A stretch of 64,000 bases of DNA from Methanosarcina vacuolata Z-761. Its GTDB lineage: Archaea > Halobacteriota > Methanosarcinia > Methanosarcinales > Methanosarcinaceae. Positions 1 through 64,000 of this stretch are shown here, piece by piece; positions within the stretch are counted from its first letter, which is position 1, and each line of letters starts with the position of its first letter. The stretch covers positions 2,480,001 to 2,544,000 of the forward strand of contig NZ_CP009520.1 of assembly GCF_000969905.1 (NCBI RefSeq), in the 5' to 3' direction. The notes under the pieces are model-generated. The model searched no databases. It was not told the DNA's origin and was given only the letters and a program-made list of their open reading frames with translations. A program made the position numbers and the translations under genes.

Positions 1-1
1 G

Positions 2-1006
2 CTGGACTTGAAGCCCTTGAAAAAGGAACTTATGGAGTTTACCCTGCTGGAGAAATCTTTCTCAAAACTTGACTCAGATGCTAAAAAACTTCTTCTTTAT
101 GCTTCTATTTACGGAGAAGCCGTTCCTGAAGAAGCATTATCGTGGATTATAGGAGACGAAAAAGACGAAAGCTCCTCTATCGTAGAGCCCCTGCAAAAAC
201 TAATCCAGTGGGGTTTGATCTCAAAAGAAAAATATGACCAGACTGTCTACATGGAACATACAATAGTCAGAAATTTCGCTCAAGATAAGCTGAAACAAGA
301 TAAGCTGAAACAAGAAGGACTGGACAAAAAGAAGCTTCTCATCAGGGCTGCCAAATATTACGAAAATCTGGTATCTCAAACTGGAAGTCTCTGGGATTAT
401 CTGAAAGCACGAGACTACTACTTCGAAGCAGAAGATTGGAAAAGGGCAAACGAAATTGTAGAAAATGTCTCAGACCTTATGATCTGCTGGGGACACATTG
501 AACTTGCAATGAACCTGTTAAATGATTCTATCAACACGACATCAGGAGATACGAGAACAAACGCTGAATATACCCTTGCGACGATTTACTACCGCCTCGG
601 AGACCTAAATACAACATTAAAAATATATAATAACATAAAATATAAATAGGAGGAAAGGGGGGATAATAGGGGGGTTGCAGTTGTACTTCATGCAATTGGA
701 ATGATTCATCAGGATCAGGGCAACTACGAAGAAGCAGTGAAAAAGTATAACCAGTCCCTGAAAATGAAAGAAGAGCTGGGAAACAAAAGCGGAATTGCAA
801 TAACATTAGGGCAGATGGGAAGGGTACTCGAAGAAAAAGGAGAGTATGAACTTGCCCTAAAGGATTACTATACTGCGCTTGAAATATTCGAAGAACTCAA
901 ATCTCCGAACAGGGAACTTGTTCGAAAATGGATTGCAGGATTAGAGGGAAAAAGAGAGAAGAGGAGTTTAAAAACCATAATTGGAAAAATTTGGGGTAAA
1001 AGATGA
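2..1006 (+). CDS. C-terminal part of a winged-helix/TPR (STAND-type) protein with an in-frame UAG codon
   Basis: The frame is open from the left edge, so the 5' end is missing. The first ~100 visible residues look like the winged-helix module that follows the NTPase of STAND/NB-ARC proteins (a hydrophobic LLLYASIYGEAVPEEALSWI stretch, then PLQKLIQWGLI). TPR repeats follow. At 647-649 a TAG interrupts the frame, but the same frame continues to TGA at 1004-1006 with more TPRs. The residue at the TAG lines up with a Lys in the next repeat (YNNIKYK-x-EERGD against YNQSLKMK-EELGN), so repeat spacing is exactly kept. The product may be read through with pyrrolysine, or truncated. The stop overlaps the start of the next gene (ATGA). 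STAND-TPR proteins are scaffolds or sensors in signalling and defence; the NTPase part is not seen here. Confidence 0.75.
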
Positions 1007-1212
1007 CTATTGAACTTATTAAATGCCCTCATTGCGGGTACAAATATAAGACTGATGTAGAAAAAGTTGTTAAAGATGGAGAAACAGTTGTAGTGCTCGT
1101 GGGGTTTTCTGATACAAAGGATAAACTCAGGAGAAAAACTGCTAAAAGCTTATTTATAGATCTCACTTGCCCCAATTGCAAGAAAGAATTTGAATATGAA
1201 GTGAAAACATGA
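1003..1212 (+). CDS. small zinc-ribbon protein
   Basis: A 69-residue protein with two Cys pairs, CPHC near residue 8 and CPNC near residue 57. This is a classic zinc-ribbon layout with a central beta-rich stretch (TVVVLVGFSD). The start ATG overlaps the stop of the upstream TPR gene (ATGA), and its own stop overlaps the start of the next gene in the same way, so the three genes are almost certainly one transcript with coupled translation. Function unknown; it could bind nucleic acid or serve as a structural metal module for the TPR or membrane partner. Confidence 0.7.
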   Translation: MTIELIKCPHCGYKYKTDVEKVVKDGETVVVLVGFSDTKDKLRRKTAKSLFIDLTCPNCKKEFEYEVKT

Positions 1213-1682
1213 ATAGTGAGGATTCCGGAGGAAAAGGTGCTGAAGAGGAAGCTCCTGTAAGGGAAGCGGAACCGAACCCTTTCTGGAAGCAGAATGCCGA
1301 AAAACTTGTTGGGGAATCCATTTCCAGCGTGGAAGACACTGCAAAACAGTTTGTTATCATTACAGGGCTGCTAGAAGGGATTTATTTCCATGCCATAACG
1401 TTTTCGGATGTAAAGAGCATGGAAGGAGTTTCAGTCCTGATATACGCGGCTCCGCTTATTTTGTGGCTCATAAGCCTTATTTTTGCGGTGATGGTGCTGG
1501 TCAGGAAAAAATATGGTATAAACATAAATTCAAGCCGGGATTCTAAGGAAAAATTTGAGAAGATCCTGGAAGGGAAATCTCAGCTTATACGGATATCCGG
1601 TTTGTTTTTGATCCTCAGCTTTGTGGCACTTACTATTGTTCTCCTGGATTACCTGGGGATTATTTCGTACCACACATTTTGA
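1209..1682 (+). CDS. uncharacterised membrane protein, last gene of a TPR/zinc-ribbon operon
   Basis: 157 residues. The first ~45 are acidic and probably cytoplasmic. A weakly hydrophobic segment follows at about 50-65, then clear membrane helices around 75-98 (VSVLIYAAPLILWLISLIFA) and 130-152. A basic, polar loop (KKYGININSSRDSKEKF) lies between the last two. The start ATG overlaps the stop of the zinc-ribbon gene. No family is recognised. The operon context suggests that it anchors or senses for the STAND-TPR protein, which is inference only. Confidence 0.65.
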   Translation: MNSEDSGGKGAEEEAPVREAEPNPFWKQNAEKLVGESISSVEDTAKQFVIITGLLEGIYFHAITFSDVKSMEGVSVLIYAAPLILWLISLIFAVMVLVRKKYGININSSRDSKEKFEKILEGKSQLIRISGLFLILSFVALTIVLLDYLGIISYHTF

Positions 1683-2213
1683 GATCTGGCAGAATTCTTC
1701 AGTGTAATTGTTCCAGAAATAATTATTTCTTCTTTTAGGTTTGCGTCTTCTTAGTCTTTTTTCTCAGTCTTTTTTTCGGAAAAGCCGGTCGCTTGCGACC
1801 GGTGAGATTCCGGGGTTAAGAAAAAGCAATGACCTGATGGCCCGCGAAAAGTAAATTCAGCAATTCTCAATTGTTTTTCCTGTTATGAGTAATTTCACAG
1901 CTTCCATTTCCTCTGACTGTGCGGTCCCTGACAAGCTTTTCTCCTGGGACAAGATTCAGTTTTTCCGGCATCCTGGCGGATCTTTTATTCTTCATCCATT
2001 TTACAGGCCCTGAGGAAATTTTCGGCTTTTTCGGAAAAATGGAGGTCCATCTTCTTCGCCTGCCAGGATTAACTTTTCAACATATATCGCTGGCTTTTCA
2101 AATAAGCTCCAAGTCACAACAATTCTGAAAACTGAAAAAGATTTTATCCTATAAATCCAGAATACGGAATGAATATTATTTCACAAATATTATAATATTG
2201 AAGGGGGAGTAAA
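1683..2213. other. intergenic spacer with one strong hairpin
   Basis: No convincing gene is seen here; a short open frame at 1919-2128 lacks a ribosome site and any family features. The one notable structure is a perfect inverted repeat at 1785-1802 (CCGGTCGC, TT, GCGACCGG), GC-rich against AT-rich surroundings. It may end the upstream operon, but no T-run follows it directly on the plus strand. Confidence 0.5.
1785..1802. terminator. perfect GC-rich hairpin, possible terminator
   Basis: Eight-base arms CCGGTCGC/GCGACCGG, effectively a 7-bp stem with a CTTG tetraloop. It lies about 100 bases after the membrane protein gene. On the plus strand T-runs precede rather than follow it, so the terminator role is uncertain. 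Confidence 0.35.
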
Positions 2214-2540
2214 ATGAGTAATATGAGTAAATCTGTAGAAGTTCCGTATATTGCATCAAATCTCGAGAGATGTATGTGTTCGCAGTGTCCTGTGCAATCT
2301 GAGAGTGCATGCGCATTGGAAAAAATGGGAAACTTCAAAAGTGAAGCGAAAAATTTAGGAGAAGGTAAATCTCCATCGCCGAAAAGTGTTCCTGGAGTCT
2401 ATTGTTCGGCAGGTGAAGCTGCCTGTAAAGACTTAAATCCTAACAAAGACTGCATTTGTTATACCTGCGCTGTCTGGAAAGAGAACAATCTAGAGAATGC
2501 AAACGTAGTTAAGTATTACTGCAATAACGGGAGGGCCTGA
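2214..2540 (+). CDS. DUF2769 family cysteine-rich protein
   Basis: 108 residues with the Cys pattern of the DUF2769 family common in Methanosarcina: CMCSQCPVQ near residue 20, a YCSAGEAACKD block near residue 62, CICYTCAV near residue 82 and a closing YYCNNGRA. Eleven cysteines suggest a bound metal or Fe-S centre, but the biochemical role of the family is unknown. A good ribosome site (GGGGGAG, about 5 bases upstream) fixes the start at the first of two nearby ATGs. A T-rich tract just after the stop could end transcription. It stands alone. Confidence 0.85.
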   Translation: MSNMSKSVEVPYIASNLERCMCSQCPVQSESACALEKMGNFKSEAKNLGEGKSPSPKSVPGVYCSAGEAACKDLNPNKDCICYTCAVWKENNLENANVVKYYCNNGRA

Positions 2541-2645
2541 TTCCCTTATTTTATTTTTTTAGGATTTATGCAGCTGAACTGAAAAATCAATAGCTATTAA
2601 ATCTTTTAACTATTTAAAACGCAAATTAAAACCATAGCGTTTACT

Positions 2646-2821
2646 GTAATTGATTTTAATGTGATTGATTTTAATGTGATTGATTTTAATGTGATTGATT
2701 TTAATGTGATTGATTTTAATGTGATTGATTTTAATGTGATTGATTTTAATGTGATTGATTTTAATGTGATTGATTTTAATGTGATTGATTTTACTGTAAT
2801 TGATTTTACTGTAATTGATCT
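2646..2821. repeat. 15-bp tandem repeat array, about 12 units
   Basis: Units of TGATTTTAATGTGAT run head to tail; the last two change AATGTG to ACTGTA. Because the period is divisible by three, all frames stay open and give artificial peptides on both strands (IDFNV repeats on plus). It lies between convergent genes, so a coding role is unlikely. Confidence 0.9.
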
Positions 2822-2876
2822 TGAACCCCGGTGCGTAATTTTTAACTGCATTAAATTCTTTAACTATTTATCTCGC

Positions 2877-3719
2877 TTATTTTTCGTACAGGATTTTTTC
2901 TACTGTGGCCACAAAATTTTCAAAGTTCTTCTGCCATTCCGTGTCATGTTCAAGCATTTCCAGGATAACTGTGCCTTTATCTTCCATTTCTGCGACTTTT
3001 GGCTCTATAGGAAGTCTGACAAGGATAGGGATGTTGAAATCTTTTGAAGCTTTTTCCACTCCTCCATTCCTGAACACTTCTATCGGCTTGCCGCAGTGAG
3101 GACAGACCAAACCATGCATGTTGTCGACAATGCCTATAACAGGAACATTGAGTTTTTTAGAAAATCCGATCGATTTACGGACGCTGACGAGAGCTACGTC
3201 CTGAGGAGTTGTTACAAGTATTGAACCGTCAATATTGGGGATCAACTGGGCCAGGCTCAAGGGTTCATCACCTGTGCCCGGAGGCAGATCTATAATCAGA
3301 AAGTCAAGTTCTCCCCATACGACGTCTTCCAGTAACTTTTCGATAATCCCCATTTTTAATGGTCCTCTCCATATGATGGGAGAGTCTTTATCTTCGAGTA
3401 GAAAGCCTATAGACATCAACGAAAGATTGGGAAGGACCTCAACTGGCATTATGCCTTCTTCGCTAACTTCTGGCTTCATAGATTCCATGCCGAAAATCGT
3501 GGGAATGGTCGGGCCGTGAATATCGCAATCCAGAAGTCCCACTCTATATCCATGCAGAGCCAGTCCGATAGCCAGGTTTGCTGCAACTGTGCTTTTCCCA
3601 ACTCCGCCTTTTCCACTCATAATCAGGATTTTACGCTTGATGCGTCTGAGGTTGACTATCATTTGGGGTTCAGTGGACTTTTTTGATAAGCTTACCAGTG
3701 GTTGAACCGGATCTGTCAT
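2877..3719 (-). CDS. Mrp/NBP35-type ATP-binding iron-sulfur carrier protein
   Basis: 280 residues, the usual size for an archaeal Mrp (ApbC/Nbp35) protein. A deviant Walker A, GKGGVGKST, is at residues 36-44. It is followed by the DCDIHGPTIPTIFGM block, an LIIDLPPGTGDE Walker-B-like motif near residue 140, and a CPHC pair near residue 205 that would carry a bridging [4Fe-4S] cluster between two subunits. The family binds Fe-S clusters and hands them to apo-proteins, needing ATP. It acts in the cytoplasm. The gene is monocistronic, reading toward the 15-bp repeat array, with a 22-bp repeat block upstream of its start. Nothing is missing from the motifs. Confidence 0.93.
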   Translation of the reverse strand: MTDPVQPLVSLSKKSTEPQMIVNLRRIKRKILIMSGKGGVGKSTVAANLAIGLALHGYRVGLLDCDIHGPTIPTIFGMESMKPEVSEEGIMPVEVLPNLSLMSIGFLLEDKDSPIIWRGPLKMGIIEKLLEDVVWGELDFLIIDLPPGTGDEPLSLAQLIPNIDGSILVTTPQDVALVSVRKSIGFSKKLNVPVIGIVDNMHGLVCPHCGKPIEVFRNGGVEKASKDFNIPILVRLPIEPKVAEMEDKGTVILEMLEHDTEWQKNFENFVATVEKILYEK

Positions 3720-3766
3720 TTTGATCTCCTGTTTAAATTTCCCCTTTTCCCGTTAGTTATCTCTTT

Positions 3767-3876
3767 AAAGGAAAGCATCTTCACTAATAAAGGAAAGCAT
3801 CTTCACTAATAAAGGAAAGCGTCTTCACTAATAAAGGAAAGCATCCTCACTAATAAAGGAAAGCATCCTCACTAAT
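3767..3876. repeat. 22-bp tandem repeat, five copies
   Basis: Five head-to-tail copies of a 22-base unit that begins AAAGGAAAGC and ends TTCACTAAT or CTCACTAAT. It starts about 50 bases upstream of the minus-strand mrp gene, within its leader or promoter region, so it could affect mrp expression or could be neutral. Confidence 0.9.
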
Positions 3877-4138
3877 TAGTTGAAAGAAATTTCATGCAAA
3901 CTCTCATGCCAACTTTCATGGCAAATAGTTACAATAAATGATATATTTCCAGTTTTGTATTGCATTAGTCAACATTTCTTATTGTTTTTCAGGTTTGGCG
4001 ATATTATAAATTTTAAGATAGCATTTAAATTTAATAAATGATATATTTTTTTAAACTAAAGAAGATACTCAAGCTTGTGAGTGGTCGTAACAATATAGTA
4101 AAGTTAGGCCATCAAATAGAGGAGCTTGAGGGGGGATT

Positions 4139-6934
4139 ATGGCAATAGACCTGGAGCTATTTCCGTCAACAAATCCGAATCCTGTACTCAGTGTGACAAA
4201 TGATTGCACTGTCCTTTACTCAAATAAAGCTGGTGAGACCTTATTACATGAATGGGGTGTGGCAGTAGGAGAGAAACTGCCGTCCTATATCGAAGGTGTC
4301 GTAAAGAATGTAGTTTCCCTAAATAAACCTGAAAAAATAAAAGTTGAAACGGGAAAAGGAGTATATCTTGTCAGGTTTTACCCGATACCTGAAGAAAAAC
4401 GCGTAAACATTTATGGATTCGATATAAGTGACTGGAGAGAATTTGAAGAAAAACTTCCGGAAAGTGAAGCTGGTGAAGTGGCAAACCTTGATCTGACTGA
4501 TATTATTGATGTTCCAGCGATCCAGGCTCTCATGGATAATTTCTATAGGCTTGTTCACATTCCCGTGGGCCTGATCGACCTGAAGGGCAATATTATTGCG
4601 GGCGTCGCATGGCAGGATATCTGCACAAAATTTCATAGAATCAACCCCGAAACCTGCAAAAACTGTGTAGAAAGCGACATAAAGTTATCCGTTGGTGTTT
4701 CCCCTGGAGAGTTTAAGCTTTACAGGTGCAAGAACAATATGTGGGATGTAGCGACCCCAGTCATGGTAGGCGGTAAGCACGTTGCCAATATTTTCTCAGG
4801 GCAGTTCTTTTTTGAAGACGAAACTGTGGACTATGAACTTTTCAGATCCCAGGCTAGAAAATACGGTTTCAACGAGGAGGAATACATAGCAGCGTTTGAA
4901 AAAGTTCCACGGTTAAGTAAGGAATCTGTGAACAAAAAAATGGCATTCTTCGTGAAACTTGCCAGTATACTATCACAACTAAGCTACAGTAACTTCAAGC
5001 TTTCTCAGTCGCTTGCAAAAAGCGATATCCTTGTGGATAAGCTAGAGAAAAACAGGGAGGATTTCGATCGTGCTCAAACCGTGGGAAATATCGGAAGCTG
5101 GCGTCTGGATGTGCGCAAAAACAAACTAACCTGGTCTGATGAAAATCACCACATCTTCGGTGTCCAAAAAGGTATCCCTTTAACCTATGAAACTTTTCTT
5201 TCAAAAGTTCATCCGGATGACAGGGAATATGTTGATAGAAAATGGAAGATGGGATTAGAGGGCGAACCATACGACATCGAACACCGAATTGTCGTAGACG
5301 GGAAGATCAAATGGGTGCGTGAAAAAGCATATATTGAATTTGACAAAGACGGGATGGTGACCGGCGGCTTTGGTATAACGCAGGATATAACTGAGCGCAA
5401 AAAAGCAGAAGAAGCCCTTAAAAGAGCACATGATAGTTTAGAAGCAAAAGTTAAAGAACGTACATCAGAGCTTGAAAAGGCTTATGAATCACTGATGGAG
5501 GAAGAGAGAAGACTCTCTGAAGCCCAAAAATTATCCCATATTGGAAATTGGGATTGGAATCTTGCAACTGATGAAATGTACTGGTCTGATGAGATGTGCC
5601 TTATCTTTGGGTGCGCTCCCCAAAAGCTGTTTCATACATATCGTGAGCTCTTAAACTTTACACATCCCGAAGATCGAGGCTATGTGGATAATGCCATTAA
5701 AAGTGCTTTAGCTGGAAAGTCCTTTAGCATTGATCACAGGATTATCTCAGTTGATGGCGAAGAACGTATAGTCCACGCGCAGGGCAAAGTTGTTTTTGAT
5801 AAGACAGAAAGTCCAATTCGACTGAGGGGAACAATTCAGGACATTACAGATCGCAAGAAAGCAGAGGAGAAGATCAGAATATTAGCGGATGCTGTGGAAT
5901 CATCAAATGATGCTATTGTAACAGAGTATTTTGATGGTACTATTACAAGCTGGAATAAAACGGCAGAACATATTTACGGTTATTCTGCTGAAGAAATTCT
6001 GGGTGAAAATGTCTCAATACTGGAACCGGATAATCTAAAAGGGGAAATAAAAAAGATAATTGAAAAAGTAAAACATGGAGAAAAAGTCCATCATTACAGA
6101 ACTTTACGGCTAAAAAAAGATGGCACAATGACAAATGTTTCAATAACTTATTCTCCCGTTTTTGACGCTTCTGGAAAGTTGATTGCTATCTCAGCTATTG
6201 CAAGAGATATTACTGAGCAAATCAATGCGGAAAGACTACTTGTAAAAGCTGAAGAAGCCAGAAAAAAAGAAATCCATCACAGAATTAAAAATAATCTGCA
6301 AGTGATCTCTTCTCTTCTTGACCTGCAGGCTGAAAAGTTCAGAAGCCGAAAATATGCTAAGGATGTGGAAGTTCTTAACGCTTTCAAAGAGAGTCAGGAT
6401 AGAGTAATGTCAATCGCCCTTATCCACAAAGAGCTCCATGAAGGCAAAAGAACAGATACATTAAACTTCTCGGCATACCTTGAAAGGCTTGTTGAAAATC
6501 TGTTCCAGACTTATAGAGTTGGAAATATCAATACGAGCCTGAACGTCGAGCTGGAAGAAAACATTTTCTTTGATATGGATGTCGCTGTTCCACTTGGAAT
6601 AATCATTAATGAACTTGTTTCAAATTCCCTGAAGTACGCATTTTTAGGCAGAGATAATGGGAAAATTCAAATCAAACTTCGCAAAGAAAACTCTGTAAAG
6701 CACGCAGATGAAAAGCAGGGAAGAACAAAAGAAAATTATAACGTCACTGATTTTACTTTAATAGTCTCGGATAACGGGACTGGTATTTCTGAGGAGTTTA
6801 ATATAGAAGATTCCAGATCTCTTGGCTTACAGTTAGTGGAAGTCCTGGTAGACCAGTTAGGGGGCAAAATTGAACTCAAAAGAGGTTCTGGGACTGAATT
6901 TGTTATAAGGTTCAAGGTGCCAGTGCAAAATTGA
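4139..6934 (+). CDS. sensor histidine kinase with PocR and multiple PAS domains
   Basis: 931 residues without membrane helices, so a cytoplasmic sensor. Order: a degenerate PAS-like segment (1-115); a PocR ligand-binding domain (about 125-290) with Cys residues in NPETCKNCVES and YRCKNNMWDVATPV; PAS domains at about 312-425, 463-575 and 580-690 joined by coiled coil; a HisKA_2 dimerisation domain whose phospho-acceptor is in HHRIKNNLQ (His713/714); and a HATPase domain with N-box NELVSNSLKYAF (~823) and G-box DNGTGI (~878). PocR domains bind small organic ligands or a redox centre. No response regulator is adjacent, so the partner is elsewhere. A strong ribosome site (GAGGGGGG) precedes the ATG. 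Confidence 0.92.
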   Translation: MAIDLELFPSTNPNPVLSVTNDCTVLYSNKAGETLLHEWGVAVGEKLPSYIEGVVKNVVSLNKPEKIKVETGKGVYLVRFYPIPEEKRVNIYGFDISDWREFEEKLPESEAGEVANLDLTDIIDVPAIQALMDNFYRLVHIPVGLIDLKGNIIAGVAWQDICTKFHRINPETCKNCVESDIKLSVGVSPGEFKLYRCKNNMWDVATPVMVGGKHVANIFSGQFFFEDETVDYELFRSQARKYGFNEEEYIAAFEKVPRLSKESVNKKMAFFVKLASILSQLSYSNFKLSQSLAKSDILVDKLEKNREDFDRAQTVGNIGSWRLDVRKNKLTWSDENHHIFGVQKGIPLTYETFLSKVHPDDREYVDRKWKMGLEGEPYDIEHRIVVDGKIKWVREKAYIEFDKDGMVTGGFGITQDITERKKAEEALKRAHDSLEAKVKERTSELEKAYESLMEEERRLSEAQKLSHIGNWDWNLATDEMYWSDEMCLIFGCAPQKLFHTYRELLNFTHPEDRGYVDNAIKSALAGKSFSIDHRIISVDGEERIVHAQGKVVFDKTESPIRLRGTIQDITDRKKAEEKIRILADAVESSNDAIVTEYFDGTITSWNKTAEHIYGYSAEEILGENVSILEPDNLKGEIKKIIEKVKHGEKVHHYRTLRLKKDGTMTNVSITYSPVFDASGKLIAISAIARDITEQINAERLLVKAEEARKKEIHHRIKNNLQVISSLLDLQAEKFRSRKYAKDVEVLNAFKESQDRVMSIALIHKELHEGKRTDTLNFSAYLERLVENLFQTYRVGNINTSLNVELEENIFFDMDVAVPLGIIINELVSNSLKYAFLGRDNGKIQIKLRKENSVKHADEKQGRTKENYNVTDFTLIVSDNGTGISEEFNIEDSRSLGLQLVEVLVDQLGGKIELKRGSGTEFVIRFKVPVQN

Positions 6935-7511
6935 AAAAAATAGTAAAATCGAATTCTCATACAATGATCAGTTGACGAGAATTCATATACTGTTTGTTCG
7001 CTATGCTATTGCATGTAAACATCAGAGGCAAGTAATATATAATTAACTTGGATTAAATTTCAATCGTATAGATATATCAGTTGAGATTGAATTTTTTAAT
7101 GAGATTTATTATTTTAACCTCAAATAATCGAAGCAGTTAATTGCACGCCGACCATCAAAGTGTCAAAGAAAAAGTATTTTGTAGATCGGCAGCCCCGGAT
7201 TTTTGTGGAGCCGATAGAATAGCGGCAATATCGTCAGCACTGCAACAAGGCTATATTATACAGGCATACACAACCTATCTGCCCTTCATCCGGACCACCT
7301 GCAAGAGAAGAAGGAATTACGGAGAATATCATGTCCGTTTGCTATATGTCTCCTTAGTTCTGGCTGTATTTAAGTTCTGGTTGTCGCTGATGCTTCCTTC
7401 TTAAACATACATGATATTCTTCGAATAAATGTGTCGTACTTGTAAACTGAACTTCGAGAGGAGATACACAAGATGTTATATCAGCATCAAAAGTTGCTGT
7501 CGGTTTTCGGG
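6935..7511. other. intergenic spacer, nothing convincing
   Basis: This stretch separates the kinase from the convergent beta-propeller gene. One open frame (7141-7404) has no ribosome site and no recognisable family. No repeat or RNA gene is seen. Confidence 0.4.
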
Positions 7512-8501
7512 TTAGTCTACAAGGTTGCATAAATAGATATCATTATCATCCGCACTATCAACATAGTTCTTGTCTATTCCCCATACAACAATATTATCGT
7601 ATATTTCTGGCGTCGTATAAACGTCTTCAGGATACTTATATACCAGTGTACTTTTTCCTGTTGATATGTTATACACATATACTCCAGGTTTGCCTTCATA
7701 ATCATCAACGCATTTATTGTATACAATTTTCTCATCCTGTATGTCAATGTGCGTCCCTGTACTGGCACCGTATTCATTCCCAGATGGATCGGTGTCAAGT
7801 TGATGTGTGACGTCTACGGTTTTCTTTGTTGAGATATCATACATCGCAATATATCCCTGGTGATTATATACGTCAGCCCAGATGACTTTATTACCCCATA
7901 TACGTGGTATATTTGGATCTCCAGATGAAGTGACAGTTATTTTTTTCTTCGTTTTGAGATCATACATTCTGATAGCCATATCCGCGTTTGGATCTTCCGA
8001 ATAAGAATAATAAACCACTTTTGTATCGTAGATATCGGGATTACTACCGCTTCCGATTTTAGTCTGTTTGGATTTAGATATATCCCTCAGATACACACTT
8101 TCATTTGCACTCCAGACAACTCTGTTGCCGTAAATAGCAGGTTTGCTATATTGGTCTACATTCCGTGTGATATAACTTTTTGTGGCTGTTGGTATATCGT
8201 ACACGGCAAGTCTTGGTCTTCCACTGCTTTCATCACGCCACACTAATTTGTTGTCATAAATATCAGGACATGATGCTCCAGAAGAGCTAACCGTAGTGTC
8301 TGTTTTGTTGGTCAGATCGTATAGATGAATAACAACTCCATTTGTCCATACTACCTTGTTACCATAAACAGCAGGATCGTATCCAGTACCAATTTTCGTA
8401 ACTTGAGCCGCTGAAGCTGCAGCTGAGATTAAAATCAAAAAAACAAAAATCAGGAATACTGAAGCTAAAGCTATTGAACATAGCCTCCCCTTATTTTTCA
8501 T
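7512..8501 (-). CDS. secreted beta-propeller surface protein
   Basis: 329 residues. A signal peptide (KNKGR, then a hydrophobic core ending SAAASAAQ) directs export. The mature part is made of about seven ~45-residue repeats of the form D/P-x-I-Y-x-N-x-V-V-W...YDL-x-T-K-K. This is the TolB/YVTN-like blade found in Methanosarcina surface proteins (for example PAIYGNRVVW, PRIWGNKVIW, PEIYDNIVVW). Unlike its two relatives at 10245-14605 it has no PKD domains. It probably sits in or on the S-layer; the ligand is unknown. It reads toward the kinase gene. Confidence 0.82.
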   Translation of the reverse strand: MKNKGRLCSIALASVFLIFVFLILISAAASAAQVTKIGTGYDPAVYGNKVVWTNGVVIHLYDLTNKTDTTVSSSGASCPDIYDNKLVWRDESSGRPRLAVYDIPTATKSYITRNVDQYSKPAIYGNRVVWSANESVYLRDISKSKQTKIGSGSNPDIYDTKVVYYSYSEDPNADMAIRMYDLKTKKKITVTSSGDPNIPRIWGNKVIWADVYNHQGYIAMYDISTKKTVDVTHQLDTDPSGNEYGASTGTHIDIQDEKIVYNKCVDDYEGKPGVYVYNISTGKSTLVYKYPEDVYTTPEIYDNIVVWGIDKNYVDSADDNDIYLCNLVD

Positions 8502-8743
8502 TTATTTTCCCCCAAATAGCTTTATTTTCAAAGTTAATGTACAGTTTGTAATTAAGATCTTTTCAGGTTATGTAATAATATCTGAATCATCTATTACTAA
8601 AGTCACATTAATCCAAACCTGGATTATTTACCCAGCCAATTATGTGATAAATCAGTAAAGAGACTAAGTAGATATTATATAATTTTACGAATAAAAGATT
8701 ATCTAATCTTTATTGCATCAATTTTTTTATGAACTAATATGAG

Positions 8744-8788
8744 TTCAGACCTGAAAACTTCAGACCTGAAAATTTCAGACCTTACTGT
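8744..8788 (+). promoter_or_regulatory. three direct 15-bp repeats upstream of the efflux gene, possible operator
   Basis: TTCAGACCTGAAAAC/T occurs at 8744 and 8759, with TTCAGACC again at 8774, at exact 15-bp spacing. Each contains the TCAG-AC-CTGA near-palindrome. The last copy ends about 65 bases before the start of the cation efflux gene, where a regulator would bind. No regulator gene is adjacent. Confidence 0.35.
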
Positions 8789-8850
8789 TTTAAGTTCTCA
8801 GTTCCATTGGAACATAAGGTTTAACAGCAACATGAGTTAATGAACTATTT

Positions 8851-9726
8851 ATGGGGGATAGGGAAAAAAATGTAGGGTTTGCTGCGGCTTTGAACATACT
8901 CTTCACATTCATAGAACTGATTGGAGGATTCTTAACAAACAGCCTGGCACTGATAGCTGATGCATTGCATGATTTTGCGGACAGTTTTGCGTTAATAATA
9001 GCCTGGTACGCGGAAATAAAAGCAAAAAAACCTGCAACAAGTAAAATGACTTTTGGATATCGAAGGTTATCTCTCTTATCTGCAACGTTTACTATTATTG
9101 TACTTGTAGCCGGATCGTTGTTTGTACTTACTCAGGCCGTCCCGCGTCTGATCAGTCCGGAACCTGTAAACGCCGAAGGAATGGTTTTAATTGCAGTCAT
9201 TGGAATTACCATAAATGGCCTGGGATATTTTCGATTAAAGAAAGGGATAAGCCAGAGTGAGAAAGTATTATCCTGGCATCTTCTGGAAGACATTTTGGGA
9301 TGGATAGTCCTGCTTATCGGGTCGATAATTATACGGTTCTGGGACAAACCAGTTATTGATCCTATAATGACAATCGGATTCACTGTTTTTGTATTATGGG
9401 GAGTTTCTAAAAACGCAAAAGAAATATTTAACCTTCTTCTAGAAGGAGTCCCGGAGTATATCGACATTGATGAGATTAAGAAATCTATCTTATCGGTTGA
9501 AGGAGTGAAGATGGTTCATGATCTCCATATATGGTCTCTGGAAGGAGAAACCGTTCTTTTAACAGCTCATGTAGTTGTGGAAGACAAATATTTACAAACA
9601 CCGGATAAAATGAGGCAATCTATTAAAAGCAATTTAGAGGGACATCACATAGAGCATTCAACCCTTGAACTTGAAGGTGAAGGACTTTGTTCTGCAACAG
9701 AATGTCTTTTTGAATCGAAGAAATAA
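8851..9726 (+). CDS. cation diffusion facilitator (zinc-type efflux transporter)
   Basis: 291 residues with six predicted membrane helices and a C-terminal cytoplasmic domain, the standard CDF layout. Metal-site residues are clear: DALHDFAD in helix 2 (Asp37, His40, Asp44) and HLLED in helix 5 (His143, Asp147). The His-Asp/His-Asp set is typical of Zn2+ (or Cd2+/Co2+) exporters using proton exchange. The C-terminal domain carries a HDLHIW motif and a His-rich end (GHHIEHSTLELE). It exports divalent metal across the cytoplasmic membrane. The start has no strong ribosome site. The triplet repeat upstream may be a metal-response operator. Confidence 0.93.
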   Translation: MGDREKNVGFAAALNILFTFIELIGGFLTNSLALIADALHDFADSFALIIAWYAEIKAKKPATSKMTFGYRRLSLLSATFTIIVLVAGSLFVLTQAVPRLISPEPVNAEGMVLIAVIGITINGLGYFRLKKGISQSEKVLSWHLLEDILGWIVLLIGSIIIRFWDKPVIDPIMTIGFTVFVLWGVSKNAKEIFNLLLEGVPEYIDIDEIKKSILSVEGVKMVHDLHIWSLEGETVLLTAHVVVEDKYLQTPDKMRQSIKSNLEGHHIEHSTLELEGEGLCSATECLFESKK

Positions 9727-10039
9727 TGCACAAAGGATGGTAGCAAAAAGGAATGAAATTACATAGAAGATCTAACAAATTTTTAAAAATTTAAACGAAT
9801 TGTCAAGCTCAATTAGACCAAAAAGAAGGAAAATATTCAGTATCAATTAGGGAATGCTGTCAAACTAAGTTCTAAACCAAAAAACGATATCATTCAATTT
9901 TCACCAGGCGCTATCATGAGCCATAATTACTTGAATATGTTCCAAAAACTTTAGCATGGAAAATATTAGTTTTTGTAAAAATACTGCCGAATGTGGGTAT
10001 TATTAAAAAATAAGGAATTTTGAGGAATCTAGCAAATCA
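9727..10039. other. intergenic spacer, nothing seen
   Basis: AT-rich DNA between the efflux gene and the 29-bp repeat array. No open frame of note, RNA gene or inverted repeat was recognised. Confidence 0.5.
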
Positions 10040-10236
10040 TCAATCAATTCGTGAGTTTACTATATTCCTCAATTAATTCATGAGTTTACTATATTCCTCA
10101 ATTAATTCGTGAGTTTACTATATTCCTCAATTAATTCATGAGTTTACTATATTCCTCAATTAATTCGTGAGTTTACTATATTCCTCAATTAATTCGTGAG
10201 TTTACTATATTTCCTCAATTAATTCGTGAGTTTACT
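10040..10236. repeat. 29-bp tandem repeat array, seven copies
   Basis: Seven head-to-tail copies of a 29-base unit (TCAATTAATTCGTGAG plus TTTACTATATTCC), the sixth with one extra T and the last cut short. G/A variation (CGTGAG or CATGAG) alternates in early copies. There are no spacers, so this is not CRISPR. It ends 8 bases from the stop codon of the minus-strand surface gene, so it would be transcribed into that gene's 3' UTR. Confidence 0.92.
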
Positions 10237-10244
10237 GTGTTTAT

Positions 10245-12125
10245 TTACTGGACTTTAATATATCCGGAAATAGTTTTAGTGCTACTGCCTTTAGCATTCT
10301 TTACTGTTAAGCTTACAGTATATTTTCCGGCTTTACTGTATTTATGCGCAGGGTTCTTGGATGTTGAAGTTTTTCCATCTCCAAAGCTCCATTTCCATGA
10401 AGTTGGACTATTGGCGCTCTTGTCAGTAAACTGCACATTTAGCGGGGCTTTTCCGGAGGTCGGTTTTGCAGAAAAAGCAGCAACCGGCGCTTTCAGCGCG
10501 TTTACAACAATATAGTTCTTTATTGTTTTCGTACTGCTTCCTGCAGCATTCTTAACTGTTAAGCTGACAGTATATTTTCCTGCTTTACTGTAGGTATATG
10601 CAGGATTCTTGGATGTTGAAGTTTTTCCATCTCCAAAACTCCATTTCCAAGAAGTCGGACTATTGGTACTTTTGTCAGTGAATTTTACTTTCAGTGGTGC
10701 ATATCCTGAAGTTGGGGATGCAGAGAATGCAGCAACAGGTTTTACAGGAGCTGTTTTTACGGTTATATAATTCTTTATTGTTTTTGTGTTTGTTCCAGCT
10801 GCGTTCTTTACTGTTAAACTGACGGTATATTTTCCGGCTTTAGTGTACGTATGTGCAGGATTCTTGGATGTTGAAGTTTTTCCATCTCCAAAGCTCCATT
10901 TCCATGCAGTTGGTGACCCGGTGCTCTTGTCAGTAAACTGTACCTTCAGTGGAAGGTTTCCTGAAGTTGGGGATGCAGAAAAAGCAGCTACAGGGAGGTC
11001 TGAACCGAGAGTAGCCATGTAGATGTCGCCTTGCGGATACCATTTTGTATACACAATCCTATCACCATATATAGCTGGATCTACCTGATACGGATTGTTA
11101 TCATGATCTTCCAAGTCCTCGAAGGTTATCATGGTTTCCTTATTAGTCGAGAGATCATACATGTAAATATCCGTGTTTCCACTTACATCGTTACGGTTAT
11201 CCTCATACACAATCCTGTTACCATAAATGTCTGGCTTGTATGAAATCCCATCAGAAATTCGAGTTTCCTTGTGAGTGGAGAGATCGTATACGTAGATTGC
11301 CGAGGGATAGTCATAAAGGGTATCCCACACTATTTTGTTACCATAGATCCTAGGATCATCTGCTGTTCCACTAGTGGAAACTTGATTTTCTTTTTGAGTG
11401 GAAAGGTCGTAAATGAAGATATCGTTGTTTCCATCACGTTCGTCCTTCCACACTACTATGTTTCCATAGATATCAGGTTTGTATGCTGTTCCACTGGTAG
11501 TGATCTGAGTTTCTTTATTAGTAGATAGATCATACATGTAGATATTCGAATTTCCATTACGTTTGTCCTGCCAAACTATCCTATTATCATAAATTGCAGG
11601 ATCATATGCTTGGCTGCTTTTTGTAATCCGAGTTTGTTTTTTTGTAGAGAGGTCTTCCATATAAATGTCATGACCTCCGTTGCGCCCATCCTCCCATACT
11701 ACCAGATTTCCATAAATAGCAGGAGTTATCTGATCTGTTGCATTGGTAGTGTGAATTTCTTTTTTAGTTGAGAGATCAAATATGTATATGTCCCAGTTTC
11801 CATTGCGGTTATCCTGCCACACTATCTTGTCACCGTAGATATCTGGATTGGCTGCCGTTTCATGAGTAGTAATTCTAGTCTTAGGGATATTTGGTGCTGC
11901 AGCTTGTATAGATTCTCTAGCCGTCGCATTTCCTTCTGTAGCTACATCCTCGGACAGAACCTGGTCATCTGGTGTATTCCCTGTTTCACTTGTGATTTCT
12001 GGTGGAGTAATGTTATGATGATCTGGTTCAGTTTGTGCTGATGCCGTAGATGAAACCAGAACTAAAAATAAAATCATAATTATTGATTCTAAGGCTACTG
12101 ACTGTAATTTTTTGTTAATTTTCAT
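10245..12125 (-). CDS. secreted beta-propeller protein with three PKD domains
   Basis: 626 residues. A signal peptide (core IIMILFLVLVSSTASA) is followed by a ~60-residue Thr/Pro/Asn-rich linker, then about seven propeller blades with the DIYGNKIVWQDNRNGNWDIY signature. The last ~250 residues form three PKD domains, each with an FGDGKTSTSKNPAH-like core and a KYTVSLTVKN strand. PKD domains are rigid adhesive or spacer modules of archaeal surface proteins. A ribosome site (AAAAGGAGTAGGACA) precedes ATG. The first two blades are nearly identical to those of the next gene upstream, a sign of duplication or gene conversion. No membrane anchor is seen, so it is secreted or S-layer bound. Confidence 0.88.
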   Translation of the reverse strand: MKINKKLQSVALESIIMILFLVLVSSTASAQTEPDHHNITPPEITSETGNTPDDQVLSEDVATEGNATARESIQAAAPNIPKTRITTHETAANPDIYGDKIVWQDNRNGNWDIYIFDLSTKKEIHTTNATDQITPAIYGNLVVWEDGRNGGHDIYMEDLSTKKQTRITKSSQAYDPAIYDNRIVWQDKRNGNSNIYMYDLSTNKETQITTSGTAYKPDIYGNIVVWKDERDGNNDIFIYDLSTQKENQVSTSGTADDPRIYGNKIVWDTLYDYPSAIYVYDLSTHKETRISDGISYKPDIYGNRIVYEDNRNDVSGNTDIYMYDLSTNKETMITFEDLEDHDNNPYQVDPAIYGDRIVYTKWYPQGDIYMATLGSDLPVAAFSASPTSGNLPLKVQFTDKSTGSPTAWKWSFGDGKTSTSKNPAHTYTKAGKYTVSLTVKNAAGTNTKTIKNYITVKTAPVKPVAAFSASPTSGYAPLKVKFTDKSTNSPTSWKWSFGDGKTSTSKNPAYTYSKAGKYTVSLTVKNAAGSSTKTIKNYIVVNALKAPVAAFSAKPTSGKAPLNVQFTDKSANSPTSWKWSFGDGKTSTSKNPAHKYSKAGKYTVSLTVKNAKGSSTKTISGYIKVQ

Positions 12126-12448
12126 TGTCCTACTCCTTTTCTTTTATATGTTTTCATAATTAGCCCCAAAACTCGAAATTACTTCTTTAGATCTCTTGTA
12201 AATAATTAATCGAGGTTTTGGATTTTTGACTTCAATCTTTAATTTTGCACACGACTGAATTCCAAACTTTACAACTTTTAACCATCAATATAAGTTGTAT
12301 GACCAAAGTCCCTAACAATTAACACTTTAATAAACTTAATTAAATATTAATTGCCAAATTTAAGCAGTGTGAAAATCATACTTTGAGGTTGTAATATCAG
12401 CAGCAATACCTAAATTAAATCAAGTTTTGGGATGCTCCCTCATATAAA

Positions 12449-12800
12449 AAATGTTAATATTTTTAAGTTGTTTATATTCTTAAACTTTTTTATTAAAATC
12501 CTAAATTTGTAAAAATAAGGAAATTGTAAAAAATTCTAGAAAGGTTTGTCAAGTAATAATGATAGAAGAGAGGCAAATCTGCAAAGAAATATCTGGCTGC
12601 ATTGGCGCAAAGAAATGACGGAGGGTTTTAAAAATCATAATAAGATAAAAATAAATTAATAAACTGGATTATGAGAGTCAGTTACTGAAAATTGTAAAAA
12701 AAGTAATTCTCGAGTCTGATTTAAAAGAGTACTTTTGCTTTTTTATTCAGACTTGCCCGCTAACTCTCACTATCCTTTAGCCTTTACCTTTTCACTTTAT
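12449..12800. repeat. duplicated intergenic segment, copy 1 (copy 2 at 14643-15000)
   Basis: Both segments begin around ATGTTAATATTTTTAAG and run for ~350 bases with mostly point differences, through a region with a conserved AGAAGAGAGGCAAAT stretch and hairpin, to just beyond the stop of the downstream paralogue. The copies flank the gene at 12818-14605, as expected from tandem duplication of the whole gene unit. Confidence 0.85.
12711..12755 (-). terminator. hairpin terminator of the surface gene at 12818-14605
   Basis: Arms TCAGACTTG and CGAGTCTGA pair over 8-9 bases around an inner AAAAG/CTTTT stem. On the minus strand the hairpin is followed within ~10 bases by a T7 run. An equivalent hairpin with changed but still pairing arms is in the second copy of the segment. 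Confidence 0.6.
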
Positions 12801-12817
12801 TCAATTTAGGGCATTCA

Positions 12818-14605
12818 TTATTTGCTTACTACAATATATCCGGAAATAGTTTTAGTGTTACTGCCTTTAGCATTCTTTACTGTTAAGCTGACAGTATATT
12901 TTCCTGCTTTACTGTATTTATGCGCAGGGTTTTTGGCTGTTGAATAAGTTCCGTCTCCAAAGCTCCATTTCCATGAAGTTGGACTATTGCTGCTTTTGTC
13001 AGTAAACTGCACCTTCAATGGTGCTTTTCCTGACCTTGGAGAAGCAGAAAAAGCGGCAACCGGAGCTTTCAGCGCGTTTACAACAATATAGTTCTTTATT
13101 GTTTTCGTACTGCTTCCTGCAGCATTCTTTACTGTTAAACTGACAGTATATTTTCCTGCTTTACTGTAGGTATATGTAGGACTCTTCGATGTTGAAGTTT
13201 TTCCATCTCCAAAATTCCATTTCCATGAAGTTGGACTATTGGCACTTTTGTCAGTGAATTTTACTTTCAGTGGTGCATATCCTGAAGTTGGGGATGCAGA
13301 GAATGCAGCAACAGGTTTTACAGGAGCTGTTTTTACAGTTATATAGTTCTTTATTGTTTTTGTGTTTGTTCCAGCTGCATTCTTTACTGTTAGACTGACA
13401 GTGTATTTTCCGGCTTTAGCGTACGTGTGTGCAGGATTCCTGGATGTTGAAGTTTTTCCATCTCCAAAGTTCCATTTCCATGAGGTTGGAGAACCTGTGC
13501 TCTTATCAGAAAACTGAACCTTAAGGGGCAAATTTCCAGAAGTTGGAGATGCAGAAAAAGCAGCTACAGGGAGGTCTGAACCGAGAGTAGCCATGTAGAT
13601 GTCGCCGGTTACATAACGGTCACTATATTGCCATACTATATTATTACCGTAAATAGCAGGATAGTATGCCGATTCTTTGGCGCTAATTTTCATTTCCTGT
13701 TTAGTGGAAATATCATACATGTAGATACCATGATTTGTATTACCATCATCTCCACTATCATCCTCCCACACTATCTTATTGCCATAGATAACAGGACACG
13801 CCTGAACACCTGAAATGTTAGTTATCTGAGTTTCTTTTTTAGTAGAAAGATCATACATGTAGATATCATCATACATGTTATCCGACCAATTGAAATCTGC
13901 ACTATAAACTATCTTGCCGTCGTAAATTTCAGGCACACCAATCTGGCCTTTACCCCAGTAGGCTTTAGCGATTTGAGTTCGGGTTTTTGTGGAAAGGTCA
14001 TACATGTAGATATAGTAGTTTCCACCGTTGAATGCGTCAAAGTCTAACCACACTATCTTATCACCATAAATGGAAGGACCGTGTGCTGAGCTTTCCGTTG
14101 GTATTTGAGTTTCCTTTTTTGTGGAAAGATCATACATGTAGAGGTCATACCAACTTTCCCTCTCATTAAAAGCCTGCTTGACATACACTATCTTGTTTCC
14201 ATAGATGTCAGGCGTCGATGCTGCACCGCTTGTAGGAATCCGAGTTTGTTTTTTTGTAGAGAGGTCTTCCATATAAATGTCATGACCTCCGTTGCGCCCA
14301 TCCTCCCAAACTACCAGATTTCCATAAATAGCAGGAGTTATCTGATCTGTTGTATTGGTAGTGTGAATTTCTTTTTTAGTTGAGAGATCAAATATATATA
14401 TATCCCAGTTTCCATTGCGGTTATCCTGCCACACTATATTGTTTCCATAGATATCTGGATTGGATGCCGTTCCATGGTCGGTTATCCGAGTTTCAGTGAT
14501 TGCAGACGATGAAGCTGCTGATGCCGTAGATGGAATCAGAATTAAAAATAAAATCAGAACTGTTAATACTGAGGTTACTGAATATAATTTTTTGTTAATT
14601 TTCAT
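12818..14605 (-). CDS. secreted beta-propeller protein with three PKD domains (paralogue)
   Basis: 595 residues from the ATG at 14605, chosen because it gives the same MKINKKL-type start as its paralogue and has a GGAGTAGG ribosome site; the frame is open for 37 more codons upstream but these do not look coding. A signal peptide ends STASAASS. About seven blades follow (DIYGNNIVWQDNRNGNWDIY and variants such as AIYGNNIVWQYS), then three PKD domains with FGDGKTSTS or FGDGTYSTA cores. Blades 1-2 and PKD domains 1-2 closely match the gene at 10245-12125 while the middle blades differ. Exported, probably cell-surface associated; ligand unknown. Confidence 0.88.
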   Translation of the reverse strand: MKINKKLYSVTSVLTVLILFLILIPSTASAASSSAITETRITDHGTASNPDIYGNNIVWQDNRNGNWDIYIFDLSTKKEIHTTNTTDQITPAIYGNLVVWEDGRNGGHDIYMEDLSTKKQTRIPTSGAASTPDIYGNKIVYVKQAFNERESWYDLYMYDLSTKKETQIPTESSAHGPSIYGDKIVWLDFDAFNGGNYYIYMYDLSTKTRTQIAKAYWGKGQIGVPEIYDGKIVYSADFNWSDNMYDDIYMYDLSTKKETQITNISGVQACPVIYGNKIVWEDDSGDDGNTNHGIYMYDISTKQEMKISAKESAYYPAIYGNNIVWQYSDRYVTGDIYMATLGSDLPVAAFSASPTSGNLPLKVQFSDKSTGSPTSWKWNFGDGKTSTSRNPAHTYAKAGKYTVSLTVKNAAGTNTKTIKNYITVKTAPVKPVAAFSASPTSGYAPLKVKFTDKSANSPTSWKWNFGDGKTSTSKSPTYTYSKAGKYTVSLTVKNAAGSSTKTIKNYIVVNALKAPVAAFSASPRSGKAPLKVQFTDKSSNSPTSWKWSFGDGTYSTAKNPAHKYSKAGKYTVSLTVKNAKGSNTKTISGYIVVSK

Positions 14606-14642
14606 TATCCTACTCCTTTTTTTTATAGATTTACCATATAAA

Positions 14643-15000
14643 AATGTTAATATTTTTAAGTTGTTTATATTCTTAAACTTTTTTATTAAAACCCTAAATT
14701 TGTAAAAATCAGGCAAGTGTAAAAAATTCTAGAAAGGTTTGTCATGGAATAAGTATAGAAGAGAGGCAAATATGCAAAGAAATATCTGGCTGCACTGGTG
14801 CAAAGAAGTAGGAGGAGAATTTTGAAAATCTTAAACAAGCTGAAAATAAATTAATAAACTGGATTATGAGAGTTAGTTACTGAAAATTGTAAAAAAAGGT
14901 AATTCTCAAGTCTGACTAAAAGAATACTTTTGCTTTTTTAGTAAGACTTGCTCGATGACTCTCACTGTCCTTTATCCTTTACTTTTTTACTGTTTTTAAT
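14643..15000. repeat. duplicated intergenic segment, copy 2
   Basis: Near copy of 12449-12800. It contains a GGCTGCACTGGTGCAAAG inverted repeat (GGCTGCATTGGCGCAAAG in copy 1) and the second terminator hairpin. It lies between the beta-helix gene unit and the second propeller gene. Confidence 0.85.
14907..14950 (-). terminator. hairpin terminator of the beta-helix gene unit
   Basis: Perfect 7-bp arms CAAGTCT/AGACTTG around AAAAGAATACTTTT. On the minus strand the hairpin is followed by a T7 run. It corresponds to 12711-12755 but with different loop bases, so pairing rather than sequence is kept. Confidence 0.6.
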
Positions 15001-15016
15001 TTAGGGAATTCATTAT

Positions 15017-15223
15017 TTACTGAACTTTAATATATCCAGAAATAGTTTTAGTATTACTGCCTTTAGCATTCTTTACTGTCAAACTAACGGTATACTTCCC
15101 TACATTTGAATAGTTATAAGCTGGACTTTTGGCTGTTGAGTTTGTCTCGTCTCCAAAAATCCATTACCATGAAGTTGGTAAACCTGTACTTCTGTCATAA
15201 AACTGTACCTTAAGTGGGGCTTT
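15017..15223 (-). pseudogene. PKD domain cut off from the beta-helix protein by in-frame stop codons
   Basis: The frame of the beta-helix gene continues past its TGA (15224-15226) for one more complete PKD domain: KAPLKVQFYDRSTG, then TSW-stop-WIFGDETNS, then KYTVSLTVKN and a final SGYIKVQ and TAA at 15017-15019. The first stop replaces the Gly of the usual SPTSGKAPL, and a TAA replaces the Lys of the usual WKW. No frameshift is present. The stops are TGA and TAA, so pyrrolysine readthrough cannot rescue them. The domain is probably lost. Confidence 0.85.
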
Positions 15224-16921
15224 TCATGGATTTGGAGATTCCAAAAAAGCAGCAACAGAAAATATCGGGCCTTCGATTATCTTGTTTCCGCTGATTTCGG
15301 GGTTTTGAACATTTTTGACTGTGACTCCGGAGGATGAATTTGAGGTATTCACATTTTTTAAGATATTATTTTGTATTTTCACAGCACCATTTTTCAAGGA
15401 ATTCCCATCGATATATATTCCTTCCCGGCCCAGGTTTTCAAAAGTGTTTTTAGAAATATCTGAGTTTACCCCGTTTATTAGAAACTTCTGATACACTCCC
15501 TGATGAGATAGATTGCTAAAAGTGTTCTCATTTATTACTATATCCTTGAAACCTCCGTAAAATGGGAAAATAATTCCACGCATCCCACTGTTTTGAATAT
15601 TATTCCTTATTATAAGCGTCTCATCCGTTCCATTTCCTCCTTCATACATATTACCCAACATATCATTAAATGTGTTATTTTCGTAAACGTGTACTCCGTT
15701 ACCTACAGCGCCACGTGCAAATATCCCTCCATATCCGCCAAAAACTTCATTGTTAGAGAAAGTAGACTGTTGTGTGCCATCTGAAAATGCAAAATAGAAT
15801 GGAAGCTCTTGCGGTGACCGGTATTCCAGAAATGTACAATAGTACAGGGTTTCAGATGTTATTTGCGGGTATATCTTGTTTCTAGTTACTACAAAATTAA
15901 TAGTATCAGCGTGAGCATCAACAACATTAGAGCCGGTGATACTTGCTCCTATTAGAGTATTGTTGGCAATAAAGACATCTCGACTTAAAGACTTGAGTTC
16001 AGCTGAATTTCCTGTTATAGCATGCCTGCAATTCTCTATGTGATTCTGTTCTATATTGACAAAAGCCGTACCGCTAGCTACGTTTACACCGTACCCAGAA
16101 TTAGGGAGAGTTGAATTGTAAATCTCATTATTATTAACACTCACATTAAAACAGGAGTACAGACAAATAGCACCGAAACCACATTCATTAAACCAGGAGT
16201 CAGTGACAGAACTATCCTTGCAATATTGCATAGCCAGTCCATGATGAGACATAGCCTCACCTGTATCCTCTAGCCTTATATTTTTTATATGTATTTGAAC
16301 AGGTCTGTACACCTCGACATTTACAGTCTCGGATAATTTGTAGTCTCTAAGAAGTGGTTGATTTAAAGTAACAACATTTCCTGTTACACTTTTAACAGCA
16401 TAAATTTCTCCTGTCATTTGATCAGGATAATTATCAGGATAATTTGAAGGGCACCAAGGAACATTTTTCCAGATTTTAATTAAGTCATTCTTGCTAACCT
16501 TGGAAGCATCAGTTAAGACCACTTGAGATGAGTCTTTCCTGGCATCAGTACTCAGGGTTCCGCTTGTGATCTGTGATCCACCGAAATAAATATCGTTATA
16601 TTCTGTATTAGAAGTTTGAATGTGAAGAGTTACGTTTCCTTCTCCTATTATATTCAGGTTTTTATTTTTTTGATATATTCCTTTTGTGATATAATAGTCC
16701 CCTTTGCGGATAGTTATTGTATCCCCACTTTTTGAGTAATCCAGTGCCGCTTGAATACAGGCTGCGTCGTTTGCATAGTTAGGTGTATGAAAAAAACCTG
16801 GTTCAGCGGGTCCAGTTTCTTTGTCAATCACGCTATTTGCCGCCAAAGCTGCAGGGCTAATTAACACAAGACAAAAAAGAGTAAGGATAAATATTGTCGT
16901 AAAATCTTTAAAATTTTTCAT
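15224..16921 (-). CDS. secreted right-handed beta-helix protein, C-terminal PKD domain lost
   Basis: 565 residues. A signal peptide (core IFILTLFCLVLISPAALA) is followed by a pectate-lyase-like parallel beta-helix. The N-terminal cap AACIQAALDYSKSGDTITIR is typical, followed by many ~22-residue Asn-rich coils such as NVSVNNNEIYNST, VFIANNTLIGAS and DIVINENTFSNLS. Such proteins bind or cleave polysaccharide or are S-layer components; no catalytic residues could be assigned. The protein now ends FLESPNP, one strand into a PKD domain that continues in frame beyond the stop. It is the third member of the tandem surface-gene array. Confidence 0.85.
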   Translation of the reverse strand: MKNFKDFTTIFILTLFCLVLISPAALAANSVIDKETGPAEPGFFHTPNYANDAACIQAALDYSKSGDTITIRKGDYYITKGIYQKNKNLNIIGEGNVTLHIQTSNTEYNDIYFGGSQITSGTLSTDARKDSSQVVLTDASKVSKNDLIKIWKNVPWCPSNYPDNYPDQMTGEIYAVKSVTGNVVTLNQPLLRDYKLSETVNVEVYRPVQIHIKNIRLEDTGEAMSHHGLAMQYCKDSSVTDSWFNECGFGAICLYSCFNVSVNNNEIYNSTLPNSGYGVNVASGTAFVNIEQNHIENCRHAITGNSAELKSLSRDVFIANNTLIGASITGSNVVDAHADTINFVVTRNKIYPQITSETLYYCTFLEYRSPQELPFYFAFSDGTQQSTFSNNEVFGGYGGIFARGAVGNGVHVYENNTFNDMLGNMYEGGNGTDETLIIRNNIQNSGMRGIIFPFYGGFKDIVINENTFSNLSHQGVYQKFLINGVNSDISKNTFENLGREGIYIDGNSLKNGAVKIQNNILKNVNTSNSSSGVTVKNVQNPEISGNKIIEGPIFSVAAFLESPNP

Positions 16922-17132
16922 TGAAGATTCCTCCTAAACCTGTTTAACTTATAACCTATTTGAAAAGTGTTATGATCACTGACTTTTACAACTAGTATAT
17001 CGAGTTTCAAATATATATATATAATAAGGAAATAAACACAGTTTATGACGCAAATATTATTTTAAAGTCACATGGAATTTTGTAACACGGAAAATGCAGC
17101 CGGTCGCAGAGTGATTCTATCTGGATATTACA

Positions 17133-17199
17133 ACCACGGAAAACACGGAAGAAACACGCCTTTACTACTGATTTCCGTGTCTTCCGTGCTTTCAGTGGT
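17133..17199. repeat. long imperfect inverted repeat
   Basis: The left arm begins ACCACGGAAAACACGGAAG and the right arm ends CTTCCGTGCTTTCAGTGGT. About 24 bases pair with few mismatches around a ~15-base loop. It could be a small insertion remnant or a structured transcript end. Confidence 0.6.
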
Positions 17200-17369
17200 T
17201 TTCAAAAAATTCATTTCTGACATACTTTGGAATCGATGCACTAGCATATTCAGAACTGGAGTGTGCACTCAATATTAGAGGTCGGTTCTAACTTAATATG
17301 CCGGTGTTGGCCTTTCAGAAGACTCTAAGAGGATTTCAACAAGATAAGATTAAAAAATTTCGTATCCTC

Positions 17370-17497
17370 TTTACATTTCGACCCTCTCTCAAAAAAAGGT
17401 GATTTTTGCAACAACTAAACAAACTTATTGAATCAGATATGGGCACATGCTCAACAAAATCAATGATTTCAACTTGAATCCTAAAGCATTCAAAAAA
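17370..17497. repeat. dispersed repeat, copy 1 (copy 2 at 50128-50262)
   Basis: Starts TTTACATTTCGACCCTCTC and continues through GGTGATTTTTGCAACAAC and TGCTCAACAAAATCAATG. It is ~90% identical by eye to the start of the inverted-repeat-flanked element at 50128. Only the left end is present here, so this looks like a truncated copy. Confidence 0.8.
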
Positions 17498-17579
17498 CTT
17501 GATAAATATTAGGGAAATCGGTGCAATTTGTTACTATTTCCCACTTAACCGAAGACGCATGAATTTTAGTTTACAGTTT

Positions 17580-20500
17580 TTAGTCTTCCTTCCTACCATA
17601 TCCCCCGCCGCCTGGGGTTTCGATCACAAAAAGTTCTCCTGACTTCAGCTCAACTTCGGCCTGACCTCCAATGTCGAGAACACTACCGTCCCTGCGGACA
17701 ATTGCGTTTCTTCCGCATTTTGCAGGCATTCCACCTTTGAGCCCGAAAGGCGGGAATTTCCTGTGGCTTGAAAGAATGGCAGCATTCATATCTTTCAGGA
17801 ACCTGAGCTTTCGGACAACCCCGTTTCCACCTCTGAACTTGCCATCTCCACCGCTTCCTTCCCGGATGGAAAATTCCTCAAGCAAAATCGGAAACCTTGT
17901 TTCAAGTATTTCAGGGTCGGTAATTCTGGAATTGGTCATGTGCGTATGCACAGCATCAGTTCCTGAAAAGCCCGGACCTGCCCCGGAACCTCCACAAATG
18001 GTCTCATAGTACTGAAAATCATCATTCCCGAAGGTGAAATTATTCATTGTACCCTGGGAAGCCGCAAGCGTGCCAAGAGCTCCGAAAAGGGCATCAACAA
18101 TGTACTGCGAGGTTTCAACGTTTCCTGCAACAACAGCAGCCGGCGGCTCGGGCCTTAGCAGGGAACCCTCAGGAATAATAATCTCAAGCGGCCTCAGGCA
18201 GCCTGCATTCAGGGGAATATCACTTTTTACAAGCGTCCTGAAGGCATAAAGTACAGCAGCTATGCAAACCGATGCGGGAGCATTGAAATTATTTGAGAGC
18301 TGTGGAGAAGTACCTGTAAAATCAATTATAGCACCCCTACGCCTGCGGTCAATTGTGACCTTCACTTTAATTGCATTCCCGTCGTCAAGTGGATACGTGA
18401 ATTTCCCGTTTGCAAGCCTGTCAATAACTCTTCTGACCTCTTCCTCGGCATTATCCTGAACATGGCCCATGTAAGCTTCAACTGTTTCAAGGGAAAATTC
18501 TTCAACCATCCTGAGCAGTTCAGAAAGTCCCTTTTCATTTGCTGCGATCTGAGCGCGGATATCGGCAATATTCTGGTCAGGGTTTCTTGCAGGGTATTTT
18601 CCCGAGCCCAGCCAGGCCTTTAGCCTTTCTTCACAGAAATGGCTCTGTTTTACGATTTTCATGCCCTCGCTCAGCACCCCTTCTTCGGCAATGGTCCTGC
18701 TACCCGGAGGCATAGACCCTGGGCTGATCCCTCCGACATCGGCATGATGGCCTCTGGAAGCCAGGTAGAAAAGAATTTCTCTAGAGTTTCCAAACATCGG
18801 GGTAACAACCGTGAAATCAGGAAGATGGGTTCCTCCGTGGTAAGGGGAGTTGATCAAATATATGTCTCCTGCATTCATTTCCTGCAATTGCGTCCTGATA
18901 AGTGCTTTTACACACTCCCCCATTGAACCCAGATGTACAGGGATATGAGGGGCATTTGCTACCAGGTTTCCCTGACTGTCAAAAAGTGCACAGGAAAAAT
19001 CCAGCCTCTCCTTTATGTTTACCGAATGGGCCGTGTTCTGCAGGGTAAAACCCATCTGCTCGGCAACTGACATGAATCTGTTATTAAAAATCTCAAGCAT
19101 CACAGGATCAACATTAGTTCCAATGGCTGTATGGGTTGGAAGCGGAATTTCTCGTTTAAGGAAAAGGTGGTTGCGTTCAGTAATCGTGCCTTCCCAGCCG
19201 GGTTCGAGCACAATGGTTGTGTTTTTCTCTATGAGCACTGCCGGGCCACTCACATGGGTTCCGGGATTGAGTTCATCCCTCTGAAAAACCGGGGTATCAT
19301 GAAACTCACCATTGCTGTACATCAGCACTGTAGCGACAGGAGAGAAAACAGGATTCTCTTCCCTTTCCAGCACAGGGTCCAGGACCCTCTCATTAATTCC
19401 GATGGTCTCTACGGAAACTGCTTCAACAACCATGGCTTTGCCATCCATTACAAACCCGAAGCGCTTCCTGTGGGCGTCCTCAAAATCCTTCCGTAGACCA
19501 GCCGTATCCGCAAAATCGATGACAAGCTGAGTATCCGAACCTGCATAACGCATATGCACCTTATAAAGTGCAGTAATTTTTGCTTCCTGCACGCCCTGTT
19601 CGAGCATGAGCAGGCGACCTTCATTCTCAAGCTCGGAAAACACTGTTTTCAAACTCTCTACCAGCGTGTCCGAGAGCTCGCTGCCTATATAGCGCTCTTT
19701 AATAAGCCTCTGGTCTGCAAGTCCCATGCCATATGCCGAAAGCACACCTGCATACGGATGAATGAAAATTCTTTTGATCCCAAGGCTGTCTGCAACCCTG
19801 CAGGCGTGCTGGGCAGCAGCTCCTCCGAAACAGCAGAGGGTATATTCTTTTATGTTGTATCCCCTCTGGACAGAGATTTTCTTGATAGCATTTGCCATAT
19901 TCTCAACTGCAACCGAAAGGAAGCCTTCGGCTACCTGCTCGGGTGTCCGGATATTGCCGTCATTTTTGCCTTTGCTTGAAACCTTTTCTGCAAGTTCCTC
20001 GAATTTCCTGCGCACAAGCTCGGAGTCAAGGGGCTGGTCAGCATTGGGCCCAAAGATTCTGGGAAAAAACTCAGGCTGCAGTTTTCCAAGCATGACATTG
20101 CAGTCAGTGACCGTAAGCGGCCCACCTTTTCGATAACACGCCGGCCCAGGGTCCGAACCAGCAGAATCCGGGCCTACCCTGAACCTGCCTCCTTCGTAGT
20201 GAAGTATGGAACCTCCGCCTGCTGCAACCGTATGAATACGCATCATAGGCGAACGCAGGCGTACTCCTGCAATCTCGGTTTCAAGGCTTCGCTCGTATTC
20301 CCCGCTGTACTGGGCTACATCCGTAGATGTGCCACCCATATCGAAAGTGATTATTTTTCTTGCTCCTGCCATTTCCGAAGTTGCAACTGCTCCAACGATC
20401 CCGCCGGCAGGACCGGAAAGGATACAGTCCTTGCCCTGAAAAGTTTCCGCATCCGTAAGCCCTCCGCTGGACTGCATGAACATGAGCCTGGGACTTCTCT

Positions 20501-21320
20501 TAACTTCGTTCTCTTTTCCGTCCCCGCTATTTTTTTCTGTCCCATCTTCACTTTTCGCGCTATCATTTTCTTCCCTCTCCCCGTTTTCTTTTTCTCCTTT
20601 TCCTTCTTCCCCTTTTTCTTCTTCCAGGGATTCCTGTACCATATTAACGTACCTGCGGAGCACAGGAGAGAGATACGCATCCACTACGGTTGTTTCCCCT
20701 CTACTTATGAGTTTAATTAACGGGCTTGCCTGATGGGAGAGAGACACCTGCATAAAACCGATTTCTCTGGCAAGCTTGCCGAGTTTGAGTTCATGCTCAG
20801 GATACCTGTACGCATGCATAAGTACGATTGCAGCCGAACGAATCCCGGCTTTGAAAGCTGCTTCAAGAGCTTTTTTTGCGTTTTCGAGGTCAAGAGGCAC
20901 AAGCTCTTTTCCGTCGGCTCCGACCCTTCCGGAAACCTCGATAACCCTTTCATAAAGCTGTTCCGGAAGTTCGATTTTCTGAGCAAAAATATCCGGGCGG
21001 TTCTGGTACCCGATTCTTAAAGCGTCCCCGAACCCCCTGTTTATAACAAGTACAGTCCGTTCCCCTTTCCGTTCAAGAAGAGCATTTGTGCCGACTGTTG
21101 TTCCCATTTTCACGGATTCTATAATTTCAGCAGGTAGAGGTGCGTTTCCGGGCAGCCCGAGAATCTGCCGAATTCCATGCATAGCTGCATCTTTATAATG
21201 ACACGGATCGTCGGAAAGAAGCTTGTGAGTAATCAGTTTTCCATCAGGGCTGCGGGCTACGATATCAGTAAACGTGCCTCCGCGGTCTATCCAGAACTGC
21301 CATCCGGCTTTGGGGGACAT
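17580..21320 (-). CDS. 5-oxoprolinase / hydantoinase (HyuA-HyuB fusion)
   Basis: 1246 residues, the size of fused ATP-dependent 5-oxoprolinases. The N-terminal ~735 residues are the HyuA part ([13 protein letters not shown] near the start, [11 protein letters not shown] near 330, [15 protein letters not shown] near 398). The last ~500 are the HyuB part ([62 protein letters not shown], ending ETPGGGGYG). The enzyme class opens 5-oxoproline or hydantoin rings with ATP in the cytoplasm. An unusual Glu/Lys/Gly-rich insertion (about 228-278) interrupts the HyuA half, probably a flexible surface loop. The gene stands alone, so the substrate cannot be settled from context. Confidence 0.93.
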
Positions 21321-21537
21321 GAAGAGAATAATGTAGAGGTGGTATTAATTGTTAATCGGGGTTTGAAGTTTGAGCTTGGTTTTCAAGAGGTATGGAACTT
21401 ATTTTCAAAATGACTGGGAAATTTGTATTCTGATAAAAATATTTGAATAAAAAGAAAAAGCTTTTAGAGTTAAAGTGTGAAGGGAAAGTAAAGAAATTGA
21501 AACTTTTTCATAGTTGATATGTAAATGAGGTAAATCA

Positions 21538-24171
21538 ATGACAAATGAAAGGGTGATGCAGCTTATTAAAGAAGCTTATAAAAGAAACCTTACAGAACTC
21601 GATTTATCTTGGAGAAAACTGACTCAACTGCCACAGGAAATTGGAACACTCAGAAACCTTACAAAACTTAACTTATCTGGTAATAATCTATCTCAACTAC
21701 CACCAGAAATTGGAGAACTTAAATATCTTACAGAACTTTACTTATCTGTGAATCAGCTGACAAACTTCCCACTTCAAATTACAGAACTTAAGTGTCTTAC
21801 AACACTTGATTTATCTCATAACCAACTGACTCAACTACCACGAGAAATTGGAAAACTGAAAAATCTCACTAAACTTTCTGTAATTAATAATCAGCTGATA
21901 GAATTACCATCTGAAATTATAAAACTTGAAAAACTTATAACACTTAACTTGTTACGTAACAATCTTAAGAGATTGCCACCCGAAATTTCAGAACTTAAAA
22001 AACTTAAAACAATCAACTTATCTCAAAATCAGATGGTTCAACTGCCTAGTGAAATCAATAAACTTGAAAACCTCATAGAATTTGATTTATCCTATAACCA
22101 GCTGACTCAATTACCATTTGAAATTACAGAACTTAAAAACCTTACATTACTTGATTTATCTCATAACAATCTGACTGAATTGCCACCGGAGACTTGGAAA
22201 CTTAGATATCTTACAACACTTAACTTATTTGACAATCCCTTAACTATACCCCCTCCAGAAATTGTTTCAATGGGAGTAGAAGCAATTTTCACTTATCTGA
22301 AACAATCAAAAACTACTGAACATAATGAAGCAAAGTTGATACTGGTAGGTAATGGGGAAGTTGGAAAAACATGCCTTGCTAACAGGTTAATTACTGATAA
22401 ATTTGTAGAAGATAAAATTACTGAGGGAATAAAGAGATCTAAATGGAGTATTCCTTCTCCGGGCTCTGGAAGCAGTTCAATCAAGTTAAATATCTGGGAT
22501 TTTGGAGGACAGGAAATATACCATGCAACTCATCAGTTTTTCCTGACAAAACGCTCAGTCTATTTATTAGTATGGAACGCCCGGAAAACAAAGGATTATG
22601 ACAATATATACTACTGGTTGCACACAATTGAGGCTTTTGGAGGGGACAGCCCGATAATCCTTGTAATGAGCAAGGTGAATGAAAGTGATGATGATCTGGA
22701 CTTAAAAGATCTAAAAAGCAAATTCCATATTGTTGATTATTTAAAGATTGACAGTAAAGATGGAAGAGGAATTTCTAGGTTAAAAGAAAGCATTAGTGAA
22801 GCTGCCTGGAATCTTCCTTTAATGAAGGTTAAATGGGTGGATTCATGGTATCAAGTGAGAAAAAGACTGGAAGAAGTCAAGGAAAATAGCATTACTTACA
22901 ATGAATTTTACGAAATATGTAAGTCTGAAGGATTAGATGACGAAAATATCAATATACTCGATGGATACTTAAATGATCTAGGAGTAACTCTTCATTTTAG
23001 AGACAGAATCGCACTAAGGAACATAGTAATATTAAAACCTGAATGGGCAACAGGAGCATTTTATAAAATTTTGTCTACGAAGTCTGTTCTACAACGCGAA
23101 GGTGTACTGTTACGCAGCGAATTAGATGAGATATGGGATAAAGAAACTTATCCACCAGACATCTACCCTCAACTTATGGAGTTAATGAATAAATTCGAAC
23201 TTTCGTATGAACTCCAAGATAAAAATAGCTATCTTATTCCCGAACTATTACCCAAAAGTTCTCCAGATTTTGATTGGAACGATGAAGAAAACTTGTATTT
23301 CTATTATTCTTACGACTCTTTTCTGCCTTCTGGTATAATTACCCGCTTTATTGTGCGTATGCATCAGGACATCGAGAAAAAAGAAAATGGTATGCCTCTC
23401 TGCTGGAGAGAAGGAGTAGTATTGAAACTCCGAAATTCCATTGCTCTTGTAGAGATGAAATCTGATAAAAGGCAAATCGAAATTAGGATAAAAGGTGATA
23501 ATAAAAGAGGGGCTCTCGAAGTAATCTGTTATCACCTTGACCACATTAATGCTTCAATAAAAAAGATAAATGTCAGCAAACAGATACCTTGTAACTGTTC
23601 CAATAATTGTCCTGAAAGATACTCGTACGATAAATTATTAAAAGCCGAAAAAAACAATGTGGAAATTATCCAATGCCATGAAAGTTATGAGAGCATATCT
23701 ATTTCATCATTATTAGATGGTTACAAGAGAAGAGAAGAAAGGTTTAGAGGCTTAGGAAAAACTGATAATTTGTTTGAATATGATGTCTTCATATGTCATT
23801 CTTCTAAAGATAAACCCATTATTGAATCTCTAGTTAAGGATTTGAAAATGAAGAATGTAACTTACTGGGTTGATAAAGAACAAATCAATTTTGGTGATCC
23901 AGTCACTCAAAAGATCGAAGAAGGTTTAAAAAACAGCAAGTATGTCGTTCCATGCCTAAGCAAGAATCTTACCATCTTAGGTTGGACAAGAGCAGAATAT
24001 GGCTCAATTCTCAATAGAGAGTTTAGCGGTAACTCCAAAAGAATCGTTATACCATTAAAGTTAGACAATTGTGAAGATGCTGATATCCCAGATTTATTGT
24101 ACGATAAGAAAAGAGTAACCTATTCGAATAAGACCGAATTTAATGAATTTATTGAATTTTTAAAGAATTGA
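21538..24171 (+). CDS. Roco-type LRR-Roc-COR protein with C-terminal TIR domain
   Basis: 877 residues. About ten 23-residue leucine-rich repeats (residues 15-235; LxxLxLSxNxLTQLPxEI type) lead into a Roc GTPase: P-loop GNGEVGKTC near 271, WDFGGQE near 320, and VMSKVN near 377 in place of NKxD. A COR domain covers about 430-690, ending with a Cys cluster (PCNCSNNCPE). A TIR domain occupies 746-877 (YDVFICHSSKDKP, YWVDKEQINFGDP, KIEEGLKNSKYVV), with a Glu near 796 where TIR NADases have their catalytic residue. No membrane segment. Prokaryotic Roco proteins are GTP-regulated dimers; the TIR effector suggests an NAD-depleting or signalling role, perhaps defence. Ribosome site GAGGT precedes ATG. 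Confidence 0.93.
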   Translation: MTNERVMQLIKEAYKRNLTELDLSWRKLTQLPQEIGTLRNLTKLNLSGNNLSQLPPEIGELKYLTELYLSVNQLTNFPLQITELKCLTTLDLSHNQLTQLPREIGKLKNLTKLSVINNQLIELPSEIIKLEKLITLNLLRNNLKRLPPEISELKKLKTINLSQNQMVQLPSEINKLENLIEFDLSYNQLTQLPFEITELKNLTLLDLSHNNLTELPPETWKLRYLTTLNLFDNPLTIPPPEIVSMGVEAIFTYLKQSKTTEHNEAKLILVGNGEVGKTCLANRLITDKFVEDKITEGIKRSKWSIPSPGSGSSSIKLNIWDFGGQEIYHATHQFFLTKRSVYLLVWNARKTKDYDNIYYWLHTIEAFGGDSPIILVMSKVNESDDDLDLKDLKSKFHIVDYLKIDSKDGRGISRLKESISEAAWNLPLMKVKWVDSWYQVRKRLEEVKENSITYNEFYEICKSEGLDDENINILDGYLNDLGVTLHFRDRIALRNIVILKPEWATGAFYKILSTKSVLQREGVLLRSELDEIWDKETYPPDIYPQLMELMNKFELSYELQDKNSYLIPELLPKSSPDFDWNDEENLYFYYSYDSFLPSGIITRFIVRMHQDIEKKENGMPLCWREGVVLKLRNSIALVEMKSDKRQIEIRIKGDNKRGALEVICYHLDHINASIKKINVSKQIPCNCSNNCPERYSYDKLLKAEKNNVEIIQCHESYESISISSLLDGYKRREERFRGLGKTDNLFEYDVFICHSSKDKPIIESLVKDLKMKNVTYWVDKEQINFGDPVTQKIEEGLKNSKYVVPCLSKNLTILGWTRAEYGSILNREFSGNSKRIVIPLKLDNCEDADIPDLLYDKKRVTYSNKTEFNEFIEFLKN

Positions 24172-24278
24172 AGAGCAGTGGTTTACTGAAGATATTAATA
24201 GCTAAACATAAAAATAAGTTAAAGTTGCTACTTGTAAAATCCGGTGACAAAAGTTCAGAGTAGAATAAACCCACTAAA

Positions 24279-24386
24279 GGAACCGAAAAAGGCATAGAAC
24301 TTGCACAAAAGCTTGCCAGAACCTATAACAAATTTGCCCAATGGCTTGCAATGCCTCAGGTTCCAGACTTGTTCCTCGGAAAATAA
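24279..24386 (+). pseudogene. C-terminal fragment of an unknown protein
   Basis: A 35-codon open stretch ending in TAA translates to a well-formed helical tail, GTEKGIELAQKLARTYNK followed by FAQWLAMPQVPDLFLGK. It has no start or ribosome site. It looks like the end of a gene whose 5' part was deleted. Its flavour (Lys, aromatic, Ala) resembles the fragment at 57446-57624, but no family can be named. Confidence 0.45.
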
Positions 24387-24576
24387 TTTTGGTTCTATTT
24401 TCACAGGTCAACATTAGAAACCTTCACCCAAGTTCAAAAGTCGTGACCCCGTAAACCTTTCCAAGGTTTATATCAGGATCTTCCCGGCTGAGGCTTAAAG
24501 TCTTCTTATTCTCCCACAAATTTCAAAAACTAATAATTGTTTGACATCAGCTTATTGAGGGTTAATTTGTATCCGA

Positions 24577-24684
24577 TTGGTATTATATATTTTAACATCA
24601 TATGTTTATATTATAGGAAAAAGAGGTCCAAAACCCCAATTCTTTTACGTTGCTTGTCTGACCAAAACCTGCAAGATCTATGAA
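24577..24684. repeat. dispersed repeat, copy 1 (copy 2 at 28926-29030)
   Basis: Both copies share an AT-rich start (TTGGT-ATTATATTT), the core GAAAAAGAGGTCCAAA, and a CAATTxTTTxACGTTxC block with small gaps. Copy 2 is followed by a transposase remnant, so both may be ends of a decayed insertion element. Confidence 0.7.
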
Positions 24685-25073
24685 ATTTATAATTATTGGC
24701 ATAATAATTTTCTTATTCACTCCAGGCTAACTAATTAACTAGTGTCAAGAAAACTTAGTTATTGATTATCCAGTAAACTTTGAATCGTTGTACGCTGATG
24801 AGAAGGTACCAAGAATTATGCCCAATAATTAACTTGCCATAACAATAGGGTTTAACTTTACAGCCTGGCTTTAGAACATTGACTCTTTAGAATATTGACT
24901 CTGCTTTGAATTTCCGTAGTTTGACTGATATCTACTGGATAACGGACAAAAGCCTTAACATCGTTAGTTCGACCTTATTACCAGAGTTTTACCAATTGAT
25001 TTATAGTTTGAGAACTTAATTCGTAATCTAGAAACCAGTTTCAAAAGGACAATTCAAGAAAAATCATAATGAA

Positions 25074-25144
25074 AAATTGGTTATATGGGCGCTAGTGGGA
25101 TGAAATTGGTTATATGGGCATGAGTGAAAAAAATTGGTTATACC
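25074..25144. repeat. triple repeat with AAATTGGTTATA core
   Basis: Three copies of AAATTGGTTATA, the first two extended by TGGGC, spaced ~32 bases apart in an otherwise featureless spacer about 300 bases before ftrB. Function unknown; clustered binding sites are possible. Confidence 0.6.
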
Positions 25145-25337
25145 GCCTTTAATCCATTAATTCCTGCAGGACAAGATATTCTATAAATAGCTTTAACAAA
25201 ATTAGAGTAATAAGTTACAATTGAAATTGACGCTAAACACTCAGGTTATTCCTATTAAGTGTTTCATACAACTTAAAAGTCTTCAGTATACTTATTCTAG
25301 TATACTTTATCCTGTTCCATAAATGGCTCACGTAGAT

Positions 25338-25378
25338 TCACATATGATCCACATATGATCCACATATGATCCACATAT
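25338..25378. repeat. 12-bp tandem repeat CACATATGATC upstream of ftrB
   Basis: Three copies of CACATATGATC(C) with a fourth partial. Each contains the NdeI-type palindrome CATATG. It lies 55-95 bases before the ftrB start, so it could be an operator. Confidence 0.6.
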
Positions 25379-25431
25379 TCTTCTCATCGAGGTTCAGGAT
25401 TGCTTCAATTTAAAGCGAAGGAGTTCTTTGT

Positions 25432-25713
25432 ATGGCTGATCATAATGAATTAAAACAGAAAATGTATGAATGGACTCAGAAATATGCAGACAAAGCAGGT
25501 TACAGGCTTAACCCTGATAAGGAAGCTCTTGACTATGTGCTTGATGGACTTACAGTTAAGCTTGAAAAATTTGGACGGCGTTATTGCCCCTGCAGAATAG
25601 TTACCGGAGATGAAAAGGAAGATCGAAAGATTGTATGTCCCTGTATATATCATAAAGAAGAAGTAGAACGGGACGGAAACTGTCACTGCGAACTTTTCTT
25701 CAAAGCGAATTAA
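25432..25713 (+). CDS. ftrB: ferredoxin:thioredoxin reductase catalytic subunit
   Basis: 93 residues with the full Cys set of the FTR catalytic subunit: CPC at 52-54, CPC at 69-71 and CHC at 84-86. These hold a [4Fe-4S] cluster next to a redox-active disulfide, which passes electrons from ferredoxin to a thioredoxin one at a time. The length (about 90-115 in the family) and an intact KEALDYVLDGL helix agree. In methanogens the enzyme acts without the variable subunit seen in plants and gives redox control of enzymes under low-potential conditions. The gene is single, with a GAAGGAG ribosome site 8 bases before ATG. Confidence 0.93.
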   Translation: MADHNELKQKMYEWTQKYADKAGYRLNPDKEALDYVLDGLTVKLEKFGRRYCPCRIVTGDEKEDRKIVCPCIYHKEEVERDGNCHCELFFKAN

Positions 25714-25846
25714 ATTGAATTCAGCGTATTCGGTTTGCCTGCAAAGAGGCTTCATGAATTTCTTTCCAGAAAATAGGAAAATTTATTTGCGAGATCTTCT
25801 GACCCAGAAGGTCCGGAAAGAAAAGCCTGCTTACCTAAGTGCATCA

Positions 25847-26000
25847 AACTCTTAAGGCTTTCCCGCAAGCCTTTTCAAAAAAGGCTTGACCGAAAACCCC
25901 AAGAACCGTTTGAGTTTGATAACCTTATCCCCAAACCCTATCGGCGTGATAAACCGGCGCAACGGTTTGTGATAAACCGGCGCAACGGTTGCTGCTCAAC
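25847..26000 (+). repeat. dispersed intergenic repeat, copy 1 (inverted copy at 34431-34680)
   Basis: Shared blocks are AAGCCTTTTCAAAAAAGGCTT, GTTTGAGTTxGAxAACCTTA, TCCCCAAACCCTxTCGGCGT and GATxAACCGGCGCAACGGTT. The last block occurs twice in tandem here. The AACCG/CGGTT arms form a hairpin. Confidence 0.8.
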
Positions 26001-26273
26001 AATTGCAGCACAACCCGTTTTTAAAAAAGGCTTGATTGCAAACTTTTTGAGAAAATATTTGATAGAAAATGTCGCAATGACGTAATAAATCGGAGAAGCA
26101 GTTTACAAAAGCTTTTTTAAAAAAGCTTAAGTGAAGACAGTTTTTTAAAAAGCTTGAGTGAAGACAGTTTATAAGTGCTTGTGAAGAATTTTTACTGCAA
26201 TTTAAAAGTAACACCGAAAACAAAAAAGCGAGAGTTTAAGGAAGAGTACTTAGATATATTTAATTAAAGGTTA

Positions 26274-26283
26274 TTTAATATAC
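26274..26283 (+). promoter_or_regulatory. TATA-like box of the formylmethanofuran dehydrogenase operon
   Basis: TTTAATATAC lies ~105 bases before the first start codon, in AT-rich DNA with no nearer candidate as good. It implies a leader of about 80 bases. Confidence 0.35.
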
Positions 26284-26387
26284 ATTTTCAGTGACACGCT
26301 TAATCTTGCTTTTTAATTATACTTCTTAACTTTCATACTCTTTAATTAAAAACTGACATAAAAAATTCGACTCAAGGGTGACCTGTA

Positions 26388-26852
26388 ATGACAAATGCAA
26401 TGGAACTCTATCAGATGCTTCCAAAGACTAACTGCAAAAAGTGCGGAAAAACCTCCTGTATGGCGTTTGCAGTAGCTCTCATGGCCCACGAGCTCACACC
26501 TGAGGATTGCCCGCCTCTTAAAGATGAACCCAAGTACAGAGAAAGCTATGAAAAGATAAGTGAAACCTTCAAACCTTCCGAAGGCGTAACTGAAACCGGG
26601 CTTATAGTGCATGAAGACTTGTGTTTTGGCTGTGGAAACTGTGTGGTTGCCTGTCCTCCTAACGTAGCCAATGATCCACACGGAGTAGGCTCGGGAAATG
26701 CCCCTACTAATCCTAATAAGCTGGTCCTGAGCGTAGAAAACGGCATTGTAAAAGCCCAGAATTTAGAGGAATGTCGACGTTTCGGAAAGAACAAAATTCT
26801 ATGTAATGGCTGTATAGTAACCTGCCCTGTAGAGGCAATCGAGTTTGTGTGA
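26388..26852 (+). CDS. fwdG: formylmethanofuran dehydrogenase iron-sulfur subunit (FwdG-like)
   Basis: 154 residues. The N-terminal ~50 form a [4Fe-4S] domain of the CODH/ACS gamma-subunit type (TNCKKCGKTSCMAFA, then ED-C-PPL). Two ferredoxin-type motifs follow: CFGCGNCVVACP near residue 84 and C-x(9)-CNGCIVTCP near the end. It should relay low-potential electrons to or from the molybdopterin subunit during CO2 reduction to formylmethanofuran (or the reverse in methyl oxidation). It is the first of three close genes: the next start lies 10 bases after its stop. The G/F subunit name is by context; the fusion to the CODH-type domain is clear from the sequence. Confidence 0.82.
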   Translation: MTNAMELYQMLPKTNCKKCGKTSCMAFAVALMAHELTPEDCPPLKDEPKYRESYEKISETFKPSEGVTETGLIVHEDLCFGCGNCVVACPPNVANDPHGVGSGNAPTNPNKLVLSVENGIVKAQNLEECRRFGKNKILCNGCIVTCPVEAIEFV

Positions 26853-26862
26853 GGAAGCGGAT

Positions 26863-28110
26863 ATGGAGAAAAACTATCATGTATGCACAGGCTGCGGCCT
26901 CCTTTGTGACGACATTGAGGTTGAGTCCGAAAATAACACTGTAACTAAAGTTTATACAGCCTGCAGAGTAGGGGTTGCCCATATGAAGGAGGCAAGAAGG
27001 GGTGAAGCAGATTTTCTGGTTGACAATAAGCCTGTAGATGAATCTACTGCTATCAGTGAAGCTGCCTCGATCCTTAAAAATGCCAGAAATCCTCTGATCT
27101 TCGGGCTTGGGACTTCTACCAGTGAAACCCAAAAAATAGCAATCGAGCTTGCAAAGAAAATCAATGCTACTCTTGATGATACCTCCTCTTTCTGCCTGGG
27201 CCCTCTAGCTGAGGCTCTTATTCAGGATAAGCTTAAATCCTGTACTCTTGACGATGTAAGGAATAAAGCTGATGTCATTATATACTGGGGAACAGATCCA
27301 TCGGACTCTCATCCTCGCCAGCTTTCTAAGCATTCCTACTTCCCAAGAGGAATCGAAAAGCAGAGGGGCTGGGAAGAAGAAAGGACAGCCATCGCAATCG
27401 ATGTCCGAAAGTCACATACTGCAAAAATCTGCGGGAATTATTTCTTCCAGATTCCTCCAAAAGGAGATGCAGAATTTATCGATGCTCTAATTGCAGGGAT
27501 TTCAGGAAAGCTTCCCAAGACCTCCTACAATTACCCGCCTAAAAAAATCCTTGAGCTGGCAAATATCCTTAAAGGAGCAAAGTTCGGAGTGATTTTTGCA
27601 GGACGCGGGCTCATTTACTCGCTTGAAAACCTCGAACCCCTTTTCAAGCTTATGAAAATCCTGAATGAAAAAGCAAATTTCCACCTCATACCAATGATAA
27701 GCAGCTATAACACAATGGGCTTTAACGAAAACCTCTTTGCAGAAACTGGATACGTGAACAGTGTAAAGTTCGAAAATGGGACTGTAAAGCATGGGCCTGA
27801 GTACTCAGTTGTTGAGTCTCTTAAGGCAAAAACTGTGGATGCAGCCCTTATAATAGGTTCGGACCCGCTTTTAATCCTTCCAGGATCTATTGCAAAGAAC
27901 ATGCTGGAGATTCCTGTTATCTCTATGGACCATTGTGAAACCCTGACTTCAAAGCATGCAAAGATCTACATGAATACCGCAATAAACGGAGTAGAAGCAG
28001 GGGGAAGTGCTACACGCATGGATAGGGTTAAAGTTAGCTTTGAGCCTGCTATTGAGACAAAGCACCCGTCTGAGGAAGTAATTCTCAAGAAAATAATGGA
28101 GGCACTCTGA
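26863..28110 (+). CDS. fwdB: formylmethanofuran dehydrogenase subunit B (molybdopterin-binding)
   Basis: 415 residues from the ATG at 26863, which has a GAGGAAG ribosome site; a TTG six codons upstream is less likely. The N-terminus carries a [4Fe-4S] motif (CTGCGLLCDD ... YTACRVG). The metal-ligand Cys sits in SSFCLGPL, Cys111 by this start, where some homologues have selenocysteine. The molybdopterin guanine dinucleotide contacts (VIYWGTDPSDSHPR, IIGSDPLL) fit the family. It forms the active site that joins CO2 (as formate) to methanofuran with FwdA. Subunits A and C are not in this window, so the enzyme must take them from another locus. Confidence 0.93.
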   Translation: MEKNYHVCTGCGLLCDDIEVESENNTVTKVYTACRVGVAHMKEARRGEADFLVDNKPVDESTAISEAASILKNARNPLIFGLGTSTSETQKIAIELAKKINATLDDTSSFCLGPLAEALIQDKLKSCTLDDVRNKADVIIYWGTDPSDSHPRQLSKHSYFPRGIEKQRGWEEERTAIAIDVRKSHTAKICGNYFFQIPPKGDAEFIDALIAGISGKLPKTSYNYPPKKILELANILKGAKFGVIFAGRGLIYSLENLEPLFKLMKILNEKANFHLIPMISSYNTMGFNENLFAETGYVNSVKFENGTVKHGPEYSVVESLKAKTVDAALIIGSDPLLILPGSIAKNMLEIPVISMDHCETLTSKHAKIYMNTAINGVEAGGSATRMDRVKVSFEPAIETKHPSEEVILKKIMEAL

Positions 28111-28508
28111 TGGATTTCGGATCTTTTCTTGCAGCTCCCGAAGTAAAAGTCAAAGTCATAACTTACAGGGACATCTTTCAGGATAAGGCTATGCTCGAAA
28201 ACCGCTTTGGGAACGAATACAAAGACCTGTCGGCGGTAATAAAGCTGGACCATGCAGATCTCAAACAGCTGGATGTGAAAAAAGGCGATACAGTAATTTT
28301 AAAAAATTCCTTTGGAAGAGTTGTGGTAAAGGCTATGGAATCTGGATACGAAACTCCTCACAAAGGCATCGCATATATGCCTAAAAGCCCCTGGTCCAAC
28401 ATGCTGGTATCAGATGAAACCGGAGGTACAGGAGTACCCAAATTCAAGGATATATCCGTAACTGTTTCCAGTGCAAAAGGGGAAAAAGTAACTGAACTCA
28501 TGCTTTAA
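28110..28508 (+). CDS. fwdD: formylmethanofuran dehydrogenase subunit D (molydopterin dinucleotide-binding)
   Basis: 132 residues, the normal size for FwdD/FmdD. The beta-barrel motif HADLKQLDVKKGDTVILKNS and the cofactor-contact segment GIAYMPKSPWSNMLV are typical of molybdopterin-dinucleotide-binding domains. It completes the cofactor pocket with FwdB. The start ATG overlaps the fwdB stop (TGATG), so translation is coupled. A hairpin terminator follows ~40 bases after the stop. All three genes share similar codon use. Confidence 0.92.
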   Translation: MDFGSFLAAPEVKVKVITYRDIFQDKAMLENRFGNEYKDLSAVIKLDHADLKQLDVKKGDTVILKNSFGRVVVKAMESGYETPHKGIAYMPKSPWSNMLVSDETGGTGVPKFKDISVTVSSAKGEKVTELML

Positions 28509-28545
28509 GTGCTTTCCCTGGTAAGATTAACAAATCCCTCAAAAA

Positions 28546-28575
28546 TTGCCGTAAAAGCGGCAAAATTATTTTCTA
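28546..28575 (+). terminator. terminator of the fwd operon
   Basis: TTGCCG and CGGCAA arms (6 bp) around a TAAAAG loop, followed by AATTATTTTCT. It is 38 bases after the fwdD stop. Confidence 0.65.
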
Positions 28576-28617
28576 TTCCTTTTTCATAACTTGGTTAGCT
28601 GCAGATTGGATGAAAGC

Positions 28618-28905
28618 ATGGTTGATGTACTTTTAAAATTTACAAAAATCTTGAAAAACGGAACTACTTTTTATCACTTTGAAGGTTTTGAAAATGTGGA
28701 CTCAAGGTGGGAGCTGCCCTGTGAGTATCTTTCAGGCCCTCATTTTGCAGCCTGGAATGGCGTTTTTCTGTATTCTGGCGGAAATAAGATAAAAACTCTC
28801 TGCCCAGGTAACTTGATTTCCTTGAGTGAGTATCAGGAATTGATGGAAATTATTCAAGTAGGGAAACAAAGGCTAAAAGAGATAAAACATAAAATGGATA
28901 ATTAA
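28618..28905 (+). CDS. small hypothetical protein
   Basis: 95 residues from the ATG at 28618; an in-frame TTG at 28591 is possible but has no better ribosome site. The sequence looks genuinely coding: a compact alpha/beta start (VDVLLKFTKILKNG), an aromatic middle (FYHFEGFENVDSRW, HFAAWNGVFLYSGG) and a basic helical tail (KQRLKEIKHKMDN). It contains no cofactor motif. It follows the fwd terminator, so it is probably a separate transcript. No family recognised. Confidence 0.5.
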   Translation: MVDVLLKFTKILKNGTTFYHFEGFENVDSRWELPCEYLSGPHFAAWNGVFLYSGGNKIKTLCPGNLISLSEYQELMEIIQVGKQRLKEIKHKMDN

Positions 28906-28925
28906 AGATCAACTGACATTTATAT

Positions 28926-29030
28926 TTGGTTGTTATTATATTTAAACTTCATATTTTTATATTAGAAAAAGAGGTCCAAACCACAATTTTTTGACGTTTC
29001 CTGTCCGAACAAAAACTGAAAGCTCTATGG
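28926..29030. repeat. dispersed repeat, copy 2
   Basis: Matches 24577-24684, sharing the GAAAAAGAGGTCCAAA core and flanking AT blocks. It lies directly before a transposase remnant. Confidence 0.7.
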
Positions 29031-29107
29031 TCTTATTAACCAGGGCAATATTACTGGTAATGGAATTTACATAAGTCGTGGGAAAAACCAGAGATATCTT
29101 ACACCGG

Positions 29108-29283
29108 TGCGGTAAAGTATTCAATGACCACACCGGCACTTTTTATCACGATCTTCGCAAAGATGAGCAAACTATTGATTTATCTCCAAAAATGTCTATG
29201 AAAGGCATGAGCATTGAAGCCATTGCCGATGTTTTAGAGGTATATCTGCCAGTGTAAAGCGATAGCTCGTGAAGCTGAACCCA
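29108..29283 (+). pseudogene. transposase remnant
   Basis: The stretch CGKVFNDHTGTLFYHDLRKD then LSPKMSMKGMSIEAIADVLEV has the character of the N-terminal zinc-finger/helix part of an archaeal transposase or InsA-like protein. It then shifts by one frame: the following ISASVKR-stop-LVKLNP looks like a continuation with a Trp codon turned into TAG. With no start, a frameshift and a stop it is dead. The exact IS family is not certain. Confidence 0.55.
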
Positions 29284-29471
29284 TGGTATCCCCTTCAAAT
29301 TATATGGGTAAAAGTAAATTTCATGTATGTACTGAAATTGTAAAAATTTAACCAAATCTGAAAAACAACCTCAAGCGATGCATTAAAACTTTGTAACCGT
29401 ATGATAAAATTGTTGCATATTTTTTGAGTTGGAAAATTCCCCATTGAATTTGAAGAGGATACAAAAAGAAA

Positions 29472-30938
29472 TTACTTAAAGGTTTTATCCTTCTGTCTCT
29501 GGATTTCTGAAAGGATTTGCACCTTTATCTCAAGCGCAGGAGCGAAGCCAGGTTGCAATTCCAGGGCTCGATTACAGTTTTCAAGTGCTTCTTTCTGTTT
29601 ACCCATTTCCAAAAGGACAAAACCCCTTATCGCCCAGAGGCGTGGCTCTTCAGGGGCGAGATGAAGCGCCTTATCGTAAACCTTCAGGGCCTCCTCGTAC
29701 CTGCCTAGCCTGGAAAACAAACTTCCGGTCGAAGTAAGGGCCTCAAGGTATTCAGACCTTATCTGAAGAGCTGAACTGTAAGCTTCAAGGGCTTCGTCTT
29801 CTCTGCCGAGGGCCGAAAGTATGGAGCCTTTTCCTGCCCAGGCTTCAGCATATTCTGGATATCTCCGAAGAATTTTATCGTAGGTTTCTAGGGCTTCTTC
29901 AAACCTGCCAAGCCTTGCAAGCACAACTCCTTTGTTGTCCCAGGCAATTTCAAAAGACGGTTCAAGCTCAATTGTCCTGTCATAAGCCGCAATTGCTTCT
30001 TCGAGCAGGCCCAGTTCCGAGAGAATGACGCCTTTGTTATACCAGACCCTGTGGTCTTCAGGAATAATTTTCAGCACCTTTGCGTTAAGCTGCAGGGCAG
30101 TTTCAAACCGCCTGGCCTTATACATGAGCACGGCCTTCTGAAAGAGAGCTGTAGCATCCTGGGGATCCTTCTCAAGCTGCTCAGCGCAGGCATCAAGTTC
30201 TTCGAAAAGGGGCAAGGAGCTATAAAGGTCTCTTACAGCCAGGAAAAGAGGCAGGATTTTATAGGTGTTTCCATGATAGGTAAGTTCCTTTGCTTCAGTG
30301 TTATATAGAAAAGAAGCCGATTTTCCTTGATCGAGCTCTTCTTCCGATAAACCTTGCTTTTTTTTGTTCCTGAAAGCCTTTTCAATTTCTGGACTATTTT
30401 CTATTTCTCCAGCTTTTTTTATTTCTTCATTATTTTCTATATCCTCAGATTTTTCTGTTCTGTCGGTATTCTCTATTCCTTCAGTATTCTCTATTCCTTC
30501 AGTATTCTCTATTCCTTCAGTATTCTCTATTCCTTCAGTATTCTCTATTCCTTCAGTTTTTCCTACTCCTTCTGTCTTCTCTTTCTCTATTCCTTTAATC
30601 GCTGCTTTCATCCCGGAAAATGCTGCTGGAGAAAGAGGGGAACTATTAGAGACTGAAATCACAGATCTGAGGTATTTCCCGAGTTTTCTATCATTTTTGT
30701 CCCATAAGACCATTGAAGCGCCCTGGCATTCGTGGAGGAATTTTTCCAGGCAGAGCCTCTGGGATGCATGACTCCCGGAATGCTCAAGCGCAGAAAAGGC
30801 TGAAATTGCTGCCCTGCAATGTTTCCGAAGTTCGTTCAGGGAAATATTTATTCTGGAAGAGTAAGCCTCCGTTTTAATCCCTCCTTTTCCTTGTTTAGCT
30901 ACGGTCGGAAAAAGCGTCGCACAGTGAGTTTCGATCAA
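29472..30938 (-). CDS. TPR repeat protein with a low-complexity repeat linker
   Basis: Up to 488 residues. An N-terminal helical domain (~1-105) is followed by a linker holding five copies of TEGIEN and further Glu/Asn/Lys repeats (~115-200). A middle domain (~205-245) precedes at least seven canonical TPRs (~250-480; AWYNKGVILSELGLLEEAI type). TPR arrays bind partner proteins. The start is unclear: the TTG at 30938 overlaps the end of the PASTA gene by 44 bases and has no clear ribosome site, while a GGAGGG ribosome site further in precedes no standard start codon. It is probably co-transcribed with the PASTA gene. Cytoplasmic. Confidence 0.82.
   Translation of the reverse strand: MIETHCATLFPTVAKQGKGGIKTEAYSSRINISLNELRKHCRAAISAFSALEHSGSHASQRLCLEKFLHECQGASMVLWDKNDRKLGKYLRSVISVSNSSPLSPAAFSGMKAAIKGIEKEKTEGVGKTEGIENTEGIENTEGIENTEGIENTEGIENTDRTEKSEDIENNEEIKKAGEIENSPEIEKAFRNKKKQGLSEEELDQGKSASFLYNTEAKELTYHGNTYKILPLFLAVRDLYSSLPLFEELDACAEQLEKDPQDATALFQKAVLMYKARRFETALQLNAKVLKIIPEDHRVWYNKGVILSELGLLEEAIAAYDRTIELEPSFEIAWDNKGVVLARLGRFEEALETYDKILRRYPEYAEAWAGKGSILSALGREDEALEAYSSALQIRSEYLEALTSTGSLFSRLGRYEEALKVYDKALHLAPEEPRLWAIRGFVLLEMGKQKEALENCNRALELQPGFAPALEIKVQILSEIQRQKDKTFK
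30474..30560. repeat. 18-bp in-frame coding repeat inside the TPR protein gene
   Basis: ATTCTCTATTCCTTCAGT repeated about five times encodes TEGIEN units on the minus strand. It is a length-variable coding microsatellite that keeps frame. Confidence 0.85.
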
Positions 30939-31395
30939 GTGGTAAAAGCTTGCCTTTTACCGCAACTACAAGTTTTACGGATGATCCTGCCGGAGACTGG
31001 GTGCCTGGTTTCGGTTCCTGCCTGAGGATCTCTCCTGCCGTAACCCCTATGGGAAGAATTCCTTTTTGCTCAACAATCTCTCCCGCGGTAAGCCCTGCGT
31101 CTTCCAGAAATTTAATAGCTTTTTCAAGGGGCTGTCTTATAACATTCGGAACTTCCACGTTTCCTGTGACAGTTCCGGGCCCTGCCCTGGTTTCTGGCAC
31201 TTCCGCACTTTCTTTTTCTTCGAGCACCTCTTCGAGCAAGTCAATTGCCCCGCTAATACGAAGGAGAGTCTCTTTCAGATTTTTTTTCCGGTCTTCAAGT
31301 TCTGAAAGCTTTAATTCGATGTCTTTGAGGATCTTCTGTCCGGATTCGTATTCTGCCCTGAGTTCAGTTAAACGCTGTTCAAGTTTTACTGCCAT
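30895..31395 (-). CDS. coiled-coil protein with a PASTA domain
   Basis: 166 residues. Residues 1-65 are a strong coiled coil (heptads rich in Leu/Glu/Lys). A short Pro/Gly linker follows, then one PASTA domain (~77-148) with NVEVPNVIRQPLEKAIKFL and GTQSPAGSSVKLVVAV. PASTA domains bind cell-wall precursors in bacteria; archaea with PASTA proteins lack such walls, so the ligand here is unknown. There is no signal peptide or membrane helix, so the protein is probably cytoplasmic. Its 3' end overlaps the start of the TPR gene, which suggests the two form a complex. Confidence 0.83.
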   Translation of the reverse strand: MAVKLEQRLTELRAEYESGQKILKDIELKLSELEDRKKNLKETLLRISGAIDLLEEVLEEKESAEVPETRAGPGTVTGNVEVPNVIRQPLEKAIKFLEDAGLTAGEIVEQKGILPIGVTAGEILRQEPKPGTQSPAGSSVKLVVAVKGKLLPLDRNSLCDAFSDRS

Positions 31396-31636
31396 ATTTC
31401 TGGATACCCCTTCTGGCTATTTATTTCAATTTTATTCGATCTTTTCCGCTTTATTCAAAATTATTCACTTTATTAAAAATATATTCTAATTAAAAATTTT
31501 CTTTATTATTTGGAACTTTCTTTCTATTTGGACTCGACCTATTTTACTTCAAAAAAGCCGCAATTGACTATTTTTACATTATTTTTTGTATTATAAATTA
31601 TATTTTTGTATTTATTGTCTGATTTTACCTTTTTAG

Positions 31637-31740
31637 TTTTATTGATTGTTTTATTGATTGCTTTATTGATTGTTTTATTGATTGCTTTATTGATTGCTTT
31701 ATTGATTGTTTTATTGATTGTTTTATTGTTTGTTTTATTA
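31637..31740. repeat. 12-bp tandem repeat TTTTATTGATTG/C
   Basis: About eight to nine head-to-tail copies with T/C variation at the joint. The hydrophobic peptide it would encode has no start context. Confidence 0.88.
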
Positions 31741-32111
31741 TTATTTTCTTCTTTATATCAGATGCTTTTTAGCTCTCTGTACATTTCCAGCCCAATACAT
31801 TTTAAGTTTTATATTTTTACACGCCATCGGATTGAAAAAGAACTATTGACCTGGATTCATATATCCTAAATTTGGAAGGTTAACGCAACTAGAGATATAT
31901 ATTTTCATATTCCTCTTCCATGAAACTCAATATTTTCCAGTGAATTTCTTCCATATTCAGTATTTCTGACTTTTTTTTCCCTTTTTCAGAGTTACAACTC
32001 ACGTTTCAAAAATAGAATAAAAACGATATAAATAGACCGCACAATCACTAATTATGTCTAAAATTAGTCCTAATAATAACGATTATGGATAACTTATATC
32101 AATTGTTGAAT

Positions 32112-32147
32112 TTTGATATTGATATTGATATTGATATTGATATGAGT
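32112..32147. repeat. 6-bp microsatellite TGATAT
   Basis: About six copies of TGATAT in AT-rich spacer DNA, a pure microsatellite. Confidence 0.85.
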
Positions 32148-32342
32148 AAAGCCCACACGACATACTAATACTTTGAAGTTGGTACTATGTTTCATGTTCA
32201 AGCCTATGGTATTTTTGTAATAATTTATCACATATTCTGGCAAATTAGTGAAGTTATCTACCACTAAATCCATAAAAATTCGGTCTTCGTTACCATTTCT
32301 AAAGATTCTCTTCTCTCTAGAGTCTTAAAGACAGTTTTTCAA

Positions 32343-32409
32343 TGTGGGGATTGCTGCACCATTTCCAATAGTTTTCGGTTTTTTTAGCCGGGAATCTAAC
32401 ATCCCCACA
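32343..32409. ncRNA. candidate structured RNA or element end, 9-bp closing stem
   Basis: Perfect arms TGTGGGGAT (32343-32351) and ATCCCCACA (32401-32409) enclose ~50 bases with a smaller CGG/CCG hairpin. A GC-rich patch in AT-rich spacer DNA of this genome type often marks a structured RNA. No known RNA family is recognised, and the orientation is unknown. Confidence 0.3.
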
Positions 32410-32439
32410 AGCCGGTACTCAGTTAAAAATTATTGAATA

Positions 32440-32449
32440 TTTTATATAG
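32440..32449 (+). promoter_or_regulatory. TATA-like box before the gene at 32570
   Basis: TTTTATATAG lies ~125 bases before the start codon, with no other good candidate between. Confidence 0.3.
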
Positions 32450-32569
32450 TTGCCGTTAAATAATATGCGAGCCATAGGATACTTATAGGAGTATTAAATT
32501 CATTGCTCCCCTTTCCGGACGAAATTGCAAGGGGCTATCCGGCAAGGGATAAATTGAGGGGGTGCAATA

Positions 32570-32923
32570 TTGAAATATGTAAACAAATACGGTAAGCTAT
32601 TGCTCAGTGCATATATAATGAAGAAAATGAAGTCAGTCAAGTCTCCAGGGAAAAAAGGAATATTACGTAAATATGCTAAGCTGGCCCTTGGCGCATATCT
32701 TCTGAATAAACTCCGGTCAGAAAGGCTTGAAAAGGAAGTAGAAGCCGAATTTGAGCCGGAAGAAATAATGCTTAGTGAAGCAGAAGAAGCGGAAAAAGGT
32801 AAGGGGAGACCTTCAATGAAAATGGGCAAAATAATTCTTGGTGTTCTGGCAGGTACAACACTCTTATACGCTGTTAAAAGGCATGCTGCTAAAAAAAGAA
32901 AGCATAGAATCGAAGTGGAATGA
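32570..32923 (+). CDS. small basic protein with two membrane-like segments
   Basis: 117 residues. Start TTG at 32570, chosen for the GAGGGGGT ribosome site 6 bases before it. A Lys-rich amphipathic N-terminus (KYGKLLLSAYIMKKMKSV) and a similar KYAKLALGAYLLNKL unit look like an internal repeat. An acidic linker follows, then a hydrophobic helix KIILGVLAGTTLLYAVKRH and a basic end. The last helix closely resembles the start of the next protein (KILMGVLAGAAIIHAVKKH), so the two are related and likely act together. Function unknown; a membrane-surface role is inferred. Confidence 0.68.
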   Translation: MKYVNKYGKLLLSAYIMKKMKSVKSPGKKGILRKYAKLALGAYLLNKLRSERLEKEVEAEFEPEEIMLSEAEEAEKGKGRPSMKMGKIILGVLAGTTLLYAVKRHAAKKRKHRIEVE

Positions 32924-32974
32924 GCCTGGAGGAGGGTAGACCTGCACAAAATAAATAAATGGTGTAAAATCCTG

Positions 32975-33457
32975 ATGGGTGTACTTGCAGGAGCTGCCAT
33001 TATACATGCCGTTAAAAAACATATGTGCTGCAACAGAGTTATTCCAGGAGCTTTTAAATCTTTTTCCACTTCTTTCAAGCACAGACAAATTCCTCCAAAG
33101 GTAAAATCCATCTATCCTGACAGACAAACCTTTGCTTTCAGGCATGACCACCCTATCTGGGTCGAGTTCGATAAGCCTATGAACAATGCAACCATTACGA
33201 AAGAAACCGTAATAGTTAGAAGTTCTGCATCAAAAGAGCCTGTGGACGGATTACTGGACATAGGGTCCAGAATGCTGATGTTCCGCCCTTATGGCGAATA
33301 TCCTATGGACGAATCAGGTGCCAAAATAACAATTACTTTACTTGGGAGCGAAACCGGATCAGGATTCATAATGGATGAGCGTGGTATTGCTCTGGATGGA
33401 GATGAAGACGGAAAGCCTGGCGGAAACTATGAATATACTTACAAGATTATAAGATAA
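32975..33457 (+). CDS. membrane-anchored protein with bacterial Ig-like (Big_5) domain
   Basis: 160 residues from the ATG. A short hydrophobic segment (MGVLAGAAIIHAVKKHMCC) is followed by a Big_5/SbsA Ig-like domain (about 45-155; IPPKVKSIYPDRQTF, FDKPMNNATITKETV, MLMFRPYGEYPMDESG). The frame stays open to 32924 and a good GGAGGG ribosome site (32930-32936) precedes CTG at 32942. Translation may therefore start there and add LHKINKWCKIL, matching the KMGKIIL lead of the upstream gene's helix. The two genes are adjacent and in the same frame. The Ig domain suggests surface binding; function unknown. Confidence 0.72.
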   Translation: MGVLAGAAIIHAVKKHMCCNRVIPGAFKSFSTSFKHRQIPPKVKSIYPDRQTFAFRHDHPIWVEFDKPMNNATITKETVIVRSSASKEPVDGLLDIGSRMLMFRPYGEYPMDESGAKITITLLGSETGSGFIMDERGIALDGDEDGKPGGNYEYTYKIIR

Positions 33458-34167
33458 TTATAAGATAAAATTGAGAGACTTTTTATTATTTTCTGGTCTC
33501 TTCAGATTTCCACTTTAAATCGTGCAAAACAATAAAATTTTAATTTTATAAAAATAAATTATTTTTTATAATAAAAGGGTCGAGATTCGGCAGGTCGCCA
33601 TAAAGAACTTAAATCGTTTTTTTGATATCGTTTTAGAACATCTGATAAATTTGTATTAGATTTAAAACTGGTTCACTTGTAGCTTAACTTCCACGACACA
33701 TATAAACACTGAACTGCGTTCCTTCCATAAATATAACCTGAGAAATCAAGTATCTCTATAAAGTCCGGCTGTCAGATCGGGTTGAGTTAATTTTTCATCT
33801 TAGAGCAATAATTTATACTGTTTTGAAATAGATTTCCCAAAACCAAAAACATAATGAAATCGGTATCATTGCGATCGGTGTACCTATTGTGGATGACAGA
33901 AAAAAGCTATAGCGCACCTTAATCCTCAACCTCTCTGGTTAAGTTTCAAACTAAAGATAGAATTGTCAGTATATCTTTTGCCACAATTTCATTTTCATAG
34001 CCTTATTCTATACATTATTGGATTCTAATTTATATTTCTTTAGTTATTATATGTCAACAGTAATAATCTATTTATGACACCCAGAGGCTTTTTCCTGATT
34101 TATGAGTCTTTACTTAATAACAGTAGGTGCCAGAGAAATAAATGTTATAGAAAGGGGGTAATTAAAC
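33458..34167. other. spacer; a possible terminator, otherwise nothing
   Basis: Complementary AGAGAC and GTCTCT arms at 33474-33503 around an AT-rich loop could end the preceding gene. The other ~650 bases show no gene, RNA or repeat. The last 30 bases hold the GGGGGT ribosome site of the next gene. Confidence 0.45.
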
Positions 34168-34392
34168 ATGCACGAAGGAATGATGGGGCAAAGTCATATG
34201 CATCATTGCGGCTCGATGCCTGAAATTTGGGAAATGCTAACTGATGAACAGAAAAAAGAAATTGCACTAATGAAGATGGATATGAAAATCCAATGGTTAG
34301 AAATGAAAATCAGCGAAATGGAAAATATGATTAAGTTAAAGAAAAAGGCCATCGAGAATATTAAAAAGTTCCAGCAAACAATGAGAAAATAA
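34168..34392 (+). CDS. small Met/His-rich coiled-coil protein
   Basis: 74 residues, of which about 13 are Met. The N-terminus is a possible metal-binding segment (MHEGMMGQSHMHHCGSM) with four His and one Cys. The rest is one long charged helix predicted to form a coiled coil (DEQKKEIALMKMDMKIQWLE and onward). A strong GGGGGT ribosome site precedes ATG. Met/His clusters of this kind bind Cu or Ag in other proteins, so metal handling is a reasonable guess, not shown. No neighbours in the same operon. Confidence 0.68.
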   Translation: MHEGMMGQSHMHHCGSMPEIWEMLTDEQKKEIALMKMDMKIQWLEMKISEMENMIKLKKKAIENIKKFQQTMRK

Positions 34393-34430
34393 GATTTAAG
34401 GATATCAAGAGCGTCAAATGCCGCGCTGCT

Positions 34431-34680
34431 TGCCCACGACGCTGCCATATGGTTTCGATCAACCGTTGCGCCGGTTGATCACGCCGTTCCTGGGGAAGAA
34501 TTTCATCGCACCATTTTCGCTCAAGCTTTTTTGAAAAGGCTTGTGATCACGCCGACAGGGTTTGGGGATAAGGTTCTCCAACTCAAACGCTCATCGGGTT
34601 TTTGGTCAAGTTTTTTAAAAAGGTTGTTTGAAAAGGCTTGTGGGCAAGCAGTTTTTCAAAAGGCTTGTTAAAAAGGCCTT
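34431..34680 (-). repeat. dispersed intergenic repeat, inverted copy 2
   Basis: Reverse complement matches 25847-26000. It includes the hairpin GATCAACCG-TTGCGC-CGGTTGATC (34457-34480) and several AAAAGGCTTGT units. It lies between two convergent small genes. Confidence 0.8.
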
Positions 34681-34690
34681 GTATTTTCAG

Positions 34691-34933
34691 TTATTTACTC
34701 CTTTTAATCTCTTCAAGTATACTCTTTTGCGTTTCTGCAATCTCTTTTAACGTTGCATTGATTTCTACCATCAGTTCAGTTGTATTTTTTGTTATCCCGA
34801 TTTCCGGAGTTTCCTCGGGGGAACTGTCGTTTTGCTCCCGTTCTTCATCCTGGAGTTCACGTAAGAGCTGTCCCATTGCTCCAAACTCACGGCTCTTGTC
34901 AGAGATAGCTATCGTTTTATCTTCCTGATTCAT
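34691..34933 (-). CDS. small acidic coiled-coil protein
   Basis: 80 residues, highly charged. A disordered Glu/Asp/Ser/Pro centre (EEREQNDSSPEETPE) is flanked by helices, the last (TTELMVEINATLKEIAETQK) with heptad spacing. There is no ribosome site of note and no family recognised. It might be a small regulatory or structural protein. Coding status is supported only by composition and an uninterrupted frame. Confidence 0.45.
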   Translation of the reverse strand: MNQEDKTIAISDKSREFGAMGQLLRELQDEEREQNDSSPEETPEIGITKNTTELMVEINATLKEIAETQKSILEEIKRSK

Positions 34934-35331
34934 GGCTTTAACAATGCTGCAAAATGTAGAAATAATTTCCGATATGCTACGAAATCTATTTTTCCGGGTC
35001 GAATCATCCAGGATTTTCTGTCTGAACTTGAAACCTGAATATAAATTCAGATTCTCATTTCAATACGGATGATTTAGATAATATTGACCAGATATGACTA
35101 AAAAAATTCGTTCTTCGTTTTTAAGAGTCAAGTTTAAATAGAACTGTAACATTATATTAGATGGGCAGTGGGGAAAAATAGCGTATGTAACGGGATCTCT
35201 CTAAATTGGATAAAACCTCTATCATGAACCCCACACCCTACAGGTTATGAAAAAGACACTTTTTTGGAATCTCTTTGTTCTCATTCTAGTTTTTGATATT
35301 TTTCCGTGGTAGCTTACACTTCAAAGGGCAG
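34934..35331. other. intergenic spacer, nothing seen
   Basis: AT-rich DNA with no convincing gene, repeat or hairpin. Confidence 0.45.
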
Positions 35332-36633
35332 TTAATCGATCATCTGGATCAAGGCCGCTGAGAGCACAATGAATGCTACAAAAACCAGAATCAGCGAGAA
35401 GAACAGAAATATGGCCATTAAGGTTCTCTCGATGCTCATATCATGTACAAACTTGCCGCCCACAATATAGAGATAGAACTGATAAATCCCAAAAATCCAG
35501 CCGACAAAAGGAAGCCAGATAAAAGGATATCTCTTTTGATCAAATAGTGTATTTAATTTTACAAAAGAAGTGATTAACTTGTCATCGTTGTCTGATAATA
35601 TCAGATGTTTTTTAATGTAAGCTCTTTTGTTGCCTAACTCACTTTTGCCATAATCCTTTGGGTATTCTTCCCTAGTTTTAGCAAATATCTTTTTGGCAAT
35701 ATTTTTTACTAGTGTCTCAAAAAAGGATCTTAAATTTCCAATCATTCCACTATTAACTGATTGCCAGTTAGATAACTCAGGTAATTCATCAATTTCAAGT
35801 AAAAATTTCTCCATCGCTGGAGGAAATCCATATTTTGAAATTATTTCAATTACTTGCTCCTTATGAATGTTTAATTCTTCATTAAAGGTTTCAAGCTGAG
35901 TTTTCAGTCTGTTATATCTCAATGTAGTAACTTTACTTTCAAACTCTTCCCTGATATTTAGTGACTTCGGAAAATTACAGTTTACTATTAAAATTAATAA
36001 ATTAAGAAGAGTCTCATCAAAGTAGACAGGTTCAACATGCATAAATATTAATATGTCATTAAATAATCCTTCAATATCGTCTATGCACTTGTAAGCTTCA
36101 AATTCTATGACTTTTCCTGAATCTGAATCTATATGTCTGTCTAAATATACACTTTCCTTTATTTTTGTTTCGAGTGCTCTAACTATTAAGTCATAATTAC
36201 TTATTTTCAACAGAAAATAGAATGCTAAGGAGGCGCTGCTGTGGAGTTTATAGCTTGTATAAACCGTATCTACACAGTTGATGTTAATAGGAACAGCAAT
36301 AGAAACTAAATTTGACAACTTTTTTTCTAGATTGCTTAAGAATATGTTTCTGCACCCCGGAAGATGCTCTATTTTATTATATAACTTTTTCAAATATGTG
36401 TATGTGTCCCATTCTAACTCCCATTTATCGTTTGGAGATAACTGCAAATCCATTAAAGGACGTTGTCCAGAAGGATATTTTATAGATCCAGAAGTATCTT
36501 TTTTTGTTACGACTATTTCTCTAAAAGTTTGAACATAATGAAATAGATTATTATTTTTGATATTTTCCTTTTCAAAATCAAAAATTATATCAATATTCTT
36601 TTCAATGCATTCTCTATCGACCATGAATCTCAA
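35332..36633 (-). CDS. uncharacterised protein with two C-terminal membrane helices
   Basis: 433 residues. The first ~345 are soluble, helical and Asn/Lys/Glu-rich (for example LKTQLETFNEELNIHKEQVI). Two membrane helices close the protein: FIWLPFVGWIFGIYQFYLYI near 365 and the ~27 residues before ALIQMID at the end. The layout is a cytoplasmic domain tethered by a C-terminal hairpin. Its AT-richness and irregular codon use suggest accessory DNA. No family recognised and no operon partner. Confidence 0.65.
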   Translation of the reverse strand: MRFMVDRECIEKNIDIIFDFEKENIKNNNLFHYVQTFREIVVTKKDTSGSIKYPSGQRPLMDLQLSPNDKWELEWDTYTYLKKLYNKIEHLPGCRNIFLSNLEKKLSNLVSIAVPININCVDTVYTSYKLHSSASLAFYFLLKISNYDLIVRALETKIKESVYLDRHIDSDSGKVIEFEAYKCIDDIEGLFNDILIFMHVEPVYFDETLLNLLILIVNCNFPKSLNIREEFESKVTTLRYNRLKTQLETFNEELNIHKEQVIEIISKYGFPPAMEKFLLEIDELPELSNWQSVNSGMIGNLRSFFETLVKNIAKKIFAKTREEYPKDYGKSELGNKRAYIKKHLILSDNDDKLITSFVKLNTLFDQKRYPFIWLPFVGWIFGIYQFYLYIVGGKFVHDMSIERTLMAIFLFFSLILVFVAFIVLSAALIQMID

Positions 36634-37215
36634 CTTGGGTTATCGATTTAATGGATTCACTACGCTAAAGTTATATAATTTTCTATATGTTCCCAAAATA
36701 ACAAAAAGGGCATTTTGTATACCTTAAAATCTCCTTAAAAAGATATTTACATATTTTCTGTCTTTTGGATGAGCAGTGTTCCAAATTTGTTGTAATTTTA
36801 AGTCACGTTTTGTATACTACATCTAAAACTGGCCTACCACGATTGCGTTTTCGATGTAACTACTTTTTAAAATTTGTTTTTTACAGAACTTTCAGTACAC
36901 TGCTTTTTGGATGTATAAATAATGATCTTATTTACAATGTTGTCAAAAAATATCTATTTATATCAAAACCAATAACCACGTAGATTCATAAAACAAAAAC
37001 TTTATATGCAAATTTTACGTACTTCTTCCAGGCAGCATTGTACATAGATGAACATCATCTTTTCCGTGACGTAAAATTGCGGTAAAAGACTTTAAAATAG
37101 ATTTTCAAATTCTCAAAATGACTTTAATAAATAGCTTGAGAATTCAAATTCTTTTAAACTTTAATTATTTTCTTATAGATGTATCAAACTGTTAAAATAT
37201 TACCCTGAATTCGAG
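36634..37215. other. spacer upstream of iorA, with a doubtful transposase scrap
   Basis: A TATA-like TTTATATG at 36999-37006 could serve iorA with a ~190-base leader. On the minus strand near 36780-36870 a short RKRNRGRPVLDVVYKT stretch, broken by TAG and TGA in the same frame, looks like transposase debris but cannot be assigned. Confidence 0.4.
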
Positions 37216-39096
37216 ATGAGTTTATTGACGGATAAAAAGTTGTTAATGGGTAATGAAGCCATCGCACTTGGAGCCATAGAAGCCGGCGTCCAGGTGGTTA
37301 CAGGGTATCCCGGGACTCCTTCGACCGAGGCTCTGGAAACGATTGCCCGGTATGCAAACAGGTGCGGAATCTATGCCGAGTGGTCCAGCAATGAAAAAGT
37401 TGCACTTGAAACAGCCGTTGGAGCAGCTTATTCCGGGGCAAAGGCACTTGTAACCATGAAGCAGGTAGGGCTAAACGTTGCATCCGATCCTCTTATGAGC
37501 CTGAGCTATATCGGGGTAAAAGGAGCTCTTGTCCTGCTCGTTGCCGACGATCCCGGGCCTCATTCTTCCCAGACTGAGCAGGATACTCGGGCTTTCGGGC
37601 ATTTTGCAAATATCCCTGTCCTGGACCCTGCAACCCCTCAGGAAGCCTACGAACTGACAAAGCTTGCTTTTGAGCTTTCGCATGAATTCGAAATTCCCGT
37701 TATCCTGAGAACTACCACGCGGGTCTCCCACAGTTGCGGGGATGTAGTGGTCGAAGCTGCAGAACCTGCTCCGGTTGAAGCTATTGAGGGTGGCTTTGTA
37801 AAGGATAGGCGGTGGACGATCTTTCCGAAGCTTACTGCCGAAAGGCACCCCTGGCTTGAAAGTGTGCAGGAAAAGTTTTCCGAACGCTTTTCCGAGCTTT
37901 CCTTCAATTCGGTATCGGGATCGGGAAAAATAGGGATTATTGCTTCAGGCGTCTCAGCCCTTTACGTAAAGGAGGCTATAGAAGCTGTAAGGGGTTTTAA
38001 AGAGCTGTTTACACTCTTCAGGGTCGGGACAGTATATCCGTTTCCGGAAAAGGCAGCTCTTTCTTTCCTGAAAGGCATTGACTGGCTGATCGTGGCCGAA
38101 GAGCTTGACCCTTACCTTGAAGAACAGGTGCTCCAGCTTATAGGAAAAGCACATCTGCCTGTAGATGTTTATGGAAAGAAGAACGGCTTTTTCCCTGTGA
38201 GTGGGGAATACAATGTGGATATTGTCATTGACAGCATCAACCGCGCACTTGCAGCGTATGGGGAAAGTTTGCGCCTTTCTCATGCTTCCCCTGCTGTCTC
38301 AAGAGAAAAGCTTCCTCCCCTTCCGATCCGGGCCCCTACCCTCTGTGCCGGTTGCATGCACAGAAATGTTTTTTACGCTTTCAAACAGGCTGCAAAACAG
38401 CTTAAAAAAGAGTCTCAAACTGATACGATTTTCTCAGGAGACATTGGCTGCTACACCCTTGGAAACGCCTATCCCCTTAACATGGTAGATACCTGCCTCT
38501 GCATGGGTGCAGGGATAAGCCTTGCAGGCGGGCTCTCCCGTACTAACCCAAAGGCAAAAAATGTAGCCTTTATCGGGGATTCTACTTTTTTCCACTCAGG
38601 CATTCCTGCAGTGATAAACGCTGTCTATAACGGAGCTGACATTACCCTTGCAGTCCTTGACAACCGCACAACTGCAATGACAGGACACCAGCCCCATCCT
38701 GGTGTAGGCTTAACTGTACTTGGAAATACCTCAAAGGCCATTGAGATTGCAGACGTTGTTCGGAGCTGTGGGGTTGAATTTGTAAGGACAGTAAATACTG
38801 TAGAGCCGGACAGCCTGGAGAGTTGTATAAAAGCCGCAAAGGAAGCCATGAATTTCAATGGGCCGTCGGTTCTGGTCTTCAAAGGCAAGTGTGTAGGGAT
38901 TACAAAACCCGACAAATATTACACAATAAAACCTGAAGTCTGCACAGGCTGTGGTTTCTGTATAAAAGAGCTCGGCTGCCCTGCGCTTAACCTTGCTGGG
39001 GATAAGCCTGTCATACAGGACAACTGCAGCGGCTGTGGGCTCTGTGCACAGATCTGCCCGTCGGAAGCCATCTGCATAGGAGGCGTAAAGCTGTGA
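37216..39096 (+). CDS. iorA: indolepyruvate ferredoxin oxidoreductase alpha subunit
   Basis: 626 residues, the family length. The pyruvate-oxidoreductase core starts at residue 1 (LLMGNEAIALGAIEAG, GYPGTPSTEALETIA). The thiamine diphosphate site is near 400-480 (GDIGCYTLG ... GDSTFFHSGIPA ... LDNRTTAMTGHQPHPG). Two [4Fe-4S] motifs end the protein (CTGCGFCIKELGCP, CSGCGLCAQICP). With IorB it converts aryl pyruvates and CoA to aryl-acetyl-CoA, reducing ferredoxin, or runs in reverse for aromatic amino acid synthesis. IorB overlaps it, and the ligase PaaK follows. Cytoplasmic. Confidence 0.95.
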   Translation: MSLLTDKKLLMGNEAIALGAIEAGVQVVTGYPGTPSTEALETIARYANRCGIYAEWSSNEKVALETAVGAAYSGAKALVTMKQVGLNVASDPLMSLSYIGVKGALVLLVADDPGPHSSQTEQDTRAFGHFANIPVLDPATPQEAYELTKLAFELSHEFEIPVILRTTTRVSHSCGDVVVEAAEPAPVEAIEGGFVKDRRWTIFPKLTAERHPWLESVQEKFSERFSELSFNSVSGSGKIGIIASGVSALYVKEAIEAVRGFKELFTLFRVGTVYPFPEKAALSFLKGIDWLIVAEELDPYLEEQVLQLIGKAHLPVDVYGKKNGFFPVSGEYNVDIVIDSINRALAAYGESLRLSHASPAVSREKLPPLPIRAPTLCAGCMHRNVFYAFKQAAKQLKKESQTDTIFSGDIGCYTLGNAYPLNMVDTCLCMGAGISLAGGLSRTNPKAKNVAFIGDSTFFHSGIPAVINAVYNGADITLAVLDNRTTAMTGHQPHPGVGLTVLGNTSKAIEIADVVRSCGVEFVRTVNTVEPDSLESCIKAAKEAMNFNGPSVLVFKGKCVGITKPDKYYTIKPEVCTGCGFCIKELGCPALNLAGDKPVIQDNCSGCGLCAQICPSEAICIGGVKL

Positions 39097-39692
39097 AATA
39101 TGATATTCTTATTGCAGGCGTTGGTGGGCAGGGTGTTGTGCTTGCTTCCCGCTTGCTTGCACTTGCTGCGATGAAGGCCGGATTCCACGTAAGCACTGCC
39201 GAAACCATAGGCATGTCTCAGAGGGAAGGTTCGGTCAGCAGCCATATAAGGATAGGAGACGAAGTTTCCGGGTCACTTATTCCCATCGGACAGGCAGACC
39301 TGCTTTTAGGCCTGGAACCTGCAGAAACTGTACGAAACCTGCCTTTTCTCAAGGAGGGCGGAAAGGTTCTGGTAAATACCCATGCCATCCCGCCGGCATC
39401 AAGGCCGCCTGGAAGCCCTGAGTATGACCCTGCAGCTTTGATCTCATTTTTGTATGTATACTACCCTGATATTCTCTGCTCCGATTTCACAGAGCTTGCA
39501 GACAAGGTAGGGACATACAGAGCTGCAAACGTTGCAATGCTTGGAGCGGCCGCAGGCGCACGAGTACTACCTTTTCCGGAAGAAATTCTAAAGGCAGTAC
39601 TGGACGCCGAAATCCCTGAAAAATACAGGGCTGTAAACGATGCCGCATTCGAACGCGCAAGGAAATGTATTAGATCTGTCTCCAGCACCTGA
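39093..39692 (+). CDS. iorB: indolepyruvate ferredoxin oxidoreductase beta subunit
   Basis: 199 residues, normal for IorB. The GVGGQGVVLASRLLALAA motif and ETIGMSQREGSVSSHIRIG are diagnostic of the gamma-type domain of 2-oxoacid oxidoreductases. The GTG start at 39093 overlaps the iorA stop (GTGA), a tight coupling that supports an equimolar heterodimer. It holds no Fe-S cluster. The paaK start lies 25 bases after its stop. Confidence 0.95.
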   Translation: MKYDILIAGVGGQGVVLASRLLALAAMKAGFHVSTAETIGMSQREGSVSSHIRIGDEVSGSLIPIGQADLLLGLEPAETVRNLPFLKEGGKVLVNTHAIPPASRPPGSPEYDPAALISFLYVYYPDILCSDFTELADKVGTYRAANVAMLGAAAGARVLPFPEEILKAVLDAEIPEKYRAVNDAAFERARKCIRSVSST

Positions 39693-39717
39693 ACTGAGGA
39701 GCAGAAGGTGAAATGAT

Positions 39718-41025
39718 ATGTATGAAGCACCCACTGAGGCTGAACTTGATCCCAATGTACAGCTTTACCATCCCAAAATCTCGGAAGAAGATACCTTTGC
39801 AAAATTGAAGGCACTGCTGAAGCGCGTAGTTGAAAATAGTCCTTTTTACCAGAAAAAGTTCAGGGAAGCAAATGTCGATATCGAGGATATAAGGTCGCTT
39901 GATGACATGAAGCTTCTACCCTTTACGAATAAAGAAGAACTCAGAGACGCTTACCCTCTTGGGTTACAGTCCGTGCCTGACTCAGAAGTCGTAAGGATCC
40001 ACTCCTCGTCCGGGACTACAGGAAAACCCATAATTATTCCTTACACCCGAAAAGATGTGGATGTCTGGGCCGAGATGATGATGCGCTGCTACATGCTGGC
40101 AGGCCTTACCAATCAGGACAGGATCCAGATTACCCCGGGGTACGGGCTCTGGACTGCAGGAATAGGGTTCCAGCTTGGTGCTGAGCGCCTGGGGGCAATG
40201 GCCATACCTACAGGCCCGGGAAATACCGAAAAACAGCTTGAGCTGTTTGTTGACCTGAAGTCCACAGCCCTTGCAAGCACTTCCTCTTATGCGCTTTTGC
40301 TTGCTGAAGAGATTGAAAAGCGCGGGCTTAAGTCTCAGATTCAACTCCGGAAAGGCATTATAGGTTCGGAGCGCTGGAGCGAAAAGATGCGCAGCCGAAT
40401 AGAAAACGAGCTGGGGATAGAGACTTTTGATATTTACGGGCTGACCGAGATCTACGGGCCAGGAATAGGCCTTGATTGTTCTCTTCATGAAGGCGTCCAT
40501 TACTGGTCTGACCACCTGCTCTTTGAAATAATTGACCCTATTACGGGCGAGCAGCTTCCTGACGGCACGCTTGGAGAACTTGTAATTACAACTCTCACAA
40601 AGGAAGGGGCTCCCCTCATCCGCTACAGGACAAGAGACCTGACCCGGATAATTCCTGGGCTCTGTAAATGTGGTTGTCCTTTTCCGAGAATTGACAGGAT
40701 CCTTGGCAGGTCGGACGACCGCATAAAGTTCAAGGCTGTAAATATCTACCCTGGCCAGATCGAAGACCTTGTCCACAGGATTCCTGGCGTAAGCAGCGAA
40801 TACCAGATCCTGCTTACCCGTAAGGACGGAAGGGACAGCATGATTTTCAGGGTCGAGATCGAAGATGCAGAAGACCCCGCAAAGAAAGCAAAAACCGAAA
40901 AAGCTCTCGGAAAAGCTTTCAAGGACTTTATAGGCGTAACTGTGGACGTTATGGGCGTAAAGATAGGGGAACTTCCTCGCAGTATGAAAAAGACAAAAAG
41001 AGTAATTGATGAAAGGGAACTGTGA
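39718..41025 (+). CDS. paaK: phenylacetate/aryl-acetate CoA ligase
   Basis: 435 residues, typical of PaaK-type adenylate-forming enzymes. The P-loop is SSGTTGKPI near 97. Other AMP-binding motifs are YGLTEIYGPG near 240 and YRTRDLTRI near 303. A Cys-containing CGCPFPRIDRILGR precedes the hinge, and the lid ends MKKTKRVID. It makes aryl-acetyl-CoA from the acid, ATP and CoA. Next to iorAB this gives the two-step route arylacetate to arylacetyl-CoA to arylpyruvate, or energy-saving oxidation in the other direction. It has a GGAG-type ribosome site and a T-rich tract after the stop. Confidence 0.93.
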   Translation: MYEAPTEAELDPNVQLYHPKISEEDTFAKLKALLKRVVENSPFYQKKFREANVDIEDIRSLDDMKLLPFTNKEELRDAYPLGLQSVPDSEVVRIHSSSGTTGKPIIIPYTRKDVDVWAEMMMRCYMLAGLTNQDRIQITPGYGLWTAGIGFQLGAERLGAMAIPTGPGNTEKQLELFVDLKSTALASTSSYALLLAEEIEKRGLKSQIQLRKGIIGSERWSEKMRSRIENELGIETFDIYGLTEIYGPGIGLDCSLHEGVHYWSDHLLFEIIDPITGEQLPDGTLGELVITTLTKEGAPLIRYRTRDLTRIIPGLCKCGCPFPRIDRILGRSDDRIKFKAVNIYPGQIEDLVHRIPGVSSEYQILLTRKDGRDSMIFRVEIEDAEDPAKKAKTEKALGKAFKDFIGVTVDVMGVKIGELPRSMKKTKRVIDEREL

Positions 41026-41158
41026 AATCCCCTTTTGACCTTTCATCCCTAATTTTTTTATTCAATTCATTTTTACTTGATTTTCTCATCAACCGGCTAA
41101 TTGCTTAATCGTCAATATCTTTTGCCCGGTATTTTACGCTATTCAACTATTTTACGGC

Positions 41159-42232
41159 CTATTCAACTTTATCTCCCTCTGTATGGGATAATTTTTCAGT
41201 TGCCTTCTTTTCTTTTCCAAGATCGGTTTTATACACAATAGTCCTGTAAGGGTAAGGAATTTCTATGCCTTCCTTATCAAAACGCTTTTTAATAGCTTCC
41301 CTGATTTCGCATCCTGAACTGTACGCAACACTCCTGTCTTTGAACCAGACATTCATGCGGAGATTTACGGAAGACTCCCCCAGTTCGACAACGTTTACTT
41401 TAACTCCTCCTCTCTCCCTGAAGTCCGGGTCTACGGGATGAAGCACCGGAGGGTCAATAAATCCCATTCTAAGTGTTTCGGACTTGATTAAGCTGGGTTT
41501 TACAACGCTGTACTGAACTTCCTGCGGGGGCATTACATTTGGATGTTTCCGGGCTTCTTCGATCATGATTTTTCTCGCCTGGTCAATGTTTGCATCATAG
41601 CTTATTCCGACGTCTATTGGCCAGATTACTGCAGGGTCTTCTATAGTCCAGTTAATTATCGCTTCATTGCTGATCATGGAATTCGGGATTATAAGCCGCC
41701 TGTTATCCCAGGTTATGATGACAGTGTGCCTGAGATTAAGGTCCGTAACTTTTCCATATTCATTCATAATATCAAGCCGATCTCCAACCCTGAAAGGTTG
41801 AAAAACGGCAAGGGAAATACCTGCGATAATATTGCTCAGTGTGTTCTGGGCCGCAAAACCGATAACTATCCCTGCAATCCCTGCTCCGGTAAAGAGGGCA
41901 ACCGAAAGGTTTCGAAGACTGGGAATGCTAAAAATAACAACAACAATCCCCATAAAATAAATTAATGCGACCACAATATGCCTGAACATCCGGAAGGATG
42001 TGGGGTCCATATGCAGCCTGCTACTTACTTTTACGAAATGGCGTTCCAGAAGACTGTTTACGTTCCTCGCGACAATGGCAGTGATCAGGCCAATAAAAAG
42101 TATGAATAAAAATGTACCAAAGTTATTTGAAAACCACGTAAATGCCTGCTCCAATACTGTGTCAAAATAAGACATATTCTCTGCAAAAGAAGTGTGGTTA
42201 TCGGGGGTTTCCATGCCATGCTTGATTGGCAA
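41159..42232 (-). CDS. MscS-family mechanosensitive channel
   Basis: 357 residues with three N-terminal membrane helices and the MscS cytoplasmic vestibule. The pore helix is clear (GAGIAGIVIGFAAQNTLSNI), followed by the beta-domain (FRVGDRLDIMNEYGKVTD, IPNSMISNEAIINWT). MscS channels open under membrane tension to release solutes on hypo-osmotic shock. The Met at residue 7 is an alternative start. It is divergent from paaK transcription and opens a cluster of tension and ion genes (41-47 kb) that contains another MscS. Confidence 0.92.
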   Translation of the reverse strand: MPIKHGMETPDNHTSFAENMSYFDTVLEQAFTWFSNNFGTFLFILFIGLITAIVARNVNSLLERHFVKVSSRLHMDPTSFRMFRHIVVALIYFMGIVVVIFSIPSLRNLSVALFTGAGIAGIVIGFAAQNTLSNIIAGISLAVFQPFRVGDRLDIMNEYGKVTDLNLRHTVIITWDNRRLIIPNSMISNEAIINWTIEDPAVIWPIDVGISYDANIDQARKIMIEEARKHPNVMPPQEVQYSVVKPSLIKSETLRMGFIDPPVLHPVDPDFRERGGVKVNVVELGESSVNLRMNVWFKDRSVAYSSGCEIREAIKKRFDKEGIEIPYPYRTIVYKTDLGKEKKATEKLSHTEGDKVE

Positions 42233-42481
42233 GAAGCTTTAAATAAATATTGATTTAAAAAAGATTAAAACTGTATAAAAGTGGGAACTGTATCAAATTA
42301 TAATTAGGCAAAGAAAGTTGTTACAGCCTGAATATTCAGGAAATTTAAGCGAAATGAATTACAAAACATAGATTAGTAAACCGAAAAAAGTAGTTTCGTG
42401 AACGGAAAGTTCCTTCTGAAAGTTCCTTCTCCGTGTTCTATAGGGTTTTTAGTTCCTTTATAGGATTTTTTAGTTTCTTTC

Positions 42482-42603
42482 TTCTTTACCTCTTTATATC
42501 TCATCCTATCCTTCTTTACCGATTTAACATCTCATCCTGTCCTTTTTTACCTCTTTACATCCCATTCTATCCTTCTTTCCCTTTTTACATCTCATCCTAT
42601 CTG
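42482..42603. repeat. ~30-bp degenerate tandem repeat, four copies
   Basis: Units built around TTCTTTACCTCTTTA and CATCTCATCCTATCC, 30-32 bases each, with substitutions in every copy. The open frame through it is pyrimidine-rich and not a gene. Confidence 0.75.
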
Positions 42604-42720
42604 GTTTTACCTTTCAGTTTCCTCAGACATGCAGGTTTTGTTGCAGGAAAGGTTATGTGAAAAATATACTCGATTAATCAGGACTGGTAAGAGTTGTCTT
42701 AAATAAATGAAAGAAAGGAA

Positions 42721-43650
42721 TTACTTCCTTTCTTTGGCATATGCAACAATTGCGTCTTTAACTCCGTATTTAAATGCGATCACGACTGCAAGTCCCCATG
42801 CAAGTGGCCCTAAGAACAGATAGAGTATGCTCGTATTAACCAGCATAGTATCCAGAGCAAGCAAGATTACTATCAGATACAGGAAGCCTCTTAGAAGAGG
42901 GAAAAAGATGTTTACCTCTTCTACGTTAATGCCTTTAAAAGCACCGGAAATATAGTCCATGACCACATCAATGGAAAGGAATCCGAGTATCAGGATCAAG
43001 ATACCTGTAAAAAGGCGTGGCAGGTACTGAGTAATATTTATAAATAACTGAGTAATCATGGTCAACTCTAAGATATTAGAGGCAATCGAGAGAAATACCA
43101 GGTACCCAAATAGCCTGATCAGTCCGGATACAATTCCTGATACTGTCAGTCCTCCAGATTTGACTGAGGCTCCAAAAGCTGTTTCTTCAAACTTTTCATC
43201 TACTCCTGTTGAAACAAGTACTTTTTTGGCCAGGTCACTAATGAAGTCAACTACCAGTAGACCAACAAGTAGCACTATGAAAGCGGAGACCATAAGTGGA
43301 ATATAGAGTACGATCATGCTGACGAAATTATTCACCGCCTGGATATTCAGCAGGTCCAGAATGATCATAGCAAAGATGATGTAGATGAACCACCTGATTA
43401 CGGCATCAAAAAAACCTACCGTACTCATCTGCGCTCGTTTTATCATTCCACCAATTATGGTTTTGTCGACAAGGTCATCGAGTCCGACTTTATCCAGAAA
43501 CCTTGCTCCGAGCTTTCCAAGAAAAGTTCCTACTATTTTTCCTACGATAATCAATATGAGTATCGCCACTAAAGTAGGAATGAATGCAATAAACTGATCA
43601 ATTATGTTGATAAAACTATTCGTAATTTCAGTTCCAACCAAATTAACCAC
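42721..43650 (-). CDS. TM-helix repeat (CmpX-type) mechanosensitive channel-like protein
   Basis: 309 residues with about seven membrane helices in two similar blocks. Each repeats a conserved membrane-helix motif (FIPTLVAILILIIVGKIVGT; YIPLMVSAFIVLLVGLLVVD; YLPRLFTGILILILGFLSID). This is the Conserved TM helix (PF05552) family, whose cyanobacterial and bacterial members (CmpX) associate with or act as small-conductance mechanosensitive channels. Glycine-rich GKIVGTFLG stretches fit tight helix packing. It lies between MscS and CorA genes. No cytoplasmic MscS-like domain is present. Confidence 0.85.
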   Translation of the reverse strand: MVNLVGTEITNSFINIIDQFIAFIPTLVAILILIIVGKIVGTFLGKLGARFLDKVGLDDLVDKTIIGGMIKRAQMSTVGFFDAVIRWFIYIIFAMIILDLLNIQAVNNFVSMIVLYIPLMVSAFIVLLVGLLVVDFISDLAKKVLVSTGVDEKFEETAFGASVKSGGLTVSGIVSGLIRLFGYLVFLSIASNILELTMITQLFINITQYLPRLFTGILILILGFLSIDVVMDYISGAFKGINVEEVNIFFPLLRGFLYLIVILLALDTMLVNTSILYLFLGPLAWGLAVVIAFKYGVKDAIVAYAKERK

Positions 43651-43816
43651 TCCCTAGATCTTTGTCCTAAAAATGACAATTTTTCCAGTTCCCAATTCCT
43701 GGAAAAACGTTTATATAATTATTCTATTATTATATCCAACAAATAATACATATATTTATCTGAAATTTGCCTGCAAGCGTTTAAAATGCTTTTTTTTAAA
43801 TGTAAGTCGTATATAC

Positions 43817-43885
43817 TTTAAAACTACTCAAACTGTTTTAAAACTACTCAAACTGTTTTTAGACTACTCAAACTGTTTTGAAACT
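43817..43885. repeat. 20-bp tandem repeat upstream of the CorA gene, 3.5 copies
   Basis: TTTAAAACTACTCAAACTGT three times, then a partial copy. It ends ~100 bases before the corA-like start, so it could be part of the promoter region. Confidence 0.88.
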
Positions 43886-43988
43886 TCAAAATAATTATCT
43901 GGATAAAAAACGTGCGCAGGCTTAAATCAATAGAGCTTTAATTACTGAATAATCTATTTTTATTAGAATCTGAGGCAGAGAAATAAGC

Positions 43989-45053
43989 ATGGTGACTTCT
44001 GGAAGAAGAGGATCACAAATTGGACTTGCACCTGGAGCGCTTGTCCATGTCGGAGAAAAGAAGGTAGACAAGGTAGTAATCAGGGTCCTGGCCTATAATA
44101 GTGAAGAGCTTGTAGAAAGAAAACTGGAGAAGATTGAAGATTGCCTGGAATTTAAAGACCATCCCAATCTCAATTTCTGGATAAACGTGGACGGTCTGGA
44201 TAGAGTAGACATTATAGAAAAGCTCGGAAGCTACTTCAATATCCATCCTCTTACTCTTGAAGATGTACTCAATACAAGGCAGCGGCCCAAGACTGAAGAT
44301 TATGATTCATATATTTATTCGGTTTTAAAAATGATTCTCCTTGATACGAAAACGAAAGAAATCACTATAGACCAGGTAAGCATTATCATCGGCCCTAACT
44401 ATGTCCTCTCTTTTCAGGAAAGGGAGGGGGAAGTTTTTGACATGGTGCGAGAAAGGTTTAAAAATCCGGCTTCTCGCCTGCGGAAAAGCGGGGTGGATTA
44501 TCTTGCCTACGGCCTTATTGACGCTGTTATCGATAACTATTTTGTGATCCTTGAGCATTTTGGTTATAAAATCGAATACCTTGAAGAAGGGCTGGTATTA
44601 CATCCAAGGCCTGAAACCCTCAAGACTATTCAAAAGTATAAAAGAGACATGATTACCCTCCGTAAATCTATCTGGCCTCTTCGGGAGCTGATAAGCGGTT
44701 TGCAGAGGATTGAGTCTGATCTTATTAAAGAGACTACCCGAGTTTACCTTAGAGATGTTTATGACCATACCATCCAGGTAATAGATACCGTCGAAGATTT
44801 TCGGGATATTTTGTCTTCAATGGTTGATATCTATCTCTCCAGCATAAGCTTCAGGATGAATGAAGTTATGGAGGTCCTGACGGTCATAGCAACGATTTTC
44901 ATTCCCCTTACTTTCATATCAGGCGTTTACGGAATGAATTTCGAATATATGCCTGAACTCAAATGGCGCTGGGGATATCCGACAGTAATGTTTGGAATGA
45001 TCCTTCTAGCAGTCAGCATGTTTGCCTATTTTAAGAAAAGGAGATGGGTTTGA
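43989..45053 (+). CDS. corA: CorA-family magnesium/cobalt transporter
   Basis: 354 residues. A large acidic cytoplasmic domain (1-285) with the family helices (VSIIIGPNYVLSFQEREGEV, IKYxRD-type KYKRDMITLRKSIWPLRELI) is followed by two membrane helices. The first ends in the GMN selectivity signature (YGMNFEYMPEL, near 316) and the second is near 332-350, with a basic KKRRWV tail. CorA forms a pentameric channel for Mg2+ entry, gated by cytoplasmic Mg2+. An unusual ~25-residue N-terminal extension (GRRGSQIGLAPGALVHVGEK) is present. A hairpin terminator follows the stop. Confidence 0.95.
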   Translation: MVTSGRRGSQIGLAPGALVHVGEKKVDKVVIRVLAYNSEELVERKLEKIEDCLEFKDHPNLNFWINVDGLDRVDIIEKLGSYFNIHPLTLEDVLNTRQRPKTEDYDSYIYSVLKMILLDTKTKEITIDQVSIIIGPNYVLSFQEREGEVFDMVRERFKNPASRLRKSGVDYLAYGLIDAVIDNYFVILEHFGYKIEYLEEGLVLHPRPETLKTIQKYKRDMITLRKSIWPLRELISGLQRIESDLIKETTRVYLRDVYDHTIQVIDTVEDFRDILSSMVDIYLSSISFRMNEVMEVLTVIATIFIPLTFISGVYGMNFEYMPELKWRWGYPTVMFGMILLAVSMFAYFKKRRWV

Positions 45054-45067
45054 CTTTCTTTTTTCCT

Positions 45068-45090
45068 GGAGACTTTTTCTTTTTGTCTCC
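45068..45090 (+). terminator. corA terminator hairpin
   Basis: Perfect GGAGAC/GTCTCC arms around an 11-base T/C loop, 15 bases after the corA stop, in T-rich DNA. Confidence 0.6.
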
Positions 45091-45391
45091 TATTCCATTA
45101 AGCATTCCATTGAGCTTTTTATTCTTTTTTATCCGTGTTCATCCTTCATTTTGCTCCTCTTATCCAATTTTCGTTTTGTCAGGTCTTCCACCAGCTCTCT
45201 TTTTGTCAGCTTTTCCATCTTTCCTTTATTTCTTATCTCCTTTTTTTTCTCTCCTTGTCTTCTCTCCTGGCTTTTACTCTGTTTTTCTTTTGATTGCCAT
45301 GAAAATGCTGCCATCTGCAAGCACTTTCATTGGTTGTGCGTGTTATTCGAAGAATATCATATGCGTTTAGAAAATGGATTCAAAAGCAAAA

Positions 45392-45401
45392 TTTTTATAA
45401 T
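45392..45401 (+). promoter_or_regulatory. TATA-like box of the DUF432-MscS operon
   Basis: TTTTTATAAT, ~65 bases before the DUF432 start. Transcription would begin near 45425, a leader of ~40 bases. Confidence 0.5.
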
Positions 45402-45463
45402 GTAGTACATCTATATTAAGAAATTTAGACAATTCTTTAAAAAGTATTAGTTTTCGGGATATT

Positions 45464-46207
45464 ATGTACGGCCGTTATAATCCCCCTTTTTCAGTTGAAC
45501 AGGAAGGAATTGCCATTTCCGTGGAAAAAACCGGAGAGCAGTGGATATACAGAAGGACGCTAGGAACGGAAAATGTAGAGAAAATTATTCTTGGAGATGA
45601 AAAGTGCCTGATTATAAATCCAGTAGAGCCCTTAAACACTCCTAAAGAAATTACTCCAAACCTGCTTATAGAATTTGAGAAACACCTGCTGCTTTCGGGA
45701 GGAGCTAAAAGGAAGATTTTTCTGACTTTTCCTATAGAGATAGGTGTTTTTATCGCGGATAAAGAAGAAAAAAACCTTCAGCTTCTTGATGTGCTGAGCC
45801 TGGTGAAGCAGAAGTTTACCCTTTATGGAGAGGTTTCAAACGGAGTCATCTGTAAGCACTGGAAAAGCCAGATATATTCAATTTCTCCTTCCCCTAACCC
45901 TCTGCAGGAAGGGATTATTGAACTGACTCTTCGAAATACCTCCTCGGATTGGGCTTCGATCTCAAAAGTAGTTTTCAGTGCATATGGTATGAAACTTTAC
46001 TATGCTGGCGATGTTTTCATGCGAGCGCGTATGGACATCCTCAACAGAAACACAGCTGAAACAGGTTTCGATCTGCAGCACCTTAGCGGGGAGCTAAAGA
46101 GCAGTTCTCTTAAAGATTTTAAATCCAGGAAAGAAGCTTTTGGGGTATATAGCCTTCAGAAGCTTGGCTTCGTACCTCTTAAATTTTACATGGGGTGGGG
46201 ATTTTGA
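45464..46207 (+). CDS. DUF432 family protein
   Basis: 247 residues, matching the DUF432 family of archaea (GRYNPPFSVEQEGIAISVEK at the start, ALIEFEK-like LLIEFEKHLLLSGGAKRKIF in the middle, YGMKLYYAGDVFMRARMDIL toward the end). It is mostly beta-strand with no membrane helix. Its function is unknown, but DUF432 genes are often next to MscS genes. Here the frame overlaps the MscS start by 13 bases, so it likely works with that channel, perhaps as a regulator of gating. The ATG has the TATA box above at normal distance. Confidence 0.83.
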   Translation: MYGRYNPPFSVEQEGIAISVEKTGEQWIYRRTLGTENVEKIILGDEKCLIINPVEPLNTPKEITPNLLIEFEKHLLLSGGAKRKIFLTFPIEIGVFIADKEEKNLQLLDVLSLVKQKFTLYGEVSNGVICKHWKSQIYSISPSPNPLQEGIIELTLRNTSSDWASISKVVFSAYGMKLYYAGDVFMRARMDILNRNTAETGFDLQHLSGELKSSSLKDFKSRKEAFGVYSLQKLGFVPLKFYMGWGF

Positions 46208-47106
46208 TTGTAGATCTTGATTTCCTTGACACCAACCTGCCCATCTTTGATGGCACCGTGACTCTGGGATCTGTGATAAAGTTTATACTTATTCTTTCTT
46301 TTTCAACCTTCTTTGCTAAAATTCTTTCACTTTATATGCGCAGGTCTCTCAAAGATAAGGTCAGTAAGGATGCAGGGGAGACTATCATCAAAATCGTTTA
46401 CTATGGCATACTTACTATCGTGTTTTTTTCTAATCTACGTCTTATAGGAATTAATCCTTCAGGGTTCCTGCTGGCAGGAGGGGTGGCAGGTATTGTCCTT
46501 GGTTTTGCAAGCCAGAACATTGTGGGAAATCTGGTTTCGGGTTTTTTCCTGATGGTCGAAAGGCCAATTAAAATAGGGGACCAGGTTCAAATCAGTGATG
46601 TGGCGGGTTATGTCATAGATATCCGAATTATTTCTACCCTTATACGGACTTATGATGGGCTCCTTGTTCGCATCCCTAACCAGCAGGTCTTTACAACAAA
46701 TATCACAAATATTGTAGAGCATCCTGTCCGCAGGTTTGAGCATACAATCAGGATCCGTTATAGCGACGATGCCAATGCCGCAATCTGGCTTATCAAGGAT
46801 CTTATCGACAAAGAACCATTTGCCCTCCTGAATCCTTCACCTTCGGTTTTCGTAAGCGACCTTGGAGACAGCTCGGTAAATATTACTGTAAGGATCTGGG
46901 CGCCTGTGAACGAGTGGTTCGGAATAAAAACCAGGATTCTATGGGATATAAAACAGACCCTGGAAGAAAATGGCATCGAGATTCCTTTACCGCAGCGCGT
47001 AGTTCACATTCAGACCGATTCAAAAAAGGTTCCTGATAAACTGGAACCGGTGCCGGAAAAAGAAATCGAAAGCGTACTGAATTACGAAGAAAGAGTTTTA
47101 GCCTGA
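46195..47106 (+). CDS. MscS-family mechanosensitive channel, DUF432 partner
   Basis: 303 residues with three membrane helices and the MscS body. The pore helix is GGVAGIVLGFASQNIVGNLV, followed by FLMVERPIKIGDQVQISD and IPNQQVFTTNITNI. The vestibule ends in IPLPQRVVHI, as in archaeal MscS proteins. The GTG at 46195 overlaps the DUF432 gene; a TTG at 46204 is an alternative. It opens under membrane tension. It is the second MscS in six kilobases and differs clearly from the one at 41159, so the two are not a recent duplicate. Confidence 0.92.
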   Translation: MGILIVDLDFLDTNLPIFDGTVTLGSVIKFILILSFSTFFAKILSLYMRRSLKDKVSKDAGETIIKIVYYGILTIVFFSNLRLIGINPSGFLLAGGVAGIVLGFASQNIVGNLVSGFFLMVERPIKIGDQVQISDVAGYVIDIRIISTLIRTYDGLLVRIPNQQVFTTNITNIVEHPVRRFEHTIRIRYSDDANAAIWLIKDLIDKEPFALLNPSPSVFVSDLGDSSVNITVRIWAPVNEWFGIKTRILWDIKQTLEENGIEIPLPQRVVHIQTDSKKVPDKLEPVPEKEIESVLNYEERVLA

Positions 47107-47200
47107 GTAAACCTGTTACTGAGTAAATCTATTATTGAGTAAACCTGTTACTGAGTAAACCTGTTATTGAGTAAACCTGTTATTGAGTAAACCTATTAAA
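47104..47200. repeat. 16-17-bp tandem repeat after the MscS gene, six copies
   Basis: Units TGAGTAAACCTGTTA(C/T) repeated with small changes, starting within the MscS stop codon. The stop-rich sequence (TGA, TAA in several frames) may also serve as a strong translation end. Confidence 0.88.
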
Positions 47201-47502
47201 CAGACATATTTGCTTAAATAGTCCCTGACTATCGAAATAAAAAGGATTTTTGACTAAAATAAAGCAACATATTATTATATTTGTTGGTATATAGTAATAG
47301 GTCTAAAACGAATAGCATTTTTACATAAATTAAGTGAAACTATGAGATCATAGTGAAATATGAAGTCAATGAGATTAATGATATTAATGAAACCAATGGT
47401 CCTTAGATCAACGTCAATGGAAAGATAATATAACAGATATATCACAGATGGATATTCTGATATTATACCAAGTTTGATATTATACCAGAGGATAGCGATC
47501 TT
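47201..47502. other. promoter spacer of the M3 peptidase gene
   Basis: AT-rich, with direct repeats (GATATTATACCA at ~47458 and ~47475) just before the start. No gene seen. Confidence 0.4.
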
Positions 47503-49545
47503 ATGAAATTAAAATCGGTTAAAGGGCTTATAGCTTCAGGGATGTTCAAAGGCCCTCTAGCTCTCGGAGCATTACTGTCTCTTGCAGTTTTTCCGGAAGG
47601 CAGGGCTTCTGGAAAGCTGGAGAAATCTTTTGAAGGCACAGACAATAGCACAGACAATGAAAATGCAGGCAATGAAAATGCAGGCAATGAAAATGCAGGC
47701 AATGAACATACTTCCGAGATACTTGATCCCGGTAAGGTTCCGACAGAATGGAATGATGCATATCTTTTCAGTAGCAGGGAAGATGCTTCGAAAGAGCTCG
47801 ATAGACTAAAAAATGGGCCACAGGAAATAAACGAAACTTTTCGTCTGAAATTTGAAAAATTGTCAGGGCCTGTTATGCTTGAGTATCTGGAAACCGAAAA
47901 GGCTTACTCAAAATCGATTGATGTCCTGTATACTTATGCATATACTCAGCTCAGTAAAAACGTTAATGAATCGTTCCTTATTTCCCTGCTTGGAAGTGTT
48001 CAGGATCTGCTTACCGAATACAAGAAAGCCACAGCCTTTGCAACTGTAAAATTGACCTCGCTTGGGAAAGAGGAATGGAACAGGCTTTTTTCCGAAGAAC
48101 CCGGACTTGAGTCTTACAGGGCCTATCTTGAAGCCAACTATATGAGGTTTATAGAGCACAGGCCAAGGGATGAAGCCCAGGCTGCGTATCTTGCAGAACT
48201 TGAAAACCAGCGCATGAAACTGGAAACTGAAGCACTTTCCGAGATCACGAATAAGGTTACAAAGGCGGGAGAAATCACGCTTGAGAACGGAGAGAAGTTT
48301 TCTGTTAATTCCCAGTCCTACAGTACTTTACTATCAACAGACCCGAGCCGGGAAAACAGAAAAAACTGTTATGATAAGAGGTTCTACCACCTGATTAATG
48401 AATCCGATTCCATGGCAGCTCTGTATTCCAGAAAAGCCAAGCTTGATGACCTTGTTGCCAGAGAGTTGAACTATACGGATTTCTATGACTACAGCCTGTA
48501 TAACCTCTATCTAACTCATGCCCAGGTTGAGGACATGAATGCCGTTTTCAAGCAGGGGAAAGAGGTTTTTGAGGCTTACAATGAGTTCAGAAAGAAAAAG
48601 CTCGGGCTTGACGTGCTCAAACCATATGACCTTATTCTGCAGCTGACGAACCAGCCTGGAAAGAAATACGCTTACATAGATGCTCTGCAAGAGATTCAGA
48701 AATCCTACTCAAGGATGGACCCCAATTTCAAAGAGATCTTTTTGAAAATGGTTACTGGCGGTTTCATAGATGTATACCCTGACCCTGAGCATGGAAAACA
48801 GCCAGGGGGTTATTGCACCGATTCCTGTGCGCTGAAAGCTCCGCCTCTGATTTTTATGAACTATGACGGCCTTATCAGAGACCAGAAAACTTTAACCCAC
48901 GAAATGGGACATACCATTAATTTTTACCTTATGGGCAACTTCGTAGACTACCTTTACTGCACAGGTACGATCTATGAAATGGAAATTCCTTCTACTTTCA
49001 ATGAAGAGCTATTTGTTGATTACATTGTCGAAAATTCGGATAGGGATACCGCAGTTGCAGTCCTTTCCCAGCAGGTCGATGATTACCAGAACTTCTTTAC
49101 CAGGCAGCCCTTGATTACGGAATTCGAATATAAAGCACACAGGCTCTGTGCAGAAAAAGAAGCGGTAAGCGGAGCGGAACTTAATGCTATCTGGACCGAC
49201 CTTTCTAAAGAATACAGGAGCCGTTCAGTAGAGTATTACCCTGAAGATTCCGCAGAATGGACTTATATCAACCATATTTACCTGACAAGCAACTACTACA
49301 CCTTCAACTACGCGGTTTCAAAGGCAATAACCCTTGCTCTCTTCAAACAGTACAGGGAAGAGCCAGACGCTTTTAACAAAAACTATGTTGCGTACCTCTC
49401 GGCAGGCTCGACAATGCCTCCGGAAGAAAAACTCAAGGAATACTTCGGGATCAAAATCGACAGGCAGCTTTTTGAAGACGCGATGGACGTTGTTGAGTTG
49501 AGGATTCAGGAATTGTATAAACTGGCAAGGGAAGGAGAATTCTGA
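47503..49545 (+). CDS. exported M3-family oligoendopeptidase F-type metallopeptidase
   Basis: 680 residues. The N-terminal ~36 resemble a signal sequence or membrane anchor (GPLALGALLSLAVFPEGRAS). A short linker carries three AGNEN repeats (~52-66). The catalytic domain shows HEMGH at 466-470, the M3 zinc site, with a Glu ligand in the MEIPSTFNEELFVDY segment ~25 residues later. Oligoendopeptidase F cleaves short peptides; most family members are cytoplasmic, so an exported one would process external peptides for uptake. The export signal is clear but not a perfect Sec signal. Single gene. Confidence 0.88.
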   Translation: MKLKSVKGLIASGMFKGPLALGALLSLAVFPEGRASGKLEKSFEGTDNSTDNENAGNENAGNENAGNEHTSEILDPGKVPTEWNDAYLFSSREDASKELDRLKNGPQEINETFRLKFEKLSGPVMLEYLETEKAYSKSIDVLYTYAYTQLSKNVNESFLISLLGSVQDLLTEYKKATAFATVKLTSLGKEEWNRLFSEEPGLESYRAYLEANYMRFIEHRPRDEAQAAYLAELENQRMKLETEALSEITNKVTKAGEITLENGEKFSVNSQSYSTLLSTDPSRENRKNCYDKRFYHLINESDSMAALYSRKAKLDDLVARELNYTDFYDYSLYNLYLTHAQVEDMNAVFKQGKEVFEAYNEFRKKKLGLDVLKPYDLILQLTNQPGKKYAYIDALQEIQKSYSRMDPNFKEIFLKMVTGGFIDVYPDPEHGKQPGGYCTDSCALKAPPLIFMNYDGLIRDQKTLTHEMGHTINFYLMGNFVDYLYCTGTIYEMEIPSTFNEELFVDYIVENSDRDTAVAVLSQQVDDYQNFFTRQPLITEFEYKAHRLCAEKEAVSGAELNAIWTDLSKEYRSRSVEYYPEDSAEWTYINHIYLTSNYYTFNYAVSKAITLALFKQYREEPDAFNKNYVAYLSAGSTMPPEEKLKEYFGIKIDRQLFEDAMDVVELRIQELYKLAREGEF

Positions 49546-49663
49546 AAGGTGTTCGGGAGAGGAAAATCTATAACGTTTCTATTAAAGACGTAAGTCATTA
49601 ACTGTAAGTCTTTGAATCTTTTTTACATTTTTCTTAAGCAAGAAGAGTTAAGAACGTTTGTTA

Positions 49664-50035
49664 TTAACTTGAAACTGTACAATTGATATAGTAGCCTACT
49701 ATAAGAGATGTCAATAGAAAAATTGTTCCAATTCCAGTATATAATTTAGATTTTAATAGAGATTCAGCTTTATCTAAATTATAATTCCATTTTGTCGAGG
49801 AAAATTCAATTATTGATTTTCCTGATTCTATTGCTGAGTACCCTACTAGTGATGTCCCAATTATACCTATGGTCAAGTATATTTCAAAAATAAATCCTGT
49901 AAGTAACTTAAATGACATATAGAGAAAAATAACATTTAGAAGAATACATATAATAATTTTCCTCTTATTTATAGTGTTTTTTTCTAATATGTATTTCTGA
50001 AATGATTCCTGATCCTTAACTTCTGCCCTCTTCAT
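49664..50035 (-). CDS. small membrane protein
   Basis: 123 residues with an N-terminal polar helix, two membrane helices close together (~28-46 and ~50-68; IIICILLNVIFLYMSFKLLT, then IYLTIGIIGTSLVGYSAI) and a third at ~100-117. The AT-rich codon use differs from the peptidase gene before it, which suggests accessory DNA. No family recognised. Confidence 0.55.
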   Translation of the reverse strand: MKRAEVKDQESFQKYILEKNTINKRKIIICILLNVIFLYMSFKLLTGFIFEIYLTIGIIGTSLVGYSAIESGKSIIEFSSTKWNYNLDKAESLLKSKLYTGIGTIFLLTSLIVGYYINCTVSS

Positions 50036-50127
50036 GAAGGTACTTAAGCAAATTTTACTATTTGATTGTTTAGTTTTTTTGAGTTGGATTTTCTCTTAGA
50101 TCTATCTCAAAATATTTTTATTTACCA

Positions 50128-50416
50128 TTTACATTTCGACCCCCCTCTCAAAAATAAGGTGATTTTTGCAACAACTGAACAAACTTATTGAATTAGATGT
50201 GGGCATATGCTCAACAAAATCAATGATTTTAACTTGAATCCCACAATGTTCAAAAAAATTCAGTTTAAATTTAGAAAAATAGTTAAAAATTTAGGAATAT
50301 ATAAAGACATATAGTAAATCATACGTGATTAATATGGAAGTGGAATCACAATTATCAATGAACTGTGTGAATAAAAAAATTAAGTTGTGTTTTTTTGGAG
50401 GGGGTCAAAATGTAAA
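50128..50416. mobile_element. MITE-like element with inverted repeats, no gene
   Basis: The left end TTTACATTTCGACCCCC is matched inverted at the right end (revcomp TTTACATTTTGACCCCC; one mismatch). The ~290-base body has no transposase. Its left 135 bases recur at 17370-17497, so the sequence has moved or been copied. A target duplication could not be made out. It lies next to a restriction-gene remnant. Confidence 0.6.
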
Positions 50417-50469
50417 ATTACAGGAAACTTATAAAGGAAAAGCAGAAAAAAACTATTTCAGAACTTCCT

Positions 50470-50658
50470 CTAACGTCGGTATTGGTGCTTCCATAAAAAT
50501 TCGCCATAACTGATATTAGATATTTTTATTGCTGGGACTCCTTTTTCACAAAAGTTTTTGCTTTTAAATGCAAAACCAGACGTTATTTTACAGACCGAAT
50601 TGATTGTAGTCCAGCTCCGTCCTGTTGGAAGTGTCTGTAGATTTTCAGTGTCAGTCAT
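50470..50658 (-). pseudogene. hsdS: truncated type I restriction specificity subunit (HsdS)
   Basis: From the ATG at 50658 (GGAG ribosome site 8 bases before) the product reads through TLPTGRSWTTINSVCKITSG, then FAFKSKNFCEKGVPAIKI and SNISYGEFLWK. This is the start of the first target-recognition domain of HsdS. It stops after ~63 residues where normal subunits have ~400. The break lies within ~80 bases of the MITE-like element. It is a remnant of a type I restriction-modification locus. Confidence 0.8.
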
Positions 50659-50767
50659 CTGGATCTCCGTGAGTTTCAAAAGAACTTAATTTATATAATC
50701 GTTCTCTTTTAGAATTTGGCTGAACCAAACAGATTATTTTGGGATATTTATTCCTATATACTCTCAT

Positions 50768-50800
50768 TATGCCGCCAGAACCTCATTTAATTCTATCTCC
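50768..50800 (-). pseudogene. C-terminal scrap ending ELNEVLAA-stop, one of three
   Basis: On the minus strand the sequence reads EIELNEVLAA then TAA. Very similar ends, NTELYEALAA-stop and NTELNEALAA-stop, occur at 51708-51750 and 53436-53480. It may be the tail of a lost gene, perhaps the methylase of the HsdS remnant; that identity is a guess. Confidence 0.4.
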
Positions 50801-50975
50801 CAACTTATCCCCCAACTTTTCTTCTAATTTTTCACCGAACTTTCGCCCATTCTACTCGAAATTTATATTTAACATTACCAAAATTTGTAATGTAAGTTCT
50901 GAATAAAAAATTAATATGATTGTTTAAGTTTCAAAATAAATCACTAATCCTTTTAGTACTTCAGGAAGAATTATT

Positions 50976-51659
50976 ATGAAAAAGACACTGGGTAGTCATA
51001 TTTTCGAGGATGCTCCGATCACGTCAATGGTTATTGTTTTGCTATTATTTGCCATTTTTCAATTGCAACACCGCTCAGTTTTTCCTGATGATTGGTTTCC
51101 TTCTCAATTTGCAGTTTCATCTTTCATGATTCTCTTTTGTGTGTGGATTTTAAGTGAAATTATAAACTTTCTTTTTAGCAGGAAGAATTCTCAGACGACA
51201 AATAAGGATAAGGGTTCTTGTTGGATCATTATAGCAATGGCCTGGTCAGTACTCTTTATTGCTTTTACGTTACGTGGTTCTGATATAGGAATATTCGGCG
51301 GAAATTTCCAATATGCAGGACTTGTTTTGATTGCGGTCGGTATTATACTCCGCGAATGGTCAATCTGGATTCTTGGAAAGTATTTTACTGGGCAGGTACA
51401 GGTTCGTGAAAAAGCAAAGCTCGTAACAAATGGACCGTACAGATATATTCGACACCCATCCTATACTGGAGGTATGCTGTCCCTGATAGGGATTACTCTA
51501 GCGATTGGAACCTGGTTCGGAGCGCTCGTTGCATTCCTTTTAAGCTTAATCGCATATCAGTACCGCATACGTGTTGAAGAAGAGGCATTGCAAGAAGCTT
51601 TTGGTTCAGAATATGAGGAGTACAAAAATAGAACATATAAGCTATTTCCAGGTTTTTGA
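50976..51659 (+). CDS. isoprenylcysteine carboxyl methyltransferase-family membrane protein
   Basis: 227 residues with five or so membrane helices. The C-terminal half has the ICMT/phospholipid methyltransferase signature: KLVTNGPYRYIRHPSYTGGM, then a helix and RVEEEALQEAFGSEYEEYK, with a final KLFPGF. The RHP and EEE-type residues bind S-adenosylmethionine at the membrane face. Prokaryotic members methylate lipids or unknown substrates, since archaea lack prenylated CaaX proteins of the yeast kind. The gene stands alone. Confidence 0.87.
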   Translation: MKKTLGSHIFEDAPITSMVIVLLLFAIFQLQHRSVFPDDWFPSQFAVSSFMILFCVWILSEIINFLFSRKNSQTTNKDKGSCWIIIAMAWSVLFIAFTLRGSDIGIFGGNFQYAGLVLIAVGIILREWSIWILGKYFTGQVQVREKAKLVTNGPYRYIRHPSYTGGMLSLIGITLAIGTWFGALVAFLLSLIAYQYRIRVEEEALQEAFGSEYEEYKNRTYKLFPGF

Positions 51660-51900
51660 AAAGAACCTGCGAAGTTACTTACTTTTGTTTTGTTACTTAC
51701 TTTTGTTTTACGCCGCCAGAGCTTCATATAATTCTGTATTGAAACTTTTCTCCGAACCTTCCTTTCTTAATTTTGAAGCACTTTTAAGATGTCAGTTGAT
51801 TAAATAATTGTCTACTTGTGTCTTTGGATGTAATCAAAAATTAGGCTCTGTAGAAAGCTTCTCTAAAATAGCTCCAAGAGGCTGAAAATAAACAAACAAA

Positions 51901-51910
51901 AATATATAAT
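51901..51910 (+). promoter_or_regulatory. TATA box, lipoprotein gene 1
   Basis: AATATATAAT, 78 bases before the TTG start, preceded by an AACAAACAAA purine tract as a TFB-site candidate. The same sequence lies at the same distance before gene 2. Confidence 0.6.
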
Positions 51911-51987
51911 GTAGTTCATTCTAAATTAATGAATACTTCATATTTCAGAGGATTTCTACAAAACCCATTGAAATTGACCGGGGATGA

Positions 51988-53418
51988 TTGGGATTGCGAA
52001 TATTACTACTTATTCTAACAATCTTTATTATTTTTAGTGGATGCATTGAAGAAAATAATCTTACTCAATCAAATGAGTCAGCATATCAAAGGCCAGGAAA
52101 TACGACACCAGAAAATCTGTCCTCAACAACCCTGTCATCCGATGAAGATATCCCTGAAATCGAAGTAACGTCCTTCTCAAGCATTTATATGCATGATAAT
52201 TCAGAAAATGTATTAAGTTACCTGTTTAGTTGGGATAATGTTCCCGGGAACGAAAGTAAAAAACTCAGTGATTACCTCAAGAATGATCTGAAAATTGATT
52301 GGGTAAGTAATGCGCAGATCATTAAAACCAATGACAATAATACAATCCGTGTTTTCACACCCAACAATTCTCTGGAGTTAAAGCTTGCAGACGATAAAAA
52401 TACGGTTCTAATAACCCCCAATCACATTCAATTAAAAGTAAAAGAGGAAAATGGTAAGCTTTGTATATACAGAGCTAAAGAATATGGCGGAGCGGACCCC
52501 GAAGAAAACAAACTTGGATATAATTTCAATGAAAGATATTACGCAGCATATGGGCTTTCAATAAAGAATAATGGTTCAAAAAATCTCGATTTTAAATTAA
52601 ATGAACTTCATATACGTGATGGAGATCAGATATTTAATACCATAAATATGGACCCTTACGGTTTTTATGTTAGATCAAAACTGGAGGTACTTTCAACCCT
52701 AGAAAAAGAAAATAAAATTGAAAATACAACTCTATCTCCAGGACAAACTATAAACGGATCTGTGGTTTTTCAGGTTAATTCATTGTATAACGAGTCATTT
52801 TTACTGATGTATAATGAAACTCCTATTTCCTCAGCATCTTTTGAAAAGAGTATAAAAGCTCTGAAAACAGCAGAACGTTACAATTACTCAGTAGTTTTTG
52901 GCATACCGCCTTATTTTAATGGTGATTTTGAAGCTTTTGAACCGAACCTTAGAGTGTATCCGTTCATATATCCCAACTGGGTAAACAGAAGTGTATTTGA
53001 ATTCTTCAACAAGGTAGATTCTGATAGCGTTTTGATGTCCTCTCCCAATGACATGAATTTTACCAGAATTGTCTATGCATTAAAAGTCGTACCTGAAAAA
53101 AACATAACGATGCTTTCTGGAAAAACACGTATCAATGTTGTTGATGATGCTGGAGAGGAACTAATTAACACATCCGATTCTTATGGGGATGATAAAATAG
53201 CAATTCTCAGGAATAAAACCTATGAACTCTATTCAGGAGAGAGTATAGACATTCCACAGACAAATTTATCTAACGTTACAATCATTCAAACTTCATTTGA
53301 ACGTTATGGAAATATGGATGTTGGCATTATTTGTTTTAATAATCAGGATATTATAATGGATGATTCTCAAAAGATAAATATAGCGATATCTAATAATTTA
53401 GGGGTTCATTTCCCTTAA
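51988..53418 (+). CDS. secreted lipoprotein, duplicate 1
   Basis: 476 residues from TTG (51988), with a GGGGATGA ribosome site. A lipobox IFSGC near residue 18 predicts lipid attachment on the outer membrane face. A Thr/Ser/Asn-rich linker follows, then a long beta-rich domain with conserved blocks such as SSIYMHDNSENVLSYLFSWD and LSPGQTINGSVVFQVNSLYN. The last block is typical of DUF4352-like or Ig-fold telomere-type accessory domains, suggesting ligand binding on the surface. The function is unknown. About 70% identical by eye to the gene at 53969-55414. Confidence 0.8.
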   Translation: MGLRILLLILTIFIIFSGCIEENNLTQSNESAYQRPGNTTPENLSSTTLSSDEDIPEIEVTSFSSIYMHDNSENVLSYLFSWDNVPGNESKKLSDYLKNDLKIDWVSNAQIIKTNDNNTIRVFTPNNSLELKLADDKNTVLITPNHIQLKVKEENGKLCIYRAKEYGGADPEENKLGYNFNERYYAAYGLSIKNNGSKNLDFKLNELHIRDGDQIFNTINMDPYGFYVRSKLEVLSTLEKENKIENTTLSPGQTINGSVVFQVNSLYNESFLLMYNETPISSASFEKSIKALKTAERYNYSVVFGIPPYFNGDFEAFEPNLRVYPFIYPNWVNRSVFEFFNKVDSDSVLMSSPNDMNFTRIVYALKVVPEKNITMLSGKTRINVVDDAGEELINTSDSYGDDKIAILRNKTYELYSGESIDIPQTNLSNVTIIQTSFERYGNMDVGIICFNNQDIIMDDSQKINIAISNNLGVHFP

Positions 53419-53435
53419 TAATCAGGATTTCATTT

Positions 53436-53480
53436 TTACGCTGCCAGAGCCTCATTCAATTCAGTGTTCAAACTTTTTAC
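53436..53480 (-). pseudogene. C-terminal scrap ending NTELNEALAA-stop
   Basis: See 50768-50800. Here it is preceded on the minus strand by a Lys/Ser repeat (SSVKSSVKS), which looks like a low-complexity linker of a lost protein. Confidence 0.4.
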
Positions 53481-53527
53481 TGAACTTTTCACCGAACTTT
53501 TCATCGAACTTTTCTCTCAACTTACTT

Positions 53528-53702
53528 TCAAAAATTAAGTTCTCTATTTTCCTTATTAACTTCACAATATCCGCCTTTATCTGGACCTATTCTCTTTAAA
53601 AGCCCTTTGTCTTTAAGATTTGTTATCTGTTTCTCAACTGCATGCGAGCTAATTCCTAAGATTTCAGCTAATTCCTAGGCAGAAATATATTTATTTTCTG
53701 AT
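53528..53702 (-). pseudogene. C-terminal winged-helix fragment with an in-frame UAG
   Basis: The minus strand encodes KYISA-stop-ELAEILGISS, HAVEKQITNLKDKGLLKRIG and PDKGGYCEVNKENRELNF then TGA. It is the C-terminal winged-helix HTH of an AlbA_2/RecG-like transcriptional regulator. The stop at 53675-53677 is TAG, sitting where homologues usually have Glu or Lys. The N-terminal domain is missing, so it is a remnant left between the duplicated lipoprotein units. Confidence 0.65.
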
Positions 53703-53881
53703 TAAGTCCGAGTATTTTCTCCGAACCTTTCTCCGAACATTTTATTATCAATTTTGAAGTACTTTTAAGATGTCAGTTGATTAAATAATTGTCTACTTGT
53801 GTCTTTGGATGTAATCAAAACTTAGGCTCGGTAGAAAATATATCTAAAATAGCTCCAAGAGGCTGAAAATAAACAAACAAA

Positions 53882-53891
53882 AATATATAAT
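53882..53891 (+). promoter_or_regulatory. TATA box, lipoprotein gene 2
   Basis: AATATATAAT at the same distance to the start as in copy 1. Confidence 0.6.
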
Positions 53892-53968
53892 GTAGTTCTT
53901 TCCAAATTAATGAAAACTTCTTATTTCAGAGGATTTCTACAAAACCCATTGAAATTGACCGGGGATGA

Positions 53969-55414
53969 TTGGGATTGCGAACTTTAATCTTTATTCTGAC
54001 AATCTTTACCATTTTTAGTGGATGCGTTGAAGAAAGTAATGTCACTCAATCAAATGAATCGGCATATCAAGGGTCAGGAAATACAACACCAGAAAATCAA
54101 TCATCAACAACCCTGTCATCCGAAGAAGAAAATATCCCAGAAATCGAAGTAACATCTTTCTCAAGTATTTATATGCACGATAATTCAGAAAATGTATTAA
54201 GTTACCTGTTTAGCTGGGATAATGTCCCGGGTAACGAAAGTAATAATCTCAGCAAATACCTCAAGAATGATCTGGAAATTGATTGGATAAGTAACGCGCA
54301 GATCATTAAAACCAATGACAATAATACAATCCGTGTTTTCACACCCGACAATTCTCTGGAGTTAAAGCTTGCAGACGATAAAAATACGGTTTTAATAATT
54401 CCTAATAACATTCAATTAAAAGTAAAACAGGAAAATGGTAGGCTTTGCATATACAGAGTTAAAGAATACCGTGGATCAAGTGATCCCGCAGAAGTCAAGC
54501 TCGGATATAATCTCAATGAAAAGTATTACGCGGCATATGACCTTTCAATAAAGAATAACGGTTCAAACGACCTCGATTTTAGATTAAACAAACTTCATGT
54601 ACGTGATGGAAATCGTACATTTAATACTACAAATCTGGACCCTTACGGTTTTTATGAGAGATCACATCTGGAGGTGCTTTCAAGCCTCAAAGAAGAAAAT
54701 AAAATTGAAAATATAACTCTGTCTCCCGGACAAACTATAAACGGATCTGTGGTTTTTCAGGTTAATTCGCTGTACAATGAATCATTTTTACTGATGTATA
54801 ACGAAACTCCTGTTTCCTCAGCCTCTTTAGAGAAAAGTATTGAAGCTTTAAGAGTTGCCGAACGCTTCAATTACTCAACGGTGTTTGGTATACCGCCTTA
54901 TTCTGAAGACCCTTCTGAATTAAATAGTGAAGGAACTCCGTTATTTTGCAGCTGGGTAAACAGAAGTGTATTTGAATTTTTCAATAAGGCAGATCCGGAG
55001 AACGTGATGGAACCTTCTCTCTACTCTCCCGATGAAATAAGCTGGACCAAAATTGTCTATGCATTGGAAGTCAAACCTGAAAAAAACATAACAACGCTTC
55101 CAGTAAAAAATAGGGACTCACATACGTACAGTCTTCTTGTTGTTGATGATGCCGGAGAGGAACTAATTAACACACACGAGATTGAAAAAATAGCATTTCT
55201 AAGAAATGGAACCTATCAGCACTATTCCAGAAATTCTCAAGATGTCCCACAGATGAATTTAACTAACCACACATTCGTTAGAACTTCATTTGAACGTACT
55301 TATGGAACTCCTATGAATGTTTACGTTTCGATTAATAATCAGAATCTTATACTGGACGATGACCTGAATGCAATTCTGGTAAGATATAGTGACGGAGGTT
55401 ATCATTTCGTTTAA
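53969..55414 (+). CDS. secreted lipoprotein, duplicate 2
   Basis: 481 residues from TTG. It has the same signal peptide with lipobox IFSGC, linker and beta-rich domain as its neighbour, with intact frames throughout. Differences concentrate in the last ~180 residues, including an insertion and a changed end. Two live copies kept side by side suggest dosage or diversification. A third, broken copy starts 11 bases after its stop. Membrane-anchored on the outside; ligand unknown. Confidence 0.8.
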   Translation: MGLRTLIFILTIFTIFSGCVEESNVTQSNESAYQGSGNTTPENQSSTTLSSEEENIPEIEVTSFSSIYMHDNSENVLSYLFSWDNVPGNESNNLSKYLKNDLEIDWISNAQIIKTNDNNTIRVFTPDNSLELKLADDKNTVLIIPNNIQLKVKQENGRLCIYRVKEYRGSSDPAEVKLGYNLNEKYYAAYDLSIKNNGSNDLDFRLNKLHVRDGNRTFNTTNLDPYGFYERSHLEVLSSLKEENKIENITLSPGQTINGSVVFQVNSLYNESFLLMYNETPVSSASLEKSIEALRVAERFNYSTVFGIPPYSEDPSELNSEGTPLFCSWVNRSVFEFFNKADPENVMEPSLYSPDEISWTKIVYALEVKPEKNITTLPVKNRDSHTYSLLVVDDAGEELINTHEIEKIAFLRNGTYQHYSRNSQDVPQMNLTNHTFVRTSFERTYGTPMNVYVSINNQNLILDDDLNAILVRYSDGGYHFV

Positions 55415-55424
55415 TATCAAGATT

Positions 55425-55500
55425 TTATACTGCATTATTTTTTATGGATGCGTTGAAGAAAATAATGGCACTCGATAAAATAAGTCAGTATATCAGTGAC
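55425..55500 (+). pseudogene. third, decayed copy of the lipoprotein start
   Basis: ATTTTTTATGGATGCGTTGAAGAAAATAATGG... matches the lipobox region of the two genes before it (TTTAGTGGATGCATTGAAG). It stops after ~75 bases with frame breaks. It marks an old third unit. Confidence 0.6.
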
Positions 55501-55654
55501 CAGTATTCTGTTCACTTTGTTTCAAAACAGTATCATGATGTTGCTTGTTAAACATCAGGAATGAAAAGCTGAGAAAAGCAGTAAAAGAAGAGAAACGATG
55601 TTTATACGCTTTAAGTTTGATTAAAAGAGTGAATAAAGGGTTCACAAGGTTTAG

Positions 55655-56125
55655 TCTGCAACAATGAAGTTTATTGCTGGATCAGATTTTATTCTGTCCT
55701 GAATTTGCTTCATTTCAAGCTTATGCGTCAGTGAAGTAGATTTCGAGATCGGTTTTCAAGCCGTCTTGAATTTGCTCCATTTTAAGCTTACACATCACGA
55801 AGTCTATTACGGGATCAGGTTTCAGACTGTCCTGAATTTGCTTCATCTCGCAGTTTACGCCATAAATGAAGGATATTACTGGATCGGTTCTTAAGCCGTC
55901 CTGAATTTGCTCCACCTTATAGCTACGCGCCAATGAAGTATAATACGGGATCAGGTTCAGACTGCCCTAAATTAGCTTCATTTTAAGCTTACGCATCAAT
56001 GAAGTAGATTTCGAGATCGGTTTTCAAGCCGTCTTGAATTTGCTCCATTTTAAGCTTGCACGTCAATGAAGTTCATTGCGGGATCGAATTTTACTCTGTC
56101 CTGAATTTGCTTCATTTTACAGTTT
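55655..56125. repeat. seven alternating ~67-bp repeats
   Basis: Units of 66-69 bases alternate between an A form (CGTCTTGAATTTGCTCCA) and a B form (CTGTCCTGAATTTGCTTCA) in the order B-A-B-A-B-A-B. On the minus strand most units encode a short peptide that begins MEQIQDGLKTD or MKQIQDSLKPD. Some units end in TAA after ~19 codons; others read through into the next because unit length varies by a base or two. No protein family is recognised. Confidence 0.85.
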
Positions 56126-56378
56126 AGTTCCTTGTGAACAATATATACTATGTAAGTTCCTGTATATAATACCAGCGGGATAATTACTTAGAGTAATACA
56201 AATAGTTTGTTTTTTTATTAAGTTTGCCTGTAAATCATCAGTCATATACTCTGTCGATAAGTGTTTACATCAAATGCTTATTAATTTTGATATCCTTAAA
56301 CAACGTCCTATGGTTCACATATATGACTAAAAATCCATTATATGTATTTCTTTTAAAAGGAAATAAATGAAAAGAAGT

Positions 56379-57194
56379 TTAACTAGCTCGTTTCCAGGCT
56401 ACGTTAAAACTTGTACCGCTGCTGCTGAGTGCAGAAGGCTGCGCTTTTACTTGCCCTTTATTATTTACCATAGTGATACTATTTACTGAAGATCCGTATG
56501 AAGAAATATTACCAGAAACACCATTAATTGCAGCAGAGCAAGTACTATCAATAAAGGTATAATCAGATCCAAAGGACGTAGTCCCAAAGTTTGCTAACGG
56601 CAGGATTCTATTGAACCAGGGAGCCTCAACAATCCATTCGGCAGATTTCTTTTCATAACCTGTATCGGCATGTTTTGCTGAGTATGACTGTCCAGTTGTT
56701 TTATCAGTAATATTTGCATAACATACTCCATCTTCAAACTTGATTTCTGCAGACATTAAATCTCCTGGCTTTACCTGTATCGTATCAATCTTGTAGCAGG
56801 GCTCAGGATAGAATTCAAACCAGGCGTAGTAGCTCGCAGTATTCTTAGAGGGATTGTCACTGCTAGTTCCTACCTGCTCAACAGTACTTGATGTATCACC
56901 ATCAATACCAATCCAGTTCGCAGAATATGAATTTCCAACCTTTGAGTTAACTGCAGGTACAATCCATGACCCTTTCACACTGGTTACTTCACCCGTGGAA
57001 GTAACTACATCATAACCAGCCCAGTTGGTTGAATATGAATTTACCATTCCATTCTTTACAGTGGATGGTATACCAGCAGGAACTTTTGGATGTCCATGAT
57101 AATCATTTTCTTGATGATCATTTGCTGCAAGCACAGGGCTTGACATAACAACAAGAAGTATCACTAAAGTCAATGTTTTTTTGAAAACGTTCAT
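56379..57194 (-). CDS. secreted G1-family glutamic endopeptidase (eqolisin-like)
   Basis: 271 residues with a Sec signal peptide (LTLVILLVVMSSPVLAAN). The mature domain shows the G1 peptidase pattern: YSTNWAGYDVV, then VKGSWIVPAV, NWIGIDGDTSSTVEQVGT with the catalytic Gln at 107, WFEFYPEPC, and the catalytic Glu in SAEWIVEAPW (Glu186/Glu190). The Q-E dyad acts as an acid protease in fungi and some bacteria and archaea. Outside the cell it would degrade proteins at low pH or in a local acidic zone. No inhibitor or partner gene is adjacent. The start is the ATG with an AGGAGTA ribosome site. Confidence 0.9.
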   Translation of the reverse strand: MNVFKKTLTLVILLVVMSSPVLAANDHQENDYHGHPKVPAGIPSTVKNGMVNSYSTNWAGYDVVTSTGEVTSVKGSWIVPAVNSKVGNSYSANWIGIDGDTSSTVEQVGTSSDNPSKNTASYYAWFEFYPEPCYKIDTIQVKPGDLMSAEIKFEDGVCYANITDKTTGQSYSAKHADTGYEKKSAEWIVEAPWFNRILPLANFGTTSFGSDYTFIDSTCSAAINGVSGNISSYGSSVNSITMVNNKGQVKAQPSALSSSGTSFNVAWKRAS

Positions 57195-57334
57195 GAAAAT
57201 ACTCCTATATTTGTATTAGAATTTTATATATGTCATATTATAAAGAAAGTTTAATACAATATATATTTATTATAATTGTAAAGATAAACGAATCCATTGA
57301 CATATAAAAATACATAGGTTTATGAACGGTCAAA

Positions 57335-57396
57335 GGGTGGTCAAAAAACGATCAAAAAACGATCAAAAAACGATCAAAAAACGATCAAAAAACGAT
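57335..57396. repeat. 11-bp tandem repeat GATCAAAAAAC, five copies
   Basis: Head-to-tail units in spacer DNA before the IS66-type element. Confidence 0.9.
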
Positions 57397-57445
57397 ATTA
57401 CTAAGGCTGTAACTACAGTTAACTTTGAAAAGTAATTCTTAATAA

Positions 57446-57624
57446 GATGAAGCAAAAATACTTGAGAATGATATCTCGGTTGGCAACATTGCTGAAGCTG
57501 AAAACTCTCCAAGAAACGTGATGGGCCTAAAACATATGAATATCTTCAGAAAGCAGGAAAATGGGCTTTAGATATTGCCTGTAAGATTAGTGTTCAAGTA
57601 GCTACTGAAGTATTAAAAAATTAA
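57446..57624 (+). pseudogene. C-terminal fragment of an unknown protein with one frameshift
   Basis: DEAKILENDISVGNIAEAEN is read in one frame. Then, after a shift near 57525, PKTYEYLQKAGKWALDIACK and ISVQVATEVLKN end at TAA. The joined tail looks like the end of an AbiTii-like or effector-associated domain, but this is weak. It stops 18 bases before the IS66 end, so the transposon may have landed just after a dying gene. Confidence 0.45.
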
Positions 57625-58979
57625 CAAAATTAAAAAAAGTAGGTTACTATTCAGGTAGCCTTGTTAAGGCTACACAATTTTTCCTCTTTTAGAGGAAAAA
57701 TTGGATCTACAATAAGTTATTTTTACCTTTGATGAAACGCGAAGAGATTCTTGCCCTGTGTGCTTCAAACCCTGAAGTTATTGCTTATATTATAAGTCTT
57801 GAATCTCAAATTAAAGACCTCACTGAAAGATTGCAAGTTTTAGAATTTCGCTTAAATCAAAACAGCCGAAACAGCAGTAAACCTCCTTCTAGTGACTATA
57901 TTTCCAAAGGAAAACCTAATCCAAAGAGTCTCCGTAAACAGAGTGGCAAGAAACCTGGAGGTCAAGAAGGTCATCCCGGGACAACTCTCGAAATGGTTGA
58001 TAATCCTGATTAGGTAATAGAGCATTCTTTGAACTGTTGCGAAGAATGTGGACATAATCTTAATAATGTTGAAGTTAAAGCTTATGAGAAAAGACAGGTT
58101 TTTGATATTCCCCCTGTAAATCTTATTGTTACAGAACATCAAAGTCAGATTAAGATCTGTCCTTGCTGTGGAAGGTTAAATAAAGCTGAATTTCCAGAAT
58201 CAGTAAATTCCCCAGTTCAATATGGTCCTAATATCGTAGCTTCAGCAATTTACTTTAAAAATCACCATTTCATTCCTTATAAAAGGATTTCTGAATTGTT
58301 TCATGATGTAATGGGGATAAAAATCAGTTCTGCTACCATTATTGAAGCAGAAAGAGAATGTTTCCAGAACCTTGAAGAATTTGAAAACGTAATTCGAGAA
58401 AAGTTACTCTCTTCTCCTGTTATCCATTGTGATGAAACTGGAATGAAAGTTCACGGAAAAAGACATTGGCTTCATGTAGCTTCTACTGACAAATACACTT
58501 GTTATTTTGCTCATCCGAAAAGAGGATCAGAAGCTATTGATGCTATGGGAATTCTTCCAGAGTTTAAAGGGGTAGCAGTTCATGATGGATGGAAACCTTA
58601 CAACGGTTATAATTGTGATCATGCTCTTTGCAATGCCCATCTCCAAAGAGAACTTATTGGAATTGAGGAGAGTTATAAACAGCAATGGGCTAAAGATATG
58701 AATGAGCTGTTATCTGAAATGAAAAAGTATACTGATGAGTGCAAAGAGCAGGGCAAATATCTGGATTTTGAACAAGTTAAGGCATTAGAAAAAAGGTTCG
58801 ATACTGTAGTCGCGAAAGGAATTGAAGAAAATCCACCTTCTCTAAATCCTGAAAGACAAGGAAAACGTGGTGTGCATCCAAAAACCAAAGCAAGGAATCT
58901 GCTTGATAGGTTTATAGAACATAAAGAAAAGATTCTGAGATTCCTGAAAGACTTGAAAGTTCCGTTTGAGAATAATCAA

Positions 58980-60482
58980 CAGTAGTTCCGAATAACCCAA
59001 GTTCCGAATGCTGAATTTAGAACATTAGTAACTAATTAGAATTAGCCGAAAAAAAGTTTTATTAGATCATGGAATTTATTTTTAATGCCAACAAAAAACG
59101 ATTCCATGACCACAGATACAGCCAGCTTGCTGGCTGTATCATCTGAATTGATTAGCAAATATAATATAATAACTTTGCCAGAATCTGCAAATTATGAATG
59201 TCAGGACACTTTAAACATATTGCTGCATGCCGCAACATCCTCTACAGACTCTCTTGAATCTGCAAGTAATGATTTGCAAAGAAAAAATCCTGACTTAAGA
59301 ATACCTTCAGCAGATACTATTTTCAATTACATCAAAGAAAATAAAATTGAAGATATTCTTTCCTCTTTTAGAAAAATGAATCTTGAGCTTTTCAAGATGA
59401 TGAAACTTGAAAACAATATTCATGATATAGCTATTGATTTTCATGACATTTCGTATTATGGAGACAAAAATACTCCTGGTATTAGAGGAATAAAACTAAA
59501 GAATGGTAGTTCATGGGGTAAATCGTTCTGTACTCTTGATATAATTGGAACTTCTCACTTAACACTTGACGTAATAGACATCAATAGTTTGAACAAGAAT
59601 TATTCTCTTTTAATCGAATCTTTATTCAAAAGACTTAAAACGATAGGTGTAAAAACAGGAACAACATACCTTGATAAAGAATTTTTTAACACAGATGTAA
59701 TTTCAAAGTTGGATGAACTTAAAGTCAATTTTGTTATAGCAGCTAAATCGACTCAGGTTATCAATAGAGAACTTAAAAATCATCAAAAAGAGTATGGAAA
59801 TACTTCGACTATTTTTGAATATCGATTCCAGAAAGGAGGACCTTCTTTCAATGTTGTGGCAATATATAATAATAAAAAGAAAAAGTATCTTCTGTTTGCT
59901 ACAAACAAAAAAGCAGAATCAATTGAGAAATTTGAAAAGATGATTCCTGAAGAATATAGAAAACGATGGAATATAGAAACTGGGTATAGAGTGAAAAACG
60001 AGTTCAAGATACGATCATGTACAAAATCTCCAGTAGCAAGAGTATTGTTCTTTATTATTCAATGCATCATGTACAATGTGCTAAATATGCTAAAGTCAGT
60101 TCTAGAAATTACAGCTTATGAGCTAAAATCATTAATAAATGAAGACATAAAAAAAGTTGTAAGATATGGACTAAGGTCGCTGAATTTTATTCCTGTTAGT
60201 GTGTTACTGGATTGTTTGAGATGGGTCAATGAAGAAAGAAATCGAGTGCTACGCACTCGATTAACTATAATATAACTCATCTCAAATTAAAATTTAAGAA
60301 CCTAATAGCGTATGCTATAAAATTACTCAATGTGATCTGATTTTTTGAAAAACGTAAGTGAAAGTTATAGCTTAAGAATTTTAATATCTGATCAATAATA
60401 TAGTCTACTTTGAAAATTAATGGATAAAATGTAAGTTCAATTTGTTTTTACCATTCGGAAGTCAGTCTGATCGGAACTACTG
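58980..60482 (+). mobile_element. second insertion sequence (1503 bp, IS4/ISH3-like) nested in the IS66 element
   Basis: Perfect 12-base ends CAGTAGTTCCGA (58980-58991) and TCGGAACTACTG (60471-60482), with a second shared block TTCCGAATG at the same inner distance on both sides. AATCAA flanks both ends (58974-58979, 60483-60488), a 6-bp target duplication. It carries one transposase gene and looks complete and recent. Confidence 0.92.
59085..60275 (+). CDS. DDE transposase of the nested element
   Basis: 396 residues. A helical N-terminal DNA-binding region is followed by an RNase-H fold with likely catalytic Asp in IAIDFHDISYYGDK and TYLDKEFF. A YRKRWNIETGYRVK motif supplies the Glu in the Y-(2)-R-(3)-E-K pattern of IS4-type transposases. 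The length and archaeal setting fit the ISH3/ISC1439 group best, but the exact family is uncertain. The gene is intact and the surrounding ends are perfect, so the element is probably able to move. The first ATG is at 59085, with a second Met seven codons on. Confidence 0.88.
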   Translation: MPTKNDSMTTDTASLLAVSSELISKYNIITLPESANYECQDTLNILLHAATSSTDSLESASNDLQRKNPDLRIPSADTIFNYIKENKIEDILSSFRKMNLELFKMMKLENNIHDIAIDFHDISYYGDKNTPGIRGIKLKNGSSWGKSFCTLDIIGTSHLTLDVIDINSLNKNYSLLIESLFKRLKTIGVKTGTTYLDKEFFNTDVISKLDELKVNFVIAAKSTQVINRELKNHQKEYGNTSTIFEYRFQKGGPSFNVVAIYNNKKKKYLLFATNKKAESIEKFEKMIPEEYRKRWNIETGYRVKNEFKIRSCTKSPVARVLFFIIQCIMYNVLNMLKSVLEITAYELKSLINEDIKKVVRYGLRSLNFIPVSVLLDCLRWVNEERNRVLRTRLTII

Positions 60483-60892
60483 AATCAAGCAGAAAGAGAT
60501 GTCAGGATGATGAAACTACAGCAGAAAATATCAGGAACTTTCAGAACTACACGGGGAGCGGAAGCTTTCTGCAGAATTAGAGCATATATTTCCACAATAA
60601 GAAAGAATGGTTTACCTGTTTTAGAGGGTATTCTTGCGGCGCTCAAAGGAGCGCCGCTAGCTATACCCTGAATAGTTACAAAAGTAGTAAGATTAAGAAA
60701 TTAACAGGACTTTAATTAAATTTTAATATATAATTATGCTCGTGATCAAAACAAAGCAGTATAACCTCTTCTATACAGAGCTTGACAGCTTTAAGTTTAC
60801 CTTCAGCATGATGAATTTGATATCCTTACATTTATTGAGTTGTGGTTTAAGCCAGTCATCCAGCAATATTCGGGGCGATTCTTTTAGCTTAC

Positions 60893-61477
60893 TCAATTAT
60901 ACCTTCCCTCAAGCACATTCCTGATCGTCTTTACGGTCATGGCCCCAGGGGTTCCTTTCATATTGTGGGGTGGCCAGGCTCCTGACTTTATTTCTTCGGA
61001 ATTTTCATCATGTTCGTCTTCGAGGAGCAGGATAACTTTGATGTCTTCAGGAATATCATCAACCATTTTTGCTCCGCATCCCGTAAGTTCACTAAAAGCC
61101 TCTCTTCCTTTTTCTTCATCAAAAGGCGCAGTACAGCCTTTTACGATGTTTGTTCGAAAGCCCCTTTCAAGGAAACAAAGGCTATTAACGTAGATGCAGA
61201 CTTCCTCAACCAGGCCCGTCATGAATACTTCATCGATTCCCAGCTCTGCAGCTTTCAGTTCGAGTTCGGGGTTCATAAAGGCATTTAGGTGATCTTTCGG
61301 AATCCTGATAACACTGACTGTTCCCCCTTTTACTACCTTTATTATTAGCCTGGCTATTTTGTCAACAATTGCCTTTGCCATAGGGGCTACAAGTTTTCCC
61401 TCATATAACGTTCCTTCATGTTCGTAGGTCTCATATACGAAATCGTTAGTCATATCTATAATAACCAGAGCTTTCAA
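60893..61477 (-). CDS. isochorismatase/nicotinamidase-like cysteine hydrolase with rearranged sequence blocks
   Basis: 194 residues from a TTG with a GGTG ribosome site. The catalytic Asp8 (IIDMTNDF), Lys61 (RIPKDHLNAF) and Cys94 (GLVEEVCIY) are present. However, the metal-site block that normally lies between Asp8 and Lys (here VILLLEDEHDE ... WPPHNMKGTPGA, His156 and His171) sits at the C-terminus. The gap from Asp8 to Lys61 is correspondingly short (53 rather than ~85). The frame is intact. In the family the enzyme hydrolyses nicotinamide or isochorismate-type substrates in the cytoplasm. Whether this arrangement still folds is not known. Confidence 0.82.
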   Translation of the reverse strand: MKALVIIDMTNDFVYETYEHEGTLYEGKLVAPMAKAIVDKIARLIIKVVKGGTVSVIRIPKDHLNAFMNPELELKAAELGIDEVFMTGLVEEVCIYVNSLCFLERGFRTNIVKGCTAPFDEEKGREAFSELTGCGAKMVDDIPEDIKVILLLEDEHDENSEEIKSGAWPPHNMKGTPGAMTVKTIRNVLEGRYN

Positions 61478-62166
61478 AGTTTCACCACTCCTCTTTGATT
61501 CCGTACCACATTTATTTTTATCGATCTTAATTTTAATTTATTGAGCCTATCCCAAAAGATATTTTATTCTTAATCGTTAAGGGGTTTCAAAGATATTTTC
61601 ATGATCTCGTGTTTGATTGAATAGTAGAAATTAAAGGCCCAAGAAGCAAATTTCAAGCTTTGGGATGAGCTCTAAATCAAGTTTTTGTGTACTATAGAGA
61701 AAATTGACCTTCCGATACGGAATTGTATATTTGATAACTTCTTAATTATACTTGATAACTTATTGATAGTTGTGATTTTTCAGAAAAATTAGCACACTGT
61801 CGTTTTTCAATAATTAGTATTGCATGTAATATATTTATAATAATGAATTTTAAAAAAAGAAAGCTTTTTAATTAATTCTCTATTTTTATTATTTGTTGTA
61901 TTCTGAAATGATTTCGCAGATTCAAAACCATTTGAAATTTCAACATTCAATACAGCAGCAGTCGAGCTGAAAAATTAAATGTTGAATATATTTAAGCTTC
62001 ACTTTGGTAATGTGGAATGATTATGTAAAAGAAAAAAATTCGAAGTTGAAGCGAAATAGTATATCATCCGATACAATAGGTCATGGTAATAAAAAATTAA
62101 AAAAGTGGAATGATTTTGGAATAAAACATTATTTTCATTATTACTTTTTATAAAGAGGACTAAAAA
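61478..62166. other. spacer with a small inverted-repeat element
   Basis: Apart from the 130-base MITE-like candidate (61543-61672), this is AT-rich DNA with no gene. The last ~30 bases hold a weak AAAGAGGA ribosome site for the next gene. Confidence 0.5.
61543..61672. mobile_element. possible 130-bp MITE
   Basis: GAGCCTATCCCAAAAG at the left pairs with CTTTGGGATGAGCTC at the right (two mismatches and one gap). IS5-type elements often end in similar GAGxxxxTCCCAAAA sequences. No open frame inside. No clear target duplication. Confidence 0.4.
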
Positions 62167-62700
62167 ATGGAAGATTTTTCGTCAGTGGTAGATAAAAGTA
62201 CTCTAACAACCCCATCAGATGTGAGTACAGTACCAATTTCATCAGAAGATAATACTATAGCAGATTCCCCAATATCTAGTACTCCTGTACCCCAGCAAAA
62301 ACCTAAGTTTTCAAATATTTCCCGGAAATTTATTTATTTTTTTGTAGGATCAATATTTGTGTTTGCAGGGTTGAGTATGTTATCAGAAGGATTGTTTTTT
62401 TGGAGTTTAGTTTGCTTTTTAATTGCAATTACAACTTTTAAATTTGAAGTTGGTACTCTAATAGCTCCACCGCAACCAAAGTTTTCACACATTGTCTTGT
62501 ATATAGGTTATCTTATTGTAGCATCGGTTAGCTTTATTTTTGGGTTATTGACCATATTAGGCACTCCGATAGTGGGTATATTGTTTCTTTTGATGACAAT
62601 TATATTTTTAAATTTTGCTTTTTTGTGGAATCCTGAAGAACAAATAAGCCGTTCAGAGATCGCCTGGAAGAATTTTTTGAAAGGATTAGAAAAGGGGTAG
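62167..62700 (+). CDS. membrane part of a broken TM-Mrr protein
   Basis: 177 residues. A Ser/Thr/Pro-rich N-terminal tail (~1-50) leads into four membrane helices (~55-68, 72-95, 112-135, 138-155). The end (RSEIAWKNFLKGLEKG then TAG) overlaps, in another frame, the start of an open stretch leading to an Mrr nuclease domain. A single frameshift near 62690 would join them into one protein of the known four-helix plus Mrr type. It may still be made as a free membrane protein. The ATG at 62167 is the only good start. Confidence 0.6.
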   Translation: MEDFSSVVDKSTLTTPSDVSTVPISSEDNTIADSPISSTPVPQQKPKFSNISRKFIYFFVGSIFVFAGLSMLSEGLFFWSLVCFLIAITTFKFEVGTLIAPPQPKFSHIVLYIGYLIVASVSFIFGLLTILGTPIVGILFLLMTIIFLNFAFLWNPEEQISRSEIAWKNFLKGLEKG

Positions 62701-63209
62701 AACAAAAAAGACCAAAAATAAACAGGTCAAGAGATATAAATCCAGGATTAGATACGATAAATGTCTCCGGAAGGAATTTTTTTAGCTGGTTGACAAAATG
62801 GTTAAAGCGAGAAAGACCAAAAATAAGCAGGTCAAGAGACCTAAATGCAACATTAACTAAAATAGATGTGATGGAAGGCGAGGATTTTGAAAACTTTTTG
62901 AAGTCTGTTTTTGAAAACTTAGGATATTAAGTAACAGGGACCAGAAGAACAGGCGATCAAGGTGCAGATCTTATTCTATCAAAAGATGGGAAAAAAACTG
63001 CTGTTCAAGTTAAACGGTATTCAAGTAAAGTTTCAAATAAAGTAGTACAGGAAGTTGTAGCATCTAAAGCTTTATACAAATGTACTGAAGGTTTGGTAGT
63101 TACGAATAACTATTTTACAAATTCTGCAATTGAATTAGCTAAAGCGAATAGTATAGGTTTAATTGACAGAGACGAGCTTACAAAAATCATTAAGAAAGCA
63201 TATATTTAA
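62664..63209 (+). pseudogene. Mrr-type restriction endonuclease domain, broken by a frameshift and a stop
   Basis: In the frame shifted from the membrane gene, LEEFFERIRKGVEQKRPKIN and a second RPKISRSRD repeat lead to VMEGEDFENFLKSVFENLGY, a TAA (62928-62930), and then VTGTRRTGDQGADLILSKDG, KKTAVQVKRYSSKVSNKVVQ and an IDRDELTKIIKKAYI end. The Asp of GADL and the Gln-x-Lys of VQVKR are the Mrr catalytic residues. The TAA replaces one residue in an otherwise perfect frame. It cannot be rescued by pyrrolysine. Mrr nucleases cut foreign or methylated DNA. Confidence 0.85.
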
Positions 63210-63326
63210 ACAACGGTTGATATACGGTGACGGATGTTAGTGCCATATCTGTCACCGTTTGTTGTTATTACATAATACAACTACTTCTGACTTCTAATGC
63301 AAAATCGATAGCTTTCAGGCAAGAAA

Positions 63327-63538
63327 ATTCCTTAACCGAGAATTCCTTAACCGATGATTTCTGAACCGATGATTCCTTAACCGATGATTCCTTAACCGAT
63401 GATTCCTTAACCTATGGTTTCTGAACCGATGATTCCTTAACCGATGATTCCTTAACCGATGATTCCTTAACCTATGGTTTCTGAACCGATGATTCCTTAA
63501 CCGATAATTTCGTAACCGATGATTCCTTAACTGATGAC
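63327..63538. repeat. 15-bp tandem array with a 60-bp higher-order repeat
   Basis: About 14 units of ATTCCTTAACCGATG. Every fourth is modified (TTTCTGAACCG, CTATGG), giving a 60-base higher-order unit repeated twice and partly a third time. No spacers, so not CRISPR. Confidence 0.9.
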
Positions 63539-63575
63539 AAATGAATTCTTTTTTTGCCTTAGATTTTTACCGACC

Positions 63576-64000
63576 TTAGTCCACAGGCATATAGTTTGCC
63601 TCGATAACTTCACCCTCTTTCATTTCTCTTTGTCTTCCGAACAAATTCTTTGTGGTGAACACGATCCATCTCCAATGGAGTGCAATGTGGGCAACAAAGA
63701 AAACCAGCATCAGGATTCCAACTTTATCATGGATCAAACTCAAGATTTGGCCTGCTGCATGGTGGTTGAAGAACATTATAAGACCTGAATAACCAACCAA
63801 GGCAAATTGAACGAAAAATGCCAGGTCTACGAGATAGTTGAGTTTTACTTTTCTCGACTTTTTGATTTGTTTTTCTTTTCTGAAAAAGTTCTTTGTGGTG
63901 AACACGATCCATCTCCAATGGAGTGCAATGTGGGCAACAAAGAAAACCAGCATCAGGATTCCAACTTTATCATGGATCAATCTTAAGAGTGAACCTGCAG
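63576..64000 (-). CDS. DUF4405 membrane protein with two near-identical units, 5' end off the window
   Basis: The visible ~141 residues contain two copies of IHDKVGILMLVFFVAHIALH followed by WRWIVFTTKN, each with several His residues (HDK, AHIALHW) on the membrane face, separated by one more helix. The layout resembles the b-type heme-binding DUF4405 family. The frame remains open to the right edge (AGSLLRLIHDK), so the start lies beyond. The DNA of the two units is identical over 92 bases, so the duplication or gene conversion is recent. It is the C-terminal half; partners are unknown. Confidence 0.78.
   Translation of the reverse strand, partial: AGSLLRLIHDKVGILMLVFFVAHIALHWRWIVFTTKNFFRKEKQIKKSRKVKLNYLVDLAFFVQFALVGYSGLIMFFNHHAAGQILSLIHDKVGILMLVFFVAHIALHWRWIVFTTKNLFGRQREMKEGEVIEANYMPVD

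What the first reader, a model, noticed from the sequence alone, without database searches (positions are those of the whole stretch)
2..1006. TPR protein gene continues through an in-frame UAG at the position of a Lys in the repeat
The same frame runs on for 119 codons after the TAG at 647-649. The TPR spacing is kept to the residue, with the stop lining up with a Lys in the next repeat. Methanosarcina decodes UAG as pyrrolysine, so this may be a pyrrolysine-containing STAND-TPR protein rather than two genes. An AAG-to-TAG mutation is the alternative. A GGAGG sequence just after the TAG leads to no start codon in this frame.
Basis: partly seen in the sequence, partly recalled or inferred. Interest (0 to 1): 0.6.

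Follow-up and report, generated by a model that had tools for sequence, protein, structure and literature searches.

The report
Tyr-to-amber mutation in CHAT-NACHT-TPR gene
A defence-type receptor gene in a Methanosarcina species has recently acquired an in-frame UAG where relatives have tyrosine; as this organism can read UAG as pyrrolysine, some full-length protein may still be made, but nothing suggests that the change was selected.

Summary
The frame at window 2-1006 is one gene interrupted by TAG (647-649). It starts about 1.85 kb upstream of the window and encodes a CHAT-NACHT/NB-ARC-TPR protein: about 834 aa to the TAG, about 953 aa if read through. Homologues align straight across the TAG without indels. 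The detail behind the pyrrolysine reading is wrong: the Lys is only the residue at the same place in the next TPR of the same protein. In 14 homologous genes of the genus the residue is Tyr (10), Cys (2) or Phe (2), never Lys and never TAG. The simplest event is a private Tyr codon to TAG change. The genome has a pylTSBCD cluster and two amber-containing mtmB genes, and UAG is ambiguous in Methanosarcina (20-30% readthrough of an introduced amber in M. acetivorans, PMC2933860), so a minority of Pyl-containing full-length protein is plausible if the gene is expressed. Nothing indicates selection for it: no PYLIS match, no RNA structure, no conservation of the amber. The syntenic orthologue carries an unrelated TAA, two other copies are frameshifted or deleted, and an intact paralogue exists in the same genome. 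Most likely a recent nonsense mutation of the neutral, Thg1-like kind, or the start of decay.

The parts
2..646 (+). 3' part of the main frame of a CHAT-NACHT/NB-ARC-TPR gene; the 5' part lies upstream of the window (likely GTG start at G000:C2:2478148)
   Evidence: Pfam CHAT 1.4e-32, NACHT 2e-8, NB-ARC 1.5e-7, TPR_12 2.3e-17
647..649 (+). in-frame TAG (codon 835 of the 953-residue readthrough frame) where homologues have Tyr, Cys or Phe
650..1006 (+). continuation of the same frame: end of the first TPR, two further TPR units and the C-terminal cap, 118 codons plus TGA
   Evidence: coding potential
1003..1212 (+). 69-aa zinc-ribbon protein, ATGA overlap with the end of the readthrough frame; second gene of a conserved three-gene module
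1209..1682 (+). 157-aa hydrophobic (probably membrane) protein, ATGA overlap with the previous gene; third gene of the module
   Evidence: membrane nature read from the sequence only

Best explanation
A single recent base change turned a Tyr codon (TAT or TAC) into TAG in the first TPR of a CHAT-NACHT/NB-ARC-TPR gene of one Methanosarcina species. Because UAG is read ambiguously in this genus, ribosomes are expected mostly to stop there, giving a protein of about 834 aa that keeps CHAT, NTPase and part of the alpha-solenoid. A minority should insert pyrrolysine and make the full protein of about 953 aa. The change looks neutral or slightly harmful and tolerated (as described for Thg1 of M. acetivorans), not an adopted use of pyrrolysine. 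Shown: one interrupted gene, Tyr-type ancestor, amber private to this genome, pyl machinery present. Inferred: expression, the proportion of readthrough, tolerance of Pyl at this site, neutrality.
For: Codons aligned to the TAG in 14 homologous genes: TAT x9, TAC x1, TGT x2, TTT x2; none is TAG or a Lys codon. No indel flanks the site; the frame runs on to an ATGA overlap with the next gene, a joint kept in most homologues. tRNA-Pyl(CTA), pylS, pylB, pylC and pylD are clustered within C2:4298001-4312000, and both mtmB genes carry one in-frame TAG, a positive control. PMC2933860 reports 20-30% full-length product from an amber introduced into uidA in M. [quoted passage not shown] PMC3639795 describes such cases as neutral. 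The gene is otherwise intact: CHAT His/Cys motifs and Walker A/B are kept, and dN/dS over 825 upstream codons against the nearest orthologue is 0.12, within the 0.08-0.17 of the other pairs, so the lesion is young.
Against: No expression, ribosome-profiling or proteomic data. The site is Tyr, Cys or Phe in every homologue, so bulky Pyl may not be tolerated. Downstream dN/dS of 0.29 against the nearest orthologue is above the upstream value, but pairs without an amber span 0.12-0.69 there, so it does not discriminate between readthrough and loss.
Confidence: 0.62

Rival explanations
1. Plain pseudogene in the making: the TAG simply truncates the protein, any Pyl readthrough is irrelevant, and the function is covered by the paralogue.
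For: An intact paralogue of 1083 codons at C2:1568216. Other family members are broken by non-amber lesions: the syntenic orthologue in G030 has TAA at codon 22, the G003 copy is split between frames near residue 400, the G002 copy has a large deletion and frameshifts. The copy has fewer TPR units than its relatives.
Against: No second lesion in 953 codons; dN/dS is still low; UAG is known to be partly read as Pyl in the genus.
Confidence: 0.29
2. Adopted pyrrolysine switch: UAG readthrough, tied to methylamine growth, sets the ratio of short to long receptor, and is under selection.
For: The amber lies inside the TPR array, which by analogy with antiviral STAND proteins (PMC10907252) could be the sensor; the frame downstream is preserved; the long form ends in an overlap with the next gene of the module.
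Against: The amber is absent from all 14 homologues; no Rfam PYLIS match; no unusual fold downstream (z -0.33); the event is one base change.
Confidence: 0.04
3. Sequencing or assembly error (true codon TAT).
For: One base, in a context of A-runs and G-runs; in the G002 assembly the G-runs just downstream differ in length.
Against: The genome is assembled into two contigs, a chromosome and a plasmid-sized one, and rated 99.99% complete; the difference is a substitution outside the homopolymers; no indels nearby.
Confidence: 0.04
4. Two separate genes, the second starting at ATG 701.
For: An ORF of 101 aa from ATG 701 exists.
Against: Homologues are continuous across the site, TPR_12 spans it, and a second gene would start in the middle of a TPR.
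Confidence: 0.01

Closest known systems
Thg1 (tRNA-His guanylyltransferase) of Methanosarcina acetivorans with an acquired in-frame amber
   Same: Amber private to one species in an otherwise ordinary gene; ambiguous UAG decoding in a pyl-bearing Methanosarcina; neutral origin proposed (PMC2933860, PMC3639795)
   Different: Pyl was physically observed in Thg1; nothing is known of the product here
Methylamine methyltransferases MtmB, MtbB, MttB
   Same: In-frame TAG in the same genome (two mtmB)
   Different: There the amber is conserved in nearly all members and Pyl acts in catalysis; here it is private and replaces Tyr
CHAT-NACHT/NB-ARC-TPR STAND proteins (antiviral STAND / NLR-like architecture)
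   Same: N-terminal protease-like CHAT, central STAND NTPase, C-terminal TPR array of variable length
   Different: No antiviral function tested; PADLOC gives only generic TPR and SAVED_CHAT matches
HetF-like CHAT proteins
   Same: CHAT region scores to NCBIfam CellDiv_HetF, 3.5e-20
   Different: 71.9 bits against a cut-off of 1200: only the CHAT part is shared

Membership tests
Pyrrolysine-containing proteins | pyl machinery in the genome | tested here: met
   tRNA-Pyl, PylS at 409.6 bits, pylB, pylC and pylD ORFs read from the cluster
Pyrrolysine-containing proteins | in-frame UAG inside a homologous domain with coding sequence on both sides | tested here: met
Pyrrolysine-containing proteins | amber conserved in more than one species (criterion of PMC1914089 for removing pseudogenes and errors) | tested here: not met
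   0 of 14 homologues have TAG
Pyrrolysine-containing proteins | Pyl detected in the protein | not testable with these tools
   needs mass spectrometry
Pyrrolysine-containing proteins | PYLIS-like structure downstream (not obligatory) | tested here: not met
   no Rfam PYLIS match, fold z-score -0.33
CHAT-STAND-TPR receptors | CHAT domain with His and Cys motifs | tested here: met
   Pfam CHAT 113.7 bits; HFTGH and LSSCESA kept
CHAT-STAND-TPR receptors | NACHT/NB-ARC NTPase with Walker A and B | tested here: met
   GFGGMGKT and LIILDNFED
CHAT-STAND-TPR receptors | C-terminal TPR array | tested here: met
   TPR_12; complete only if the TAG is read through
Antiviral STAND defence systems | protection against viruses | not testable with these tools
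   only generic PADLOC matches
Pseudogene | additional lesions or relaxed constraint | tested here: inconclusive
   no second lesion; upstream dN/dS 0.12; downstream 0.29, within the range of pairs without an amber

The most novel reading that the evidence does not exclude
Pyrrolysine supply sets the length of a CHAT-NACHT-TPR immune-type receptor, linking methylamine metabolism to a defence or cell-death switch in this species.
Probability: 0.03. Interest if true: 0.75.

Novelty: new member of a known kind. Interest (0 to 1): 0.24.

Why it matters
It adds one clean case to the small set of species-specific ambers in Methanosarcina outside the methyltransferases, with a known ancestral residue type (Tyr), a syntenic orthologue and an intact paralogue. 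That makes it a usable test of how ambiguous UAG decoding cushions nonsense mutations. It does not show a new function for pyrrolysine.

Tried and rejected
AAG-to-TAG origin: rejected, since homologues carry Tyr, Cys or Phe and the Lys codon of the next repeat is AAA. Two genes: rejected. PYLIS or downstream structure: none. Downstream relaxation by dN/dS: not informative, because the TPR array varies in all pairs. Excess of amber-interrupted genes in the genome: in a sample of about 0.87 Mb (557 gene ends; the window gene is counted twice there), gene ends were TAG 15, TAA 310, TGA 232; amber ends with a coding-like extension were 2 of 14 against 17 of 542 for TAA and TGA, Fisher p 0.08, and many of the latter are probably neighbouring genes in one frame, so only suggestive. 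Two papers on UAG decoding and termination in these archaea were not held, so reviews were used. Structure prediction was not run: the tool returns no coordinates from which burial of the Tyr could be judged.

Full report
Observation. The frame from window base 2 stops at TAG 647-649 and runs on for 118 sense codons to TGA 1004-1006. The window cuts the gene: in the genome it begins about 1.85 kb upstream, with a likely GTG start at L009:8148 = G000:C2:2478148. Read with the TAG as a residue, the frame from L009:8145 gives 953 residues with the TAG as residue 835; from the GTG start it is one residue less. Pfam finds CHAT (112-343), NACHT/NB-ARC (about 413-579) and TPRs (from about 806 to 920). 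A TPR_12 match runs across the stop.

What the homologues say. The search of 31 genomes of the genus found close homologues in several and one paralogue in the same genome at C2:1568216. More came from named assemblies, among them M. spelaei and Methanosarcina MAGs. In codon alignments nothing is inserted or lost around the site. Counting each gene once, the codon opposite the TAG is TAT in nine genes, TAC in one (the degraded G002/L059 copy), TGT in two and TTT in two. No homologue has Lys there and none has TAG. One transversion from TAT or TAC explains the TAG.

Machinery. The genome has tRNA-Pyl with anticodon CTA, PylS, and ORFs recognisable as PylB, PylC and PylD in one cluster. Both mtmB genes show one TAG inside, as expected for real Pyl genes, whereas three mtaB genes, which need no Pyl, have none. 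TAG is rare as a gene end: 15 of 557 in the sampled 0.87 Mb. Reviews state that UAG is both sense and stop in these archaea, that an amber introduced into uidA in M. acetivorans gave 20-30% full-length product with Pyl, and that Thg1 of that species acquired an amber that is read as Pyl without being needed for activity (PMC2933860). PMC9499178 describes competition between Pyl-tRNA and the release factor without an obligatory signal, and PMC3639795 discusses neutral gain of ambers.

Selection or decay. The body of the gene is intact: CHAT His and Cys motifs, Walker A and Walker B are kept. dN/dS against the syntenic orthologue in G030 is 0.12 over 825 codons upstream of the TAG and 0.29 over 83 codons downstream; pairs without an amber range from 0.12 to 0.69 downstream. 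So the lesion is recent, and the downstream stretch cannot tell readthrough from loss. The family loses copies: the syntenic orthologue in G030 has TAA in place of Tyr at codon 22, the G003 copy is split between frames near residue 400, and the G002 copy has lost its middle and is frameshifted (G-run lengths in that assembly may partly be errors). No PYLIS match or unusual structure lies downstream.

Context. The gene is the first of a conserved three-gene module: the CHAT-NACHT-TPR gene, a 69-residue zinc-ribbon gene and a hydrophobic protein of about 157 residues. The first two genes overlap or abut in most homologues, here by ATGA. Termination at the TAG would therefore leave about 350 bases untranslated ahead of a probably coupled start; this is an inference. 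By architecture the protein resembles STAND receptors, whose TPRs can act as sensors (PMC10907252), but no function was tested.

Mechanism proposed. Most ribosomes stop at the UAG and make a protein of about 834 residues that lacks the end of the first TPR, two TPR units and the C-terminal cap. When Pyl-tRNA is abundant, a minority insert pyrrolysine and complete the protein. Steps shown here: the interrupted gene, the ancestral residue type, the machinery. Steps inferred: expression, readthrough level, tolerance of Pyl at a site that is otherwise Tyr, Cys or Phe, and neutrality.

Verdict. It is most likely an ordinary recent nonsense mutation in an organism where UAG is leaky.

Noticed in passing
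window 1-1682 and L043, L044, L045, L046, L047, L048, L049, L050, L051, L055, L057, L059: Conserved three-gene module in Methanosarcina: CHAT-NACHT/NB-ARC-TPR protein, 69-aa zinc ribbon, about 157-aa hydrophobic protein, mostly with overlapping or abutting joints. In G002 the two small genes persist although the large gene is broken. No specific defence-family match.
   Followed up: partly
L044:3065-3067 (G030): The syntenic orthologue has TAA in place of a Tyr codon at residue 22, with strong constraint on the rest of the gene.
   Followed up: partly
homologues L043-L057: The number of TPR units after the first repeat varies strongly between copies (open frames of 893 to 1538 codons), as if repeats were gained and lost often.
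   Followed up: no
L089:14818-15816 (G000:C2:2104818-2105816): A permease-like (AzlC-like by eye) frame meets TAG inside a tail coding for tandem ETEKTQ-type repeats and stays open 78 codons further; a second amber-interrupted frame in the sample.
   Followed up: partly
window about 2640-2820: Tandem array of a 15-base unit (TGATTGATTTTAATG-like) between the gene at 2214-2540 and the Mrp-type ATPase gene at 2877-3719.
   Followed up: no
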